In this document: positions 1-64,000 of the stretch, piece after piece
Layout of the letters: each line of letters starts with the position of its first letter
How positions within the stretch are numbered: position 1 is the stretch's first letter
Assembly (NCBI RefSeq): GCF_000376445.1
Contig: NZ_AQXI01000004.1
Coordinates: forward strand, 62,001 to 126,000
DNA from: Haladaptatus paucihalophilus DX253
GTDB lineage: Archaea; Halobacteriota; Halobacteria; Halobacteriales; Haladaptataceae
Direction of reading: 5' to 3'
DNA length: 64,000 nucleotides
Program-made: the position numbers and the translations under genes
Notes under the pieces: model-generated
What the model was told of the DNA's origin: nothing
What the model saw: only the letters and a program-made list of their open reading frames with translations
Database searches by the model: none

Positions 1-206
1 TTCTGTTCTTGGTGTGTCGAGGGTGCTGTCTCTGGTTCTGTACTATCCGCTGATGACGGATGTTTCAGAATACCCACGCGGTATGCGGCGTCTGGTTGGA
101 TGTCTCCATCCACAACTTCACGGGTCGGCACAGTAAGCGTGTATGACCCATCCTCTGCTTCAATTTTGCCGCTGAAAACACAGCGTAGTTCGTCGGGTAT
201 TTCCAT
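1..206 (-). CDS. Partial small haloarchaeal protein, probably TRAM-domain type (N-terminal part)
   Basis: The reading frame opens with ATG at 206 (MEIPDELRCVFSGKIE) and runs off the left edge after 68 codons. The opening, with a single Cys, an 'xxDGSYTLTVPTREV' strand and an 'AAYRVGIL' strand, resembles from memory the leader of small haloarchaeal TRAM-domain proteins, where a low-complexity linker and the RNA-binding TRAM fold follow. That fold would lie outside the window, so the assignment is inference. The visible end is Ser/Thr/Glu rich, as expected of the linker. The overlapping longer frame on this strand is a shadow. Confidence 0.45.
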   Translation of the reverse strand, partial: MEIPDELRCVFSGKIEAEDGSYTLTVPTREVVDGDIQPDAAYRVGILKHPSSADSTEPETAPSTHQEQ

Positions 207-520
207 CTGTCCGTCTCATTATCCCGAGAATATAAGAATCTGTGTTTGTGTCTACCGCTAGAGACGACAATACGGGTCGATAAGCCACCTCGGTTTTGAC
301 TACATTCGGTATCGTCCAATTAGCTCTTCTTTATCCTCTCTCAAATCTCGGGACCGGGATATCCAGTTTGATCGGTGTTCTGCAAATCGATTATGATTGG
401 TTACTGATCACGGTGTCGTTCACCACTACCGTTCTCGACTTCGCTCACCACTATTATTTAGCAGATATATTATAATAGATTTAATTTCTAAAGGAAGTAA
501 TCATCGGATTAGTATTCCAC
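207..520. promoter_or_regulatory. Intergenic region with AT-rich promoter for the Tat protein at 521
   Basis: No gene is recognised here. The stretch at about 460-490 is strongly AT-rich (tatattataatag), and a purine-rich aaaggaag lies about 25 bases before the ATG at 521. This fits a haloarchaeal basal promoter followed by a short leader. The region also holds the divergent promoter of the leftmost gene. Confidence 0.4.
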
Positions 521-935
521 ATGGATGAAGACCAACTGCTAGAAACGACTGATGAAGATCGCCTCCGTGAACTCATCCGAGATGAGCTCACCTCGATCGA
601 AGATGAACGAGAAGAATCTGGGCCTTCTCTTTCACGGCGAGGTACACTCGCGACACTCGGTGTCGCGGGGGCCAGTGCGATGGGGCTGCTTGGCTCTGCC
701 GGTACCGCAACAGCGGCCACAAGCGAAGACGTCGGGACGGCGAACAATCCGGTATCCAACGTCTACACACAGAATCTGTTCACGCCACAACTCAATGATG
801 GGGTGTTCGTTGTCGGTGAAGGGGGCTACGACACGATTCAAGAAGCCCACGACGCCCTCCCGGCGAAGGGTGGCGGTGTCGTTCTCGTGACTGAAACCTA
901 CGACCGGACGAACTCGTTACTGCCGAAAAAGGAGC
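521..935 (+). pseudogene. 5' fragment of a Tat-exported beta-helix (pectate-lyase-like) protein
   Basis: About 140 codons remain of an exported protein. A charged N-terminus is followed by a twin-arginine motif (SLSRRGTLATLG) and a hydrophobic h-region ending GTATAA, which is a typical Tat signal. The mature part shows the 'YDTIQEAHDALPAKGGGVV' opening of right-handed parallel beta-helix (pectate-lyase-superfamily) proteins, in which the chain winds into repeated coils. The coils are absent. Near 920-940 the sequence switches to the middle of an MFS transporter in another frame, so the formal ORF ends in unrelated residues at 988. A deletion or recombination has fused two broken genes. Confidence 0.7.
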
Positions 936-2037
936 CACGCTTGACTGGATCGGGACGCTGTTGTCGATTCTCAGCCTCGGTACGATAGTAACTGGCTTCC
1001 TGTTGGCTGGCCAGTACGGATGGTGGACCGCCCGGCGGCCGTTCAGCATTGCCGACGTCCAGTTCAACCCGGCCGGACTGTCGCCGACGCCGCTGCTGGT
1101 CGCGCTCGGCGTTACTCTTGTTGTCGTGTTCATCCACTGGCAGTATCGCCGAGAACGCCGCGGTGAGATGCCACTGCTTCGTCCCCGAATCTTCAGTAAC
1201 GGCAAATTCCTCTCCGGTATTTCGACGTACACCGTTCGATCGGTGTTCCTCGCCGGTTTTCTGTTCGTCGTCCCGATTTTCCTGCAATCCGCGTTGAAGT
1301 TCAGCGCCTTCGAGAGTGGACTCGCTATCCTTCCATTTTCACTGGCGACATTCGTTGTCTCACTGGGTTCCTCGGGACTAAGCGACCGATTCGCCCCGAA
1401 ACACCTCATTCAACTCGGGTTGGTGATAATCGGACTCGGCTTCCTCATGCTGTATTCGGTAACGAGTTTGACGATGACCATCACGACAATGATCGTGCCG
1501 ATGGGCGTCATCGGAATCGGCATGGGGCTGATGATTGCGCAACTCGTGAATCTTACCCTCTCGACAGTTGAGTCAGACGACATCCCGGAAGCGTCGGGCG
1601 TGACGAACGCCTTCGACTCGCTCGGAAACGCGCTGGGTACGGCCGTCATCGGCTCTGCGCTCTTCTCGTTCTACTACGGCGGTGTTGTCGATGGCGTGCT
1701 TCGTGCCGGACAAGTCCCGGTGACACCATCCTAACGCGAATCGCTGGTGGTCCTTCTCGAAGACGCGAGTAAGGTCGTTACACCACAGGAACAAGCAGCG
1801 TTCGTCGCAAGTCTGCCACCGGATGTACAGGCTGGACTGGCCAGACTCCTTGATACGACGATGATCAGCGCACAACAGGAGACGCTCCTGCTCATCATGT
1901 TATTCTTGCTCGCCACGTTGCTGCTCTCGTCATTTCTTCCAAAACATCAACTTCGAGAGACGAGCCCTGATGAACAGGTCGAATTGGAAGAAGAGCCGGC
2001 ACGTGACCGAGATGTCAGAACTGCCGGCGACGACTAA
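935..2037 (+). pseudogene. 3' part of a DHA2-type MFS multidrug transporter, with internal stop
   Basis: The frame beginning about 935 (LDWIGTLLSILSLG) encodes the C-terminal half of a DHA2-family drug:H+ antiporter: several membrane helices, a 'RRERRGEMPLLRPRIF' cytoplasmic loop and a TM-rich tail. The N-terminal half is missing. At 1732-1734 an in-frame TAA interrupts the protein. Downstream codons continue in the same frame as family-like sequence (RESLVVLLEDASKV through FLPKHQL), so the stop probably arose from CAA. The gene is therefore doubly inactivated, by 5' truncation and by a nonsense codon. Confidence 0.8.
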
Positions 2038-2178
2038 TTCGTTGCCAAATATCTCTCTGGTGATCCGATAGCGTGACGGAAAACCCCTCACGGGCCCATT
2101 CGAGAGTAGAACATCGGTAACAAATCGGTCGGTGGGACTATTGGAGATACAAACGATACCGAGTCATCTGTCACACTA

Positions 2179-2361
2179 TCATCGTACGGGATTCAATGAG
2201 AGCAGCGGTTGTGTTGCGTGCCGTTGCGTTCCGTCTTCCAGATATCTCTCCAGTTGGGCTTCAAACTCGTGTTCGGTGATTTCTCCCCTCACGTAGCGAG
2301 AATGCACCTCGTTACGAGCGCCGAAAAACTCGCTGCAGCTCTCGTTCGGATCCTCATTAGG
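2179..2361 (-). pseudogene. C-terminal remnant of a SHOCT-like small protein
   Basis: Read on the minus strand from an upstream in-frame TAA near 2365, the sequence gives EVHSRYVRGEITEHEFEAQL and a short tail ending at 2179. The 'RYVRGEITEHEFE' core is the amphipathic 'RYARGEIdxxEFE' motif of SHOCT-type oligomerisation tails in haloarchaeal membrane and regulatory proteins. No start codon precedes it. It abuts the end of the decayed IS6 element at 2398, so its 5' part was probably lost in that insertion. Confidence 0.45.
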
Positions 2362-2397
2362 ATATTAATGAGGAGCACGGACTGTAATGTCTGAAAC

Positions 2398-2940
2398 GGC
2401 ACTGTCTAGTTTAGCTCCTCTTCGACAGGCGTTCGGTTGTTGAGCGATTGATGCGGTCTCTGATGGTCATTGTAATGCACAAACTGTTCAATACAACTCC
2501 GAACGATCGGCCGACCGACCATCCACAACGTATGGAAGCGGTTGATGAGATATTTGAGCGTATGAAATTACGTTTCGATCATATTCTGATCTGTGTATTT
2601 AAGCCAACCGTGAAACGAAATTCGAAAGAGAGCGATTTGATAGCTGTAGTTCTCGGAGAGAAACACAGCCCTCGAAAAGTCGTATATCTCGGCTAATTCA
2701 TCCAGAAACGAAGCGCCGGGTCAGTGCCATTCCGATCAAACACTGTGACATCGAACAACAGTTTTGTTTCGGCGACTATTGTATTATATACACAAGACTA
2801 TCTGCCGTTGATTTTGACAGCGGTTTCGTCCACCGCGACCCACGTCGGCGTCGCGATAGAACCCTACTATCGCACTATATCATCAATTTAGAATCATATC
2901 TGTTCCATGTTGCTATACTGAATTCGCTGGTTGTGAAGAT
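2398..2940 (-). mobile_element. Decayed IS6-type insertion sequence
   Basis: The end ggcactgtctagtttagct at 2398 matches the reverse complement of the right terminal repeat of the intact IS6-type element at 15720-16555. Minus-strand translation yields recognisable transposase pieces in shifted frames: 'ATPTWVAVDETAVKING', which contains the first catalytic Asp, then 'ETKLLFDVTVFDRNGTDPA'. These are broken by several stops and frameshifts. The opposite terminal repeat is not found, so the 5' end is lost. It is a non-functional relative of the 15.7 kb element. Confidence 0.75.
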
Positions 2941-3249
2941 GAGGCTTTGGATCGCGTGAACCACCGGTATGAGACTTTTTCCGGTCAGAATCGAGGTCCA
3001 TGGCTCAAAGAAAAGAGAAAGGAGACATGACCAACCGACGAGAACAACGAAAGCACGAGGGCAGAACAGTACGGTGGCTATCGAAGTCACTCGGTCGGAA
3101 CCGAGAACCGGACTATCCGACGCCAGTCGATCGTTGCACCGACGCGAGAACCTGCGCGGCAGAGAGAGCGGGACTCCCTCTAGTATGTATAAGGAGTATT
3201 GATTCTGTCCGGCGAAGATTTTATACCGTGGATTGAGAGACACTACCAC
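2941..3249. promoter_or_regulatory. Gap with leaderless aroD promoter
   Basis: No convincing gene is present; overlapping short frames are Arg-rich shadows. A TATA-like tttatacc lies at 3219-3226, about 27 bases before the ATG at 3250. This is the spacing expected of a leaderless haloarchaeal transcript and supports 3250 as the aroD start over upstream alternatives. Confidence 0.5.
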
Positions 3250-3984
3250 ATGAAACTGGATGGCTTCGCACTGGCTGCAACAACAAACGACCTCACACGA
3301 GAACCGGAGGCTCGTGAAGCAGCGGATGTCCTCGAATTCCGGATGGACAGCGCACAAGACCCAATTGGGCAACTTCGTGAGTACGACGGGGCGCTCCCGA
3401 TAATCGCCACGAACCGCACGAAATGGTTCGGCGGTGAGGCGAACGACACTGGCCGACTAGACCGCCTTGCCGCGGCGTCCCGCTTCGACGCGGTCGAACT
3501 CGTAGATATCGAGTTGGAGACTGCCCGTGCGATGGGGTGGATTCTCAATGAATTCCGACAGAACAATGTGAAGCTCATCATCTCGCATCACGATTTCAAA
3601 GAGACACCGGATCAAGATGTGCTCGACGCTATATTTGAGCAGTGTGCCCAATACGGGGACGTCGCGAAAGTCGCGACGTATCCGCAGAACAACGATGACG
3701 TACTCCGTCTTCTGAAGGCCATCGGTACAGCAACGAACGACGGGATGAACGTAGCAGGGATCTCGATGGGCGGTATCGGGAGTCACAGCCGCGCCGTCGC
3801 ACCGCTCTATGGCTCGAAACTTGGATATGCACCCCTCGCTTCGGACACCAACGAGTACGCTCCGGGACAGATCCCACTGAAGAAACTGTCCGTGCTCGTT
3901 GAAATCCTCCAGACGGCGAGTGAGGATGTCGACGAACTCGAGTCGTTGACCGAGAAACTCGTTGATCGGGAGACGTTCGCGTAG
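3250..3984 (+). CDS. aroD: 3-dehydroquinate dehydratase, type I
   Basis: This 244-residue enzyme converts 3-dehydroquinate to 3-dehydroshikimate in the shikimate pathway. Type I (class I aldolase-fold) features are visible: LEFRMD (E29, R31) near the first strand, ELVDIE around residue 84, SHHDF with the general-base His at 114, and the Schiff-base Lys in AKVATYP (K140). The phosphate-loop-like ISMGGIGSHSR and the C-terminal APGQIP follow. Length is normal for the family. It is followed by an ACT protein and homoserine dehydrogenase on the same strand. Haloarchaea are thought to make dehydroquinate from aspartate semialdehyde, so the neighbours are metabolically linked. A catabolic quinate/shikimate role is a weaker alternative. 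Confidence 0.88.
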   Translation: MKLDGFALAATTNDLTREPEAREAADVLEFRMDSAQDPIGQLREYDGALPIIATNRTKWFGGEANDTGRLDRLAAASRFDAVELVDIELETARAMGWILNEFRQNNVKLIISHHDFKETPDQDVLDAIFEQCAQYGDVAKVATYPQNNDDVLRLLKAIGTATNDGMNVAGISMGGIGSHSRAVAPLYGSKLGYAPLASDTNEYAPGQIPLKKLSVLVEILQTASEDVDELESLTEKLVDRETFA

Positions 3985-4057
3985 GTCCATTCTGGATTCG
4001 CTTCTTTGACAAATTCCCGCAACACTGGCCCGAACAGTTACACGCAAACCGCCGGGA

Positions 4058-4067
4058 TTCATATAAC
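4058..4067 (+). promoter_or_regulatory. TATA-like box for the ACT-hom operon
   Basis: ttcatataac lies about 25 bases before the expected transcription start near 4085-4090. With a gaggag-like Shine-Dalgarno (cggagg, about 4114-4119) ahead of ATG 4131, it supports the shorter start of the ACT gene. Confidence 0.45.
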
Positions 4068-4130
4068 TGCATCTGGTGAATGATTCACAATGACAGAGAG
4101 TACCAATCTCTATCGGAGGATGAATTACAC

Positions 4131-4661
4131 ATGAACGAACCACAAAGCGAGGCGAACGCCTACACGATTCGCCTCGAACTGGTCGACGAACCCGGAGAGT
4201 TGCTTCGAGCACTCCACCCAATCGGTGCGAACGGTGGGAACCTATTGTCGATATACCACGAGCGTGGGCATATCACACCTCGGGGCCATATTCCCGTCGA
4301 AATCGACCTCGAAGCGACGCCGAAACAGTACGAGACGATCGTTGACACGCTCCGTGAAGAGGGGATCAACGTCATTCAAGCGGGAACGGAGCGATACAGT
4401 GAGTCCCTAACCGTACTACTCTCAGGTGACCTCGTCGACACCGGACTCTCAGATACATTGACACGGATTCGCGAGACCACGAACGTAACGATTGCCGATT
4501 TCGAGTTGTCCGCACCGCAAGGGTCCGAGGATATCTCGAGTGGGCGACTCCGTCTCGGTATTGAAGAGGGCAAGACGGAGCACACCCTCTCAAAGGTTCG
4601 GGAGATTGCCTCGGAGAAGGACATCCGCGTTATCGAACCGCTTTCGGGTGGATTTGCATGA
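4131..4661 (+). CDS. ACT-domain amino-acid-binding regulatory protein
   Basis: The protein has 176 residues. An N-terminal ACT fold is clear (YTIRLELVDEPGELLRAL, then GGNLLSIYHERG), the pattern of small-molecule-sensing beta-alpha-beta domains. The second half (ESLTVLLSGDLVDTGLSDTLTRI) looks like another ACT-related unit. The gene overlaps the next one, homoserine dehydrogenase, by four bases (ATGA), so the two are co-translated. It most likely senses an aspartate-family amino acid (threonine or methionine) and adjusts the dehydrogenase. The start at 4131 is chosen because a Shine-Dalgarno sequence precedes it and the upstream 17 codons lack family character. An alternative ATG is at 4080. 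Confidence 0.85.
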   Translation: MNEPQSEANAYTIRLELVDEPGELLRALHPIGANGGNLLSIYHERGHITPRGHIPVEIDLEATPKQYETIVDTLREEGINVIQAGTERYSESLTVLLSGDLVDTGLSDTLTRIRETTNVTIADFELSAPQGSEDISSGRLRLGIEEGKTEHTLSKVREIASEKDIRVIEPLSGGFA

Positions 4662-5605
4662 AACTCGCGATCATCGGAGCAGGCACCGTGGGTACATCGG
4701 TCGCGGAAATGGCCGTTACCTACGGTCACACCGTGACCGCGTTGACTGACTCGACGAGCGCGTCGATCGACTCGGACGGGCTCGACGTCGAAGCTACCCT
4801 TTCACAAAAGCGAGACACAAACGAGATCGGAACAGATTCCGTCGAAGACGCGCTGGCGAGCGAGTACGATGTCCTCGTTGAAGCGACTCCCACGACGCTC
4901 GATACCGCACAACCGGCCTACGACCACATTCGGGCGGCATTTGAACGAGACCGAGACGTCGTGCTTGCGAACAAAGGACCCGTCGCACAACGATACGCAG
5001 ATGTTCGGGCGCTTGAACGGGAGAGCGAGGGAGAACTCCGTTTCGAGGCGACAGTCGGAGGGGCGATGCCAGTTCTTTCCACAATCGAGGACTACGGACC
5101 CGAACACGTGACTGCCCTTCGCGGAGTCCTGAACGGGACCGCAAATTTCATCCTCTCAAGAATGGCGGCCGAAGGACTCGATTACGAGCACGTGCTTGTA
5201 GAAGCACAAGACCTCGGTGTTGCGGAGGCCGACCCGTCTTTCGATGTCGAAGGGACGGATACCGCACTCAAGTGCGTGATCGCCGCGAACGTACTCGCGC
5301 AAGGGGAGCGTGAATACACGCTCGATGACGCGTCTGTTGACGGAATCGTCGGAACGTCCGGCAGTGCACTGTCGCTCGCGAACGCCGACGGGCGGACGGT
5401 CCGTCTCGTTGGCGAAATCGTGGACGACGAAATTCGCGTCGGACCGCGGATCATTCCACAACAATCCCCACTCGTCGTTTCTGGTACCGAGAACATCGTC
5501 CAACTCGCAACCGAGAACGCCGGCCTGCTGAGTGTCTCGGGTCACGGTGCCGGCGGATCGGCAACGGCAATCTCCATCATGGCCGACATCCGTCGTTTGG
5601 AGTGA
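4658..5605 (+). CDS. hom: Homoserine dehydrogenase
   Basis: This 315-residue NAD(P)-dependent enzyme reduces aspartate semialdehyde to homoserine on the way to threonine and methionine. The Rossmann loop GAGTVG is at residues 7-12. VLANKGPVA (about residue 103) carries the first catalytic Lys. GGAMPVLSTI, LNGTANFILSRM and the catalytic helix AEADPSFDVEGTDTALK with its conserved Asp and Lys all match the family. There is no fused aspartokinase or C-terminal ACT domain, so regulation presumably falls to the ACT protein encoded just upstream with a four-base overlap. Length is typical of haloarchaeal monofunctional Hom. Confidence 0.92.
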   Translation: MKLAIIGAGTVGTSVAEMAVTYGHTVTALTDSTSASIDSDGLDVEATLSQKRDTNEIGTDSVEDALASEYDVLVEATPTTLDTAQPAYDHIRAAFERDRDVVLANKGPVAQRYADVRALERESEGELRFEATVGGAMPVLSTIEDYGPEHVTALRGVLNGTANFILSRMAAEGLDYEHVLVEAQDLGVAEADPSFDVEGTDTALKCVIAANVLAQGEREYTLDDASVDGIVGTSGSALSLANADGRTVRLVGEIVDDEIRVGPRIIPQQSPLVVSGTENIVQLATENAGLLSVSGHGAGGSATAISIMADIRRLE

Positions 5606-5915
5606 TAGCATGATCTGACTCTGCTGCCTCCCTTCTCCCCTGTCAATAGCAAAGCTATTATACTGGATTAGGAAAAATATTCTGTAGATACTTCTGTAGG
5701 TAGATACTATTGCAGCGGGACTATTAACCAGTTTCAAAAATGCGAGACGCCGGTCTTCACATCAATAACCATGCCAGCCAAACACTGCGCTAGCGCTAGC
5801 TACACTTTCGACCATCTACTCGTGTCCCGACTCGCGCTGACAACCGGGAGTCGTGGCTAATCATCCCATTTCAGGTTCGATCTCTCCCGACATCCATTAC
5901 GCTGTAATGCCGTCG
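5606..5915. other. Gap without recognised gene
   Basis: No coding signal is seen. A short perfect palindrome gctagcgctagc lies at about 5788-5799, and an imperfect direct repeat (tctgtag...tagatact) at 5682-5707. The region separates the converging hom and usp genes. Confidence 0.4.
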
Positions 5916-6359
5916 TTAGGACTGGTCAGCGAACGAGACGACCGGGCAGGAGGCATTTAGCAGAACTGTTTGTGCGACACTTCCGAAAAGTAACTTTCCC
6001 GTCTGTGAGCGACGTCGCGGACTGATCACTACGTAACGAGCCTGGTGATCGTCCGCGTACTCAACGATTTCGCTCGCCGGATCACCGATGCGGCCAACGG
6101 TCGTCGTCCCGACCCCCGTTGGGTTCGTATCCACAAGTGACTTCGCCGGCTGGGCGGCTTGCTCTCGCAACTCGGCGGTACTGACTGCCTCGTCCTTATT
6201 TGTACTGTCCTCTTCGATTTGGATGGCCTCCGAGCGTTTCATCACGTGCAGGACGTGAACCTCTTCTTCGAACTTCTCTGCCAGGATAGTGGCTTCCGCG
6301 AGTACATCTGTCGCTCGTTCCGTACGGTCGATGGCTGCAACGATGACCATAGGTCCCAT
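5916..6359 (-). CDS. Universal stress protein family (single UspA domain)
   Basis: The protein has 147 residues with the Usp fold order: IVAAIDRTERATDVLAEA at the N-terminus, HVLHVM as strand 2, GRIGDPASEIVEYADD around residue 95, then VISPRRRSQTGKLLFGSVA and CPVVSF at the end. In ATP-binding Usps the loop reads GxxGxxxxxxxxxG(S/T). Here the Gly pattern is reduced (SPRRRSQTGKLLFGS), so nucleotide binding is plausible but not assured. The role is general stress adaptation. It stands alone, convergent with hom. Confidence 0.85.
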   Translation of the reverse strand: MGPMVIVAAIDRTERATDVLAEATILAEKFEEEVHVLHVMKRSEAIQIEEDSTNKDEAVSTAELREQAAQPAKSLVDTNPTGVGTTTVGRIGDPASEIVEYADDHQARYVVISPRRRSQTGKLLFGSVAQTVLLNASCPVVSFADQS

Positions 6360-6394
6360 ATGGAGCCACCACTATTAGTTGTTGGTGACTACGG

Positions 6395-6670
6395 GTGAAT
6401 TCATGCGGTCCCGTCGACTTCCCTATCGGTCTCGCCGTCGCGCTTGCGCTCGGGTTGGGGAACGTACCTGTCGCTCGGGTATTTATTTTGCTCACGGCAA
6501 AGCCAGTTGCTGTGGCACCAGTTATCTTCGCCGTGGAGTTCGCGAGTGATACCACTGTTCGTGGTGTGGCACTCCCTGAATACGTTTCAGTAAACGTGCT
6601 CACAACGACGCTCGTATCCGTCCCCGTCCTCTCGATTGTTGTCTTGATTCTTAAGATAGGAGTCGTCTGA
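6395..6670 (+). pseudogene. C-terminal fragment of an AEC-family permease
   Basis: About 90 mostly hydrophobic codons encode VDFPIGLAVALALGLGNVPV, then 'AKPVAVAPVIFAVEFASD' and a last helix. This is the pattern of the final three helices of auxin-efflux-carrier/malonate permeases, where a Pro-rich re-entrant 'MPVAVxPVxFA' precedes the terminal helices. At least 200 upstream residues are missing and the Met at 6395 appears fortuitous. It fills the space between usp and the TRAP operon and is likely a deletion remnant. Confidence 0.6.
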
Positions 6671-6744
6671 CCCGCCATTACGACAGTGGCGACGAGATAG
6701 CAGCTACAAATAGTGGATGGAAAAAACCGGTGAATCCAGGTCTC

Positions 6745-8046
6745 TTAGAAGAGCCCGAATGCACGGGGAACCGCCAGCGTTAACGGCGGAACGAGGATGA
6801 TCAAGAGGAGGACAAACGCCAGTGGCAGATAGTAGGGGATCATCGACCGCATGACATCATCAAGAGACTCGTCAGTAACGCGCTCCAGCACAAAGAGAAT
6901 CAGGCCAAAGGGTGGTGTGATAAGTCCGTACATTAGGGCGACGACCATGACGATTCCGAACTGAACTGGGTTGATGCCCAGCGTCGGATAGAGAGGCACC
7001 AGCATTGGGACCATGATCAGAAGAACTGCCGTACCTTCCATGAACGTCCCTAGGACCAGTAGAATGGCAGTGAGGATTAACATCGTCACGGGGGGACTCG
7101 CGGAGATTCCAACGAGAATCTGCCCGATCAAGTCGGGAATACCGGCGAGCGTTAACCAGTACGCGTAGAGATTCGCGAAGCCGAAGATGACTACAATGCT
7201 CGCGGTGTCCTCGAACGTGTCCTTGCTGACCTCTATCAGGTCGGTCAGCCCGATCGAGCGATAGTAAAACACGCCGAGAAGTATTGCATACACGACGGCG
7301 ATCAGAGCAGCTTCCGTTGCGGTGAACACGCCACCGAGGATCCCGCCGACGATTATGAGCGGCGTGATAAGCCCGGGCAAGGCCCGAAGAAAGGACTCGA
7401 ATAGGTTCGAGAGATCGTGGCTGTCTTCTCTCGGCCATCCGTCGCGCTTTGCGAGGTAGAAGGCCGTAGTTGCCATCGCGAGGGCCATGAGAAGGCCCGG
7501 GACGATACCGGCGACGAATAGCGTCCCAATCGATCGTTGCGCGAGCACGGCGTAGACGACGACGGGGATGCTTGGTGGAATGATCGGCCCGATGATTGCG
7601 GAGGCACCGGTGATGCCGACGGCGTCATCCCCTTCGTAACCATTCGACGTCATCGCCTCATATTCCACACTCCCGATGCCTGCAGCGTCTGCGACGGCAG
7701 ATCCGCTCATCCCAGAAAAGACCAGGCTAACGAAGACGTTAACCTGCGCGAGACCACCGGGAAGGGGACCGACTAGCTCGGTGGCGAAATTAAACATGTC
7801 GTCGGTGATTCCAGTGATATTCATGATTCGTCCGGCCATGAGGAAGAACGGAACGGCAAGGAGGACCCATGAGGTCATCCCAGCCCAGAACCGTTGCGTA
7901 ATCACGACGAGATTCAGAGGCGGACCGATTGGCAACAGCATGATGAGGAGGACAGTTAGACCTAGCGAGTAGGCTGCTGGCACGCCAACGGCGTACAGTG
8001 CCATGAGGATGGCGATGAATGCGACGAGTAGGAGAATCTCAGGCAT
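6745..8046 (-). CDS. dctM: TRAP transporter large permease, DctM
   Basis: The 433-residue integral membrane subunit of a tripartite ATP-independent periplasmic transporter uses a cation gradient to import an organic acid delivered by the DctP binding protein. Twelve or so helices are evident, with family motifs VPFFLMAGRIMN, SLVFSGMSGSAVADAAGIG, ASAIIGPIIPPSIP and the C-terminal MYGLITPPFGLILF. The start MPEILLL at 8046 overlaps the end of dctQ by eight bases, so the longer ORF start is rejected. It is third in the dctP-dctQ-dctM operon. Confidence 0.93.
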   Translation of the reverse strand: MPEILLLVAFIAILMALYAVGVPAAYSLGLTVLLIMLLPIGPPLNLVVITQRFWAGMTSWVLLAVPFFLMAGRIMNITGITDDMFNFATELVGPLPGGLAQVNVFVSLVFSGMSGSAVADAAGIGSVEYEAMTSNGYEGDDAVGITGASAIIGPIIPPSIPVVVYAVLAQRSIGTLFVAGIVPGLLMALAMATTAFYLAKRDGWPREDSHDLSNLFESFLRALPGLITPLIIVGGILGGVFTATEAALIAVVYAILLGVFYYRSIGLTDLIEVSKDTFEDTASIVVIFGFANLYAYWLTLAGIPDLIGQILVGISASPPVTMLILTAILLVLGTFMEGTAVLLIMVPMLVPLYPTLGINPVQFGIVMVVALMYGLITPPFGLILFVLERVTDESLDDVMRSMIPYYLPLAFVLLLIILVPPLTLAVPRAFGLF

Positions 8047-8518
8047 TGGTCCTCCCCAAGAATTCGGTAACGCGTTTATGCGTGTCGAGTACAACTACGA
8101 TGAAGAGGCAGGCGGCACTCAGCGCGATTAGGTTGTACGCCCAGCCAACTTTGAACCACTCAATCATCGGAAGCGCGGTATCCCCGGAAACGCTGGTCGC
8201 TCGATACGCAGACAACACGAGCGTGGCTGAGAAGAACGCCATCAGGATGTTCCGGACGAGCAACACCTGGTCGGTCCGGGTGATGATACGTTTTAGAACT
8301 GGGAGGAACGAGATGTCCGCCTCGTTCTGGAATAGATATGGGAGTGCGATAATCGTCATTAGTGCAAGGGCAGTTCGCGCGACTACGTAGGTCCAGTTGA
8401 GGTCGATGGGGAAAGTAATGTAACGACTGACCACCTGAAGGAGTCCTACTACTAGCATTACATTTAGTAAGACCACCCCTACAGCAGTGGTGATCCGGTC
8501 TAACCAGTTCTGCGCCAT
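8039..8518 (-). CDS. dctQ: TRAP transporter small permease, DctQ
   Basis: The 159-residue protein has four predicted helices. WLDRITTAVGVVLLNVMLVV is helix 1, the 'RYITFPIDLNWTYVVART' loop is characteristic of DctQ, ALPYLFQNEADISFLPVLKR follows, and the C-terminal helices end in TH. It bridges DctM and the binding protein. The start at 8518 (MAQNWLDR) is preferred over an upstream Met at 8605 because the extra 29 residues are polar and the family begins close to helix 1. Confidence 0.88.
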   Translation of the reverse strand: MAQNWLDRITTAVGVVLLNVMLVVGLLQVVSRYITFPIDLNWTYVVARTALALMTIIALPYLFQNEADISFLPVLKRIITRTDQVLLVRNILMAFFSATLVLSAYRATSVSGDTALPMIEWFKVGWAYNLIALSAACLFIVVVLDTHKRVTEFLGRTNA

Positions 8519-8657
8519 AGTAGGAAAGCCCACTCGTTCACTAAAAACATTTTGGTTCCCCGTGGAATGATCAGGATAGATGCCTTGGTCGATGTGGTGA
8601 GACACAGGGTCGACCGTGGAGTGTCCTACCTCTGACCATCCATGGGAACTGGGAACT

Positions 8658-9728
8658 CTATGCGAGGTTGAGGACGTCGTTGATGTTGACTGCCCACTTG
8701 TTCTTCGAGAGCTGCTTGAGCGCCGGCATTCCAGCGTTTACGAAAGCCTCACGGTCCACCTTATCCGCTGGAACGACGGTGGTGCCTTTCTGCTTGGCTT
8801 CCTCGTAGAGACTCGACTCATTGCTCTTGATCTGGTCGGTCATCTTTTCCACGGCGTCACTTGCGGTCGATGTAACGAGGTCGCGGTTGTCGTCACTGAG
8901 CCCTTTCATGAACTCCTGATTATAGAGGAAGTGCTTCGTACCGAGTAAATGATTTGTAACGCTGAAGTGGGACTGAACCTCGTAGAGGCTGACCGAAAGG
9001 AACTGCGAGATGGGGCCTTCGGAGGCATCGACGACACCCGTTTGGAGTGCCGAATAGAGTTCGTCGTACGCAACCGGAGTGACATCCGCTCCGATTTCGC
9101 CCCAGACTTTGGTCCACGTGTCGTACTGTGGAAGACGAAGCTTCATGCCCTGTACGTCTTTCGGGGTCTTCACCGTGGAATTACTAGTGAAGCCACGATT
9201 GCCAACATAGAACGCATCACCCAGTTGGACGCCGTTCTTTTTGAGAATCCCGTTCAGACCGTCGTCCGGCTTCAGGTACTTGTCCGTGACCGCCCGGTAG
9301 TGGTCCATATCTTTGATAACGAATGGGTCACCAGCAAAGGAATACTTGGACGCCCACCGCTGTGCGAGGGCAGTCGGACTCTCGTGGAGGATATCGACAG
9401 TCCCACTCTCGAGAGCGTCGAGGTTGTCCTCTGTCCCGCCGAGTGAGCCAGCCTTCAGGTCGACCGAAATTCTTCCGTCTGATTTCTTCTCGAGGGGCTT
9501 GATGAAGTGTTTCTTGGCGGCCTTCACCGAGACATTCTCCGGTGGCTGAGTCGTAGCGAACGTAATCGTTAGCTTCTCACCGTCCGATTTCGAGTTCGAC
9601 TTCCCGTTGTTATTATTCGAATCATTATTACCAGTACAGCCTGCGAGACCTGCTATCCCGATACTGAGGGCTGCACCGCTCTTTTTTAATAGGCTCCGCC
9701 GAGATTGCGCCGTCTGGTCGCGAACCAT
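8658..9728 (-). CDS. dctP: TRAP transporter solute-binding lipoprotein, DctP
   Basis: The 356-residue extracytoplasmic receptor has a Tat lipoprotein signal: SRRSLLKK, a hydrophobic stretch, then LAGC at residue 31 for lipid anchoring. The Asn/Ser/Lys linker after it is typical of haloarchaeal lipoproteins. The mature domain has DctP features: FATTQPPENVSVKAA, GSLGGTEDNLDALESGTVDI, the substrate-carboxylate region MKLRLPQYDTWTKVWGEIGA and YSALQTGVVDASEGP. It is first in the minus-strand operon. The ligand is likely a carboxylate or sugar acid; the sequence alone does not say which. Confidence 0.92.
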   Translation of the reverse strand: MVRDQTAQSRRSLLKKSGAALSIGIAGLAGCTGNNDSNNNNGKSNSKSDGEKLTITFATTQPPENVSVKAAKKHFIKPLEKKSDGRISVDLKAGSLGGTEDNLDALESGTVDILHESPTALAQRWASKYSFAGDPFVIKDMDHYRAVTDKYLKPDDGLNGILKKNGVQLGDAFYVGNRGFTSNSTVKTPKDVQGMKLRLPQYDTWTKVWGEIGADVTPVAYDELYSALQTGVVDASEGPISQFLSVSLYEVQSHFSVTNHLLGTKHFLYNQEFMKGLSDDNRDLVTSTASDAVEKMTDQIKSNESSLYEEAKQKGTTVVPADKVDREAFVNAGMPALKQLSKNKWAVNINDVLNLA

Positions 9729-9796
9729 ACTACTCCGACCTTACCAATCAATAATAAAAGTTGTGGTGCCCAAGTAAGAACGACACGTCAAATGGG

Positions 9797-10447
9797 TCAG
9801 TTATCCGGCCGCGGATCCCACTCTCGCTCGACGAGAAAGTCGTCGAGTTTCTGCTTCGGGTTTTCGAAGACGTTCGACCCATGGAAGACGAGGACGGTAT
9901 CGAAGTCGTACTGTAGCAGGTCGTAGAGATTGATCTCCGCGGCCTTGTGATCATCGTTGAACAAGGCGGGCGGCGGGAGGAGATAGCCCGCAGGCAATCC
10001 GGCGCGGTCGGCACCGTCGAGCGCATCACCCGAGATGAGGATGTTGCGGTCGCGGAGGAGCAATGCAGACGTCGCCTTCGTGTGGCCGGGTATTTGAATG
10101 ACCTCGATATTTCCGTCGAGGACGTCGCCATCATTGAAACGATGGTCCGGTTCGTAGTCGATTGCTTCGTAGAGTTTGGTTTCGTCATCGGCCGCGAGGA
10201 ACTCCGGTTCGAACGCCTCCATGACAGACGGGAGGCCGCCGTGGTGCCCGTGGTCACCGTGGGTAAGGATCACACGATCTATCGTTCCAAATTCTTCACG
10301 AATCGTCTCGACGAGTTCCTCACCGTTCTCGTCGAACCCGGTGTCGATGAGAGTCGTCTTACCCTCGGGGACGTCCTCGAGGATGTACACTCGGACATGT
10401 TCGAACTGTACCTTGTAGATGCCGTCAGTTACCTCTTCAGCAGTCAT
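9797..10447 (-). CDS. MBL-fold metallo-hydrolase
   Basis: The 216-residue metallo-beta-lactamase-fold protein starts at MTAEEVTDGIYKVQF; the longer ORF is rejected as a shadow. Metal-site segments are LIDTGFDENGEE, THGDHGHHGG, PGHTKATSALLL, SGDALDG and a final VFHGSN. The THxHxDH motif is altered: position two is Asp, as in many MBL families, but the invariant Asp is Gly. It lies next to a TRAP operon and sugar-dehydrogenase genes, so a lactonase-type role is a reasonable guess. The chemistry cannot be read from sequence. Confidence 0.85.
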   Translation of the reverse strand: MTAEEVTDGIYKVQFEHVRVYILEDVPEGKTTLIDTGFDENGEELVETIREEFGTIDRVILTHGDHGHHGGLPSVMEAFEPEFLAADDETKLYEAIDYEPDHRFNDGDVLDGNIEVIQIPGHTKATSALLLRDRNILISGDALDGADRAGLPAGYLLPPPALFNDDHKAAEINLYDLLQYDFDTVLVFHGSNVFENPKQKLDDFLVEREWDPRPDN

Positions 10448-10621
10448 TCCGGTGGAATAGTCGAGCAGCGTATTGGATAAATCTACCGAAAAACAGGGTA
10501 CAACGCCTATCCTTAGGCGATCTGCTGCGCACACGAAACTATCTAACCGATGCCGAGGCTGGATTTCAACATAGTCGAAGTTTTCGGAGGCCTTATCACG
10601 ACGCTCTTCCTTTGAGAAAGT
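10448..10621. promoter_or_regulatory. Divergent control region between MBL hydrolase and IclR regulator
   Basis: The region separates the minus-strand hydrolase from the plus-strand iclR gene. It holds two short inverted repeats, ttccggtggaa at 10448-10458 and gcctatccttaggc at 10508-10521, either of which could be an IclR operator. This is inference from position and symmetry only. Confidence 0.35.
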
Positions 10622-11395
10622 ATGACACGGGAGAACGACGACGGGCCTCGGAGGCTGAAAAGCGTCAAGCAGGCCTTCGATATGATCGAATATCTGCGGA
10701 CAGATGGGCCAGCGACGCTCTCGGACGTCGCGCAGGCGCTGGATATGCCGATGAGCACGGCGCACATTCACCTAGCAACACTCGTGGATAGCGGCTACGT
10801 GGTGAAGTCGGATGGCAAGTATCAGTGTAGTCTTCTCTTTCTCAGGACCGGCGGGGAACTCCGTGATGAGATGCCACTCTTCCAGGCGGCAAAGAACGAA
10901 GTCGACGATCTCCAAGAGAAACTCGGCGAAATAGCCAACCTCGCGACTATCGAGAATGGATATATGGTGCAACTGTACAAGTCCGAGAACGCTGAGTCGA
11001 TCGACGACAACGCTCCGCTCGGTGATCATTTCTATATGCACACGACGGCGACGGGGAAGTCGATGCTTGCTCATCTTCCTCAAGAGGAACGTGAAGATAT
11101 TCTCGAACGTCGTGGACTCCCGCGGTCGACGGAGGGAACCATCGATGACCACGAGGAGTTGATGGCCGATCTTGAGACGATCCGTGAACGGGGATACTCC
11201 ATCAATCGCGGCGAGCACTTCGGCGGTGTCTGTGCGGCAGCCGTTCCAATAATGTCGAAGAATCACTCGGTACTTGGTGCTATCAGCCTCAGTGGGCCGA
11301 TTAGCCGAATGAGCGACGAGCGAATTGAAGACGAGATTGCGCCCGAACTGTTCGATAAGAAGAACATCATCGAGCTAAAACTCAAGCAGTATTAG
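10622..11395 (+). CDS. IclR-family transcriptional regulator
   Basis: The protein has 257 residues. The N-terminal winged helix-turn-helix covers RLKSVKQAFDMIEYLRTDG and DVAQALDMPMSTAHIHLATL; the C-terminal IclR effector domain covers NLATIENGYMVQLYKSEN, MHTTATGKSMLAHL and INRGEHFGGVCAAAVPI. IclR proteins usually bind a small carboxylate or its lactone and control the neighbouring catabolic operon. Here the gene sits between dctQM/dctP-MBL on one strand and SDR-ADH-aldolase on the other, so it is the likely switch for the island. Confidence 0.93.
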   Translation: MTRENDDGPRRLKSVKQAFDMIEYLRTDGPATLSDVAQALDMPMSTAHIHLATLVDSGYVVKSDGKYQCSLLFLRTGGELRDEMPLFQAAKNEVDDLQEKLGEIANLATIENGYMVQLYKSENAESIDDNAPLGDHFYMHTTATGKSMLAHLPQEEREDILERRGLPRSTEGTIDDHEELMADLETIRERGYSINRGEHFGGVCAAAVPIMSKNHSVLGAISLSGPISRMSDERIEDEIAPELFDKKNIIELKLKQY

Positions 11396-11654
11396 CTCAC
11401 CACCGTCTAGGATTACAAACATAGTTGTGTAATGGATATCCGGGCTTGTCTTTACACTGATACCACTGTCACGGTAAGGATCTCTCGGTAGCGTAGTTCA
11501 ATAATATTGAAGATCTGAATCGACCTATCAATGGAGTAGGGTCTTTCGAATAGACACAGAAAGACTGTTAGAGAGGAATATGCCCGTGTTGTGAAACGCA
11601 GCTCTAGAAGGGCGACAAAAAGATATTTAACGCTACTTGTACATCTCCCTATCG

Positions 11655-12569
11655 ATGAGTACGCAACGAGTTCTAGTCACCGGACCGTACGGTGAGGCCG
11701 GGGAGGCGATTATGAGCTACCTCCTCGAAAAGGAGGACTATGAGTTCACCTTCCTCGACCAGAACGACCACCCAGAGTACGACACGCACGTCGCTGACAT
11801 CTCTGACTACGAGGCGATCCGACCCGCGTTCGATGATCAAGATGCCGTAATCCATCTTGCTGCCCAATCAGACGCAGGCGCCGACTTTGAAGGAATCATC
11901 GAGCCAAATATCGTCGGCACCTACAACGTCTTGCAAGCGATGAAAGAAGCTGATGTTCCAAAGCTCGTCTTCGCCTCTTCACAGCGCGCGATGGGGCTCT
12001 ACGAGGAGGAACACGAACCCGCACTCTACGAAGAGGACTACCCGAGCGAGTACGATCCGCTCCGACTCACCCACGAAACCCTCCCGAAGCCGGATGGTTA
12101 CTACGGTGCATCGAAGGTGTTCGGCGAACACATCTGTCAGATTCACGCCCGTCGGGGTGGTTCACCCGAACAGGTTTACGCACTTCGAATCTCCAGCGTA
12201 CGTACGGAGGCTTACGACCATCCGTACGGGGATGCCGAACGTGGCGTCGAACGGGGAGATGAGGATACGGTAGAGGAAGGGGAGGTCTGGGACCAGTCTC
12301 AGACCGGCTCTTGGGAGCGTGGGAGCAAGGAGTACGAGCAAATGGTGAAGCGACTGAAAGCGACTTGGACCTCCCAGCGTGATTTCGCACATCTCCTTGA
12401 ATGCTGCCTACAGGACGACACAGTGACGTATGACACGTTCTACGCAGTCAGTGACAACGCCGCCCGCTGGTTCGGCACCGAACACGCGAAGGCAGTCCTC
12501 GGCTACGAACCTCAGGACGATGCGTCCGAATGGGACAGCCCACCGAACACAATCCAGACCCCAAACTAA
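11655..12569 (+). CDS. NAD-dependent extended SDR, sugar or uronate dehydrogenase-like
   Basis: The 304-residue protein has the Rossmann loop GPYGEAGEAI at its start, the 'DAVIHLAAQSDAG' strand, FASSQRAMG in place of the catalytic Ser segment, and the YYGASK catalytic Tyr-Lys pair. The general arrangement resembles haloarchaeal glucose-6-phosphate dehydrogenase (Azf) and uronate dehydrogenases rather than true epimerases. An extra acidic insertion (about residues 195-220) is unusual. ATG 11655 is preferred over the TTG at 11637. A TATA-like atatttaac lies at about 11623. The stop is followed directly by the next ATG, so it is co-transcribed with the alcohol dehydrogenase. Confidence 0.82.
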   Translation: MSTQRVLVTGPYGEAGEAIMSYLLEKEDYEFTFLDQNDHPEYDTHVADISDYEAIRPAFDDQDAVIHLAAQSDAGADFEGIIEPNIVGTYNVLQAMKEADVPKLVFASSQRAMGLYEEEHEPALYEEDYPSEYDPLRLTHETLPKPDGYYGASKVFGEHICQIHARRGGSPEQVYALRISSVRTEAYDHPYGDAERGVERGDEDTVEEGEVWDQSQTGSWERGSKEYEQMVKRLKATWTSQRDFAHLLECCLQDDTVTYDTFYAVSDNAARWFGTEHAKAVLGYEPQDDASEWDSPPNTIQTPN

Positions 12570-12605
12570 ATGGAACCCCAATCCAGCAAACCGGTAGGTG
12601 AGACG

Positions 12606-13634
12606 ATGAAAGCCATCGTTCAGACTGGTCGTGAAGAGGTGGAAGTCCAAGAAGTAAAACGGCAGAGTCCAAGCGCCGACGAGGTTTTAGTTCGCGTCAA
12701 GTACGCTGGCGTCTGTGGCAGCGACGTCCACGCATATCTACAAATGGATGGCTTCGAGTGGGTGAAGATGCCGCGCGTGATGGGACACGAGTACGCGGGT
12801 ACGGTCGTCGAAACCGGCGAGAATGTCACCCGTTTTTCGGTCGGTGAGACGGTGGTCGAAATCCCGATCCATCCCTGTGGAGAGTGTCACCAGTGCGAGA
12901 TTGGTGAGGAGAACGTCTGTCAGAATACGACGCTCGTCGGGATGGAGACCGACGGTGCTTACTCGGAGTACACGACTGTCGACGCGAACCAGCTCATCGC
13001 GATTCCCGATGCGATTGAAACACGCCACGCAGCAGTTACAGAGCCCCTCGCGATTGCAGCGCGAGCAGCCTATGAGCGGGCGGACGTTACTCCTGGAGAT
13101 TCCATCCTCGTCCAAGGACCAGGGCCGATCGGTATGCTGATCGCCGCTCTGCTCGACTCACTTGGAGCACATGTTATCGTCTCCGGACTCGGAAAAGATA
13201 CGAAATACCGTCTACCGCTCGCCAAAGAACTCGGGATAGAGACCGTCGATATCAGCGAGACGGACCTTGGTGAGTACATTGAGAGGGAGACCGATAGTAT
13301 TGGCGTCGACACCGTGTTCGACACGACCGGCCACAAAAGTGGGGTTGAGACAGCTGTCGACTACGCGCGAAAAGGCGGTGAGGTAATTGTCGTCGGCCTC
13401 CCCGGGGAGTCGAGTGAATTGTTTTTCTCACCGATCGTCCGCGGTGAACTTGATATCAAGACCTCCTACGGAGCGACTCGGGAGAATTACAAGCAGGCGG
13501 TGAACGTGCTTGAGGTCGGTGCTATCGACGTGGAAACTATCATCGACACCAGTTACGAAAGCGACGGGCCTGCGTCAGCGTTCGAGGACTTCCTTGCTGG
13601 ACAAACCTGCAAGCCGATGTTCTCGTTCCAATAG
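12606..13634 (+). CDS. Zinc-dependent alcohol/sorbitol-type dehydrogenase (MDR)
   Basis: The 342-residue medium-chain dehydrogenase has catalytic-zinc residues in AGVCGSDVH and GHEYAG. The structural-zinc lobe CGECHQCEIGEENVC is followed by the NAD-binding turn VQGPGPIGML and the phosphate region TVFDTTGHKSGVE. It most resembles threonine/sorbitol-type dehydrogenases that oxidise a secondary alcohol of a polyol or sugar acid. An ATG at 12570 abuts the upstream stop, but family alignment (MKAIVQTG) and a ggtgag motif favour 12606. It follows the SDR gene with almost no spacing. Confidence 0.88.
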   Translation: MKAIVQTGREEVEVQEVKRQSPSADEVLVRVKYAGVCGSDVHAYLQMDGFEWVKMPRVMGHEYAGTVVETGENVTRFSVGETVVEIPIHPCGECHQCEIGEENVCQNTTLVGMETDGAYSEYTTVDANQLIAIPDAIETRHAAVTEPLAIAARAAYERADVTPGDSILVQGPGPIGMLIAALLDSLGAHVIVSGLGKDTKYRLPLAKELGIETVDISETDLGEYIERETDSIGVDTVFDTTGHKSGVETAVDYARKGGEVIVVGLPGESSELFFSPIVRGELDIKTSYGATRENYKQAVNVLEVGAIDVETIIDTSYESDGPASAFEDFLAGQTCKPMFSFQ

Positions 13635-13847
13635 TCAGATGGATCACCGACCGCTTTGGAATGCTCATTCGTGTTCTGCCACATCGAAGACGACCTTTGC
13701 CGATCCACATACAACCACTTCTGTAAGGCCAATAGACAGAATTCTAGGATAGTGTATTGGCTCATTCTCGGCTGTAAATAGCAATATAGGGTCAGTTACG
13801 GATGATGGGTCACAAAGACCGATAGTTTAAGGTACGGCAATTACATT

Positions 13848-14546
13848 GTGAGAAGTGTGCATACCGTAGAGCCAGAGATCGAACGACCTGATAGTGAAGT
13901 CGTTGAAGGTTTCGAGGGAATTCCCAGCTCTGTTGCGTCGGACGTGACGGGGAACGTGCGCTTCGCGATGGACTCCGGCATCAAGCCAGTATACGACGGA
14001 GCAACACTCGTGGGGACTGCAGTGACAGTAAAGGCAGAGCCAGGTGACAACCTCATCATCCACAAAGCGATCACGATGGCGGAACCAGGCGACGTACTCG
14101 TCATCGATGCAAATGGCTACGTCGAAACTGCCCACCTCGGCGAACTCATGTGCGCCTCTTGTAAGGCGAACGACCTCGCCGGCATCATCATCGACGGTGC
14201 GATCCGCGATAGCGCAGACATCAAGGAGATGGAGTTTCCCGTGTACGCTCGGGGGATCCACCCACAGGGTCCGCTGAAGCAGAGCCCTGGGTCGATTAAT
14301 GTTACCATAACATGTGGTAAAGTGTCAGTCGATCCTGGAGATATCATCGTCGGTGACGATGACGGTATTACGGTTGTTCCCGGTGAAAATGCAGAGAAAG
14401 TACTCAAAGACGCTCGTGAGAAATTTGCCGCCGAAGGTGACACACGTGAACTCGTCGAGGATGGTGCGTACCTCTACGAAGCTAAAGGATACAACAAGCT
14501 ATACGAGGATATGGACGTCGTCGGCCCCGAAGATTCCGTCCAATAA
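13848..14546 (+). CDS. RraA-like / HMG-type aldolase or oxaloacetate decarboxylase
   Basis: The 232-residue protein carries the full RraA-like signature: GDNLIIHKAITMAEPGDVLV, HLGELMCASCKANDLAGIII, then the DGAIRDS metal/carboxylate motif and 'YARGIHPQGPLKQ'. In bacteria this family includes 4-hydroxy-4-methyl-2-oxoglutarate aldolase, which cleaves a pyruvate-releasing aldol, and RNase E inhibitor RraA; the former suits a catabolic island. The start is uncertain: GTG at 13848 or GTG at 13857. A tttaag element at about 13826 fits a leaderless start. It is 213 bases downstream of the dehydrogenase. Confidence 0.85.
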   Translation: MRSVHTVEPEIERPDSEVVEGFEGIPSSVASDVTGNVRFAMDSGIKPVYDGATLVGTAVTVKAEPGDNLIIHKAITMAEPGDVLVIDANGYVETAHLGELMCASCKANDLAGIIIDGAIRDSADIKEMEFPVYARGIHPQGPLKQSPGSINVTITCGKVSVDPGDIIVGDDDGITVVPGENAEKVLKDAREKFAAEGDTRELVEDGAYLYEAKGYNKLYEDMDVVGPEDSVQ

Positions 14547-15719
14547 CACTTCAAACCGGTGTACAGGGTTGGTTGAGGAAACCAGTACCACGACCGATCT
14601 GGAGATTGAGCCGGACACTCGCTTGAGTTGGGTGACTCATCGAATATGTGGGCGGCGATAGTCTCATCTTAGGCGTCGATATACGTGCTGCTCACGTACT
14701 CGATTAACTCTCCTTCTGTCGAAACATATGTGCCGAAACGACCGAGTCCTTTTCCATTCTGTGTCAACGATCCTCTGATATGGATGGGACTCTTTTAGAG
14801 CCCTCGAAAAGCAGCTCAAGGATACAAACGCACGACGAAGACAACGAATTGCAGATCAACGTTGAACCCATCCACCGAGAAAAACGCTAGTCGGAAAAAT
14901 TAACAGCAGTCCTCAAGGAACGCGCTTTCCCTTCTCTAGATTCTGCAGGGGTCACAGCGCAAGTAGACGTAGTGGTGATCGCCGGGTCGGCCAGTTGGAG
15001 CGCGTGATGTGGACCGAAGATTCGGTTGGAGCGTTGTCATTATGCTCCCACCGTCCAAGTTATTCGCCGCGAGGTGGATGCAACCGGTATCAGCGTGACA
15101 GAGTCAGCGTGTTTCGAGACTTCGTGGTTGCCGTATTCGTAGTTCTCATCATAGTCGCTCCCCCGAAAACGCTTCCGACAAGTCTCGCACATAGATTTAG
15201 TTGGTATCCCCGTACCCGTCCACTTCCGCTTAGTATAATATGCGGCAGTGTCCGAGTTGCCACCGATTTCAGTGTAATCCAGAGCTTGAGGCCCCATACC
15301 TGTCGAAATTGATTATTTTGAACTTCATAAATCGTATAACGATTTATTAAATCTGGGGACTGGAAGATGAGATTACATAGGCGATAAGCACCCCGGAATG
15401 CACGAATTCAACAGGGTCAAAACCGCGTTCGCCGTCATAATCGGCGCATGCTCGTCTCGCTAGTCAACTCAACCCGGACGAGTAAGTCGACCGTGCGCCA
15501 GATCGAGAACGTCAAACAGGAAAGGCGAAGTAGAAGGATTGCAAGACCGAGTTCTCGTGTGTCAGTCACGCGTTCGAGCAGACCCACGTCGGTGAGTCGG
15601 TTCGAGGACGGAACGTAAGGAGAGACCGTTTCGAATCCAACATGGGTCGTACACTACCACATGTACGCTTACAAGCGATCTAGAAGAAAAATATTTAAAA
15701 TTTACATATTGTCGTAGTC
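14547..15719. other. Degraded intergenic stretch
   Basis: Apart from one possible small ORF (15040-15297), nothing intact is present. A minus-strand segment at 14669-14765 reads as a plausible C-terminus (GKGLGRFGTYVSTEGELIEY, ending YIDA) without a start. The plus strand at 15455-15680 gives broken coding-like sequence (LASQLNPDE, HAFEQTHVGESV) with several stops. These look like relics of at least two genes removed near the IS6 insertion at 15720. Confidence 0.4.
15040..15297 (-). CDS. Possible small zinc-ribbon protein
   Basis: The 85-codon frame contains GGNSDTAAYYTKRKWTGTG and a CETC knuckle, and is richer in Asp/Glu/Asn than a shadow frame. Only one CxxC is present; the first half of the expected ribbon reads 'EIGG', so the zinc site may be broken. 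A tttatg element at about 15330 could drive a leaderless message. I do not recognise a named family. It could equally be a relic. Confidence 0.3.
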   Translation of the reverse strand: MGPQALDYTEIGGNSDTAAYYTKRKWTGTGIPTKSMCETCRKRFRGSDYDENYEYGNHEVSKHADSVTLIPVASTSRRITWTVGA

Positions 15720-15764
15720 GGCACTGTCTAGATAAGGACGAGCTGGTTGAAGAGTTAGTGACAC

Positions 15765-16520
15765 ATGCTACTCTCAAACCTGCTCAAAAAGAGTTTAGAG
15801 ACGGCTACACTTGAATGCTGGGAGCGTAAGCGGACGAGACGCGGAGCGTCTCGTTCGCATACCAGAGATCTCCGATTTTTGGGGGCATTGACGAATCGCA
15901 AAGCGATTCGTTCGCCAACCAGAAGTCAAAGGCTTCTGGTGACGCCCGTCAGAGCGTTCGCCGTCCGGCTCCATACGACCGGTTGTTCACTCAGAGAAAC
16001 AAAAGCTATTCTTGCACTTATCGACGTAAATCGATCGCATCAAGCGATTTTTCAATGTATTTATCGGATATATTATATAGTTTCCGACCCGCCGTCGGCA
16101 TCGCCGACGCGGGTCGCGGTCGACGAAACCGCTGTCAAATTCAACGGCAGCCAGTCTTGGGCATACGCTGCAATAGATACCGAAACAAAACTGTTGCTCG
16201 ATGTCAAAGTGTTTGATCGGCATGGGACTGATCAAGCGGCTGCGTTTCTGTCTGGAATGGCCGAGAAACACAATCTCTCTAACTCTGTGTTTCTCGTTGA
16301 TGGCTACGGTTATCGGACTGCCCTCTTTCGAATTGGGTTGAGCGGTCACCTTGACTATACCGAGCGAAATCTCATCGAAAAATGGTTTCACACGCTCAAA
16401 CAGCGCAATGACCGATTTCATACGTCGTGGACGGGCAGTCGGCTGAGCGTCCAGCAGTGTCTTGAACAGCTTGTACATTACTATGGCTGTCAGAGATTAC
16501 ACCAATCGCTCGACAATTGA
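15765..16520 (+). CDS. IS6-family transposase with in-frame insertion
   Basis: This 251-residue DDE transposase has catalytic residues in RVAVDETAVKF (D), FLVDGYGYRTALF (D) and ERNLIEKWFHTL (E), followed by the YYGCQRLHQSLDN tail. The usual family N-terminus runs directly from an 'ECWERxRT' segment into 'TPVRAFAVRLH'. Here about 38 Arg/Ser-rich residues intervene, encoded by three hairpins. The frame is intact, so the protein may still be made, but activity is uncertain because the insertion disrupts the N-terminal region. Confidence 0.85.
   Translation: MLLSNLLKKSLETATLECWERKRTRRGASRSHTRDLRFLGALTNRKAIRSPTRSQRLLVTPVRAFAVRLHTTGCSLRETKAILALIDVNRSHQAIFQCIYRIYYIVSDPPSASPTRVAVDETAVKFNGSQSWAYAAIDTETKLLLDVKVFDRHGTDQAAAFLSGMAEKHNLSNSVFLVDGYGYRTALFRIGLSGHLDYTERNLIEKWFHTLKQRNDRFHTSWTGSRLSVQQCLEQLVHYYGCQRLHQSLDN
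15834..15940 (+). repeat. Cluster of three short hairpins inside the IS6 transposase
   Basis: Two perfect 9-3-9 hairpins (15834-15854, arm acgagacgc, loop gga; 15891-15911, arm acgaatcgc, loop aaa) are followed by a third at 15918-15940 with arm accagaag and loop region tcaaagg. Each begins with AC and ends with GT, and the first two are followed by TTCGC. Similar hairpins recur at 52388-52433. Confidence 0.8.
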
Positions 16521-16555
16521 ACACCTGTGGAGGAGGAGCTAAACTAGACAGTACC

Positions 16556-16811
16556 CCAGCAAACCATGTTTCAACAGACAGTCAGCAACGGTGTAGAGAG
16601 CGTTCTCAACAAGCCAATGTACCAGAATCTCGGAATTGTTTCGGTGCGAACCCAGTACGGTGGCACCGCTCCCATTTCGAACCCCGAAGCAGTCATCATC
16701 ACTGTCAGTGCACCGAATTCATCGTATCGCGCACTCTCACGACAACTTGAGCGCCGAATCGAAGTGTCAACCGGTGATGACGTTCGCGTGGACGTTCAGT
16801 TCTCAGCATGA
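16556..16811 (+). pseudogene. C-terminal fragment of a DUF389-type membrane protein
   Basis: Immediately after the IS6 right end the frame reads VESVLNKPMYQNLGIVSVRT and ends 'RIEVSTGDDVRVDVQFSA'. This matches the pattern of the soluble C-terminal tail of DUF389 proteins such as the intact one at 26044-27327, which ends 'RLTKTTGEEIIVHIEFVRG'. The membrane domain is absent on either side of the IS, so the IS insertion was accompanied by deletion of the 5' part. Confidence 0.55.
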
Positions 16812-17237
16812 CAGCGTTCAAACACCACTATGAGAGGAAGCTGATAACGATATACGCGGTATCCATAGTCCTCGATATCGTGATCCGTCCAGATGGAGGG
16901 GGATCAAGAATCGGTATAGCTGTTTGAACCTCTCGGTCTGTAATGGTATGAAAGAATACAATACTGCTCAAAACTCACCGTGATGGTGTCCATGAGCGTT
17001 CGCTGGTCGGTGAGATTCGAAATCAGAAGTTGCTGTGATAGAGAAAAAGACTGAAACAGTGGTTAGTTCGTCAGTTCTGTTCGTCCTGTTCGCACGTACG
17101 GCCAGCACGGGTATCCGTTGAGGCCGTCACAGTCACTGCCTTCGGTCTTGACATTCGCTTCGCGTTTTATCGACGACTTCCGGAACACGAGAAAGATACA
17201 CGGGAAGAGAACGCTCTCGAATCAGAATCTGTGCATT
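16812..17237. other. Gap holding a SWIM-protein remnant
   Basis: No intact gene is present. At 17063-17160 on the minus strand lies a short C-terminal relic, listed separately. The remainder shows no coding character. Confidence 0.4.
17063..17160 (-). pseudogene. C-terminal relic of a SWIM-type zinc-finger protein
   Basis: Minus-strand reading gives VKTEGSDCDGLNGYPCWPYV, then RTGRTELTN and a stop at 17063. The DCDGLxGFPCWPC...GR.ELPN tail also occurs at 37279-37467 and 54255-54595 in this window. Here the last Cys of the motif has become Tyr, and the upstream protein is missing. Confidence 0.55.
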
Positions 17238-19040
17238 TCACACCCCCCAGAAGAACGCGATGCCGAGGACAGTGACGACCGACAGGAGCAACTGTAACGG
17301 CGCACCGACGCGGATGAAGTCCGAGAATGTGTAGCCGCCGGGCCCGTAGACGAAGAGGTTCGTCTGATAGCCGACCGGCGTCATGAACGCCGTTGAGGCG
17401 GCGAAGGTCACGGCGAGGACGAACGCGAACGCGTTCGCACCGATCGACTGGGCTGCGCCGACCGCGACAGGAATCATCAACACGACGCTCGCGTTGTTAC
17501 TGATGACGCTCGTCAACAGGCCAGTGGCGACGTAGAACACCCAGAGGACACCGATTACTGGCAAGAACGATGCGGTCGAAGCCACAGCATTTCCCAGCAG
17601 CGCTGCCGCCCCCGTCTGCTGGAGCGCGATACCGAGGGGAATGACGCCAGCGAGGAGGAAGATCACGTTCCACTCGACTGATGAGTAGAGTTCGGTGGGC
17701 TTGAGGACACCGGTGAAGATCATCGCCACGACCCCTGCTAACGCAGAGACGACAATCGGCAGGATGTTCAGTGCCGGGAGGGCGACGACGCCGGCGATGA
17801 TTCCGACCGCGAACGGAATCTTCTCGCTCCGGTAGGTCACCTCGTCGAACTCGTGGGCGACGATGAAGTCCTGATTCTCAACGAGGCGGGTGAGGCTATC
17901 GGGCGGTGCCTGTACGAGGAGCGTGTCACCGACTCGGATACGAATGTCCTCGAATCGGTCCCGGACGACGTCGCCACGGGTTCGGAAGGCAAGGACGTTC
18001 GCGTCGTAGCGTTGCCGGAAGGTCGAACTCGCGAGGGTCTCGCCGACTAGGAACGACCCCGACGGGATGACGACTTCGACGAGGACCGGTTCTTCCTCAT
18101 CGGGATGCAGATCGTCTTCGGTGCGGGGACCACCCGATAAGATTAGGCCTTCCGCGTCCCTGATGTATTCGAGTGTCTCCCGGTTCGTCCTGAGCCGGAG
18201 CGTGTCGCTCTCGCGGATCTCCTTGCGAGCGAGCGGTTCTGAAAAGTGCTCGCCGTCTCGGAGCAGTTGTAACACGTCGATGTCGAGTTCGTCGTCTCCC
18301 AGTGCCTCCTCGACCGTCTTTCCGATCAATGACGAGTTCGCCGGAACGACGACGTCTGCGAGGTACTCCTGGAGGGCGTACTCCTCGACAAAGTCCTCGT
18401 CAGCGGGAATCCGTTTGGGGAGCAGTCGAACGCCGACCGTCATCAGATAGAGGGACCCGACCGCGAACACGATGATACCGAGTTTGGTGAATTCGAACAT
18501 CCCGAACGCGTGGAGACCGAGCTCGGGAGAATCCGCCCCGAGTTGGGCTGTGATATCGCTTGCGAGGATGTTCGTCGACGTTCCGATGAGCGTCAACGTG
18601 CCGCCGAGCATCGAGGCGAACGACAGCGGCATGAGCAGCTTCGATGGCGAAGTCTTCCCGTTGTGTGCGAGGTCGTTAATCACCGGGACCAGAATCGCGA
18701 CGACCGGCGTGTTGTTGATCAGTCCCGAGATGGGTCCGGTGATGCCAATCGTCGCCGTGAGTTGCTTGCGTCGGTTGGTCCCCGCGAACGCGGCCATCTT
18801 CCGACCGAGCAACTGGACGAGGCCGGTTCGGTTGATCCCGGTACTCAGGATGAGCATCGCCAGGACGGTGATAGTGGCCGGATTTGCAAATCCCGAGATT
18901 CCCTCCCGAGGCGAGATCTGCGTCCACGGTTCGAGTACGATCAACAGCACCATCACCAAAATCGCGGTGACATCGATAGGGTACCACTCTGTGGCGAACA
19001 ACACGAGTGCGAGCAGAATAATTGTAAAAACGACGAGCAT
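17238..19040 (-). CDS. SLC13-family permease with two TrkA-C domains
   Basis: The roughly 600-residue divalent-anion:Na+ symporter-type protein has an N-terminal half with six helices including GLINNTPVVAILVPVI and GGTLTLIGTSTN. Two central cytoplasmic TrkA-C (RCK-C) domains follow (VVVPANSSLIGKTVEEALGD; VVIPSGSFLVGETLASSTFR), then the second membrane half with SNNASVVLMIPVAVG and TPVGYQTNLFVYGPGGY. Substrates in the family are sulfate or dicarboxylates; TrkA-C domains sense ligands. ATG 19040 opens directly into helix 1. A TATA-like ctatttag at about 19105 would also fit a leaderless TTG at 19082. Confidence 0.9.
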   Translation of the reverse strand: MLVVFTIILLALVLFATEWYPIDVTAILVMVLLIVLEPWTQISPREGISGFANPATITVLAMLILSTGINRTGLVQLLGRKMAAFAGTNRRKQLTATIGITGPISGLINNTPVVAILVPVINDLAHNGKTSPSKLLMPLSFASMLGGTLTLIGTSTNILASDITAQLGADSPELGLHAFGMFEFTKLGIIVFAVGSLYLMTVGVRLLPKRIPADEDFVEEYALQEYLADVVVPANSSLIGKTVEEALGDDELDIDVLQLLRDGEHFSEPLARKEIRESDTLRLRTNRETLEYIRDAEGLILSGGPRTEDDLHPDEEEPVLVEVVIPSGSFLVGETLASSTFRQRYDANVLAFRTRGDVVRDRFEDIRIRVGDTLLVQAPPDSLTRLVENQDFIVAHEFDEVTYRSEKIPFAVGIIAGVVALPALNILPIVVSALAGVVAMIFTGVLKPTELYSSVEWNVIFLLAGVIPLGIALQQTGAAALLGNAVASTASFLPVIGVLWVFYVATGLLTSVISNNASVVLMIPVAVGAAQSIGANAFAFVLAVTFAASTAFMTPVGYQTNLFVYGPGGYTFSDFIRVGAPLQLLLSVVTVLGIAFFWGV

Positions 19041-19159
19041 CCCGGCCGTTACGGACGGGGAGCCAAGGCCCTGGACTGCCAACGAAACGTTAGAGAAGAC
19101 CACACTAAATAGAGACGCTGACGCGGGATAAGAACTGGTATGTACACCAGCGAATTGAT

Positions 19160-19230
19160 CAGGGTGCCACTCCATGAATTGCCCAGGGGTGAAGTCCCGA
19201 GGCACCCGCCTCGGTCCTCTGTAGAAACGG
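19160..19230 (+). repeat. Possible TnpB/IS200-605 right-end relic
   Basis: The stretch contains caggggtgaagtcccgagg and a 7-bp stem (ccgaggc/gcctcgg, 19197-19214). A frame here reads PGVKSRGTRLGPL, close to VKPRGTRPAPPVEQ at 52270-52335. Both resemble, from memory, the C-terminal end of haloarchaeal TnpB genes, where the omega/re-RNA is encoded. No tnpB body is present. Confidence 0.35.
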
Positions 19231-19302
19231 GCAGTTCGCTCAGAGACCAACCATCCTACGAACGGTTATCTGCTTGTCGGTCACATTCTAAACTAAAGGG
19301 TA

Positions 19303-19479
19303 GGATTTTTCAAACGCGTCGGAAGGTAGGTTGAGCAGTTTAAGCAGACGGCCACTGAGACCGCTACGCAACATTCAAACTACCAAAGTGAAGCGTGTGA
19401 AGCACGCTATTATTCCCAGCACGAACAGTGCCCGGAGTGCGGGGCAGAGTCTTTCGTTTCGATAAATCCTGAGGAGTGA
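19303..19479 (+). pseudogene. Broken small zinc-ribbon gene
   Basis: The frame reads GFFKRVGR, then TAG at 19327-19329, then VEQFKQTATETATQH and EACEARYYSQHEQCPECGAE up to the stop at 19477. A short amphipathic leader plus a CPxCG ribbon is a common haloarchaeal small-protein plan. The expected ATG is GTA and a stop lies in codon 9, so it cannot be translated as a whole. The first cysteine pair is also reduced to one Cys. Confidence 0.6.
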
Positions 19480-19678
19480 AACCCTGGGTCCCCAGTCGGT
19501 CCGAATAGCGAAAGTGTCGTAAGATTGCCTTCTTGTTCGAACACTCCAACTCGTTACGAGTACTAAGTATAGATACTGTATCCGCAGTTCACGTCCGTAG
19601 CGGACCGACGGAACCAGGATCGTTCTGATAGAACAGTGATGGAATCCTTCTTTACCTCGCTCTTCTATCTACCTTGTA

Positions 19679-20194
19679 GTGGTTGATGCTCTTAGAACGT
19701 TCGCCGACTATGACTCCTTCGCTCGTGAGTGGCACTCAGAGACGCTCAAAGACCGCGATGTGACCCTAGAGGTGGCCCGAAAGCGAGGTCTCCTCAACGA
19801 ACAAGACACACGCCGGCTGTGGCAATTGCTGGGGCTCCTGGACGAGGATGACGTGTTCATCCAGCTTCCGGAGTGGATCGCCGAAGAGAAGACGAACGAC
19901 GTGCAGGGAAGTCTAGCCACAACATTTGTCGGATATCTCTCCCGGGAAACTGAAGACGCAGTTCTCTTCAAAGAATCGTCACCGGCTCATCGTCTCATGC
20001 AGATCGCACACAAGATACAGTCACTCGAAAACAGGGTCCAGAATACTGCAGTCGATAGCGACCGCCGAAAGCGGTTGACTGACAAGCTAGAGGAAGAGCA
20101 TCGGAGATTCGAGACACGGGACGATATCCCGTATCTCTCTGACGAGTGGCTTCCGAAGTCCCAACTCATCACGGTCATTCGTCGGAGCGAGTAG
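19679..20194 (+). CDS. Uncharacterised haloarchaeal protein
   Basis: The 171-residue soluble protein is mostly helical and is not a family I recognise. The N-terminus (ADYDSFAREWHSETLKDRDV) and central DEDDVFIQLPEWIAEEKTND are acidic. A Lys/Arg/Glu-rich helical segment (IQSLENRVQNTAVDSDRRKR) may be a coiled coil. The start GTG 19679 follows an in-frame stop at 19637, so few alternatives exist. It lies alone between the broken zinc-ribbon gene and a convergent HlyC/CorC gene. Confidence 0.6.
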   Translation: MVDALRTFADYDSFAREWHSETLKDRDVTLEVARKRGLLNEQDTRRLWQLLGLLDEDDVFIQLPEWIAEEKTNDVQGSLATTFVGYLSRETEDAVLFKESSPAHRLMQIAHKIQSLENRVQNTAVDSDRRKRLTDKLEEEHRRFETRDDIPYLSDEWLPKSQLITVIRRSE

Positions 20195-20209
20195 TCATTC
20201 GAGGCCAAT

Positions 20210-20250
20210 GACGTCCTCCCCGGCGTGAACGCCGAGGTTCCTCGCGCTGG
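20210..20250 (+). repeat. Solo IS200/IS605-like hairpin end
   Basis: gacgtcctcccc is followed by a cggcg-tgaa-cgccg stem-loop (20221-20234) and aggttcctcgc. The arrangement GACCTCCTCCC, then hairpin, then GGNNTTCCC recurs at 33380-33425 (minus) and 37131-37168. It resembles the subterminal hairpins of single-strand transposons. No transposase is nearby. Confidence 0.4.
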
Positions 20251-20286
20251 GGGCGTTTCATTTCTGTTCCGAACTGGACTCAGACG

Positions 20287-21627
20287 CTACTCGTCGTCCG
20301 TCCCCTGTCCAGCCTGTGTCTCTTGAATCACGAGTCGTTCGATTCGAGTATCATCGACAGCCTCGACCTGAAGGAGGTACCCGGTCTCTTCGATCTGATC
20401 GCCCACTTCAGGAACTCGGCCGAGGCGACTGAAGACCAACCCACCGATCGTCTCGACATCGTCGCTCTCGAATCGAGAATCGAGCCGGTCGTTCACGTCC
20501 TGAATGGGGACCCCTCCGTCGACAACGTACGCTCCGTCGTTTCTCTTCTCGATCGACGGCTCCTGAGCACCCGTATCGAATTCGTCCTGGATATCGCCCA
20601 CGATCTCTTCGAGGATATCCTCGATGGTCACGATACCCTCGAAGACGCCCCACTCGTCGACGACGACAGCCATCTGGCCTTCCCCACGCGTCTGAAAGTC
20701 TGCGAGGATCGCGTCGATCCGACGCGTTTCCGGGACCGTGAGGACTGCTCGTGCGAGCTCACGCGCTGTGACCGTGCTGTCCTGCTCCGTCTCGGCTTCG
20801 TTCGCTCGCAGGATGTCCTTGGCGTGGACGAATCCAAGCGGTTGATTCCCGTCCTCGTCGAGCACGAGGTAGCGCGTGTAGGTCCCCGTCGCGGCGACAG
20901 ACCGGAGGTCCGGGAGCGACATCGAAGCGGGCACGGTTTCTACGTCTGGACGCGGAACCATGACCTCGCGGGCGACCGTATCCCCGAGTTCGAAGACGCT
21001 CTCGATCATCTCGACTTCGTCGAGGTCGATATGTCCCGTCTCCTCCGAGCGGGTGAGGATCATCCGAATCTCAGATTCGGTGTGGGTTTCCTCGCTCTCG
21101 GACGCGGGGGAGACACCAGCGAGGCGGGTGAAGTAGTTGGCCGTCCCGTTGAAGACGATGATGCCGGGCACGAACACGTAGTAAAAGAACTTCATGAGTG
21201 GGGCGACGAGGAGGGAGATACGTGTAGCTTCCTGGATGGCGAACGTCTTCGGCGCGAGTTCGCCGAACACCACGTGGAGAAACGTGATGAATCCGAATCC
21301 GAGGACGAACGCGACGAGGTGAACCGTTCCCGTAGGAAGCAACTGGCCGAGGACCGGTTCGATGAGCGTTGCCACAGCCGGTTCACCGATCCAACCGAGG
21401 CCGAGTGAGGAGAGCGTGATGCCGAGTTGACTGACCGCCAGATAGTCATCCAAGTTCTGAACGACATCCTGCACGAGCGCTGCCCCCGGTTTGCCGCGTT
21501 CGACGAGTGCAGTCACCTGGGTTGGCCGAACTTTGACGAATGCGAACTCCGCAGCTACGAAGACCCCGTTCATGATGACGAGGAAGAAGGCGAGAAGCAC
21601 CCCGCCCAGGGAGAGGAAGTCTACCAT
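20287..21627 (-). CDS. HlyC/CorC family protein (DUF21-CBS-CorC_HlyC)
   Basis: The 446-residue protein has an N-terminal DUF21 (CNNM) membrane domain (LLAFFLVIMNGVFVAAEFAF, HVVFGELAPKTFAIQEATRI), the acidic linker RMILTRSEETGHIDLDEVEM, a CBS pair (EVMVPRPDVETV; MAVVVDEWGVFEGIVTIEDI) and a C-terminal CorC_HlyC beta domain. The family is linked to magnesium/cobalt export or membrane homeostasis. The start at 21627 (MVDFLSLGG) rather than 21651 matches the paralogue at 48828-50168, which aligns over the whole length. This copy is GC-rich; the other is clearly more AT-rich. Confidence 0.92.
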   Translation of the reverse strand: MVDFLSLGGVLLAFFLVIMNGVFVAAEFAFVKVRPTQVTALVERGKPGAALVQDVVQNLDDYLAVSQLGITLSSLGLGWIGEPAVATLIEPVLGQLLPTGTVHLVAFVLGFGFITFLHVVFGELAPKTFAIQEATRISLLVAPLMKFFYYVFVPGIIVFNGTANYFTRLAGVSPASESEETHTESEIRMILTRSEETGHIDLDEVEMIESVFELGDTVAREVMVPRPDVETVPASMSLPDLRSVAATGTYTRYLVLDEDGNQPLGFVHAKDILRANEAETEQDSTVTARELARAVLTVPETRRIDAILADFQTRGEGQMAVVVDEWGVFEGIVTIEDILEEIVGDIQDEFDTGAQEPSIEKRNDGAYVVDGGVPIQDVNDRLDSRFESDDVETIGGLVFSRLGRVPEVGDQIEETGYLLQVEAVDDTRIERLVIQETQAGQGTDDE

Positions 21628-21784
21628 GCGGAACTGTAGTTGTATCGACACGTGTCAACGATGGACGTCCGGCGAGACCGGCGGCCACGCAGCAACCGTG
21701 TTCGTCTCCGCTGCACGACACACTCATGTGGAGTCGCCTTAGGGCAGTCAGGCGGAGCCGATTCCGGTCGAGTCGGTCGCGACA

Positions 21785-22027
21785 TCAGTCCTCGAACCCA
21801 GCGTCGTCGTCTCGTTCGAGGGTGATGGTCAATTCCCCCGACGTCGGCTGTTTCGCTGCGTCTCGGAGCGTCTGAAACTCATCCAGGAGCTCGTGGGCAT
21901 CGTCTGTACCTTCACGGACGCTCCGTGATTCTTCCCGGATCGTATCGTAGATTCGTTCCAGAATGCGGTGAGCGGCGTACGAATCCGTCTTCGAGTCTAT
22001 CTTGAACGAGGCCTCATAGCGAGACAT
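21785..22027 (-). CDS. Small conserved haloarchaeal protein
   Basis: The 80-residue acidic protein reads SRYEASFKIDSKTDSYAAHR, 'LERIYDTIREESRSVREGTD' and ends 'GELTITLERDDDAGFED'. The beta-alpha-alpha-beta pattern suggests a compact fold, but I do not know its function. An ATG at 22036 (three codons longer) is an alternative start. It lies 157 bases upstream of the HlyC/CorC gene on the same strand. Confidence 0.6.
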   Translation of the reverse strand: MSRYEASFKIDSKTDSYAAHRILERIYDTIREESRSVREGTDDAHELLDEFQTLRDAAKQPTSGELTITLERDDDAGFED

Positions 22028-22515
22028 ACGCGCCATTGGGGCTCCAGTCGGATAAGGTGGTTCCCGACTTCGAGAAATCGAACTCACTGCCGTTGCACGT
22101 TCTACTTCAGTTATCAAACCAATTACGCACCTTGAAACGCGTCAAAATCCCAAAATAGAGACTACTTTTCCCAATCGTTCGGAGCAGTCGAATTCGACCA
22201 CCGAAATCACCGCCAGTTGGCACGCTGAATATGTGGCACGAATGTACAATGACTGACTTAAGAGTGCCGGGGGAGTCTATTATGTTCTAAGAGGCAGTGA
22301 GTAACTGCTTCGCTGGATAATCGATATCTAGAATCAGAAAGTGACGCTGTCGCTTTCTATCGAAACCAAATACTTCACTACCAGACCGATAAGGGAAAAT
22401 GAGTGGAGACGTATAATGGAACATGATGCGCCACTCGCTCAGTGTAATCCGGAAGTAACTCTTGTCTCGAAGTAACTCGCCATAGTTGAGAACCCGATCA
22501 AGGAACCAAAGGGAG
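22028..22515. other. Gap without recognised gene
   Basis: The region is a divergent spacer between two small genes. No RNA-like fold, terminal repeat or coding relic was recognised. A gggag Shine-Dalgarno-like motif at about 22509 serves the following gene. Confidence 0.4.
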
Positions 22516-22824
22516 ATGACCGACCACGATGATGATTCACTGCCGGACGGGTTCAGCGATGTGCTTCACACACGTTTTTCGAGCGACAACCCGCCAAGTG
22601 AGGCAATTGGCCGAGCACTCGCAGTAGTCGAGGGGGTTGTACCAACGGAGCTTTCGTTACTGTCAGAGTCGGTTGATCCGGAAGCACTCGATGCACTGTT
22701 CGGGACGCCGATCATTGGTCAAGAAGATAGAGGTGTGACAGTCGAGTTTTCTGTCTCTGATAATCACGTGATCATCAGGAGTGACGGGAGTATTACTATC
22801 CTCGTTGGAACGGACGAAGAATGA
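22516..22824 (+). CDS. HalOD1 output-domain protein
   Basis: The protein has 102 residues. 'EAIGRALAVVEGVVPTELSL' followed by VDPEALDALF, then VTVEFSVSDNHVIIRSDGSI, is the HalOD1 signature: a helix, the 'PxELxxLxxxxDPDALDALF' motif and a beta hairpin. HalOD1 is a haloarchaeal domain often found as the output module of response regulators or alone; its mechanism is not established. ATG 22516 with gggag upstream is preferred over the in-frame 22486. Confidence 0.8.
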   Translation: MTDHDDDSLPDGFSDVLHTRFSSDNPPSEAIGRALAVVEGVVPTELSLLSESVDPEALDALFGTPIIGQEDRGVTVEFSVSDNHVIIRSDGSITILVGTDEE

Positions 22825-23050
22825 GTAGAGACGAGACGAACGTTCCGCTTCAAATCGATTTTCACCGTTGTACTCACAAAGTGGAGATATCCGGCTAGAA
22901 GCGGTTAGTCACACGAACGGACGAAATATGCTTCCCCGAGGGCGGCGACCCGGGCGATTTCTTTTCCGCTTAGTTGAATCCATTGATGAGTGAGTTCAAA
23001 CATACCCACCACTTAACCGTCCGGTGATGAATAGTATGTACAGAACGAAA

Positions 23051-23437
23051 TCACGCTCTGTCTGTATCAATTGTCTCTGGTAACGGATCAACACGAAACA
23101 CATAGTCTGCATAGACGCCGTCAAGATTCGTGGGACTTTCTTCAGTAGTGTGCCTTCGGCAAAGATTAGCCTCTGCCTCAACACTTCCGTGACCCGTTTC
23201 TTCTTGGTAGCGCTCAAGAACGACGAATTTCGCGGGGTCGTCGCACCCACGACGGTGACACTTACGGAATGAGTCCGAATTTTCTTCTCTCTCGTCTCGA
23301 GCTTCATCTGCTTCGTTCTGTTCGTCACGTGGTTCAGTTTCGTCCATACGTTCACGCGCCTGCTCAACTTCCCACGCTCGCTGGCGGTTCTCTTCGTCAC
23401 GGGCTTGCTTGTCTCGGCTCTTTTTGTTGTCCGCCAT
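23051..23437 (-). CDS. Uncharacterised zinc-binding haloarchaeal protein
   Basis: The 128-residue protein has a highly charged N-terminal half (DKQARDEENRQRAWEVEQAR), probably a helical or disordered tail, and a C-terminal domain with CHRRGCDDPAKFVVLERYQE, 'EANLCRRHTTEE' and DGVYADYVFRVDPL. The Cys-x4-Cys...Cys-x2-His spacing suggests one zinc site. It is recognisable as a recurrent haloarchaeal type but has no known role. The overlapping frame 22996-23442 is a shadow. Confidence 0.7.
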   Translation of the reverse strand: MADNKKSRDKQARDEENRQRAWEVEQARERMDETEPRDEQNEADEARDEREENSDSFRKCHRRGCDDPAKFVVLERYQEETGHGSVEAEANLCRRHTTEESPTNLDGVYADYVFRVDPLPETIDTDRA

Positions 23438-23542
23438 ACCATATCTAGGTGGACGAGAGGGATAACGCTGTGGCCGCCACTTGGAACACCTTCTGCTAGT
23501 AATTATCGCGTCCTCGTGCCGAAATAGTGGGAAGGAATTTGC

Positions 23543-23770
23543 CTACCGAGAGTAGAGCATCGGACGTTTCGCTCTGATCTCTCGCTGTCGCTGTTTCTCT
23601 GCGTAGTGTCTCCAGAGACGAAGGTACGTAACAGACTCTCGGAGTTCGATGTTAATTAGCCCAGGTATTTCGTGCTGGGGCTCACCATAGAACTGTTGTT
23701 CGTTTGGTGGAGTCGATCGAACCTCATGCTGTGGTTTCCCATACCGGAGAGAATCGATTGTGTCAGTCAT
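23543..23770 (-). CDS. Small uncharacterised protein
   Basis: The protein has 75 residues starting MTDTIDSLRYGKPQHEVRST, with a repeated 'YGxPQHE' motif at about residues 10 and 33, and a helical tail ELRESVTYLRLWRHYAEKQR. A TATA-like ctataagg at about 23837 and a gcgagga motif before ATG 23770 support this start over 23860. Function unknown. Confidence 0.55.
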   Translation of the reverse strand: MTDTIDSLRYGKPQHEVRSTPPNEQQFYGEPQHEIPGLINIELRESVTYLRLWRHYAEKQRQREIRAKRPMLYSR

Positions 23771-24166
23771 TTTGTGTTCCTCGCTGTTGGGGACAACCAC
23801 TGTTGGTTCCAGTTTTAAGCAGCAGTACTCATCCTTATAGCTTAGTACGTGCTTCGGCACGATGAATTATGTTACCTCTATCTCAGCAGGATTTACTAAA
23901 ACCACAAGTTAACAATCCACTCGCTTACTGGGACGTTCAGCTCACTTTGGAACCCTGCACGTCCGATTTCGAATAGAAGTACAGTGAGCAACTCCATCCT
24001 GTAATCCAGGTATCACCAACTTCGATTGTCGAAAGATCCTGGCGAGCAGCTTTTGGTCATCACTTGGTATTTCAACGAAGACACGATACTCTCGTTTCCA
24101 TGTGAGATATTCCATCTCCGTGAAAAGAAGCAAACTCTTATCCCCGCAGGAATACTGTTTACTTGA
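23771..24166. other. Gap with one doubtful small ORF
   Basis: It contains the promoter of the preceding minus-strand gene. A minus-strand frame at 23942-24115 (MEYLTWKREYRVFVEIPSDD) has protein-like composition but no recognisable family. It could be a small gene or a relic. Confidence 0.35.
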
Positions 24167-24568
24167 ATGGACGATGTCTTCGTCGGGAGTCTCATGTCTT
24201 CGCCGGTGTACACTGTAAGTAACGACACGTCACTCCAGAACGCTGGCGAGACGATGCGCGAACACGAGATTGGATCGATAATCGTCGTTGGTGATGACGA
24301 CCATCTCGAAGGGATCATCACTGCAACTGATTTCATTCATGTCGTCGCAGAAGGCGATCCTGATCCGAATGCAACTGTTGCTTCTGTTATGAGTACAGAC
24401 GTCATTACAACGACCGCAAGTGAATCGGTTCAAACCGCGGCGGACATAATGATTGAACACGGCTTTGACCATCTCCCGGTCCTCGACGGAGAAGTGGTCA
24501 TCGGTGTTATCACGACGACTGACCTCACGGCATATCTTTCAACGACAGAGGATCCGAGCCCATCATAG
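24167..24568 (+). CDS. Two-CBS-domain protein
   Basis: The 133-residue protein consists of a tandem CBS (Bateman) module. CBS1 covers VGSLMSSPVYTVSNDTSLQN to GIITATDF; CBS2 covers VASVMSTDVITTTASESVQT to GVITTTDLTAYL. The G-h-h-T/S-x-x-D ribose-phosphate motifs are present in both halves, so adenylate-nucleotide binding is likely. No effector domain is attached; such proteins commonly act as energy sensors on partner proteins. It converges with a four-CBS gene and lies near a DUF389 membrane protein. Confidence 0.88.
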   Translation: MDDVFVGSLMSSPVYTVSNDTSLQNAGETMREHEIGSIIVVGDDDHLEGIITATDFIHVVAEGDPDPNATVASVMSTDVITTTASESVQTAADIMIEHGFDHLPVLDGEVVIGVITTTDLTAYLSTTEDPSPS

Positions 24569-24635
24569 GGGGCATCTAGCAAGCGAATCGTATCACTCGG
24601 AACAGTTGGCCTCCGTGTACTGGAAGTAAAGACCG

Positions 24636-25823
24636 TTACCCGCCGAGCCACCAACCGTACAGTTGCGCGTGTTCCTCTGTGTCCGGATGCTTCTTCGATT
24701 GGCCGTAGGTTTTGCCTTTGAGAAGTTGGCGTTCGACCGCGTTCGCGGCGAGGCGAAGTGCATGCGTAGCGCCGTAACCCTCCCCTTTAGCGGTGAAGTA
24801 ACCACGGTCAGTGACCAGTCGAATCCGTGCCAGCACCAGTGGCACCCCTCGACTCTTTTCTTTGTGCTCGTGCAGTTCGATACTGGCCTTTATCACACTC
24901 ATCTCGCCATACTTCGAGGTCACGCTGTCGATCAACGCAGAAACGTCATCGTAATCCATCCCATCGAGTAACTCGAGACCGAACACCTGCACGGGACGTC
25001 GTTCTTCCTGTTCCCAGGTGAGTGCCTCAACGACGTCCGTCTTTGTGATGATTCCGATCGGTTCGTCCGTCTCGTTAGCCGTGACGACAAGTGAGGAAAT
25101 CTCCTGATCGAACATCGTTTCGACTACCACATCGAGCGGTGTGTCTCGTTGAACCGTCACAGCTGCATCGGACATCAGGTTCCGCACTGGCAGATCGAGC
25201 ATCCGGTCGGAAGTACCGTCACGCTCACCAAACCCGCCGCGACCACTAAACTCGTCCGACGAACCACCTTGGCTCTTGTTCCCGCCGCGTGTCGTGAATT
25301 CGATGACATCGTACAGACTCAGTATGCCTTCGAGTTCGTCATTGTCGATGACTGGGAGGTGTGCAATACGTCCTTCCCGAAGCGTGTTGAGGGCTTTCCC
25401 CATCGTGGTCGTCGGGGTCGCACTGATCAGCGTTGTCGTGTATGCATCGTCAACGGTCACCGCGTCGAGAAACGGGGTCACGGCCTCCAGAACGGCATCT
25501 GCGGTCACCACACCATAGACGCGGTCTTCGTCCAGCACTGGGAGCGTCTTGGCGTTACTCCCGATCATGAGTCGTGCGACTTCACGGACATCCTCGGTCC
25601 GGTCGACGGTCGGGACGTGTTGCACCCGTGAGCCAACCTTCGCCGAGGGTTGATTGGACGACGAGGCCAGTTGTCGGCGGCTGACGACGCCACGATACTC
25701 CTCGCCGTCCGTAACGACGACGGCCTCGAGTTCTTGATTCTCGAACGCACCGGCGACCTTCGAAAGGGGTGCCCCGATATCGAACTCGGTGAACTTTGTT
25801 GAAACTATCTCAGAAATGTCCAT
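24636..25823 (-). CDS. Four-CBS protein fused to an HPF/RaiA-like domain
   Basis: The protein has 395 residues. Four CBS repeats are seen: VVVTDGEEYRGVVSRRQL; TLPVLDEDRVYGVVTADAVL; HLPVIDNDELEGILSLYDVI; SLVVTANETDEPIGIITKTD. A Gly/Ser linker separates repeats 3 and 4. The C-terminal 120 residues (VIKASIELHEHKEKSRGVPL, 'GYFTAKGEGYGATHALRLAA', ERQLLKGK) follow the beta-alpha pattern of ribosome hibernation-promoting factor. The fusion suggests a nucleotide-sensing switch that controls ribosome binding. The domain assignment at the C-terminus is inference. Confidence 0.85.
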   Translation of the reverse strand: MDISEIVSTKFTEFDIGAPLSKVAGAFENQELEAVVVTDGEEYRGVVSRRQLASSSNQPSAKVGSRVQHVPTVDRTEDVREVARLMIGSNAKTLPVLDEDRVYGVVTADAVLEAVTPFLDAVTVDDAYTTTLISATPTTTMGKALNTLREGRIAHLPVIDNDELEGILSLYDVIEFTTRGGNKSQGGSSDEFSGRGGFGERDGTSDRMLDLPVRNLMSDAAVTVQRDTPLDVVVETMFDQEISSLVVTANETDEPIGIITKTDVVEALTWEQEERRPVQVFGLELLDGMDYDDVSALIDSVTSKYGEMSVIKASIELHEHKEKSRGVPLVLARIRLVTDRGYFTAKGEGYGATHALRLAANAVERQLLKGKTYGQSKKHPDTEEHAQLYGWWLGG

Positions 25824-26043
25824 TGTGTACTCACTACTAGGAGGGTCCGCGGACGCTTATGCTTGCCTCATTTTTTGGTGACACGATGCCGCTCATTTGT
25901 AGCGGTACTCATTCGGATGTGAGGAGACATATCGTTACACGGCCCCGAATTCGTTCCACTTCTTTGAAAGAAATCCAACCTGGGAAGTGGCACTGAATAT
26001 AAGTCTAGATACTGATAAATATCTAATAGCACGTATTATCTGT

Positions 26044-27327
26044 ATGCGTCTCGTTCAGGTGCTTATTCCGAAAGGTGATCGAGCAGACATTCTTGAGGCA
26101 CTCGATGAGGAAGGGATCGATTATGCCGTCTGGGAGGAGACAGGTCGCGGTAAATTTGAAGCACTGGTTTCCTTTCCAGTCCCCGACTCTGGTGTCGAAC
26201 CGGTGCTCGATAGCCTCTATGCGGCAGGTGTAAAGGAGAGTTCCTATACAATCGTTGTCCCGACGGAGACGGTGGTCTCCGAACGTATCAAATCACTCAA
26301 AAACCGTTATCAGGGGCACCGTATCTCGCGCGATGAACTTATCGCACGTGCCGAGGATCTCGCTCCTGCGTCTTCGACGTTTTTCATCTTCCTCGTAGTG
26401 AGCACATTGATTGCGACGACCGGCTTGCTTCTCAATTCAGCGGCAACCATTATCGGTGCGATGGTCATCGCACCGCTCATGGGACCGGCTATTTCGGCCA
26501 GTGTCGGGGCCGTTCTCGCGGACTCCGATATGACATCGCGAGGTGTGCGACTTCAGGTAACCGGTCTGCTCGCTGCGGTCGCGACTGCTGCAATCCTCGG
26601 TTTACTGTTGAAAGAGACGGTTTTCCTCCCACCGGTCGATATTCGAACGATTCCACAAGTTCTCGAACGAACCTCGCCGAATTTTCTCTCGCTCTTTCTG
26701 GCGCTTGGATCGGGCGTCGCCGGCGCCGTGAGCGTTATCCGGGGTGCTGGGTCGTCACTCGTCGGGGTGGCCATCGCAGTAGCACTTATCCCTCCTGCCG
26801 CCACTGCGGGCCTCGGTCTCGCGTGGGGACATCCTGGTGTCATCCTCACTGCTGGCGTTCTCGTGCTGGTGAATCTACTCGCTATCAACCTCTCGGCACT
26901 CATTCTGTTGTGGCTCGCAGGGGATCGTCCCGAGAAGGGGAAGCATGCAATACGAGCTCAACGGGCAGTTCGCATCCGAATTGCGACCGTCCTTTCTGGC
27001 CTCGTCCTGCTGTCGATCGTCCTCAGTGTTGTCACTTGGGCGTCATTCGGAGTTGGAACTGTAGAGACCGAGGCAAACGCAGAAACTAAGGCGATGTTCG
27101 ACAGTGGCCAATTCGGTGACTTGGAGTTTGAGCATGCCACCGTCGACTATGACATCGATGAGGTTCTCCTCGATCATCCCGCTGAAGTGACTGTTGTCGT
27201 GTCGCACGGGCCGAACGCACAAATTCCGTCTAATATCGCAACTCAGATCGATGAACGTCTGACAAAAACGACCGGAGAAGAGATTATCGTACACATTGAG
27301 TTCGTGCGTGGACAACATTCGACCTGA
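26044..27327 (+). CDS. DUF389 (TIGR00341) membrane protein
   Basis: The 427-residue protein has a soluble N-terminus (MRLVQVLIPKGDRADILEAL) resembling an ACT-like fold, then KNRYQGHRISRDELIARAED and about six helices with the hallmark NSAATIIGAMVIAPLMGPAI and IALIPPAATAGLGLAWG. A soluble C-terminal beta-alpha tail follows. Function is unestablished; the family may be a transporter or sensor. The start at 26044 is supported by the family MRLVQV opening. It is divergent from the four-CBS gene across a 220-base promoter region. Confidence 0.85.
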   Translation: MRLVQVLIPKGDRADILEALDEEGIDYAVWEETGRGKFEALVSFPVPDSGVEPVLDSLYAAGVKESSYTIVVPTETVVSERIKSLKNRYQGHRISRDELIARAEDLAPASSTFFIFLVVSTLIATTGLLLNSAATIIGAMVIAPLMGPAISASVGAVLADSDMTSRGVRLQVTGLLAAVATAAILGLLLKETVFLPPVDIRTIPQVLERTSPNFLSLFLALGSGVAGAVSVIRGAGSSLVGVAIAVALIPPAATAGLGLAWGHPGVILTAGVLVLVNLLAINLSALILLWLAGDRPEKGKHAIRAQRAVRIRIATVLSGLVLLSIVLSVVTWASFGVGTVETEANAETKAMFDSGQFGDLEFEHATVDYDIDEVLLDHPAEVTVVVSHGPNAQIPSNIATQIDERLTKTTGEEIIVHIEFVRGQHST

Positions 27328-27478
27328 TATGGGATACACCGATACCTCCCGATGTGGTTCAACAAGACCTCCTATCGATTCTCAGACGAGGCGACGGCAA
27401 CTGGACGTTCACATCCCGCTGTGCGAACCAATAATGAGAGACCGCTCACAAACTCGCTCTTGTCTATTCAGCGCGAGA

Positions 27479-27690
27479 CAGTGGACGCGCTGAGCGTTCC
27501 GTTCCATCGGATGCGGCCGAGCGATACGCCCAAATAACGACATCTCCGGTCCAGCTGTGGATGGAGATCTCGTATGAAAAGTAGCGAATACTCAATGGAT
27601 AGAGCCACATAATCCCCGCGTTGGTGAACGTATCGACGACCAAGTGCGAAAGAAAAGTGATCCGACTGCAAGCGACACTTGCCTAGACGA
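27479..27690 (-). pseudogene. C-terminal relic of a YdjM/DUF457-type membrane metal-dependent hydrolase
   Basis: Minus-strand reading gives ITFLSHLVVDTFTNAGIMWL, then YPLSIRYFSYEI and a stop near 27479. 'SHLxxDxxTxxGIxWLYPxS' is the conserved His/Asp segment of the family. A stop occurs just upstream and no N-terminal helices are present. The 27328-27478 stretch to its left holds no recognised gene. Confidence 0.55.
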
Positions 27691-27753
27691 CGTGACGAGG
27701 ATCACTCCTCCGAAGAGAAAGCCGAGAAAGAACGGTGAATATATGAGTGCCGA

Positions 27754-27966
27754 ATGAGCGACGAACGGGTTCGTACCTGCATGTTCGATGTCGGATTACA
27801 AAACAGCGATCTCGCCGTGGCGCGCTTCCCGGCATTGTTCAGCATCTGGCACGACGTCAACGCCCCGGCGTTGGCCTCCTACTTTTCGCAGGAAGATAAA
27901 GCCACGACGGGTGTTTCCAAACCTGCCGATCGAATCGATCAGGGTACTGTGAAATATCGTGAATGA
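27754..27966 (+). pseudogene. C-terminal relic of a bile-acid:sodium-symporter (BASS) family protein
   Basis: The 70-codon frame reads FDVGLQNSDLAVARFPALFS, then IWHDVNAPALASYFSQED. Complete BASS proteins have 'EVGMQNxGLA', about ten residues, then 'PxALFSxWHNxxGPxLAxYF'. Here the intervening residues are deleted and all upstream helices are missing. It is a degenerate fragment preceding the SNase gene. Confidence 0.65.
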
Positions 27967-27997
27967 AGTGGGTCTTGAATGGAAAGAAGATAGTACG

Positions 27998-28897
27998 TCA
28001 GTACGCTTTTGTGGCTACTGATGACCCACTGCTATCGGAGATCGAAACGGTGTCACCGCCGTTGTTCCATACGGCAGTCGAGCGGCCCCAGAAGACATCG
28101 CTACTCGTGTCTGACCCGCTCCCCGAATGAAGCGTTACCGTCTGGCCTGGACTGAGCGTCAGACTGGAGAACGTGTACGTTTTCCCCGATTCGTCCGTAA
28201 CGGTCCACCCAGAGAGATCGATTGATGTGGAACCAGTATTTTCGAAAACGACGTATTCGTCGTTCAGGTTGTCGTTGTCGTTCCCCGCTGCATCCTCGTG
28301 AATCTGGGAAATACTCACAGACGCATCACCGCTACCAACATTTCGACAGGTCCACGCATTCTGTTCGGTGTTCTGGGCTGACGATTCGGCACTGTAGTAG
28401 GAACTACTCTTGGAGAATGTCGAGTCGTATACCCGGGCTTGGCCACTCTCGATGAGTTTGTAGTTGTAATCCTCACCACCGTAGTACACGTAGGCGAGAA
28501 GACGACCATAGTAGCCTCGGTGGTCCGATTCAGAATCGAATTTGAGCGTTATCTGTTTGCCTTCGAGGTTGTTTTTCATGAACGACTTCGCGTCCTCGCC
28601 CTCCGAGTGGAGACAATCCTTCCCAGCCTGTGTATTTGGAACGCCTTCCCACTCATCGGGCGTATTTTCACCGTACGTTTCTGGGGTATCGACGCCCAAC
28701 AATCGAACGGTATCGGTGGTTCCGTTTTCATATTGGACGTCGAGGGTATCGCCATCAACGACGTTCGTTACCGTCACTTGTTGGCTACCGCTTATCTCAG
28801 CGGTGGCTGGTGTGACGATGATTGCGGCTGTTACGCCACAGATGAGCAATGACGATAGCACTACTACAGCGAACGTATATTTATTATCTTCTACCAC
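27998..28897 (-). CDS. Exported thermonuclease (SNase) with lamin-tail domain
   Basis: The protein has 299 residues. A single N-terminal hydrophobic segment (residues 8-33) ends near ATAEI and acts as a Sec signal or anchor. The staphylococcal-nuclease fold follows, with VVDGDTL (D48, D50), VRLLGVDTPET (R65, D70, E73) and YYGRLLAYVY (R132) in catalytic order. Residues about 195-299 form a lamin-tail-like beta sandwich (NDEYVVFENTGSTSIDLSGW). It would degrade DNA or RNA outside the cell. It lies just left of two secreted peptidoglycan hydrolases, separated by pseudogenes. Confidence 0.88.
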   Translation of the reverse strand: MVEDNKYTFAVVVLSSLLICGVTAAIIVTPATAEISGSQQVTVTNVVDGDTLDVQYENGTTDTVRLLGVDTPETYGENTPDEWEGVPNTQAGKDCLHSEGEDAKSFMKNNLEGKQITLKFDSESDHRGYYGRLLAYVYYGGEDYNYKLIESGQARVYDSTFSKSSSYYSAESSAQNTEQNAWTCRNVGSGDASVSISQIHEDAAGNDNDNLNDEYVVFENTGSTSIDLSGWTVTDESGKTYTFSSLTLSPGQTVTLHSGSGSDTSSDVFWGRSTAVWNNGGDTVSISDSSGSSVATKAY

Positions 28898-28919
28898 GTG
28901 TAGAAATCAACATCCTATT

Positions 28920-29428
28920 TTAAATAAATTTGTATTGGTGTAATGATGAAATAAATAGGCGAATATATCCGCATTGAATTCGGTAGGGATGGGCGAACGT
29001 GATTTCGATGTGGTGACCACCGACGCCCATCGCGTCGTCTACACACAACGTCCGTGATGTCTTGTAGCTCACACCGGGAACACGTTCGGCGATTGCTTCC
29101 ATGACGCGGTAGCCATCGTTTGTGTACGCACAGCTATAGTGCGTCGCGACCTCTCGATGGCCCGCCCGTGCAACCATTGCATCATTCGTCTTGGCGACGT
29201 TCTTCGCGTGTTCGAGGACGTCGAGATATTTGTCCTCGACCTGCTGACTCTCAGCGCGTTTCTCGCGGACGTTCACGACTTCGGTGTTCTGTTCCGAGCG
29301 CTGGACCGTCTCGAAGACTAGCGACCTGTATTCCCGGTTTAGTCGGAATTCGACTGTAGCAATTTGACCCCACGTTCGACGATCGCGTCGGTGATTTCAC
29401 GGACACGATCGGAGATTTCAGCTGCCAT
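28920..29428 (-). pseudogene. Frameshifted uncharacterised gene
   Basis: From ATG 29428 the sequence reads AAEISDRVREITDAIVE. After a one-base shift near 29374 it continues TWGQIATVEFRLNREYRSLV and 'FETVQRSEQNTEVVNVREKR', ending in HHIEITFAHPYRIQC and a stop at 28920. Each part alone has coding character, but they lie in different frames. I do not recognise the family. The loss is probably recent because no further stops interrupt the second part. Confidence 0.5.
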
Positions 29429-29718
29429 AGTAGAGCATACGGGTCCCGTCACTTAGGCGTCATCGTCATTCCCAATTCGATGGGGACGATTTCGGTTGAC
29501 TCGATCATGTATTACCGACCACAGACGCGGTGGCCAGTACCTGTTCTCTCCCCCCTGCTGGTTCATAGCCGATAGACGCCGATACGACTGCCGTACTCAC
29601 AAGTAACCGTACCGCGTCAGTCCCGAACTGTGTCGATTTGGGACGTCCACGTCCACGGTTGTGTGGGGTTTTGTGTTAGATTCGTGTCCCTCTCGGGTGT
29701 TATTTCGTCCCGGCCACG
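29429..29718. other. Gap without recognised gene
   Basis: About 290 bases between two pseudogenes; no coding relic, repeat or RNA fold recognised. Confidence 0.3.
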
Positions 29719-30120
29719 CTACTCTCCGACAACCCCGTCTGTGGTCGGACCATCGTCCGTAGTTTTGCTGTTTACTTCACCGGGCAGCTCGACATCCAAC
29801 TCGTGGACGAGACGTGTCTCTTGGTAGCTCAGTCCGTCTTTGGACCGTTGGCGTTTGATTCTCCCGAGCCGTCCATTCGAGAGTCGCATCGCATTTGCCC
29901 CCACACTAATGCTCATCACCATGTCGCCGACAACGACTGCCACGATGACGTTCACGAGGCCAAACGGCATCCCAATGGCCAGCAGCGTTTTGATACCGAG
30001 ACTTGTCCCGATGTTCTGGCGAATCACTGATGTCGCCGTTTGGGACACCCCGGCGACATACGGAAGTCTGGTGAGATCGCCACTCAATAAGGCAATGTCT
30101 ACCGTCTCAAGAGCGGACAA
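29719..30120 (-). pseudogene. C-terminal fragment of a heavy-metal P-type ATPase
   Basis: About 133 codons start in the middle of the P-domain end: ALETVDIALLSGDLTRLPYV, followed by RQNIGTSLGIKTLLAIGMPF and the last helix with 'VVGDMVMSISVGANAMRL'. This is the terminal helix pair of P1B ATPases (Zn/Cd/Cu exporters). The ATP-binding and phosphorylation domains are missing, so it is non-functional. The fragment's 5' edge abuts the promoter of the peptidoglycan amidase gene, placing a deletion or insertion boundary there. Confidence 0.8.
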
Positions 30121-30152
30121 TTCAACATATTATCATCTATATCGTAGAAACT

Positions 30153-30160
30153 TTTATAAT
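30153..30160 (+). promoter_or_regulatory. TATA box of the amidase gene
   Basis: tttataat lies 24 bases before ATG 30184 in a very AT-rich tract, the spacing of a leaderless haloarchaeal promoter. It supports ATG 30184 over the GTG at 30181. Confidence 0.55.
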
Positions 30161-30183
30161 ATTTTATTCGTAATATTATCGTG

Positions 30184-31044
30184 ATGCCCACAAATAGGCG
30201 CGACGTACTGAAGCAACTCGGAACGATCGGCGCAGCCGGACTTGGGAGTGTCGGGCTGACTGGAACGGCGAGCGCACATGTACAAGATCCCTACGCCGAC
30301 AGATGGATTGCAGCGGACTCTAGCAACTACACCAACGACAACAAGAGCGCGAGCGAAATCAACTGGATAATTATCCATGTCACGGAGGGGAGCTACGAAG
30401 GGACCGTCAGTTGGTTTCAAAATCCCGACTCCGACGTGAGTACTCAGTATGTGATTCGCAACTCCGATGGCCATGCTACCCAGATGGTCCACAACGAAGA
30501 CAGTGCATGGCATGGTGGTGGCCAGAACTACAGCTTCCACTCGATTGGTATCGAACATGAGGGTTTCGTCGGCGAGACGAACTTCACCGACGCACTGTAC
30601 CAGAAATCCGCCAACATTGTGAGCTGGGCTTGCGACACCTACGGCATTCCCAAACAGCGCCCCACCGGCGTTGCTCCGTGTGACGCCCGCAACGGTGGCG
30701 GTATCATCGGGCACCACCAGGTGCCTGAATCTGACTGCAACTACAATGACCACACTGACCCTGGTTCGACGTGGGATTGGGATTACTTCATGGACCTCGT
30801 CGGCGGCAGCAATGGCGGCGGTAACAAGTTCGCTGACGGTGACCGCGTTACGCCGACCACCAATCTGAATACACGGGAACAGCCTGGAACTGATCAGCCC
30901 ATTGTGGCTACGATTTCACCGGGCGAAGTCGGCGAAATCATGAACGGCCCAATCGACAAGGGTGGCTATCGATGGTGGGGCGTTCACTGGCTCGACCGAA
31001 ACGTCTGGGGCTGGTCGGTTGAACGCTATCTTAGCTACGCATAG
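30184..31044 (+). CDS. Tat-exported N-acetylmuramoyl-L-alanine amidase with SH3-like domain
   Basis: The protein has 286 residues. The Tat signal TNRRDVLKQLGTIGAAGLGS ends at TASA (about residue 31). The Amidase_2/PGRP fold follows: IIIHVTEG (H65), catalytic IGIEHEGF (E124), GIIGHHQVP (H177) and HTDPG (D192), the zinc and catalytic positions of peptidoglycan amidases. After a Gly/Asn linker, residues 222-284 form an SH3-like domain almost identical to that in the M23 gene opposite. The enzyme should cut the muramyl-L-Ala bond of bacterial peptidoglycan. The producing archaeon has none, so the target is presumably other cells. Confidence 0.9.
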   Translation: MPTNRRDVLKQLGTIGAAGLGSVGLTGTASAHVQDPYADRWIAADSSNYTNDNKSASEINWIIIHVTEGSYEGTVSWFQNPDSDVSTQYVIRNSDGHATQMVHNEDSAWHGGGQNYSFHSIGIEHEGFVGETNFTDALYQKSANIVSWACDTYGIPKQRPTGVAPCDARNGGGIIGHHQVPESDCNYNDHTDPGSTWDWDYFMDLVGGSNGGGNKFADGDRVTPTTNLNTREQPGTDQPIVATISPGEVGEIMNGPIDKGGYRWWGVHWLDRNVWGWSVERYLSYA

Positions 31045-31146
31045 GCACTTCGGTCGATCACTTTTAAGAATTCATTGTTCACGGAATTTGATGTCGGATG
31101 ACAATAAAGACGGGTGGGAAATTTGACTACTGCGACGGACGTGGGT

Positions 31147-31893
31147 TCAGATGCCGGAGTAGTCTTTCGGAATCTTGGTTCCTGCTGTGACAGTCTCACC
31201 GTCGCCACCAGGAATCGAGAGGTGATTCCCGTTTCGCTCGACGGTAAAGTGGAGGTGTGGACCAGTCGAATTTCCGGTGGTACCCATTCCGCCGATCAAT
31301 TGACCGCGCGAGACGCTCTCACCTTCGACCACGTCGAAGCTATTCAGGTGGCAGTACATCGTCTGGTAGCCGTTTCCATGGCCTATTTTGAGGTAGTTAC
31401 CACAGCCCCCCGCCTCGTAGGCTCGAACATCAACGGTGCCGCTGTGGGCTGCATAAATTGGTTCACCAATATTGCCGTTGGCGCCAATATCCACGGCATA
31501 ATGACCGGGACGTGCACCGTATGGCGATGTGATGTAGCCTGAAATCGGCCAATCGAAATCCGACCCACCACTGCCGCCAGATGTGGATTGGAGGTACCGC
31601 TCGACGGACCAGCCCCAGACGTTTCGGTCGAGCCAGTGGACGCCCCACCACGTATACCCGCCTTTGTTCGTCGGACCGTTCATGATTTCGCCGACTTCAC
31701 CAGGATTCACGGTAGCGACGATGGGTTGGTCAGTTCCAGGTTGTTCGCGCGTATTCAGATTAGTCGTTGCTGCGATGCGCTCTCCATCGGAGAACGCACT
31801 CGCTGATCCGCTCAGTGCTGCCATTCCGGTGAGTCCTGTAGCTGTAACTCCGAGCGATTTGACGATTGATCGTCGGCTGAACTTTCGTGACAT
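31147..31893 (-). CDS. Tat-exported M23 (LytM-type) peptidoglycan endopeptidase with SH3-like domain
   Basis: The protein has 248 residues. The Tat signal FSRRSIVKSLGVTATGLTGM ends at SASA. The SH3-like domain (residues 42-101) comes first, then a Gly/Ser linker, then the M23 domain with all four functional positions: GHYAVDIG (H131, D135), YCHL (H182) and GPHLHF (H213, H215). M23 enzymes hydrolyse cross-bridges in bacterial peptidoglycan. The domain order is the reverse of the amidase. It converges on the amidase gene with 100 bases between stops. ATG 31893 is supported by a TATA box at 31917-31927. Confidence 0.92.
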   Translation of the reverse strand: MSRKFSRRSIVKSLGVTATGLTGMAALSGSASAFSDGERIAATTNLNTREQPGTDQPIVATVNPGEVGEIMNGPTNKGGYTWWGVHWLDRNVWGWSVERYLQSTSGGSGGSDFDWPISGYITSPYGARPGHYAVDIGANGNIGEPIYAAHSGTVDVRAYEAGGCGNYLKIGHGNGYQTMYCHLNSFDVVEGESVSRGQLIGGMGTTGNSTGPHLHFTVERNGNHLSIPGGDGETVTAGTKIPKDYSGI

Positions 31894-31916
31894 ATGCAAA
31901 TCCACAATCCGAATCA

Positions 31917-31927
31917 ATATATTTAAT
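31917..31927 (-). promoter_or_regulatory. TATA box of the M23 gene
   Basis: On the minus strand gtattaaatat lies about 27 bases before ATG 31893 in an AT-rich tract, matching the amidase promoter in character. Both genes therefore look leaderless and individually transcribed. Confidence 0.55.
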
Positions 31928-32078
31928 ACTTACTATTATTAAAATATAGTTGAAAATATTTGCATTGATGGTTTTTGATTGTTCTTTGCTCTTCTCTTCT
32001 GCACCGCTGCAAGAGACAGAGTGTAAGTCGATCAGACGGGTCGCAAAAGGATTGGTGAGACGGTTCCTCGACGGGATT

Positions 32079-32633
32079 CTATTCGACGTATCTAGCAGGG
32101 GCTGAGAGGCCAAATTCGTCGGCTGTTCCCGCATCGATTCTCTTTGCGGTGTAGATATCTGGTTTGTAGTATAGTTCGTGCGTAACGTCGTGTTCGTCTC
32201 GGAGGTGTTCCCGGACTCGGGTGACATCGTGACGCTCGAAATAGTTGGGTGTGTAGACTGTGAGAATGTACTCATCGTACATCGGCAGTTCCTCGTATCC
32301 GAATGCAGTCATAGCCTTTACTGCCCAAATGATGCCCTCTTCTGCGTCAGCGAGGAGTTCAGGCCATAGCTGTTCGATACGATCCCCTGACCCTGTGACT
32401 TGCCACTTGCCGATTGTTTTCTTCCGCTCGAGTGCTTCGCGATCAATCTTGCGAACAGCCTCGCTGTCTGCTGGTGGCAGATCATCAGATTCAACGTCTT
32501 CAGGGCGTGTAACATCGTGTTCGGAAAAATAGTCATCACCTCCAATTTTCGGTGAGTCACTCACATTACGACTACGGAGCCAATACGGTTCTGTCTCGGT
32601 GATTTCAAGCGGAGACTGCATGGTCAACTTCAT
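32079..32633 (-). CDS. Conserved haloarchaeal protein (putative phosphothreonine-lyase-like / Bles03-type)
   Basis: The protein has about 184 residues. TEPYWLRSRNV near the start, KKTIGKWQVTGSGDRIEQLW, 'GIIWAVKAMTAFGYEELP', 'ILTVYTPNYFERHDVTRVRE' and YYKPDIYTAKRI are hallmarks of a conserved haloarchaeal family sometimes annotated as phosphothreonine-lyase-like or DUF1917/Bles03. I am recalling that name, not proving it. A tgtttac element about 25 bases upstream favours ATG 32633; 32621 is an alternative. Function unknown. Confidence 0.7.
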   Translation of the reverse strand: MKLTMQSPLEITETEPYWLRSRNVSDSPKIGGDDYFSEHDVTRPEDVESDDLPPADSEAVRKIDREALERKKTIGKWQVTGSGDRIEQLWPELLADAEEGIIWAVKAMTAFGYEELPMYDEYILTVYTPNYFERHDVTRVREHLRDEHDVTHELYYKPDIYTAKRIDAGTADEFGLSAPARYVE

Positions 32634-32741
32634 CTCAATGTCGATCGGGTGTAAACAACAATGCTTGCCAGACAGAGTGAAAGTGAAACTCATGGTGATT
32701 GCATCGTTGCTCCCGGTCGGATTTGCTCAACTCCGGGCGGT

Positions 32742-33089
32742 CTATACGTGGAGTCCGTCCTCGGCTATGCGGTCGATCACGTCTCGCTGATGGCGACGAA
32801 TATCTTCGTGTTGCTCCTCGAATAGGGCTTCTGTGTCCGCCTTGAAGTGACGGAATGCGTCCTCGTCACCACAGAGAAACTCGCCATTGATGGCGTCGTG
32901 TGCTACTTCGAGTGGTAGTGTTTCAATGTCAGATAGATCGATGAATGGGGTACCTTCTCGTTGGAGGTCGCCCGAGAGGAAACAGAGCTTTTGGAATCGC
33001 TCGTGAGAGGAAAGACTCTCTGCGAATTTGACGGCGAGGAGGAGGTCGGACGACGGACACGAGTTGCTCGTGAGCTGCGAACCGAACAC
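32742..33089 (-). CDS. MNT-type nucleotidyltransferase-like protein, probably degenerate
   Basis: The 115-residue frame from GTG 33089 begins at the catalytic segment VFGSQLTSNSCPSSDLLLAV. In MntA-type minimal nucleotidyltransferases this reads GSxxx...SDxDLxV. The second Asp is Leu here, and the usual N-terminal helix and strand are missing, although non-ATG-started codons upstream (WFVDIDFA) continue the fold. The remainder (DLSDIETLPLEVAHDAINGE) matches the family's later strands. No HEPN toxin partner gene is adjacent. It is likely an inactive orphan antitoxin relic. Confidence 0.4.
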   Translation of the reverse strand: MFGSQLTSNSCPSSDLLLAVKFAESLSSHERFQKLCFLSGDLQREGTPFIDLSDIETLPLEVAHDAINGEFLCGDEDAFRHFKADTEALFEEQHEDIRRHQRDVIDRIAEDGLHV

Positions 33090-33431
33090 TACTGCGAAGT
33101 CGATATCTACAAACCACTTTCTGACCTGATACGGATATTTAAGTAGAATCGGTTCATCGCATGACAGACAGCAAGGCGGTTACACCGCTCACTCAAATGC
33201 ACAATATCGGGACTCCGAGACCCAGAACGTTCGAGATACCCTCCTCGAACCGCTGTGATGTCTCGACCAAGATAACTCCGAGTCCCATGCCGGGATAGGA
33301 GTAACGGCGGTGTGGCCCCGCCATCGGCCTGTCATGCCGACAAGTCATAAACCAGCAAATATCTCAAACCAGCGGTGCGATGCCGTGGGAAGCCTCACCG
33401 TTTACGGCGAGGAGGAGGTCACCTCTGACGT
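33090..33431. other. Gap with a solo IS200/IS605-like hairpin
   Basis: No gene is present. At 33380-33425, read on the minus strand, gacctcctcctcgccgtaaa and aggcttcccacggc form the same unit seen at 20210-20250 and 37131-37168: a GACCTCCTC lead, a short stem around GTAAAC, and a GGCTTCCC tail. This is probably a transposon end without its transposase. Confidence 0.4.
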
Positions 33432-34913
33432 CTAATCATCATCTGTCGCTGCATCCGTCGCTGGGTCGACATCGTCTTCGAATCCATCCTGATTCGTCTC
33501 GGGCGTACCGCGAACGTCCCCTTCACGCCACGTGCCTCTGCGGAACCAGAGCCACGCGATGAGTGCGCCCGCAACGTTCGAGACACAGAACGCCAGCCAG
33601 ATACCTCGGACATCAGGCTGCCCGAAGAACCACAGATTCGTGGGGAGAATGCCCTGTGAAGCGATGTACGCGATGGGAAGGCGAATTCCAGCCAGCGTGA
33701 GGATGGAAATAGCAGCCGCGACCAGCGTTTTGCCGGCGCCACGGAAGCCTCCTGTGAACGCCCGCATGATCCCGATGAACCCGAACGATAGCGCGACGTA
33801 GCGGAGGAATTCCGCGCCCACGTCCAGCACGGCTGCGTCGTCGGTGAACACGCTGACGATGGGCGTCGGCACGAGGAAGATAAGAACTCCAACCACCCCG
33901 AGGACGAGGAACAACCCCTTGGCCGCGACGTAGTTCGCCTGCTCTGCGCGGTCGTACTTCCCGGCGCCGATGTTTTGGCCCGACATCGTCTCGACACCAC
34001 GGGCAACCGCAATCGCAGGCAGGAAGATGACCGAAAAGACGCGCGTACCGATACCGAAGGCCGCAACGACAGACGTCGAGAACAGACCGACGATGAGTAA
34101 CAGCGCATTGATCGACAGGGCACGACCAGTTCCCTCGATGCTCGCGGGCACACCGATTTGGAGGATTTTGCGTAGGTACTGGAGATCCGGTTTCATGTCC
34201 GTGAGGTGAATCTGGATGCCTCTCGTTCCGGACTCCATGATGACGAGTCCAACGAACATCGCCACTCCACGGGAGAAGACCGTCGCGATGGCGGCGCCCT
34301 GGATGCCGAGCTCGGGAAATGCGACCGGGCCGATAGCCCAGCCGTTGATGAGGAACGGATCGAGAATCACGTTGAGCACGACCGTCCCGAACATGACGAT
34401 CATCGGTGTGATGGTGTCGCCCGCGCCGCGCATCAGCGAGATGAAGACGAAGAACCCGAACATGAACGGCAGACCCAGAGCGACCACCTGCATATACGCG
34501 GTCGCGCCGGGGAGGACCTCCGGCGACGCTCCCAAGAACGCGAGGAACGGTCGCACGACTGGATAGCCGATTGCGCCGAGGAGAGCCGACGCGATCAACG
34601 CGAACGTCACGGTCTGTGAGGCCGCGTATTCGGCCTGTTCCGTTTCTTTGGCTCCGGTATGTTGGGCGACGAGAACACTTCCCGCGACTGAGAGGCCCAT
34701 CCCGAGCGAGATGAGCAGGAACACCATCGGGAAGCCAAACGAGATTGCCGCCAGAGCCTCCGTCGAGTACTGACCCAGCCAAAACGTGTCCGCCAGATTG
34801 TAGGCGGTCTGCATCAGGTTCGTGATGACGATTGGGAGCGAGAGGAACAAGAGCGGCTTAACGATGCCGCCGTTAGTGAGGTCTAGTTCCTCCTGTCCCT
34901 TGAAGAAGCTCAC
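33432..34913 (-). CDS. MATE-family multidrug efflux protein
   Basis: The 493-residue Na+/H+-coupled drug antiporter has twelve helices in two six-helix halves. LFLSLPIVITNLMQTAYNLA and DTFWLGQYSTEALAAISFGF mark the first half; the second half opens LQIGVPASIEGTGRALSINA and contains ETMSGQNIGAGKYDRAEQA. An acidic, haloarchaeal tail ends it. The start is GTG 34913, eight bases after an excellent ggaggt; the longer ORF overlaps the TetR gene out of frame. It is 46 bases downstream of tetR, so one operon. Confidence 0.92.
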   Translation of the reverse strand: MSFFKGQEELDLTNGGIVKPLLFLSLPIVITNLMQTAYNLADTFWLGQYSTEALAAISFGFPMVFLLISLGMGLSVAGSVLVAQHTGAKETEQAEYAASQTVTFALIASALLGAIGYPVVRPFLAFLGASPEVLPGATAYMQVVALGLPFMFGFFVFISLMRGAGDTITPMIVMFGTVVLNVILDPFLINGWAIGPVAFPELGIQGAAIATVFSRGVAMFVGLVIMESGTRGIQIHLTDMKPDLQYLRKILQIGVPASIEGTGRALSINALLLIVGLFSTSVVAAFGIGTRVFSVIFLPAIAVARGVETMSGQNIGAGKYDRAEQANYVAAKGLFLVLGVVGVLIFLVPTPIVSVFTDDAAVLDVGAEFLRYVALSFGFIGIMRAFTGGFRGAGKTLVAAAISILTLAGIRLPIAYIASQGILPTNLWFFGQPDVRGIWLAFCVSNVAGALIAWLWFRRGTWREGDVRGTPETNQDGFEDDVDPATDAATDDD

Positions 34914-34959
34914 GCGATTACCTCCGTAGCACGATTTATCGTCTCCGCATTCACTTTGC

Positions 34960-35550
34960 TCATGCGTCCACTTCCGAGTTCGGAGTCCATCCGAGTCGCA
35001 ATTCGAGAACCCGTTCGACGAGTTGGCGAGTTCTAGCAGGGTTCTCACCGAGCGCGACCGTCCGTGTGTGACCACCGTTGGAGAGCGTGGTGACGAGTCG
35101 TGCGACCTCCCCTGGATTAGCCTCCTCGAAGTGCTCGGCATCGACTCCATCTCGAACTATCGACGCGACGACAGACTGCATCATATCGTCGAGTTCGAGG
35201 AATCGCTCCCGGACGCGATTGTGGTACGGAGCCTGTGCTTTTAGTTCCATGAGGCCGACGGGGAAGTCATCGTCACCCGTTTCCGACGGTGTGTACACGG
35301 CATCGAGAAACGAAGCGAGGCGCTCGCGCGGATCGCGAGCCTCACACGCCAACTGCGCCTCGAATCGTTTGATTAGATCGTCGAGGAACGCGTTCAAGAG
35401 GTCTTCTTTGGTATCAAAGTGATAGTGGATAGCAGCGGTCGTTATCGATGACTCTTCGGCGATTCGTTGCATCGTGAGGTTTGCATAGCCGTACTTCTGG
35501 AGTGCACGGCCTGTCGCCGTTATAATCTCGTCAGTAGTCTCTGTATCCAT
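34960..35550 (-). CDS. TetR-family transcriptional regulator
   Basis: The protein has 196 residues. The N-terminal helix-turn-helix covers YGYANLTMQRIAEESSITTA followed by AIHYHFDTKEDLL, the family's most conserved segment. The helical ligand domain follows, with HNRVRERFLELDDMMQSVVA. It is transcribed ahead of the MATE efflux gene on the same strand, so it probably represses its own operon until an efflux substrate binds. Confidence 0.92.
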   Translation of the reverse strand: MDTETTDEIITATGRALQKYGYANLTMQRIAEESSITTAAIHYHFDTKEDLLNAFLDDLIKRFEAQLACEARDPRERLASFLDAVYTPSETGDDDFPVGLMELKAQAPYHNRVRERFLELDDMMQSVVASIVRDGVDAEHFEEANPGEVARLVTTLSNGGHTRTVALGENPARTRQLVERVLELRLGWTPNSEVDA

Positions 35551-35801
35551 TCGATACTAGTGCTTACTAACCAATCAGTCAAAAGCCTTGTGACTAACTA
35601 TTCATTGACCTCAACCACGCGGACAGTCTGGCCGCAGTCGTCGACCGTACAGACGCGGGCGTGGGTTGATCGGCTTGAGCGGGAAGCGGTCGATCCGTAT
35701 GAGTTGGTGATGGCGATCGGCAGCAGAAAATGCTGTCAAAGCTCTCGGCAAGCTTTCCCTTAATAAGTTCATGTAATATCCCGGATTCCATTTAGGAATG
35801 C

Positions 35802-37097
35802 ATGAGCGACGATCCTACTGATAGTTCATTCGCTACTGACTCACTACACGCCGGTCAAGATCCCGATCCTGTGACTGGGGCACGAGCGCCACCGCTCTAT
35901 CAAACCACTTCATACGTCTTTGAAGATGCCGACGATGCAGCAACCCAGTTTGCGCTCGAGAAGCCCGGCTATATCTATTCTCGGTTGATGAACCCGACTC
36001 TTGAAACACTCCAAGACCGGCTTGCTGCTCTTGAAGGCGGTGTCGGGGGCGTTGTTACTGCGTCTGGGATGGCTGCGCTGAATCTCGCAACGTTCCTCTT
36101 GGCAGAAGCTGGCGACAATATCGTCACAGCCTCTTCATTATACGGAGGCACCTACACGTACTTCACCCATTCAATCGAACGCCGAGGTGTCACAGCCAAA
36201 TTCGTTGACACACTCGACTATCAGGCATACGACGAAGCCATCGACGACAATACTGCCTACGTTCATCTTGAGACGATCGGGAATCCAGCCCTCGATACAC
36301 CCGATATCCAGCAGATTGCCGACATCGCCCACGACCACGGCGTTCCCTTACTCGTCGATAATACCTTTGCGACACCCTACCTCTGTCGTCCACTCGAACA
36401 TGGCGCGGATCTTGTCTGGAACTCGACCACAAAATGGCTTCACGGCTCCGGAACTACCATCGGTGGCGTGATTGTTGATGGTGGCTCGTTCCCTTGGAGC
36501 GATTACCCGGAGAAATATAGCGAGATTGCTCAAGATAATCCCGCCTATCACGGTGTCAACTTCGCGGAAACATTCGGCGACGAGGCGTTCACATACGCTG
36601 CGATTGCCCGCGGACTCCGCGATCTTGGAAACCAGCAAGCGCCCTTCGACGCTTGGCAAACCCTCCAGGGTCTCGAAACGCTTTCCCTTCGGATGGACCG
36701 TCACTGCGAGAACGCAATGGCAGTCGCCGAGTATCTCCAGGACCATGAGGATGTTGCGTGGGTGAACTACCCGGGTCTCTCTTCCCACGAAACCCACGAT
36801 ACGGCTACCGAATACCTCGAAGGTGGCTATGGCGGCATGATCACTTTCGGTCTTGCAGATGGATACGACGCTGCGCGAAAAACTGTTGAATCGACAGAGT
36901 TGGCGAGCTTGCTCGCTAATGTTGGTGATGCAAAGACACTCATCATTCACCCAGCTAGTACAACCCATCAACAGCTTACAGACGCTGAAAAAGCTGCTTC
37001 CGGCGTCACTGATGATCTTGTTCGCCTTTCTGTGGGTATCGAAGATCCAGGACAGATCATTGCTGATCTTGAGAACGCTATCGACGCCGCCACATAG
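35802..37097 (+). CDS. metY: O-acetylhomoserine (thiol)-lyase
   Basis: This 431-residue PLP enzyme makes homocysteine from O-acetylhomoserine and sulfide. Family motifs: TDSLHAGQDPDPVTGARAPP, YIYSRLMNPTLETLQDRLAA, VTASGMAALNLATFLL, LVDNTFATPYLCRPLEHGAD, the PLP-binding Lys in NSTTKWLHGSGT, and the C-terminal IIHPASTTHQQL with RLSVGIEDP. It stands alone, without metX (homoserine acetyltransferase) nearby. Homoserine dehydrogenase, the supplier of homoserine, is encoded at 4.7 kb. Base composition is more AT-rich than most neighbours. Confidence 0.93.
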   Translation: MSDDPTDSSFATDSLHAGQDPDPVTGARAPPLYQTTSYVFEDADDAATQFALEKPGYIYSRLMNPTLETLQDRLAALEGGVGGVVTASGMAALNLATFLLAEAGDNIVTASSLYGGTYTYFTHSIERRGVTAKFVDTLDYQAYDEAIDDNTAYVHLETIGNPALDTPDIQQIADIAHDHGVPLLVDNTFATPYLCRPLEHGADLVWNSTTKWLHGSGTTIGGVIVDGGSFPWSDYPEKYSEIAQDNPAYHGVNFAETFGDEAFTYAAIARGLRDLGNQQAPFDAWQTLQGLETLSLRMDRHCENAMAVAEYLQDHEDVAWVNYPGLSSHETHDTATEYLEGGYGGMITFGLADGYDAARKTVESTELASLLANVGDAKTLIIHPASTTHQQLTDAEKAASGVTDDLVRLSVGIEDPGQIIADLENAIDAAT

Positions 37098-37130
37098 ACG
37101 GCTCTTATCGTTCCGATACCGAGTCGGTAT

Positions 37131-37168
37131 CGACCTCCTCCCGCGCCTACAGTCGCGGGAATCCCACC
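37131..37168 (+). repeat. Solo IS200/IS605-like hairpin end
   Basis: cgacctcctc leads into a perfect stem cccgcg / cgcggg (37140-37145 and 37154-37159) with loop cctacagt, then gaatcccacc. Same layout as 20210-20250 and 33380-33425. Confidence 0.45.
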
Positions 37169-37261
37169 ATGGGATTTCTGGCCGTTCGAGACGAGTCTAA
37201 GGTTTCAAGACGCTCCGTTACCAAAGAGGCTTTCCCGATATCTACCCCAATCGGCGTTTCT

Positions 37262-37467
37262 GCCGAACTGGATTCTGATTGTTCTTCGATTTCTCGCGTG
37301 AGGACGAAAACGATGCCGAACCCGACAACTGTGACTGCGATGGCCTCAACGGGTTCCCGTGTTGGCCATGCGTGCAAACGGGACGGACAGCACTGCCGAA
37401 CGAACCACTGCTTCAGTCTTTTCTATCCATGTTTCGCCAAGTAACGTTCTCGGCGATTCCCGACTAG
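37262..37467 (+). pseudogene. C-terminal relic of a SWIM-type zinc-finger protein
   Basis: The frame reads SREDENDAEPDNCDCDGLNG, then FPCWPCVQTGRTALPNEPLL and ends at 37467. It shares CDCDGLxxFPCWPCV and ALPNEPLL/ELPNEPPL with the relic at 54255-54595, and CDGLNG..CWP with 17063-17160. The SWIM core is absent. The rest of the 37169-37599 gap contains only the AT-rich promoter of the next gene. Confidence 0.55.
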
Positions 37468-37599
37468 CATATACTCATAGAGTTTTGGATCAGAGGATGA
37501 CACTTCTACTGCTCATATTGAAAAACTGTCTCAAAATGCCATATAGAAAGTAAATTTTATGCCTTTGTTCGTATATTTATACTCTGACCCCGGGGCTTC

Positions 37600-37800
37600 A
37601 TGACGAGTGAACGTCACACATCACAGACGCAGATTGAACGATGCGAGAACTGCAAGTGTGAGACCACACATACGGTCTCGGTCGAGATTCGGACGGAAAG
37701 TATGAAACAAGAGAATACTGAATTCTCGCGTGAACCATATCGGATTACCACGTGCCAGAAGTGCGGTGAGACAACAAGCCAACGGATGAATAACGCGTAG
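37600..37800 (+). CDS. Small zinc beta-ribbon protein
   Basis: The protein has 66 residues with two knuckles, ERCENCKCETTHTVSVEIR and ITTCQKCGETTSQRM, separated by a beta hairpin that ends SREPYRITT. This is a conserved haloarchaeal zinc-ribbon type, probably a small nucleic-acid- or protein-binding adaptor. A tatatttatac element at 37571-37581 is at leaderless distance from ATG 37600. Confidence 0.75.
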   Translation: MTSERHTSQTQIERCENCKCETTHTVSVEIRTESMKQENTEFSREPYRITTCQKCGETTSQRMNNA

Positions 37801-38156
37801 CGCTCACAGATCTTTCAATCTTTCACGACACTTCATCCACTCTCACTTCTGTGATCGGTTTGGGTGCCCTTCGCTGCTGTCGCACTTGCTACTCTGTCGT
37901 GTTCACCAGCGTCGATGAAGAACAACTCGAATCGTAGTGGCGTGAAACAGGCGACCTTGGAGATGCTGCTGAACATGCCCTCGAAACCCGTCCCTAGACC
38001 ATGCTCGTTTCGACGACGCTCGAGACCTGCCACGTCTATGAATGATAGCAGCGCGTCCTTTTCGTTGTCATCAATCATACGGACCTTGCGTCGGTAGTGT
38101 TCGTAGGTGGATTTCCGCCCATTTGCAGGTCTCTGATGCATCAGTGTCGGTCTGGG
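37801..38156. other. Gap with doubtful ORFs
   Basis: Overlapping frames exist (for example minus 37833-38141, MIDDNEKDALLSFIDVAGLE), with protein-like composition but no recognisable domain, start signal or partner. I treat the region as probably relic sequence. Confidence 0.3.
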
Positions 38157-38969
38157 TTACCGACCCAGCACTCCCGCGAGTGCCTCCATCGCCACCGGAA
38201 GCGCGTCGACGACGTCGGGACTCTCCCCGAACACGGGGTCCCAGTCGTCGGTCGTCAAGTAGTCGCTGATCAAAAACAGGGACCCGACGTCCAGCCCCCG
38301 GTAGTCGCCTACAGCGAACGTCGCGGCCGCCTCCATGTCGACTGCGAGCACGCCGTCCTCGGCGTACCTCTCGATTTCAGGGACGGTCTCGCGGAACAGC
38401 GCGTCGGTCGTCCAAGTCGCTCCGACCTCAAACTTCCCGCCTGCCGCCTCGACCGCATGTTCGAGTTCAGCGACCATCGCGTCCGAGGCGTCGATCCGCT
38501 CCGAGTGGGGGAGATAATGATGCGAGACGCCTTCGTCTCGGATTGCTTCGTCTACGACGAGGTAGTGCGACTGCGGGACGTCCGGCTGGAGACAGCCCGA
38601 CCAGCCGACTGAGAGGAACGCCTCCGTCCCGGCTGACTGTAGCAACTCCATCAATATTGCCGTCGTGGGACTGCCGATGCCGAAGTGCCCAAGGACCGCC
38701 AGTTCGGCGTCTGTATCGACGTCAGCGTCCGCGTCGAGGTCGGTGAACCGATGGAGCTCGAACTCGAGGAGGTCGCTCTCCCCGTGGAGCGGCTCGGTCT
38801 CGCGAACGTCGAGCACGCGGTCGAAGAAGTGAGACTGGTAGCAGACGAGGACACCGTCCGGCGCGTCCTCAACGAGCGGTGCCCCGGACGCCTGGGCGTC
38901 GGAAAGCATCCCATCTGGGGTCAGGATCGAGGGAGCGTCGTACTTCCTCGAGTCGTTTGGAACGGGCAT
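38157..38969 (-). CDS. Nucleoside phosphorylase (uridine/purine, PNP_UDP family)
   Basis: The protein has 270 residues. HFGIGSPTTAILMELL is the phosphate-binding segment, FLSVGWSGCLQPDVPQSHYL the base-pocket strand, and VLAVDMEAAATFAVGDY contains the ribose-binding MEAA motif. It phosphorolyses a nucleoside to base and ribose-1-phosphate; uridine-phosphorylase-like features dominate, but base preference is not readable. It feeds the archaeal NMP/pentose salvage pathway. GC content is higher than neighbours. It stands alone. Confidence 0.85.
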   Translation of the reverse strand: MPVPNDSRKYDAPSILTPDGMLSDAQASGAPLVEDAPDGVLVCYQSHFFDRVLDVRETEPLHGESDLLEFELHRFTDLDADADVDTDAELAVLGHFGIGSPTTAILMELLQSAGTEAFLSVGWSGCLQPDVPQSHYLVVDEAIRDEGVSHHYLPHSERIDASDAMVAELEHAVEAAGGKFEVGATWTTDALFRETVPEIERYAEDGVLAVDMEAAATFAVGDYRGLDVGSLFLISDYLTTDDWDPVFGESPDVVDALPVAMEALAGVLGR

Positions 38970-39116
38970 AATCTGTGATTCGACGAGTCACAGGATAGGT
39001 ATACTGGTGGGCGAATCTTGCTGAACGGTCCCATTCAGACGACTGGTCCGTGGGGAGATTACTGGACTTGCGGGCGGCGAAAGCCTTCCCCAGCAGGGTG
39101 GGGTAGGTCATCTCTC

Positions 39117-39992
39117 TTATTCTGCCGAGTACCCGGTCCGTGTTGAGAAGTTGTCCCCTGTATTCTCGGCATGCTCGACCAAATCAGTCGGTGTCTCTTT
39201 GTTTTCTGGAGACATCGATGCTTCATAATACGCGACACGTTTGGTTTCATCCTGCTGCATAGCTGGAGACGGTTTAGTCACATCCGATGAGACATTCTGG
39301 CAAAGTTCCTGCAGTCGGTCTGATGAGAGAGCGTGTGTCCGTTTTTCGCCGAGTACAACGCCACTAGTGACGATCGATCGGATTCCCTCTTCAACGGTCA
39401 TCTCGACATCAAAGACGCGATCTTTTCGGACATGTATAACGAATCCACCCATGACGGGATTTGGAGCCATCGGTAAAAACAACGTTTCCATCTCGGCGTG
39501 ATCCATCGCCTGTTTGACGGTGGTAGCCGTGTCCGCGGTTTTGAATGCGACGGCGTACGATCCATCCGTCGGATATTCGACGAGCTTGACTTCTTTGAAG
39601 CTCTCTGAATCTGAATCAAGAAGCAGTTCGCTCATCTCATTGAAGCTCGTGTATACCGAGCCGATGCCTGGAACCGACGACATGAAATGGTCGAATTGCA
39701 CGCCAACGCGACCATATCCTGAGCGGTATTCGGCGACGAATCCCAACATAAAGAGAGACCCACCGAGCAGTCCGATCATGATGAGCTTCACGAGCAACTC
39801 ATTTGTCCCCGGTGAGACTCCGGGGACGCTTTTCACGATAAACACGACCGGGTTCAGAGTGTTCGAGATGAAATTGAGCACAAATCCAAGGACGACAACT
39901 GTAACGATGAGAGGAATCGCAATAGCCGCGCCACTGATGAGTGATCGGCGGATGATCTCCTTGGCGTTGTGGTGTGTTACGTTCTTATTCAT
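39117..39992 (-). CDS. DUF502 membrane protein
   Basis: The protein has 291 residues. Two N-terminal helices (SGAAIAIPLIVTVVVLGFVL; LIMIGLLGGSLFMLGFVAEY) frame a Pro/Gly loop; the cytoplasmic domain has FMSSVPGIGSVYTSFNEMSE, EVKLVEYPTDGSYAVAFKTA and LFLPMAPNPVMGGFVIHVRK, all DUF502 hallmarks. The long polar tail (about 60 residues) is variable. Function unknown; plant COV-like homologues suggest a membrane-trafficking-like role elsewhere. Confidence 0.88.
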   Translation of the reverse strand: MNKNVTHHNAKEIIRRSLISGAAIAIPLIVTVVVLGFVLNFISNTLNPVVFIVKSVPGVSPGTNELLVKLIMIGLLGGSLFMLGFVAEYRSGYGRVGVQFDHFMSSVPGIGSVYTSFNEMSELLLDSDSESFKEVKLVEYPTDGSYAVAFKTADTATTVKQAMDHAEMETLFLPMAPNPVMGGFVIHVRKDRVFDVEMTVEEGIRSIVTSGVVLGEKRTHALSSDRLQELCQNVSSDVTKPSPAMQQDETKRVAYYEASMSPENKETPTDLVEHAENTGDNFSTRTGYSAE

Positions 39993-40300
39993 CGAAAGTC
40001 CCCCTCGGCTCTGAAACTAATATCATACCCTTATAGCAATAGCTACCCTTGAAAGCGTTTAGGCCGAAAGAGGTGTAATGAACAGGCTACAATCAGTCTG
40101 GCTTCCCCTACGTATTGGATAGAAAGCGATTACAGATATCTGATGAGAAAGCCCACGGTCGAAGCCGAGGAAGGAAACTTCCAGTTCACCCTATTGTCGT
40201 TGTGAGGACGATACCGGATACTCCGGAGGAGATTATGTTGTTCAATGGCACGCACCTCCACTGAAACAGAAAGTCGGAGTAGGCTAGATTCAGTTCGGTG
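39993..40300. other. Gap without recognised gene
   Basis: No domain, RNA fold or terminal repeat recognised in these 308 bases; short frames have no family signature. Confidence 0.3.
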
Positions 40301-41167
40301 TCACTCGACCGGAGGTAACTGTGGGGGCTGAAACTCCCGCAGGCCGAAATAGGTGATGAACACGGCACCCATCGCGATAACGGCGACCGCGATCAAGAGT
40401 GACTCGCCGACGATTGGGAAGAAGCTCAGCACCCGGCTCGCCATGAAAAATAGAACCGCCCCGGCGGCTGTCGCTACACCCGGCTTATCTGTCGGCATCC
40501 ATTGCCCAAGCATGGATCCGATGCTGATGTACGCGTATAGATAGACGAAGACACCCCCCAATAGACCGAGAAGGCTTACCGGAAGCAGAATGATAGTAAA
40601 GGCCATGAATACAAACAACGCCAATAACGTAACGGTGGTGAGGAGACCGACTGTCCCGCTGACGACGGGGTGATTCCGAATTGAGTGGCGCACATTGGCG
40701 AGGAACTCGGAATATCGTCGCCCGACCACGAAGGAGACGACGCCGAGTATCACTGCCTGGAGCAGGAATATCGTGAGTGACTCGATAGGAGACCGTTCTT
40801 GCATCACTGGTTCGGCAACCACATCGGGATCAACAGCCGCGTCGGTGGCGATCTCTCGGTCTCCACCGAACACCTGATACTGATCGGTAACCGTACCCGA
40901 AGACCCGACCGTGACGTTCCCCGCGAGCTGGACGAGCCGCCCGTCAAGCGTTCCCTCAATGCGTGCGGTCCCCCCAATCACGTACAGCGATGTGGTCGTG
41001 CGCGTATTGTTGGGAATTGTAACTGTTCCGTCTGCGACGACAACTGCACCGGCGTCACCAGGAACGTCCTGCGTGCCATCGAAAACCGTCGTGACCGTAT
41101 CGACGCCAGGCTGGGCCGAAACCAGAAGCAGCGCGACGAGAAGTAACGGGACTGTTTCCGGTCTCAT
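40301..41167 (-). CDS. Exported bactofilin-like / polymer-forming membrane protein
   Basis: The protein has 288 residues. After a signal peptide (residues 1-20) comes a short beta-solenoid-like repeat region: GTVTIPNNTRTTTSLYVIGG, TARIEGTLDGRLVQLAGNVT, VGSSGTVTDQYQVFGGD. This is the bactofilin/polymer-forming pattern. Five or six helices follow, among them ILGVVSFVVGRRYSEFL. It overlaps the upstream MFS gene by four bases (ATGA). A surface-exposed solenoid anchored by a membrane domain is suggested; the role is unknown. Confidence 0.7.
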   Translation of the reverse strand: MRPETVPLLLVALLLVSAQPGVDTVTTVFDGTQDVPGDAGAVVVADGTVTIPNNTRTTTSLYVIGGTARIEGTLDGRLVQLAGNVTVGSSGTVTDQYQVFGGDREIATDAAVDPDVVAEPVMQERSPIESLTIFLLQAVILGVVSFVVGRRYSEFLANVRHSIRNHPVVSGTVGLLTTVTLLALFVFMAFTIILLPVSLLGLLGGVFVYLYAYISIGSMLGQWMPTDKPGVATAAGAVLFFMASRVLSFFPIVGESLLIAVAVIAMGAVFITYFGLREFQPPQLPPVE

Positions 41168-42441
41168 GTTTTCTGCTCCCGAGAATGAGCGAGCATAACC
41201 ATCCGTCGAGCGTACACCATGACGAGAAGCAAGAAGAACAACAGCAGGGCGAGCGCATCAACGATGTTGAGATGGTTGACAAGCGGCATTGTCGTGCTCT
41301 CCATGTAGAGGACGACTGCTGTGCTCAGGAAGGTTGCAAGGAAGCCGGCGAACCCGACGCCGATCGCCGAGTGGCGGCCGATCGTATCGGGCGTCGACAT
41401 GTCCGGCCAGAGTGCAAAGTTCAACACGGTGTAGAAGCTCACCGCCCCCGAGTAGAACAGTGGCATGAGCAGGGGTGCCTCCCCGACCCCAGCCCGAATG
41501 TCGAAGATATACATGAGGTGGGTGAACCCGAACAGCCCGAAAACGAGCAAGAACAGCCACCGTCGTCCGAAATTCGAGTACAGGACACCGGCCATAATGG
41601 CCGTCAAGACGTGGATGCCGCCGATTAGAAGGTGGATGCCGAAGTCCGGTGATTGCCACGACGTATAGATGTAGGCTGGAGTCTCGATAATCCGGAGGAA
41701 GCCGAGGCTATCGATGAAGTAAACGCCGAACATCAGGAGGATGAACGACCAGAACTCGTAACTCCACGTTCGGACGGCCGTCGGCCGACAAAACCGGCCG
41801 ACGCCGAAGTCGGGGTCTCGATGCTGGCGTTTCAACGAGTCGAGGAACGCGACGTCCCGGAACGCGAACACACCAAGGAGGACGACGGCAGGGGCCATGG
41901 CGGCGCTCATCACGATGCTGAACGACTCGATGCGCCACTGGAGCGGGTAGACGTTCGCCAGGAAGTACGCGCAGGCGGTCGCGGCCGCTGCGACCCAGCC
42001 GCGGTCTTCAACGGGGACGAGGTCGATGACTAGGCTGAATGTGGTTGGCATCCCCGTTCCGAGCGAGACGGCACAAAGTATGATCCATGCGCCGAAGGCA
42101 GTTTCCGTTCGGAGATAAGGTGCGGTCAAGGTCAAGAGAAACTGGAGGACGATTACGCCCCAGAGTATCCGGAGTTTTGCGTTGAAGTTCCGGCTCCAGC
42201 CATACCTGTCAAGCGCGGTCCCGACGCTGATCGCAGTTAGGAAGGCAACGAGTGCAAGGGCGCTCATGCCAACCGACACCTGAAATCGGGATAATCCGAC
42301 GATCCGGGTTCCTAAGTCTATGAGCCCGAGCTGGACGAAGGTGAGGTTGTAGTAGTAACCGGCAGCTAGTACGGAAATAAACAGGAAATATCCGAAGAGC
42401 TGGGACCATTTCCGGGCTCGGAGGTACTCGGTGAGCCGCAT
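41164..42441 (-). CDS. MFS permease
   Basis: The 425-residue major facilitator has about twelve helices. Motif-A-like AISVGTALDRYGWSRNFNAK follows helix 2; the second half opens YEFWSFILLMFGVYFIDSLG. Substrate unknown. It is translationally coupled to the bactofilin-like protein through an ATGA overlap, an unusual pairing suggesting a dedicated two-component membrane function. Confidence 0.85.
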   Translation of the reverse strand: MRLTEYLRARKWSQLFGYFLFISVLAAGYYYNLTFVQLGLIDLGTRIVGLSRFQVSVGMSALALVAFLTAISVGTALDRYGWSRNFNAKLRILWGVIVLQFLLTLTAPYLRTETAFGAWIILCAVSLGTGMPTTFSLVIDLVPVEDRGWVAAAATACAYFLANVYPLQWRIESFSIVMSAAMAPAVVLLGVFAFRDVAFLDSLKRQHRDPDFGVGRFCRPTAVRTWSYEFWSFILLMFGVYFIDSLGFLRIIETPAYIYTSWQSPDFGIHLLIGGIHVLTAIMAGVLYSNFGRRWLFLLVFGLFGFTHLMYIFDIRAGVGEAPLLMPLFYSGAVSFYTVLNFALWPDMSTPDTIGRHSAIGVGFAGFLATFLSTAVVLYMESTTMPLVNHLNIVDALALLLFFLLLVMVYARRMVMLAHSREQKT

Positions 42442-42567
42442 TTGACTAATTTACTTTCGGATGGATATTAATAGAATGGGTGTAGTAGCCAAGTGGGGCC
42501 TCATTGTCGTCAGGTTTCAGCGGTCGTGCTGATTGCAGGGCGCGCATTCAGTGCCGGGACGACGGAT

Positions 42568-42807
42568 TTATTTGGTCGATGGGACACCCCACGTAACGTG
42601 ATCCCACATCCGTTCGTAGATGTAGTACGTGCCCGTTTTCAGTAGATTCGTGACTACTCCGATGTTCAATGCAGCTTCGATGTCCCCAACGACAACCCAC
42701 GCGACCGCGATGGTGATCACTACCATACAAAGACGATAGCAAGCCGTCTTTACGAGTGCCCGTTTTCGCGCTTGAAGAGCAGAGCGGGAAACCCATCCCT
42801 TGAACAT
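42568..42807 (-). CDS. DUF2061 membrane protein
   Basis: The protein has 79 residues. 'ALVKTACYRLCMVVITIAVA' and GDIEAALNIGVVTNLLKTGT followed by YYIYERMWDHVTWG are the complete DUF2061 pattern of two helices with a conserved Tyr-Glu-Arg-Trp end. It is a small inner-membrane protein of unknown role. The overlapping minus frame to 42820 is a shadow. Confidence 0.88.
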   Translation of the reverse strand: MFKGWVSRSALQARKRALVKTACYRLCMVVITIAVAWVVVGDIEAALNIGVVTNLLKTGTYYIYERMWDHVTWGVPSTK

Positions 42808-42963
42808 AATCTCTTCTCATCGTTCAACCTCATAAGTAATTGGAACAAGTTTCATTACTCTGTATGTGTAACCTAAAATGGTTTCTAACGAGACTGTATC
42901 GTCGGCAGTAGAATTTTTCACGACTAGACTCACAAGGATTGTCAGTAGACACACTCTATTTCT

Positions 42964-43331
42964 AGCGCACCATTCCCAACAGATGCTCGGAAGCTGATAT
43001 CCACACCTCGATTCGTTCATACGCCGAGGTTCTGATCCTCTTCTATGACCACACCGAGGCTGAGCCTGAGAACAATGTACCACAAGTTATCATGATTCTT
43101 CTTGAACTGATTTCTCTCGTTCCAGAAATTCACGAAGATGCGGTTCTCGCAGTTGCGACGTATATCGACGAGTATCATATGACGCCGTTCGATGCCTTCC
43201 ACGCTGGTCTTGTCGCAACGAGTGGTGAACGTGTACTCTCAACCGAACAGGATTACGACACCGTTGGTCTTGCTCGGGTATCGCTTGCTCCGTTAGAAGA
43301 GGATGACTGTGTGGTGGCACCGCTTGGGTGA
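42964..43331 (+). pseudogene. C-terminal part of a PIN-domain (VapC-like) nuclease
   Basis: From the in-frame stop at 42961 the frame reads RSYAEVLILFYDHTEAEPEN, 'LISLVPEIHEDAVLAVATYI', DEYHMTPFDAFHAGLVATSG and ERVLSTEQDYDTVGLARV. The later acidic motifs of PIN nucleases (MTPFDAFHA; STEQDYD) are retained. The N-terminal strand with the first catalytic Asp is missing, so nuclease activity is lost. No VapB-like gene precedes it. Confidence 0.65.
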
Positions 43332-43906
43332 CGTGAGTCGGATATTGGACGTGAATTAGAGCAGTATACCGAGTCCAGTTTGGCGTCGTTTTAACATTCG
43401 ATTGAACTGCTGTGTTCTCTTTTTCTTTGTAGCCTCTGTTGGACGGTTCACCACCTATACGAGGAATTTTTGCTTTGATTGGCGGTGCTTTCGGTTAGCC
43501 GCAATATAGACAATCCGTTGTGGTAGTTTCGCTCGAGACCGCGTAGTGTAGGTCTCAGAAAGAGGACTCACGCTTTCAAAAATTGCACCTCCGTTGTCAG
43601 TTTGGCAGTGATCTGGATGTTTTCTCCCACCGTCTCGAGCAAACCAAAATCCATGTCCGTTCGCATCCGTAATGACAATCCAACAACCATATAATTCCGA
43701 GTGGTGGAAAAAGTGATGAATCCATATAGTGTTCTCTGAATTTCTACATCCTTCTGAAGGTATTCTCGGCTTTCCGTATCATATTCCAAGAATACTCCTT
43801 AGAATTCGGAAAGGATATGGGGAACTTGTGAGTAGAAGAATACCGACAATGGTTGTGAGTAGGCAGCTACAAACAAAACTTCGGGACCGCAGAAAATGTG
43901 GTGAAA
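43332..43906. other. Gap before the large RND gene
   Basis: No recognised gene. A minus-strand 73-codon frame at 43568-43789 (REYLQKDVEIQRTLYGFITF) has no family signature and is poor in acidic residues for a haloarchaeon. The AT-rich stretch 43670-43800 probably carries the RND promoter. Confidence 0.35.
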
Positions 43907-46900
43907 ATGTCATTATCTGACAAACTCGGCGACAAGATAGTCAAGCACAGTCGTCTTTTTATCGTCGCTCTACTCGTCTTTTCGTTGATTCTCGGATCGG
44001 GTGCGTCGATGGTAGGACAATCGTCTTCCCTCGATTCGTTTCAAAGTGATAGCAGTTCAGCCGCAAAAGCACAGAGTTACATTAGCGAGAACTTTTCGAC
44101 GGGATCGAACAACACCACGAGTGCTCAAATCATCGTCCGTGATAACAATACACTCTCTAAGGAATCACTCAAAAACCAAATCAAATTACAGCAAAAACTC
44201 CGGAATAATAACACCGTAAACGAAACCCTTACTGAAGACTCTCCAACGGTTGGGATAGCAAATATCCTCGCCACAACGGTTAATCAATTAGACAAAGCGG
44301 AAGAGCTCAAATCCCGTGGCGAAAACCTCCAGGAACGAAAGGAAAACCTCACCGAGTGGGGTAAACAGCTTCAGACCCGCTCGGAACAACTCAACGAGAG
44401 TAAAGAAGAACTCCAGCAACGGGGAGAGCAGCTGAAAGAGCGGGGCGAAGAGCTGCAAGCGCGAGGGGAAAAACTCCAACAGCGCTCAGACGAACTCAAT
44501 CGGAGTAAACAGGACCTCCAACAGCGCGGTGAAGAGCTCAAAGAGGAGGGTCAGGAACTCAAACAACGCGGGCAAACACTCCAACAACGCTCTGACGAGC
44601 TGAACGAGAGCAAGGCGCAGCTTCAAGCGAAGGGCCAGGAGCTACAAGCGCAAGCCAAACAGTTGAACGAGAGCAAAGCACAGCTCCGGAATCAGAGCGA
44701 GGAACTCAAACAACGTGCTCAGGAGCTCAACGAGAGCCGAGCAGAGCTCGAACAACGCCAGGCGAACCTGGAAGTACGGGCTCAAGAACTCAATCAGACC
44801 CAACGGGAGCTTGCGGCTCGGAATGAGAGTTTGCAAGAGCGACGGGCCACCATCGAGGAGGCCCACCAGAATGGCACGATCAACGATACCGAGTACGAGC
44901 AGCGTCTCGATTCGCTTCGAGAAGAGCAGGCCGAATTGAAGGCCGACCAAGCTCAACTCGCGAACGAATCGGCTGCACTCCAGCAGGACCGCCAGGAGCT
45001 CGAAGTGGATGCCCAGCAACTCGAACAGCGAGCAGCCGAACTCGAGTCGGATAAGGCAGAACTCGAACAGCAATCCGAACAGCTCCAAGAAAGTGCAGGA
45101 CAGTTGCAGGCCGAACGTGCTGAACTGGAACAGCGGTCGGCCGAACTACAGCAAGAAGGCAAGGAACTTCAGCAAGCATTTAGCGAACTCCAGCAGGACA
45201 AAAAGGAATTGCAGGAAAAACAGGCCGCGCTCGAAGCGGATTCACAGCAGCTCAAGGAGCGCGGTGCACAACTCAAGGAAGATTCACAACGACTTCAAGA
45301 GGACTCTCAAGAGCTGAAAGAAGCACAAGCGGAGTTGGAGAACGATTCCGAGCAGCTCAAAGAAGAAGGTCAACAGCTCCAAGAGCAGTTCGAGAATTTC
45401 AAAGACGCTCAGAAAGCACTCAAAGAGGACGGACAGGAACTCAAGAACGACCAGCAAGCACTCCAAAACGGGGCTAATTTCACGCTTTCCGAGCAGCTGT
45501 CGATCCTCGAATCACACAATCAGTCGGAGATCGATAATGCGACCACGACCATTCTGGCCGAGAACTCCAGTTTTGGTGGTGCAAGTGCCGGTGGTGACGG
45601 CGCGTTCGCGTTCATGCCAACCAGCTACAAAGCCGGGAGCACGGATGCAAACGCGACAATGATCGTCGTCACCCAACAGGCGGAGGGTGAAACCACCAGT
45701 AGTCAGACGTCGAGCGATCGGATCATGAATTCACAGCTCGCCATGCAGACGATCGCTCACGAGCAGTTCAAGGCAGAACAGTCGAGCGTCCTCGTCTTTG
45801 GAAGTGGCATTATCTCGGACGAGACTCAGCGTTCGATGAGCGATAGTATCCTTATCGTTGGGCCTCTTGCGGTCATCTTCGTTCTCGGCGTCTTGATATT
45901 TGCCTATCGAGATCTACTCGACATCATTCTGGGACTCTTCGGTATCAGCCTCGTTCTCGTGTGGACGTTCGGCTTCATGGGCTGGACTGGTATCGACTTC
46001 AACCAGATCTTCATCGCGGTCCCAGTGTTACTTATCGGTCTCTCGATCGACTACGCCATTCACGTCTTCATGCGCCATCGCGAGGAGCGAGATCGTACTG
46101 AAGGTGTCAAACAATCGATGAAGGTCACGTTATCGAGTCTCGGAATCGCGTTGATTCTCGTGACTGTAACCGCTGTGATCGGGTTCCTCTCGAATCTCGT
46201 CAGCGACGTGCCCCCGATTCGTCAGTTCGGTATCGTGAGTTCGGTTGGGATTACGGCGGCACTGATTATCTTCGGCATTCTTATTCCCGCTCTGAAGACT
46301 GAACTCGATTCGTTCTTGGAAGCCCGTGGTTGGGACCGGGAGAAACGGGCGTTCGGTACCGGAGGAGGACGGCTTGGCGCGGTGCTCGCTGGCGGGGCGA
46401 CGGCAGCTCGCAAAGCACCACGCATCGTACTCGCCATCGCCGTGATTCTCACCGTCCTCGGTGGTGCTGGTGCAGCACAAGTCGACACGAGCTTCTCGCA
46501 GGAGGATTTCCTGGCGAGCAATCCGTCGGGCGTAATGACCGAATTGCCAGAACCCTTCGCCCCCGGAGAGTATACGGTGAAATCCTCGCTGGAATACGTG
46601 AACAACAATTTCCTGCGCCAGGATTCCAATGCGGAGATACTGATACGAGGAGATATCACCCAACCATCCACGCTCGAGACGGTTGACAAAGCAGAGAACG
46701 AGGCGGCCGAGAAGGATTCAACGGTCGTTCTCTCCAGTGGGGACCCCGACATCGATAGTCCGTTGTCCGTAATGCGGTCCGTCGCGAACGAGAACGATTC
46801 GTTCAAAACGACGTTCGAAAACGCGGACACGAATGGCGATGGTGTCCCGGATCGGAACCTAAAGTCGGTCTACGACAAACTGTATACTGTCGCCCCTGAC

Positions 46901-47668
46901 CAAGCAAAAAGTGTGCTCTACCGTACCGATGACGGTCAGTATAAAGCAATTCACATGACGGTTTCGGTCAAGGGCAGTGCAAGCGGTGGTGCGGTTAGCG
47001 AGCAGATGAAAGCAGTTGCCGAGACGATTGAACAGGAAAGCACCCTCAATGCAGTCGCGACGGGTCAGCCGATTATCTTCAAGATCGTTCAAGACCAACT
47101 GCTCAACTCGGTCATCGAAAGTCTCCTCATTACGCTCGGAGCGACGTTCATCTTCCTGATGATCACGTACTACTTCCTGCACGGAAGTGCGACGCTTGGT
47201 TTCATCACGATGCTTCCTGTGGCGTTCAGCGTCTCCTGGATTCTTGGGACGATGTACCTCCTTGGAATCTCGTTCAACGTGATAACCGGATTGATTACCA
47301 GCCTGACCGTCGGACTGGGAATCGCCTACAGTATCCATCTCAGCGAGCGCTATATCCACGAACTCGACGAACAACCGTCGGTGTGGGTTGCAATGCGAAA
47401 GAGCGTCACCGGTACTGGTGGGGCACTTCTCGGCAGTGCCGCGACGACCGTGGGCGGGTTCGGTGTTCTCGTGTTCGCCATCCTGCCTCCCCTCCAGCAG
47501 TTTGGAATCATTACGGGTCTCACGATCATCTACTCGTTCCTTGCGAGTGTCTTCGTGCTACCCAGCCTACTCGCCCTGTGGACCCGGTACTTGGGACCAG
47601 GTGGTGCGATGACGGCCGAACCGGCAGACAAATCTACCGTGGATAATGTGGGAGCAACGGATGACTGA
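43907..47668 (+). CDS. RND/MMPL-family membrane protein with giant coiled-coil insertion
   Basis: The protein has 1253 residues. Helix 1 (RLFIVALLVFSLILGSGASM) is followed by a short folded segment, then about 400 residues (DNA about 44285-45475) of Leu/Gln/Glu/Arg/Lys repeats such as LQQRGEQLKERGEELQARGE, an extended coiled coil in the first external loop. Two RND membrane bundles follow (VLLIGLSIDYAIHVFMRHRE; SLTVGLGIAYSIHLSERYIH), each a sterol-sensing-like six-helix unit with the GxxxDYxxH/S motif. The family exports lipids or drugs by proton flux. It overlaps a TrmB regulator by eight bases. Confidence 0.9.
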   Translation: MSLSDKLGDKIVKHSRLFIVALLVFSLILGSGASMVGQSSSLDSFQSDSSSAAKAQSYISENFSTGSNNTTSAQIIVRDNNTLSKESLKNQIKLQQKLRNNNTVNETLTEDSPTVGIANILATTVNQLDKAEELKSRGENLQERKENLTEWGKQLQTRSEQLNESKEELQQRGEQLKERGEELQARGEKLQQRSDELNRSKQDLQQRGEELKEEGQELKQRGQTLQQRSDELNESKAQLQAKGQELQAQAKQLNESKAQLRNQSEELKQRAQELNESRAELEQRQANLEVRAQELNQTQRELAARNESLQERRATIEEAHQNGTINDTEYEQRLDSLREEQAELKADQAQLANESAALQQDRQELEVDAQQLEQRAAELESDKAELEQQSEQLQESAGQLQAERAELEQRSAELQQEGKELQQAFSELQQDKKELQEKQAALEADSQQLKERGAQLKEDSQRLQEDSQELKEAQAELENDSEQLKEEGQQLQEQFENFKDAQKALKEDGQELKNDQQALQNGANFTLSEQLSILESHNQSEIDNATTTILAENSSFGGASAGGDGAFAFMPTSYKAGSTDANATMIVVTQQAEGETTSSQTSSDRIMNSQLAMQTIAHEQFKAEQSSVLVFGSGIISDETQRSMSDSILIVGPLAVIFVLGVLIFAYRDLLDIILGLFGISLVLVWTFGFMGWTGIDFNQIFIAVPVLLIGLSIDYAIHVFMRHREERDRTEGVKQSMKVTLSSLGIALILVTVTAVIGFLSNLVSDVPPIRQFGIVSSVGITAALIIFGILIPALKTELDSFLEARGWDREKRAFGTGGGRLGAVLAGGATAARKAPRIVLAIAVILTVLGGAGAAQVDTSFSQEDFLASNPSGVMTELPEPFAPGEYTVKSSLEYVNNNFLRQDSNAEILIRGDITQPSTLETVDKAENEAAEKDSTVVLSSGDPDIDSPLSVMRSVANENDSFKTTFENADTNGDGVPDRNLKSVYDKLYTVAPDQAKSVLYRTDDGQYKAIHMTVSVKGSASGGAVSEQMKAVAETIEQESTLNAVATGQPIIFKIVQDQLLNSVIESLLITLGATFIFLMITYYFLHGSATLGFITMLPVAFSVSWILGTMYLLGISFNVITGLITSLTVGLGIAYSIHLSERYIHELDEQPSVWVAMRKSVTGTGGALLGSAATTVGGFGVLVFAILPPLQQFGIITGLTIIYSFLASVFVLPSLLALWTRYLGPGGAMTAEPADKSTVDNVGATDD

Positions 47669-48434
47669 TTCGACGGAAGCCAACGCGATAGCTGCGCTAC
47701 AGCGACTGGGGCTCTCCAAGTACGAAGCACAGGTCTTCTGTGCCCTGCAGCCGATCGATAAGGCGACTGCGAGCGAGATCAGCGAAACCAGTGACGTGCC
47801 GCGCTCACAGGTCTACGGGGCTGCCGATGGGTTAGAAGAACTAGGTCTGGTGGATGTTCAACAATCCAACCCCCAACAGTTCCGTGCCGTGGGACTGGAC
47901 GAAGCGCGTGCCCATCTACAGGCCAAGATCGAACGTGAGCAGGATCGTGCCTTCGAGGCACTCGATTCTCTGCAACAACAGCCGATCGACGAAACGGAAA
48001 CCCAAGAAGATATTTGGACGCTCAAGGGCCAAGAAACGATAAACGATCGTGTCACCCAACTCATCAGCAACGCGAACAACCGAATTATCTTCGGCGCACG
48101 CGATCCGATGATACTAGACGAGAATGTGATCACGGCGCTTTCGAACGCACAAGCGGACGGTATTGATGTCTTCATCACGAGTGGAAATTCCGCGGTGTGT
48201 GAGCTTTTCGAAGAGCGTGGTCTCGAAGCGTGCCAGTTCCCGATGAAGCCGGAGGATAATGATCGGAGTGGTCGTGTTCTGGCGATTGATTCTGATGTTA
48301 TTCTCATGAGTGTCCTCGTTCCAACCCACGATAGGACTCAAAACGAGGTCGCCTTCTGGAGCGATGGAACTGGGTTTGCCAGTATCCTGATCGGTCTCTT
48401 GGAGACCTGGTTTTCAAAATTCATTGAGACGTAG
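47661..48434 (+). CDS. TrmB-family transcriptional regulator
   Basis: The protein has 257 residues. The N-terminal winged helix covers ALQRLGLSKYEAQVFCALQP, ASEISETSDVPRSQVYGAAD and LEELGLVDVQQSNPQQFRAV. A phospholipase-D-like C-terminal sensor (DRVTQLISNANNRIIFGARD) is as in other TrmB proteins. ATG 47661 overlaps the end of the RND gene, so both are co-transcribed. It likely controls the pump. Confidence 0.92.
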   Translation: MTDSTEANAIAALQRLGLSKYEAQVFCALQPIDKATASEISETSDVPRSQVYGAADGLEELGLVDVQQSNPQQFRAVGLDEARAHLQAKIEREQDRAFEALDSLQQQPIDETETQEDIWTLKGQETINDRVTQLISNANNRIIFGARDPMILDENVITALSNAQADGIDVFITSGNSAVCELFEERGLEACQFPMKPEDNDRSGRVLAIDSDVILMSVLVPTHDRTQNEVAFWSDGTGFASILIGLLETWFSKFIET

Positions 48435-48827
48435 GCCTGTTGGAAAATCGAGGCAGTGAATGCGCTATGAATGTTTAATTCCTGCTCGGACAGGGTATGG
48501 CACGCGTTCGAGCAGGAAGGAGGAGGTGGCGGGCGCAGGGGGGAGTATGGATCGGGAGTGATGGCGCCAGACCCATGTGGGAACCCGTTCAGGGTGTCAG
48601 CGGCGACCGCGCCACAATCAGTCGCTTAGTGGGGTTCGGTATATGCTTTGTGCTACTGTTCGAAAATAAGACAGTCAGACAAAGATTCCGATCAGCCAAA
48701 TATGTCAGACCCAAATGAGATTGATCTCCAAGTATCTTTTTAATATTGACGAAGATGATAGAAATCTGTTCAGTTTCCCGTATCGATTTCCGTTTCCTAC
48801 AAGGTCCTCAAAGGGCAATGAGTGAAC
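48435..48827. other. Gap with a GC-rich core
   Basis: 48490-48620 is markedly GC-rich and purine-rich (ggaaggaggaggtggcgggc) between AT-rich flanks. The overlapping 73-codon frame has no domain. I could not fold it into a known RNA; an unrecognised ncRNA is possible but unsupported. Confidence 0.3.
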
Positions 48828-50168
48828 ATGGTAGATCTGATTACTGTCGGAGGATTGCTTCTTGCACTCTTCCTCGTTATCATGAACGGGATATTTGTAG
48901 CCGCAGAATTCGCTTTCGTCAAAATTCGACCAACTCAGGTGAAGACACTTGTTGAACGGGGTAAGCCCGGTGCAACCCACGTGCAAGACGCCATCCAGAA
49001 TTTAGACGATTATCTCGCTGTCAGTCAGCTTGGGATTACTCTCTCCTCGTTAGGTCTCGGATGGGTCGGAGAACCTGCCGTAGCAGCACTCATTGAACCC
49101 ATTCTTGGACAAATCCTTCCTGCCGACGTGATTCATTTTGTCGCATTCGCACTCGGATTCGGCTTTATCACGTTCCTTCATGTCGTCTTCGGTGAACTCG
49201 CACCAAAGACATTCGCTATTCAAGAGGCCGCACGTATCTCGCTGCTTGTTGCTCCTCTTATGAAATTCTTCTACTACGTGTTTAAGCCCGGAATCATCGT
49301 CTTCAACGGCACTGCGAACTATTTCACTCGACTCCTGGGTATCTCTCCAGCCTCTGAAAGTGAGGAAACCCATTCCGAAGAGGAAATCCGGATGATTCTC
49401 ACTCGATCAGAGGAAACGGGGCACATCGATCTTGACGAAGTCGAGATGATTGAAAGCGTCTTCGAACTTGGGGACACCATCGCTCGCGAGGTCATGATCC
49501 CGCGCCCTGATGTAGAAACTGTGGTCGCTTCGATGCCCCTTTCAGAACTTCGGTCAGTTGCCGCCAATGGGACCTATACGCGATATCTTGTACTCGATGA
49601 AGAGGGCGAACATCCAGTCGGATTCACCCACGCAAAGGACATCCTCCGAGCAATCGAAACGGAAACGAATCAAGATGACTCTCTCACGGCTCGTGACCTC
49701 GCACGAGACGTGCTTGTAGTCCCGGAAACGAGGCGGATCGACGAGATCCTTGCGGAGTTTCAGACGCACGGGGGCGGGCAAATGGCAGTTGTGATCGACG
49801 AATGGGGGGTTTTTGAGGGAATTGTGACCATTGAGGACATTCTCGAAGAGATTGTGGGTGATATCCGAGACGAATTCGATACAGCACCTCAAGAACCATT
49901 CATCAAAACGCAAGATGATGGAACATACATCGTCGATGGGAGTGCCCTTATTCAAGAAGTAAACAGCTGGCTGGATACTGAATTCGAGGCTGAAACTGTG
50001 GAGACGATCGGGGGGTTCGTTTTCAGCAATTTAGGGCAAGCACCCAAGGTCGGTGACCAGATTGAACAGGGAGGATACGTTTTCAAAGTGGCTGCTATTG
50101 ATGACGCTCGTATCACCCGTCTTGAAATCCAACGAGTTCAATCAACTCAAGAGATGAATGACGAGTGA
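48828..50168 (+). CDS. HlyC/CorC family protein, AT-rich paralogue
   Basis: The 446-residue protein has the same DUF21, CBS pair and CorC_HlyC architecture as 20287-21627. It aligns without gaps over most of the length: GGLLLALFLVIMNGIFVAAE, HVVFGELAPKTFAIQEAARI, RMILTRSEETGHIDLDEVEM, QMAVVIDEWGVFEGIVTIED. Substitutions concentrate in the C-terminal third. Third codon positions are far more often A/T here, suggesting a different genomic history. ATG 48828 is preferred over 48822 to match the paralogue. Confidence 0.92.
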   Translation: MVDLITVGGLLLALFLVIMNGIFVAAEFAFVKIRPTQVKTLVERGKPGATHVQDAIQNLDDYLAVSQLGITLSSLGLGWVGEPAVAALIEPILGQILPADVIHFVAFALGFGFITFLHVVFGELAPKTFAIQEAARISLLVAPLMKFFYYVFKPGIIVFNGTANYFTRLLGISPASESEETHSEEEIRMILTRSEETGHIDLDEVEMIESVFELGDTIAREVMIPRPDVETVVASMPLSELRSVAANGTYTRYLVLDEEGEHPVGFTHAKDILRAIETETNQDDSLTARDLARDVLVVPETRRIDEILAEFQTHGGGQMAVVIDEWGVFEGIVTIEDILEEIVGDIRDEFDTAPQEPFIKTQDDGTYIVDGSALIQEVNSWLDTEFEAETVETIGGFVFSNLGQAPKVGDQIEQGGYVFKVAAIDDARITRLEIQRVQSTQEMNDE

Positions 50169-50338
50169 GACATTCATATGAGTAGTCTGACTTAATCGTA
50201 TGATCGCAGAGTTGCCGCGAATCTGCCTCTCTTTGATATCATTCGGACTGGGAGGCCTCCCGCGTCTCACTTTGTGTCTACTGACTCGATGGGTCGTGTC
50301 TTGATAGTATTACACACACCGAAAGTAAGCTAATCAAA

Positions 50339-51209
50339 TTATGAGTTACCAGCAACTGTAATCACCGGAACTGGAGCAGAACGCACGGTGGTTTCGGCAA
50401 CACTGCCGAGCAGTATTCGATCGATTCCCTGTCGTCCAGTCGTCCCCATGATAACAGCGTGAATATCATTTGATTCGATGGTGTTCTGTATCTCCGTAGC
50501 AGGGGATCCTGATCCGATATGACCGATTACGTCTGTAAGACCACGTGTTTTAGCCTCGGTTACGATCTGGTCAACCGCTTTTGTGGCAACTTGTTCGAGT
50601 TCCTCCGTCAAAAGTTCCGATCGGATATCGAGGCCTAGGGACGCGTCATCGACCACCGATAGAACATGGACGGTAGCGTTGAGGGATTTCGCGAGTTCGA
50701 GTCCATGATCGGCCGCGGTCGTTGCTTCCGCGCTTCCATCTGTGGGAATGAGGAGATTTTTATACGGAAATTCCAATTGTTCGTCTGGTTTCATCCGAGC
50801 GGTTAGCACGGGAACCGGAGAGAGACGGACGACTTTTTCGCTCACACTTCCGTGAAGATACCGTGACACACCTCCGCGACCATGGGAAGGAACTACAATT
50901 AAATCCATGATCATATCGCTCAGCATAGTCTACAATGGTCGGCGCTGGATTTCCTTGGACTACGTCAGTAGTGTACTCGACACCAAGCGAATTCAGGGTC
51001 TTCCCTGCCTCCTCAACGACTTTTTCCCCCTCTTGTACCAATGTGTCGACGACCGTATTTTCGACGACAGCGACACTGTCCCGTGTTGTATCGGCCACGA
51101 ATAGGAGTCGAACGGTCGCGCTTGTCCATGTGGTAATTTCACCAACATGGTGAAGGATTTCCGCTGCGTCGTCATTTCCATCGACCGGTAACAGGATGTT
51201 TTCATACAT
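50339..51209 (-). pseudogene. Tandem universal stress protein, frameshifted
   Basis: Domain 1 starts MYENILLPVDGNDDAAEILH and runs to TIVDYAERYD; after a one-base insertion near 50912 the sequence continues MDLIVVPSHGRGGVSRYLHG into a second Usp domain (YKNLLIPTDGSAEATTAADH to GRQGIDRILLGSVAETTV). Both ATP loops (GRGGVSRYLHGS; GRQGIDRILLGS) are intact. The 871-bp span exceeds a multiple of three by one base. Each half could be read alone but the two-domain protein cannot. A sequencing error is the alternative. Confidence 0.8.
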
Positions 51210-51342
51210 GGTCCTATATGCCAGTATACGATCGGCCGTTTCTAAGGTATTTCCTCGATATCCCTCCAACAGTCCGAGCCGTCTCTGAAAGAGTTATTTT
51301 ACTCATCACGAAGCTTATACAGTGATCAAAACATAACGAATC

Positions 51343-51858
51343 ATGAACCGTCGAACTGTCCTTACTGGACTTTCTGTTGGTCTTGTGGGCTGTCTCGGAC
51401 GAGGTGCAGATGGAACACAACCAGAGAGGTCAACTCACACCAACGAGACGCCAGCTACCGTTTCGCCGCCATCAAACGGAAAATCCAATGGGATCACGGC
51501 GAAGTTGGTCGTGGTTGATGGCCAAATGCCAGCCCCAGGCGAGTCAGTCTCGGCTACCACCAACTGTGATACGAAAACAACAGTATTGACCGGCTGGTTT
51601 CGTCCACCGACTGGTTGTCACGAGATGGTTCTCAAATCGTTTGAGTATAACCCAACCGAGGATAAAGGGACGATTGTCCTTTCGAGCAAGTGGGGAGAAT
51701 CACGATCGCCGGAAGAAGTAGACTGTGGTGGAGCCACGTTCAAATACAAAATAGCACTCACTTCAGAGACAGCCATGCCTGGGGCGATACGGGTCGTTTA
51801 CCAGACTCCAGACGGTGAACAAGCGAATGCATTTCGTCTACAGACGGACCCGTGTTGA
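51343..51858 (+). CDS. Tat-type lipoprotein, unknown function
   Basis: The protein has 171 residues. RRTVLTGLSVGLVGCLG contains an Arg-Arg pair and a lipobox ending in Cys17. A low-complexity Thr/Ser/Pro linker follows, then a beta-rich domain with five Cys (residues beginning CDTKTTVLTGWFRPPTGCHE to QTDPC), probably disulfide-stabilised. No family recognised. Its last codons overlap the 3' end of the YihY fragment on the other strand. Confidence 0.65.
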   Translation: MNRRTVLTGLSVGLVGCLGRGADGTQPERSTHTNETPATVSPPSNGKSNGITAKLVVVDGQMPAPGESVSATTNCDTKTTVLTGWFRPPTGCHEMVLKSFEYNPTEDKGTIVLSSKWGESRSPEEVDCGGATFKYKIALTSETAMPGAIRVVYQTPDGEQANAFRLQTDPC

Positions 51859-52266
51859 GAATGCGATGACGAGTGCCACTATCAACACGAGTGGATTGAG
51901 CAGTTCGATGAATGGGACTGCAGGAAAGAGGGCAAGGAGTGCGCCTGCAACAATTGTTGCAATCACCGCAAACCCAATCGTAAACAGGACGATAAGCCCA
52001 TCACGTACTTGGTCGAGAATGGATTCGTCGGTTTCAGCTGCATAAATCTCGGAGTAGGCAGTATGCAATCCACGGAAGATCTTCAGTGCCCCCCATGTGA
52101 GCGTTAGAATCCCTACAATGGACGCACTCGCTCGTCCTTGTTCACTTTCGAGAGTAGTTTCAGCGAGATTACCAATCGCGGGAGAAAGGGACTCTGCGGA
52201 ACTGATCACCTGAGTTTGCACGTTATTGCTGCCGATCGCTGCAAACGCTAGAAATGCAAGGATCAA
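51838..52266 (-). pseudogene. Internal fragment of a YihY/BrkB-family membrane protein
   Basis: About 140 codons show the middle of a YihY protein: SASIVGILTLTWGALKIFRG, LHTAYSEIYAAETDESILDQ, VRDGLIVLFTIGFAVIATIV and 'FIELLNPLVLIVALVIAF', then an abrupt end. Normal proteins have about 100 further residues with two more helices, and a Pro-rich N-terminus. Both ends are therefore missing. At its 5' side lies a TnpB-like relic, which may be the cause. Confidence 0.7.
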
Positions 52267-52682
52267 GAGGGGTGAACCGTCTCAGGGTCAAGCCTCGAGG
52301 CACTCGGCCTGCTCCGCCTGTAGAACAGATATCAGGACGAAACACGTTCAAGTTCGTAGTTAACCGAACGCAAGTTCTCGCTCTCCCCAGAATTCGGAAG
52401 GTTCTGGTGTGTGAACAAGACGCGAAGCGTCTTCTAAAGGCCGTAAACGGTAGGGTAGCCTCGCTATCACATGTGCGACTGATAGCGCAAACTCCCGTGA
52501 ATAAGTGGAAGGCAACTACTGAGTCGGTACGTACCCTCTTGCTCAAAACATGCAGACTTCGGAATAGGGACGAAGAAGTGATGCATAGGCTAGCGAATAA
52601 TTGCAGGTTGGTCAGAGTCACCTCGGAGCGGGCTTCATGGATTTTATATAGGTTCCAGCAACGTTGATTTAGAGAGAAACCA
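52267..52682 (+). repeat. TnpB-like right-end relic and hairpin cluster
   Basis: 52270-52335 encodes RVKPRGTRPAPPVEQ, resembling the C-terminus of haloarchaeal TnpB and the relic at 19160-19230. Hairpins follow: ccagaa/ttctgg at 52388-52408, a perfect aagacgc-gaa-gcgtctt at 52417-52433, and cgctatca/tgatagcg at about 52461-52486. The first two resemble the hairpins inside the IS6 transposase. The long open frame is otherwise uncoding in appearance. The end holds the phosphate-transporter promoter. Confidence 0.4.
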
Positions 52683-53927
52683 ATGGTATCAGTGCTAACC
52701 GTCGCCGGGGTAGTCGTCGCCGTCTTCGTTGGATTCAATATCGGTGGCTCATCGACGGGTGTAGCGTTTGGTCCAGCAGTCGGCTCACGTCTCCTTCGAA
52801 AGGCGACCGCAGCAGCCTTGTTCGTTGGCTTTGGCTTTCTCGGAGCATGGACCGTCGGTCGGAACGTCATCGCGACGATGAGCAGCAGTATCGTACCGGC
52901 AACCCAATTCACGCCTGCCGCGAGCGTCGCTGTCTTGTTCTTCACAGGAGCGTCACTCCTCATTTCAAATCTCTATGGCGTTCCAGCTTCGACTTCAATG
53001 ACAGCCGTTGGCGCCATCGTTGGACTTGGCCTCGCATCGAACACACTCAATCAGGCACTGATGTTTACTATCGTCTCAGCATGGATCATCGCGCCGCTAA
53101 TCAGCCTCGGCATCGGAATCGTGGTCGGGCGTTACATCTACCCGTATCTGGATCGCTATGTCGCGTTCACAAAGTTCGATCTCCACTTCATCCAACTCGA
53201 CCGCTCTGGGACGATTCCTCGACTCTACCTGAATCCGAACGCGACACGACAGGACATCCTCGGATCACTTTCAGTGGTTGTCATTGCGTGTTACATGGCG
53301 TTTTCGGCGGGGGCGTCAAACGCGGCGAACGCTGTGGCTCCCCTCGTTGGCGAAGGGGGGTCGCTCGCCGTCAATCAGGGCGTCCTGCTTGCGGTAGTGG
53401 CCTTCGGTCTAGGCAGTTTCACCATTGCCCGTCGTACGCTGGAGACGGTAGGGGACGATATTACGGAGCTACCGATTCTCGCTTCACTGATTGTCTCCAT
53501 CGTCGGTGGCACAGTCATCACGATTCTGTCCTACTTCGGAATCCCGGCGAGTCTCGCGGTAAGCACGACATCGACGATTATTGGGCTCGGATGGGGTCGA
53601 GCAAGCCGAGCAGCGACACTCGTAGAGTTTGCGACGCCGGAACGTGAACATCCGGATTTAGAGGTCTCGACAGGAGCACTGGTCACCTCCCGTGCTGAAG
53701 ATATGCCTGCAAGTCCAACGATCGGTGATATTGCCCGTCACGAGGAACCGGCAGAAAAACCGGAGGAACTGCCAGACGTGCCTGACGTGGGTACGGAAGG
53801 GCCGGCGGATCTCGATCAGCGGAGCCTATTCGACTCAGCGGCGGCCAAACGTATCGTTACAATGTGGGTGTTGACGCCCTCGCTAGCGGTTGTTGCCTCC
53901 TACCCGGTATTTGTATTTCTGCTGTGA
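52683..53927 (+). CDS. pit: Inorganic phosphate transporter, PiT family
   Basis: The protein has 414 residues. Two inverted repeats have the signature FVGFNIGGSSTGVAFGPAVG in the first half and FSAGASNAANAVAPLVGEGG in the second, both with the G-[AS]-N/S-[ND] pattern of PiT proteins. About ten helices are predicted, with an acidic cytoplasmic loop (EEPAEKPEELPDVPDVGTEG) before the last. It imports phosphate with Na+ or H+. No PhoU-like gene is adjacent. Confidence 0.9.
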   Translation: MVSVLTVAGVVVAVFVGFNIGGSSTGVAFGPAVGSRLLRKATAAALFVGFGFLGAWTVGRNVIATMSSSIVPATQFTPAASVAVLFFTGASLLISNLYGVPASTSMTAVGAIVGLGLASNTLNQALMFTIVSAWIIAPLISLGIGIVVGRYIYPYLDRYVAFTKFDLHFIQLDRSGTIPRLYLNPNATRQDILGSLSVVVIACYMAFSAGASNAANAVAPLVGEGGSLAVNQGVLLAVVAFGLGSFTIARRTLETVGDDITELPILASLIVSIVGGTVITILSYFGIPASLAVSTTSTIIGLGWGRASRAATLVEFATPEREHPDLEVSTGALVTSRAEDMPASPTIGDIARHEEPAEKPEELPDVPDVGTEGPADLDQRSLFDSAAAKRIVTMWVLTPSLAVVASYPVFVFLL

Positions 53928-54025
53928 ACGTCGCTTAACAAGACCCCCTTGTCGATCCGGTCGTCAAATTATGACATCTTTTGTGTTCCCAAAGTAGTTG
54001 GTACAGGAGGCCCTTGTAAGATGGA

Positions 54026-54148
54026 ATGAGGACTGACCTCACTCAATGTCCTGACTGTGGATGGACCGGTAATACTAGTGATTGCGAGATCGATGAACTC
54101 GAACGAAAGTGTCCTGTCTGCCACCACGTCTTTCGACGTAATTCGTGA
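54026..54148 (+). CDS. 40-residue CPxC zinc-finger micro-protein
   Basis: The short frame MRTDLTQCPDCGWTGNTSDC continues EIDELERKCPVCHHVFRRNS and stops at 54146. It has two CPxC knuckles 21 residues apart, the architecture of one-domain zinc-finger micro-proteins known in Haloferax. No Shine-Dalgarno is obvious. Too short to trust on coding statistics, but the two-knuckle pattern is unlikely by chance. Confidence 0.6.
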   Translation: MRTDLTQCPDCGWTGNTSDCEIDELERKCPVCHHVFRRNS

Positions 54149-54254
54149 TTCTCGCGCCTACCCCACCAGTCTAAGCCACTAATGAACGGAGACTCACATC
54201 GGATGCTGAACCATCCGACGCTGGTCTTTCGTCTGCCAAGGCTCAAAAGACCAA

Positions 54255-54595
54255 ATGAACGAAACCATCCACAGAATATGAACCTGATGAGACGGCACAG
54301 AAACGCGCGCAGTGGAAACAGTTTTCATTCGACATCGATGTCCCCGGACTCGTAACAGTCACCAACGAGAACCACGACAAGCCCGCAGCCCACCAGTACA
54401 CCGTCTCCATCGACGACGGGACGCTTGAGGCGTCTCCTTCCGAGGACGACAACGAGACCGAACCCGAAGATTGCGACTGTGACGGTCTCGGTGACTTCCC
54501 GTGCTGGCCGTGCGTGCGAACGGAACGAAAAAGAACTGCCGAACGAACCACCGCTTAGCTCTTTTTATCCATGGCACGCCAAGTGACGGCCTCGA
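54255..54595 (+). pseudogene. SWIM-type zinc-finger protein, decayed
   Basis: After an in-frame TGA the sequence reads ETAQKRAQWKQFSFDIDVPG and LVTVTNENHDKPAAHQYTVS, the N-terminal beta part typical of haloarchaeal SWIM proteins. It jumps to CDCDGLGDFPCWPCVRTERK, skipping the SWIM CxCx(n)CxH core. A run of A near 54530 shifts the frame, so the ELPNEPPL tail is out of register. Deletion plus frameshift make it non-functional. Confidence 0.65.
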
Positions 54596-54644
54596 ATCTC
54601 ACCAACCAGCGAACGCTGACGGAAAGCAAAGATTAGGAATGAGA

Positions 54645-55070
54645 GGCTCTGTTGAAATCCTCAGGCAGTTACAGGTACCTCCGGTAGTGTGAGCGAATGC
54701 AATCATTGATCTCCACGTAACGACGACCAGAAAACATGACTCGCAGATCGCGCCGTCACTCATCAAGCGGAACACCGGTGACGTAGCGATTCTCCTCGGC
54801 GACAGGGGATACGACGATCGGAAGATTCGGGCGTTAGCTCGTGAAGAGAATCTTCATCCGCTTATCAAACATCAAGAGTTCTCGGCACTTCACAAGGCGT
54901 GGAATGCTCGGCTGGACACCGACCTCTACGGCCAACGGAGTCAGAACGAGACGGTGAACTCCCGTCTTAAGCGAAAATAGGGGGCATTCGTGCGCTCACG
55001 ACACTGGTGGAAGCAGTTCCGTGAACTCGTTGTCGGCTGTCTCACTCACAACATCGATAAGACACTTTGA
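54645..55070 (+). mobile_element. Truncated IS5-type element (left copy)
   Basis: It opens with the terminal repeat ggctctgttgaaatcctc, then lacks the 5' two-thirds of the transposase. It resumes at the later catalytic region (HDSQIAPSLIKRNTGDVAIL, DRGYDDRKIRALAREE, QRSQNETVNSRLKRK) with a TAG codon at about 54978, and ends at 55070. The same sequence exists in inverse orientation at 59132-60005. Confidence 0.8.
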
Positions 55071-55198
55071 ACAGTGAGTAACGATGAACGATGAAGAGAA
55101 CCACGTTGTGACATCCCTGGTTCTCGTCAGAAGCGCCGTGCCAGAGACAGAGCGTGTAGTCAGTAGAGAACGTACGATTGCTCGCTCGAGTCAGTGTT

Positions 55199-56746
55199 CT
55201 ACCGTCTCATGATCGTCTTCGGCACTACGAGTTTGGCGACGCTGACAAGCGCTATCAGATGTACACCGATTCCGATTGCAAACAAGGCGAACGTATTTGA
55301 CTGCCCGGTCACTCCTGCAACATACACTTTCACCGGCCAGTACATCGGGAGGATGCTCGCAAGGAATTGAAGCGGTTCAGAGACCACTGCAATGACCAGT
55401 GCTGGCCCGACGAGAACGATATTCATGAATTTACCGAGCGCGATACCCTCTATCGAGTTCGAAGCCACCAGCCCCAATACTAGGCCGATGACGGGTCCAC
55501 TCAGAGCGCCTAGAACCGCCGTCCCGAGAAGGATCGGTGCTGATGACTGTACGAGACCGACGACGAGCAACGCCGGAAGCGTGGAGAAGAACGAGAAGAA
55601 GAACGTGGTACAGCCTCGGTAGAGCAGATACCCGTTTAGTGAGAGTGGGGATGTTCGGTACGAAGTGAGGATATCGGTATCGCGGTCTTCTAAGATGAGC
55701 ATCCCGACGATGAAGCCGAAAATCCCCGGCCCGCACACCGCCATCGAGCCCGCGATCACCGGATAGTACACCGTTAGATCAACGATTCCGGCGAGTCTCG
55801 TAGTGATGACCGGGGCAATCACTCGGATGACTCCCGCGAGGAGCAACGGACCGGCCGCTGCAAACGCCAACATCGGATCACGGATCCAGTTTTTGGCGTC
55901 CGTCACGAACAGACCGGTCCACGGAGACTGCGGCATGGGCATCCATCGATCCGTTCCAGTCGTTTGAGTCGATCTGTGCCCGAGTTTCCGCCCAGGGTCA
56001 TCCTGCCGAAGAATGTCACGGTCGAACGACCGACGGGCCCACAAAAACGTGAGAGTCGTTCCCACTACTAGATATGCGAACGCGTAAATGACCTTCCATA
56101 ACGAGACGGAACGGACGCCTGCCTCGATAGTAATGAGGAGCGGCTGAACCGGGAGGAGGTAGAATGCAGGCGTATTGAATAAGCCTAGGTATCCAAGAAT
56201 CGGTGAGAAGAGGATAGTACCCCAGACAGCGGCGCTCAGGAAAAACTCGTTTATCGAATCGAAGCGAGAGACGGCAACGAACCCAAGAAAAACGATAAGC
56301 AACGAGGAAAGAAGAACTCCGAACAAGAGGACAGCGATTCGGAGCGAGAGTCCAAATTCGGAGACCGCGACAGCGAACGATGCACTGACGGCAAGAGTAG
56401 AGAGCGAAGCGGCCTTCGAAAAGAGATAGCCGGTGCTGTCGAGCGGTGAGACGACGAGTGCTTGGAGGACTCCTTCTGTCTTCTCGTATAGCACCAGCAC
56501 GGCGATAAAGTAAAATCCGAGAACAGCCGGGTCTGTTGCGATCAGTAAAATGACTATATCCGGGTTAATGTCCTGCCCAGCGAACTGGAGTCCCAGCACG
56601 AACAAGCTCGTGAGTACCACATAGACAGGGATGATTCCATATCGAAACTGAAGGCGAATATCCCATTTGAGCATCTCGACGACCGGATGGACCGCCGACC
56701 GCTCCTGGTGAGCATCATCCTGTCTTGCGCTTTGATTGGACCTCAT
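55199..56746 (-). CDS. ABC-2-type transporter permease (double-length)
   Basis: The 515-residue protein has two similar membrane halves separated by a polar segment (RRSFDRDILRQDDPGRKLGH). The first half has 'VLVLYEKTEGVLQALVVSPL' and the second 'MLILEDRDTDILTSYRTSPL', both the 'EReeGtxxxLxxSP' motif of ABC-2 permeases. A fused dimer fits one ATPase gene upstream, with which it overlaps four bases. Likely an exporter of drugs or lipids. Confidence 0.88.
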   Translation of the reverse strand: MRSNQSARQDDAHQERSAVHPVVEMLKWDIRLQFRYGIIPVYVVLTSLFVLGLQFAGQDINPDIVILLIATDPAVLGFYFIAVLVLYEKTEGVLQALVVSPLDSTGYLFSKAASLSTLAVSASFAVAVSEFGLSLRIAVLLFGVLLSSLLIVFLGFVAVSRFDSINEFFLSAAVWGTILFSPILGYLGLFNTPAFYLLPVQPLLITIEAGVRSVSLWKVIYAFAYLVVGTTLTFLWARRSFDRDILRQDDPGRKLGHRSTQTTGTDRWMPMPQSPWTGLFVTDAKNWIRDPMLAFAAAGPLLLAGVIRVIAPVITTRLAGIVDLTVYYPVIAGSMAVCGPGIFGFIVGMLILEDRDTDILTSYRTSPLSLNGYLLYRGCTTFFFSFFSTLPALLVVGLVQSSAPILLGTAVLGALSGPVIGLVLGLVASNSIEGIALGKFMNIVLVGPALVIAVVSEPLQFLASILPMYWPVKVYVAGVTGQSNTFALFAIGIGVHLIALVSVAKLVVPKTIMRR

Positions 56747-57603
56747 TGGAGTGTTTCACCGGTTATCTCGATGAACACATCGGCCAAGGTCGCCTCTTCG
56801 GAGTGAATCGTCTCGACCTCATTGCGCGCAAGAAGGTCTTGGAACGCATCGTTCGTCCCGAGATCATCAAGCGGGAACTCCTGAGAGAGGAGCTCGCCCT
56901 CATCCCGGTATTCGACACGGACACGTTGCTGGCCATGTGCGATCTTCAGCTGGCGCGGCGTATCGACGACCGGGAGCGCACCGTTCACGATGAACGCGAC
57001 GCGGTCGCAGAGTCGGTCTGCGACGGTCATGTCGTGGGTCGTGAGAAAGACCGTCGTTCCCTTGTCACGGAGGGACTCGATGACGCCCATCACGTCCCGG
57101 GCGCTGCTCGGATCGATGCCACCCGTTGGCTCATCGAGAAACAGGAGCTCAGGGTGGTGCAGTAGCGCTCGGACAAAGTTCAGGCGCATCTGCATCCCTT
57201 TCGAGTAGGTGCCGACGCGACGGTCAACTGCGTCGGCGATACCGACAGTATCGAGCAGTTCGAGGGGGTCTCGTTTGTGTCCCCCGTACAGAGACCCGAA
57301 CAGCTCGAGGTTCTCGCGTCCGGTGAGTTTCTGATAGAGAGTCGGCGTTTCCGGAGAGACACCGATGTGGCGATACAGGTCGGATCCCCACTCGACCACC
57401 GGCCGGTCCAAGACTGTTGCACCTCCCTCGTAATCGTCGAGGAGTCCAGTCAGGATTTTCTGCGTCGTGGTCTTTCCGGCTCCGCTTGGACCGAGAAATC
57501 CGAATACTTCGCCAGGCTGAACCTCGAAATCCAGTCCTTTCAGTGCCTGGTGGTCGCTGCCGTGGTATGTGTATTCGAGGCCTTCCGCACGGATCACACT
57601 CAT
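56743..57603 (-). CDS. ABC transporter ATP-binding protein
   Basis: The protein has 286 residues. Walker A is GPSGAGKTTT, the Q-loop lies near 'VSPETPTLYQKLTGRENL', the signature is YSKGMQMRLNF (a divergent LSGGQ), and Walker B is LLFLDEPTGGIDP; the switch His is in LTTHDM. The C-terminal 70 residues resemble DrrA-type extensions. It is coupled to the permease by an ATGA overlap. Divergent from the TetR gene. Confidence 0.93.
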   Translation of the reverse strand: MSVIRAEGLEYTYHGSDHQALKGLDFEVQPGEVFGFLGPSGAGKTTTQKILTGLLDDYEGGATVLDRPVVEWGSDLYRHIGVSPETPTLYQKLTGRENLELFGSLYGGHKRDPLELLDTVGIADAVDRRVGTYSKGMQMRLNFVRALLHHPELLFLDEPTGGIDPSSARDVMGVIESLRDKGTTVFLTTHDMTVADRLCDRVAFIVNGALPVVDTPRQLKIAHGQQRVRVEYRDEGELLSQEFPLDDLGTNDAFQDLLARNEVETIHSEEATLADVFIEITGETLQ

Positions 57604-57777
57604 TCGTCCACAAGCGACTCGTAGCTATGTGCTACAGGGAAGGTCCCCGAGGGATTGACCATTCTCTCACAGTGCTCTTGTCGTTGCATACCTGTGTCTT
57701 GAGTGTATGAGTAATTCACTCTTTCGCTCATGAGCGATGAGCAATACGCTCATTACTCTACAGAGCGACGGATCGAT
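57604..57777. promoter_or_regulatory. Divergent control region with TetR-type operators
   Basis: A perfect 14-bp palindrome tcgctcatgagcga lies at 57724-57737. A wider inverted pair atgagtaat (57707-57715) and attactc (57752-57758) surrounds it. The palindromes sit between the ABC operon and the regulator, where a TetR dimer would block both. They overlap the ATG at 57730, favouring 57778 as the true start. Confidence 0.5.
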
Positions 57778-58383
57778 ATGAGAGGTTTCAGTGACGAAGA
57801 GCGACGTGAGATAGAGGAACGGCTCGTGGAGACCGGGCGTGACCTTTTCACCAGATATGGGTTTCAGAAGACGACGATGCAAGACATCACGGAACAAGTT
57901 GGGATCGGTGAGGGGACATTCTACCAGTTTTTTGATAGTAAATCGGGTCTATACATTCGGATACTCCTCCGCGAACAGAACGAATTGATTGACGCGGTTG
58001 AGGCCGAGCTAGAAGGGCTCACGGATTCCGACGAGCAGCTCGACCGGTTATTCCGGAGATGGGTAGCCGAGTTCGAACAGCGTTCCTTGCTTCTGCGAAG
58101 TCATCGTAATCCACAGCAGATCGTGCAGGCCGCGAATGGACAGGACTTCGCCGAGCTGCGAGACGACATCTCGAATCGGATGACTCCCTTGATTGCAGAT
58201 ATTCAGAAGCGAAGTGATGGATACATCACAGAGATTCGCCCAGAGGCGGTTATCGAGCTGTTGTCTCTCTTGGAAGTCGTTGCAGCGAACAAGGACGCTC
58301 ATGATGAACTCGGGTGGAGCGGGTATGATGGGTTCAAAGAGATCGTAATTACAATTCTGAAACAGGGTCTGCTTTGGCAATAA
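57778..58383 (+). CDS. TetR-family transcriptional regulator
   Basis: The protein has 201 residues. The opening RGFSDEERREIEERLVETGR is followed by the helix-turn-helix YGFQKTTMQDITEQVGIGEG and TFYQFFDSKSGLYIRILLRE. The helical ligand domain follows. The 'MxGFSDEER' opening is common to haloarchaeal TetR proteins and supports ATG 57778 over 57730. It likely represses the divergent ABC operon. Confidence 0.88.
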   Translation: MRGFSDEERREIEERLVETGRDLFTRYGFQKTTMQDITEQVGIGEGTFYQFFDSKSGLYIRILLREQNELIDAVEAELEGLTDSDEQLDRLFRRWVAEFEQRSLLLRSHRNPQQIVQAANGQDFAELRDDISNRMTPLIADIQKRSDGYITEIRPEAVIELLSLLEVVAANKDAHDELGWSGYDGFKEIVITILKQGLLWQ

Positions 58384-58602
58384 GAAGTTGTTATCCGTCG
58401 AATCGTGACCGGTGTCACTAATGACCGAGACGCGCTGTCTATACAGCCCGCTCGCATAATTATCTATTCACACTGGTAGTTTCGCTATCAATCAGTTTGC
58501 ACACCTGACTAACGGTATTCAGGTTGGAAAATGTCGTCTCTGTTAAAATCCTATTGTCTCGACAACTTTCCCTCTGAAACAGCCATTAGGTAGGTGTGCT
58601 TA

Positions 58603-59049
58603 TCAATCGACCACCTTCGGGTTACTGAACGATGAGCGGTCAATACCCCATCGGCTTACGGTGCCAAGAAAATACCCAATCAAGCCATAGGAGATGGCTA
58701 TCATGGCCGAAATGAGTGCGTAGGAGAGGAGGTCATTTTGGAAGGGAAGGATGACGAATCCGTTTTGACTATAATAGAAGTGAGCGAGAGCAACGTGTGC
58801 GGGAAAACTCACCCAGCACGCCGCAAGTAGGCCCGCCCGGTAGAACGCGACTCCTGCGGCGAGAAAATTGAATCCGATAACAAAGGTCCAATCAATCAGC
58901 GAGGATGGCCACAACCAATACTCCACACCGAGAGTCGGATAGATTAGCCACACGCCGACACCGAGAAGGATACTAATCCCAGTTGCGAGCAGGGCAATTT
59001 GGCGGTAGGTGCCGAACAAGACCTGATCAACATCCTCTTGATAGTTCAT
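58603..59049 (-). CDS. Small four-helix membrane protein, unknown
   Basis: The 148-residue protein has helices at about ALLATGISILLGVGVWLIYP, TFVIGFNFLAAGVAFYRAGL, 'CWVSFPAHVALAHFYYS' and LSYALISAMIAISYGLIGYF. The start MNYQEDVDQVL at 59049 is preferred over 59100. No family recognised. It is the last gene inside the IS5-flanked block. Confidence 0.6.
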   Translation of the reverse strand: MNYQEDVDQVLFGTYRQIALLATGISILLGVGVWLIYPTLGVEYWLWPSSLIDWTFVIGFNFLAAGVAFYRAGLLAACWVSFPAHVALAHFYYSQNGFVILPFQNDLLSYALISAMIAISYGLIGYFLGTVSRWGIDRSSFSNPKVVD

Positions 59050-59131
59050 AATCACTAATCGAAAGTGCAGTAGTAAATACTTTGAGACGATTCCAAGCAA
59101 TCCCGGTGTCTATCACCCCGATATCTAACGT

Positions 59132-60005
59132 TTAGAGTGCCTTGTCGATGTTGTGAGTGAGACAGCCGACAACGAGTTCACGGAACTGCTTCCACCAGTG
59201 TCGTGAGCGCACGAATGCGCCATATTTCCGTTTGAGCCGAGAGTTCACCGTCTCGTTCTGACTCCGTTGGCCGTAGAGGTCGGCGTCCAGCCGAGCGTTC
59301 CACATCTTGTGAAGCGAGGAGAACTCTCAGTGCTTGATGAGCGGACGAACACCATATTCACGAGCTAACGCGCGAATCTTTTGGTCGTCGTATCCCTTGT
59401 CGGCGAGGAGAATCGCCACGTCTCCGATGTTCCGTTTGATGAGCGACGGCGCGATCTGCGAGTCGTGTTTTCTGGTCGTCGTTACGTGGAGATCGATGAT
59501 AGCATTCGCTTTTGTATCCACGAGAAGTGTGACTTTCAACTGCTGAATCTTCAACTTCGTTCGCTTCGTGTAGTGCTTCGAGGCGTGATTACGGTCGAAC
59601 CCGGAGGCGTCAATCCCGACAACACCGTTAGTCGGAAGGAGTCTGACCGAGAGGTTGAGAAGGACACGCCAGACAGCCATATCGAGCCGGTCGAACGCTT
59701 TGCACAACGTCGATGGAGATGGTATTTCATCAAGGTCGATAGCGCTCCGAATCCGAGGCATCTCGATAAGCTCGTCAAGTAGCGTCCGATACGTCGTATT
59801 CTTCCGTACTTTGAGGCAGAGCAGGACGATATGCTGGTGGAGCGTGTACCGCCGTTTCGAAAACTTTGAGGAGTGACGAGGGACAGCTCGACGAGCTAAG
59901 TGCATCGCTTGCTCAACGAATCGGAGTAACTGCGACTTTGGAAGAGCCTGCATTCAGTCACACTATCGGGCGAACCTGTGACTCCCAGAGGATTTCAACA
60001 GAGCC
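59132..60005 (-). mobile_element. IS5-type element (right copy), transposase with nonsense codon
   Basis: The outer end carries the reverse complement of the left copy's repeat (gaggatttcaacagagcc, 59988-60005). Transposase reads from ATG 59953: SKFSKRRYTLHQHIVLLCLK, VVGIDASGFDRNHASKHYTK (first Asp) and LLADKGYDDQKIRALAREYG (second Asp). A TGA at about 59326 precedes 'EFSSLHKMWNARLDADLYGQ' and the QNETVNSRLKRKYG segment with the last catalytic Glu. The left copy has CAA at the same position, so it is nonsense-inactivated. Confidence 0.82.
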
Positions 60006-60147
60006 ATCCCAACCCATGTTCCCATATTGTCTGCTTTTCCCCTTGTTCAGGTCACAGACTGACGTTACTGATCTCTCGTATTTTCCCGCTTCCTTCGGGC
60101 ATACAGTGACATTTTCACTCCTTTTCGGAAGCGGTAGACGTTTTGCG

Positions 60148-60738
60148 CTACGTCTGCCCTGACTGCCACTGTTCCTGTGTCACCGTGTACCGGATTTCGT
60201 CAGAAACGTGGTCGTCGTGTGGCACCCAGTTCCGAAGAACTCCGTCCCGCTGGCCTCCAGCCTCTTCGATGTATCTCTCGATAGCACTTTTTGACTTCTC
60301 GTTCTCGGCGGCGTGAGTGACTGCGAAGAGGTCGAGGTCGAATCGGTCTAGCGTAAGGTCGATGAGAGCAAGGGCACTTTCGCTATTGTAACCCCGTCCC
60401 CAGAACGATTTTCGGAGCCAAATCCATTGCGTTCCGGTGCGGCGGCTCCAATTGAGTTTGAGTCCTGTCAACCCGGCGAACTCCCCCGAACCATCCTCGT
60501 CGTCGTTCGGTCGAATGATGTATTTCAGGCTCTCTCTGTCGTTCCATTTACGCTCGGATTCGTCGACGAACGTTTTGGTCTCGTTTACTGTCTCGTGAGG
60601 AGACCACGGCATGTATCGCGTTATCTCGTCGATTCCGTCTTCTGTTGAGCATATATGATACAATTCGAACAAGTCCACGTTCTCGTGACAGAGCCGTTCG
60701 TGACGGAGACGTTTGGTACTGAGTGATTCGGGGAGCAC
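60148..60738 (-). CDS. GNAT-family acetyltransferase (RimJ/RimL type)
   Basis: The protein has 196 residues. STKRLRHERLCHENVDLFEL opens the fold; EFAGLTGLKLNWSRRTGTQW is the central strand; WLRKSFWGRGYNSESALALI is the acetyl-CoA pyrophosphate loop (RxxGxG/A variant: W-G-R-G-Y); and 'ENEKSKSAIERYIEEAGGQR' closes it. Substrate probably a protein N-terminus or small amine. GTG 60738 is chosen because a TATA element (ttaatatagg, 60759-60770) lies at leaderless distance. Confidence 0.82.
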   Translation of the reverse strand: MLPESLSTKRLRHERLCHENVDLFELYHICSTEDGIDEITRYMPWSPHETVNETKTFVDESERKWNDRESLKYIIRPNDDEDGSGEFAGLTGLKLNWSRRTGTQWIWLRKSFWGRGYNSESALALIDLTLDRFDLDLFAVTHAAENEKSKSAIERYIEEAGGQRDGVLRNWVPHDDHVSDEIRYTVTQEQWQSGQT

Positions 60739-60932
60739 ACTCCGAACATCACGGAGACCTATATTAAGAATACGGACGCTCGTGAGTGGGGTCACTGTAG
60801 CTCTCCCCACAAAAGCATACTATATGCTACCGATTCTCCCGCTATTCCTCCTTGTCATTATGAGCTATATAGTGTCACGAGTGGACCCTGTCCGAGGGTT
60901 TACTTATCCCGTGCTCGAATTCGGGAATACGA

Positions 60933-61169
60933 ATGGTTCCAAATGGGAAGTCGCCACTCTCCCCACTCGCCCAAGACGCGCTTGATGCGCTTGCGAGATG
61001 TCTCCCAGAAGAGCGCGAGCTCACCTACGAGCAGGCCTATTCGATTTTGGACGATGAAGAGGATCTTGGACGACCATCTGCCGAGGATATCATCGAACGA
61101 CTCTACATGAACGGTCATCTCTACGAGGTTGAGGGGAAGCTCCGGCTCACGGATTACGGGTCTGAATAG
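60933..61169 (+). CDS. Small winged-helix-like protein
   Basis: The protein has 78 residues. DALARCLPEERELTYEQAYS, LGRPSAEDIIERLYMNGHLY and EVEGKLRLTDYGSE read as three helices and a beta wing, as in small haloarchaeal winged-helix proteins. A tttacttatc element at 60899-60908 is at leaderless distance from ATG 60933. Function unknown. Confidence 0.6.
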   Translation: MVPNGKSPLSPLAQDALDALARCLPEERELTYEQAYSILDDEEDLGRPSAEDIIERLYMNGHLYEVEGKLRLTDYGSE

Positions 61170-61232
61170 CGAAGTCGGTCTCGAGAGAAGAAAGCGTGGT
61201 TACTTCCTCGAAGTATGGAACGATTTCGTTGA

Positions 61233-61613
61233 TCAGCTAGTCGGGCATGGGGTTTTACCAGTATCGCGTTGTGTCCCGATCGGTTTGTAGATGAGGATGG
61301 TGTAGTCGCTCCGAACCGTGACGAGATAGTCCTCGATCGTGAATCGCACCTCAATGTCACTCTTTTTCGATGCACTTGCTTCGATGATCTCTTCGAGCGC
61401 ATCTGGATTCACGTATTCGTACAGCGAGAGCGTGGTCTGGCCGACTGTCGGTTCAATCACGTCCATGAGCACGTCGACAATGCCGGTAACAATCTCAGGA
61501 CGCGATGCTTCGGGGTCGATCGTCTTGGATGCGACTAATGCGTATTGGGATGATAGACTCGGGCCAGAAGCATCGACGGCAGAGCCAAACCAGGTGGTCG
61601 TTTCTAGGGTCAT
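61233..61613 (-). CDS. HalOD1 output-domain protein
   Basis: The 126-residue protein ends in a HalOD1 domain: VTGIVDVLMDVIEPTVGQTT, LSLYEYVNPDALEEIIEASA and VRFTIEDYLVTVRSDYTILI. The N-terminal 30 residues are unrelated and polar. It is the second stand-alone HalOD1 protein in this window. Regulatory role inferred from the domain only. Confidence 0.78.
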   Translation of the reverse strand: MTLETTTWFGSAVDASGPSLSSQYALVASKTIDPEASRPEIVTGIVDVLMDVIEPTVGQTTLSLYEYVNPDALEEIIEASASKKSDIEVRFTIEDYLVTVRSDYTILIYKPIGTQRDTGKTPCPTS

Positions 61614-62482
61614 TGTGGTACTCTGGGTATGTTCGATACTGTCTACAATTCATTAAGTACTCCCCGCCGTTTATTTCGTTCAATCTCAATTCGGATTGTT
61701 TGAGTTAATTTTGGGCCGTCTTGCTGTCGTTGTTCGACTCGTTTCGCTTCTCTGTGTCTTGTTTGACACAGCTACCAGCCACTCAAAACTAAAATCAAAT
61801 TTTGTGCTTCCAGTATTTCTTTTAGGTTCCTGGCCGTTGATTCACATGCACTCACACAGTCCATAACAGAGCCACACTGTCTGGTGCCATCACCCAGAGA
61901 CATCCTTCATGAGGGGGCTGTCTGTGAGTTGCACCCCGAATTGCCGCCATCCTCTCTTTCGCTGCCTGGGTCTTCCATAGTTTATCCGATTCTGGTTGTG
62001 GTGAGCTCCTGGCTTTCGGAAGCATGAATCGGAAACAGACACATCGAGGGAGATTACTCGGCTGATCGGCTTGTTTTGGAGTGAATCGATGCTCATATGG
62101 ACTCAGTATTTCAGTGCAAGTCGGTTCGGCAGTATCACTTGAGATTTACCGTGCATTAGTCTCGCTATTCATGGTGCAATCTTCGATCGATTCACTGAGT
62201 CGATTTCTCCACGAGTAGCTCCATGTTGCCCGGATTTCGCGTATGAAGTAGACTCCTATCTAGCCGATCATGCTTGGGGTGAGTCGAATGCGGTGCACCG
62301 TTCTCACGGTGGTGTCGTCCAGTCAGAACCGCCGCCAATATCACTCTTGTTTTCCCCTCATTATGGGAGTCAGCAGGTGGCGCTACCTGTACATGTTGAC
62401 GGTGGTCTTTCCGGTATTGGAATATTTGGAAGTAACTCGGGCTTGCCTAAGGGGCTCTCGGTGGTCGTGGTTACCTGTAATG
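61614..62482. other. Long gap before the polymerase locus
   Basis: No intact gene. A minus frame at 61890-62096 (SIDSLQNKPISRVISLDVSV) and plus frames at 62270-62480 lack domain signatures. AT-rich stretches at 61650-61700 and 61780-61830 could hold promoters. I see no replication-origin-like repeat. Confidence 0.35.
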
Positions 62483-62728
62483 ATGCAAAGCAGCCATAGT
62501 GATGCCGGATGGGACACGTATCGCCGAGCACTTCGACCAACTGATCAAGCAGTTTTTGATCGACTCTTCGAGTATGCTCAGCTGCATACCGATCCCAGCA
62601 CGGTTCACAAGCCATTGTTCGTCGAGACTCCCATTCTCATCTCGATCCTGATCGAACAGCAGCGACAGATCGATGATTTGGAAGACCGACTCGATCACGT
62701 TGAGGACGATTTGAACGATCAGGGATGA
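62483..62728 (+). CDS. Small coiled-coil protein upstream of polB
   Basis: The 81-residue protein includes TYRRALRPTDQAVFDRLFEY and PLFVETPILISILIEQQRQI, ending with an acidic coiled coil DDLEDRLDHVEDDLN. It ends four bases before the polymerase ATG, so it is probably an operon partner. The start ATG 62483 (or 62480) is chosen over the unsupported longer frame. Function unknown. Confidence 0.65.
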   Translation: MQSSHSDAGWDTYRRALRPTDQAVFDRLFEYAQLHTDPSTVHKPLFVETPILISILIEQQRQIDDLEDRLDHVEDDLNDQG

Positions 62729-62732
62729 GCCG

Positions 62733-64000
62733 ATGGTGTACAAAATCGACTACGTCGACGGCGACGTGCTCATTTGGTCGGTAACTGAATCCGGGGTGGA
62801 GTGTGAAGTCGATGAATCGTACACGCCGACCATCTACGTGTCGGTGCATGGCGATGGTGAGTTTTCGACAGCACGTGCTGCACTCCAAGACCATCCTTCC
62901 GTTGTTCGGGTTGCTGTCGTTGATGAACGCGTGAGTTTTCGCCACGACCCCGAGCAAGTACTTCGAGTGGATGTGGTCGACCTCAAGGCGGTCACCTCGG
63001 TAGCGCGAATGGTAAGCAGGTGGGGCTCTCCTGGTGAGTATCGCTGCTACAACGTCGACTTCTCGCGGGAGTTTCGCTACTGTCTCGAAGAGGAAATCGA
63101 CCCACTCCCGACCCGCGAACTCTCCCAGATGCAGATAGCCGTCTCGGAGACAGAACTCGCGAGTGCGCGGGTTACCGAACTCACGATTGACGATGAGACG
63201 GTGACTGGGAGCGGCGAAGACGTGTTAACGACATTGTCGGCTCGCGTTGAGTCGGTTGATCCGGATGTACTCTTTTTGAATACGAGCGATCTCATTCCCG
63301 TCCTCTTCCAGCAGGCTGACCGACTCGACGTAGAGTTCCAACTGGGTCGTCGGTCAGGCTGGCAGCAGCTGGCGGGCGAATCGACCTACGAAAGCTACGG
63401 GCAAGTGGGGCATTCACCAGCACGCTACAATCTGCCCGGTCGGGTGATCATCGACGGCTCGAATACGTTCATGTGGAATCAGACGAACCTCGATGGGTGT
63501 CTGTATCTCGTTGAGCAGTCGGGCAAGCCACTCCAGGAGTTGGCATGGTCCTCGATCGGAAATATTCTAACTGGGATTCAGATTCAGGAAGCCCGTGAGC
63601 GGAATGTCCTTGTGCCCTGGCGGTCGTGGCGGCATGAGAAATTCAAAACGATGCGCCAGCTGCACGACGCCGACCGAGGTGGCTTCACGTTTGCGCCGGA
63701 CGTCGGCCTACACGAGGACGTGCACGAACTCGACTTCTCCTCGCTGTACCCGAACATCATCGTCACGCGGAACGTGAGTCCCGAAAAGATCCGCTGTGAG
63801 TGTCACGCTGGGAGGGAGGACGTGCCGGGTATCGGGTATTCGATCTGCGACGAGCGGGGCTATCTGCCGGACGTGCTTGAGCCGTTGATCAAGGATCGAG
63901 ATGCGATCAAGGCCGAGATACGGGAGACTGAGGATGAAGAGCGTCGCGACGAGTTAGAAGGCCGATCGAGTGCGATCAAATGGATATTGGTCTCGTGTTT
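62733..64000 (+). CDS. polB: Family B DNA polymerase (N-terminal part, runs off the window)
   Basis: The first 422 residues are visible. The N-terminal domain (VYKIDYVDGDVLIWSVTESG) and the exonuclease-like region lead to the palm: polymerase motif A is HELDFSSLYPNIIVTRNVSP, followed by the thumb-adjacent CDERGYLPDVLEPLIKDRDA and 'SAIKWILVSCF', which begins motif B. In the exonuclease region the Exo I DxE signature is not evident: ELTIDDE is not followed by the expected context. It resembles the haloarchaeal PolB2-type rather than the replicative PolB1. Confidence 0.85.
   Translation, partial: MVYKIDYVDGDVLIWSVTESGVECEVDESYTPTIYVSVHGDGEFSTARAALQDHPSVVRVAVVDERVSFRHDPEQVLRVDVVDLKAVTSVARMVSRWGSPGEYRCYNVDFSREFRYCLEEEIDPLPTRELSQMQIAVSETELASARVTELTIDDETVTGSGEDVLTTLSARVESVDPDVLFLNTSDLIPVLFQQADRLDVEFQLGRRSGWQQLAGESTYESYGQVGHSPARYNLPGRVIIDGSNTFMWNQTNLDGCLYLVEQSGKPLQELAWSSIGNILTGIQIQEARERNVLVPWRSWRHEKFKTMRQLHDADRGGFTFAPDVGLHEDVHELDFSSLYPNIIVTRNVSPEKIRCECHAGREDVPGIGYSICDERGYLPDVLEPLIKDRDAIKAEIRETEDEERRDELEGRSSAIKWILVSC

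Follow-up and report, generated by a model that had tools for sequence, protein, structure and literature searches.

Convergent genes for two predicted secreted peptidoglycan hydrolases with a common SH3-like module in the haloarchaeon Haladaptatus paucihalophilus

The window analyzed here, a stretch of 64,000 nucleotides from the 317-kb contig C4 of Haladaptatus paucihalophilus DX253, carries two adjacent genes for enzymes of the peptidoglycan-cutting type and raises the question of what such enzymes do in an archaeon. A sequence-only reading had argued that the target polymer is lacking in the host and had proposed an antibacterial offence system. The first part was borne out, as a search of the host genome (4.32 Mb, six contigs) revealed no PBP transpeptidase. 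The following features of the window are of importance for the second part:

30184..31044, + strand: Amidase_2 gene, predicted Tat-secreted N-acetylmuramoyl-L-alanine amidase with a C-terminal SH3-like module, 286 aa
30829..31032, + strand: SH3-like (SH3b-type) module of the amidase (contig C4:92829-93032)
31147..31893, - strand: M23 gene, predicted Tat-type secreted endopeptidase, LytM/zoocin-like, with an N-terminal SH3-like module, 248 aa
31591..31794, - strand: SH3-like module of the M23 enzyme (contig C4:93591-93794)
27998..28897, - strand: protein with SNase (PF00565, 4e-17) and lamin tail (PF00932, 1.3e-24) domains
29719..30120, - strand: ORF of 133 aa, no Pfam match

Catalytic domains and export signals of the two enzymes

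The convergent arrangement was confirmed. Both genes lie tail to tail with about 100 bases between the stop codons, and the products matched Amidase_2 (PF01510, E 1.3e-25) and Peptidase_M23 (PF01551, E 2.7e-28) far above the cut-offs. The catalytic residues, described as complete from the single sequences, were also retained on alignment with relatives. The zinc ligands (H65, H177 and D192) and the catalytic Glu (E124) of the amidase are invariant in 14 haloarchaeal sequences, and in our reading of the alignment the position of the catalytic Lys of AmpD is occupied by H190 within the HTDPG motif. In the M23 enzyme the HxxxD/HxH residues H131, D135, H182, H213 and H215 are all present; across 19 relatives D135, H182 and H213 are invariant and H131 and H215 nearly so. 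A comparison of predicted structures, which had been suggested together with the first description of the pair, was performed; the mean pLDDT of the two models was 70 and 80, which corresponds to moderate confidence. The amidase model resembled AmpD, the top structural match, as well as PlyL and AmiA, and the M23 model resembled ShyA, Csd, DipM, lysostaphin and zoocin A.

The M23 protein was additionally compared with NF052336, the NCBIfam equivalog of Woldo from Halogranum. The match extends over the M23 part (E 1.6e-57), which identifies this domain as a relative of the Woldo described by Strock et al. Membership in the equivalog itself was ruled out by a score of 195.3 bits against a cut-off of 500 and by the absence of a PG_binding_1 (PF01471) match in the protein. 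M23 proteins annotated as peptidoglycan-binding are also located on plasmids of about 600 kb from other Haladaptatus strains (NZ_CP119792.1, NZ_CP119783.1 and NZ_CP120472.1); they are 51-52% identical over the M23 domain and possibly of the Woldo type.

Tat signals had been assigned to both proteins. This holds for the amidase, which passed the NCBIfam Tat model (18.9 bits, cut-off 16.7); the M23 enzyme, which is not among the matches listed for this model, has an obvious twin-arginine motif (SRRSIVK) in its leader sequence. Neither a lipobox nor a C-terminal anchor is evident in the two sequences, so that release of the enzymes after export is likely. The mature proteins are acidic, with pI values of 4.6 and 5.2. 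Comparison with Haladaptatus and Halocatena relatives yielded dN/dS values of 0.05-0.11 (0.05-0.08 for the amidase), and both genes are therefore maintained under strong purifying selection. AT-rich, TATA-like stretches can be read 5' of both genes; a promoter scan of the pair remained near chance level, but the scan models bacterial and not archaeal promoters.

Site of the pair and neighboring genes

The annotated neighbors of the pair are the nuclease and Bles03-like, Polbeta-like, MATE, TetR and DUF389 proteins. Among them no immunity gene was recognized, and no genes for peptidoglycan sensing or regulation were recognized near the pair. The ORF at 29719..30120 may correspond to the C-terminal end of a P-type ATPase for heavy metals and is possibly a remnant adjoining the pair. 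The thermonuclease-like gene (27998..28897) is located 1.3 kb from the amidase gene, and its secreted product is a possible accessory of the hydrolases. YIM A00010 encodes a nuclease with 48% identity to it (L054:9159-9848) at a distance of about 2.2 kb from the hydrolase cluster, whereas all other hydrolase loci examined lack such a gene.

These nucleases are in line with a nutritional role, in which the hydrolases would digest the walls of dead bacteria and the neighboring nuclease the freed DNA. The Opp/MppA uptake pathway is moreover enriched in genomes with archaeal peptidoglycan hydrolases, and Strock et al. left scavenging possible (PMC12352652). As weak evidence against such a role, no MurNAc-6-phosphate etherase (MurQ) above the cut-off was found in the host genome, which gave only weak matches like those of control archaea. 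Related enzymes also kill live bacteria (PMC12352652), yet killing and scavenging are compatible. We regard scavenging as rather unlikely to be the explanation, but as a live reading beside antibacterial offence, which is one of at least two such readings and whose general idea has already been published (PMC12352652).

The host has further enzymes of this kind. On the main contig, the module is also present in a third enzyme; this Tat-secreted lytic transglycosylase (SLT_2, 7e-12) has the expected catalytic residue Glu64, which is invariant in 12 relatives. The genome contains, in addition, another Tat-type amidase that lacks the module. The GC content is 0.65 in the transglycosylase gene compared to 0.56-0.57 in the hydrolase genes of the pair. 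On contig C4 it is uneven (0.54 in the window, 0.615 in C4:1-20000), and samples of the main contig range from 0.61 to 0.645. Contig C4 is likely, though not certain, to be a plasmid, perhaps a megaplasmid.

In other Haladaptatus genomes the genes of the pair lie apart, each at a conserved site of its own. The amidase gene is found between genes which we interpret as RNase Z and DUF460 in four genomes, and the M23 gene beside genes interpreted as an aminotransferase and an RNA methyltransferase in five. A conserved two-gene unit can therefore be ruled out. In the genome of the window the neighbors of the M23 site are retained but the M23 gene is missing from it, and at DUF460 the amidase gene is missing; RNase Z is not beside DUF460 either. 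Since the sites of the sister species are empty here, it is probable that the genes either moved to a new location or gave way to copies, and then met tail to tail on contig C4. The first interpretation of the pair is supported in part: the complementary chemistries do co-occur across haloarchaea, but the convergent arrangement is local to this genome.

The SH3-like module and clusters of unlike hydrolases

To assess co-occurrence, as had also been suggested for the pair, we used 292 haloarchaeal genomes, each at least 90% complete. The amidase was present in 36 of them, the M23 domain in 14, the module in 33 and the transglycosylase in three. Of the 14 genomes with M23, 12 likewise encode the amidase (Fisher p 1.5e-10), and at genus level the ratio is 7/9 (p 8.5e-5); both p values are optimistic, as related genomes are not phylogenetically independent. 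All 33 genomes with the module contain the amidase or M23. Among the 12 genomes with both enzymes, three have them within 5 kb; for a genome of 4 Mb we estimate a chance frequency of about 0.25% per pair. Unlike hydrolases repeatedly cluster in haloarchaea, with up to three in a row:

L086: GH73-SH3, SH3-M23 and SH3-amidase, followed by an alpha/beta hydrolase, all on one strand
L055 (Halocatena marina): transglycosylase-SH3, SH3-M23, SH3-amidase; L087 has the same layout
L054 (YIM A00010) and L057 (Halocatena pleomorpha): transglycosylase-SH3, then SH3-M23
L071 (Haladaptatus): GH73-SH3 followed by SH3-amidase (2178-3402, apparently frameshifted)
L078: amidase, then SH3-M23

According to spacing and strand these clusters would represent operons. 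The M23 ORF of L078 appears to be cut at its start and the SH3-amidase of L071 appears frameshifted, either by decay or by assembly error. Alpha/beta hydrolases (DUF900/DUF726-like) adjoin the hydrolases, bear the module or are fused to them (L086:3326-4207, L061:4819-6201 and L059:3652-6219). One protein of 855 residues, present in Actinarchaeum and YIM A00013, combines an alpha/beta hydrolase part, checked with Pfam in Actinarchaeum, with four modules and an amidase part that is 70% identical to the amidase of the window. One may speculate that the alpha/beta hydrolase assists the wall-cutting enzymes by attacking lipids of bacteria or esters in the wall.

The module consists of about 68 residues. 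At the protein level the amidase copy is 85% identical to the M23 copy and 90% identical to the copy in the lytic transglycosylase of the chromosome, and the DNA of the two copies of the pair is 77.9% identical in inverted orientation. Their synonymous sites are near saturation (pS 0.69), which rules out a recent duplication within the window. Together with the small change in protein this value points to strong constraint on the module, perhaps exerted by one common ligand. Both copies reached only 15.6-15.7 bits with Pfam SH3_3 (cut-off 27), and even at E 0.01 this family was matched by no more than 4 of 14 amidase relatives and 10 of 19 M23 relatives. Nevertheless, the SH3-like domain of the earlier description is real: it is predicted as a beta-barrel (pLDDT about 85-94 in the amidase), it matched SH3 domains in Foldseek, one of them bacterial, and it is weakly similar to known SH3b domains. 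The wall-binding role assigned to it is a matter of interpretation; the SH3b fold and the attached enzymes suggest that the module binds the bacterial wall, and a functional wall-binding feature may be present despite the score below the cut-off.

The module was detected in all nine Haladaptatus genomes searched, with two to nine copies each, and relatives join it to amidase, M23, lytic transglycosylase and GH73 glucosaminidase (PF01832, 9e-18). In a module tree, which is of low resolution and has too few columns for fine branching, the sequences grouped mostly by lineage and not by enzyme, although enzyme labels were also more clustered than expected by chance. Some modules of unlike enzymes in H. 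pallidirubidus, H. litoreus, H. halobius, H. salinisoli and YIM A00010 differ at a pS of only 0.14-0.29. This is below the mean of 0.47 for modules of the same enzyme between Haladaptatus genomes and suggests that modules were exchanged or converted between enzymes in these genomes. Such a low divergence was not seen in the genome of the window (pS 0.51-0.69), and the genus-wide means are close (0.42 within and 0.47 between genomes).

Related modules also occur on a GH18 chitinase and on alpha/beta hydrolases and hence are not confined to peptidoglycan hydrolases; for this reason the module might bind something other than peptidoglycan. The chitinase-like protein of a related haloarchaeon (L027:19-1695) has two SH3_3 modules. 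A further secreted protein (L028:1003-2028) combines two SH3_3 modules with a C-terminal domain without Pfam match and is possibly another type of hydrolase; a SleB-like identity was unsupported by Pfam.

Modules on a chitinase and the conserved sites in several Haladaptatus genomes would fit a substrate of the archaea themselves, a glycoprotein or exopolymer that is cut during surface remodelling or differentiation. The module is common to four families, however, all of the peptidoglycan-cutting type, and we know of no haloarchaeal polymer that offers bonds for all four. The patchy presence (amidase in 36 of 292 genomes) also argues against such a substrate. Relatives of the enzymes exist in the hyphal, spore-forming strain YIM 93972, but the text of the corresponding paper mentions neither peptidoglycan nor an amidase (PMC10067837). 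Taken together, an archaeal substrate seems improbable to us.

Finally, the genes could be virus-derived lysis enzymes or horizontally acquired genes decaying without present function. The catalytic domains have distant matches among phage endolysins, and the Haladaptatus SH3-amidase copy mentioned above looks frameshifted. The phage matches of the amidase lie at 33% or less, though; its nearest bacterial matches on plasmid records are actinobacterial (Nonomuraea and Streptomyces, about 38-44%) and thus closer, and no relatives of the pair enzymes were found in viral contigs, so that a viral origin of the pair was ruled out. The Tat signals, the acidic mature proteins, the low dN/dS values and the occurrence of the module throughout the Haladaptatus genomes searched contradict this explanation as a whole, and we consider it very improbable.

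Proposed function and comparison with known systems

The reading which we regard as probable, with some reservation, is that the two enzymes are secreted, cut peptidoglycan and belong to a bacteriolytic kit of haloarchaea, and that they jointly lyse bacterial walls. We counted in its favor the domains, the catalytic residues, the folds, the third enzyme with the module, the co-occurrence, the clustering, the lack of a PBP, the lack of viral relatives and the precedent from Halogranum. Amidase and M23 enzyme would be exported in folded form by the Tat pathway and, once released, would diffuse to neighboring bacteria, where the common SH3b-type module would retain them on the wall. The amidase would then cleave the stem peptides from MurNAc, the M23 enzyme the peptide cross-bridges and the chromosomal lytic transglycosylase with the same module the glycan. 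Acting in synergy, the three enzymes could lyse a live bacterial cell. The producer is without peptidoglycan and would be immune, so that no immunity gene is needed.

A more far-reaching model, put forward tentatively and with more doubt than conviction, is a combinatorial system. An exchangeable recognition module, kept alike by intragenomic conversion, would be joined to amidase, endopeptidase, lytic transglycosylase or glucosaminidase, possibly also to the alpha/beta hydrolase, and the products assembled into multi-enzyme wall-lysing operons. If so, the module sequence would record the bacterial target of a lineage. The clusters would then supply guilt-by-association landmarks, which Strock et al. 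called missing: known archaeal antibacterial landmarks were too few for association studies and clustering was by no means guaranteed (PMC12352652). Independently of this model, the clusters make it possible to test whether the enzymes act in synergy, whether the module selects the target and whether genes such as that of the alpha/beta hydrolase are accessories.

Among known enzymes, AmpD, the PlyL/XlyA endolysins and the PGRPs share the fold and the zinc-site residues with the amidase of the window, which in contrast to them is secreted and carries an SH3-like module. Zoocin A and lysostaphin, like the M23 protein, are secreted M23 endopeptidases with a separate targeting domain, which is an SH3b domain in lysostaphin. 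The M23 protein differs from both in its targeting domain, in its Tat export and in that no immunity gene was recognized nearby. From archaea, the GH25 muramidase of Aciduliprofundum boonei, as cited in PMC12352652 and PMC12356512, is an antibacterial wall hydrolase, the role proposed here for the pair, but a single enzyme of an unrelated family.

The secretion of bacteria-killing peptidoglycan hydrolases by archaea has already been published (Strock et al. 2025, PMC12352652; primer PMC12356512): Woldo (M23) and Danwoldo (glucosaminidase) of Halogranum salarium B-1 kill Halalkalibacterium halodurans (PMC12352652). None of the genera Haladaptatus, Halorussus and Halocatena is named in the main text of that paper, whose screening rule requires a Pfam binding domain (PMC12352652). 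As the modules of the pair score below the Pfam cut-off, this rule probably misses both enzymes, and judging from it the pair is probably absent from the census; a whole set of hydrolases with one module probably escapes such a screen. As far as we have searched, it is new that one SH3-like module is attached to enzymes of four chemistries, that unlike hydrolases form multi-enzyme clusters and that modules show signs of homogenization. Woldo and Danwoldo resemble the pair as Tat-secreted haloarchaeal enzymes of unlike chemistries with closely related binding domains. The M23 enzyme of the window has one N-terminal SH3-like domain, whereas Woldo has two C-terminal PG_binding_1 domains, and, unlike in the Halogranum enzymes, the module described here is common to an Amidase_2 enzyme and a lytic transglycosylase.
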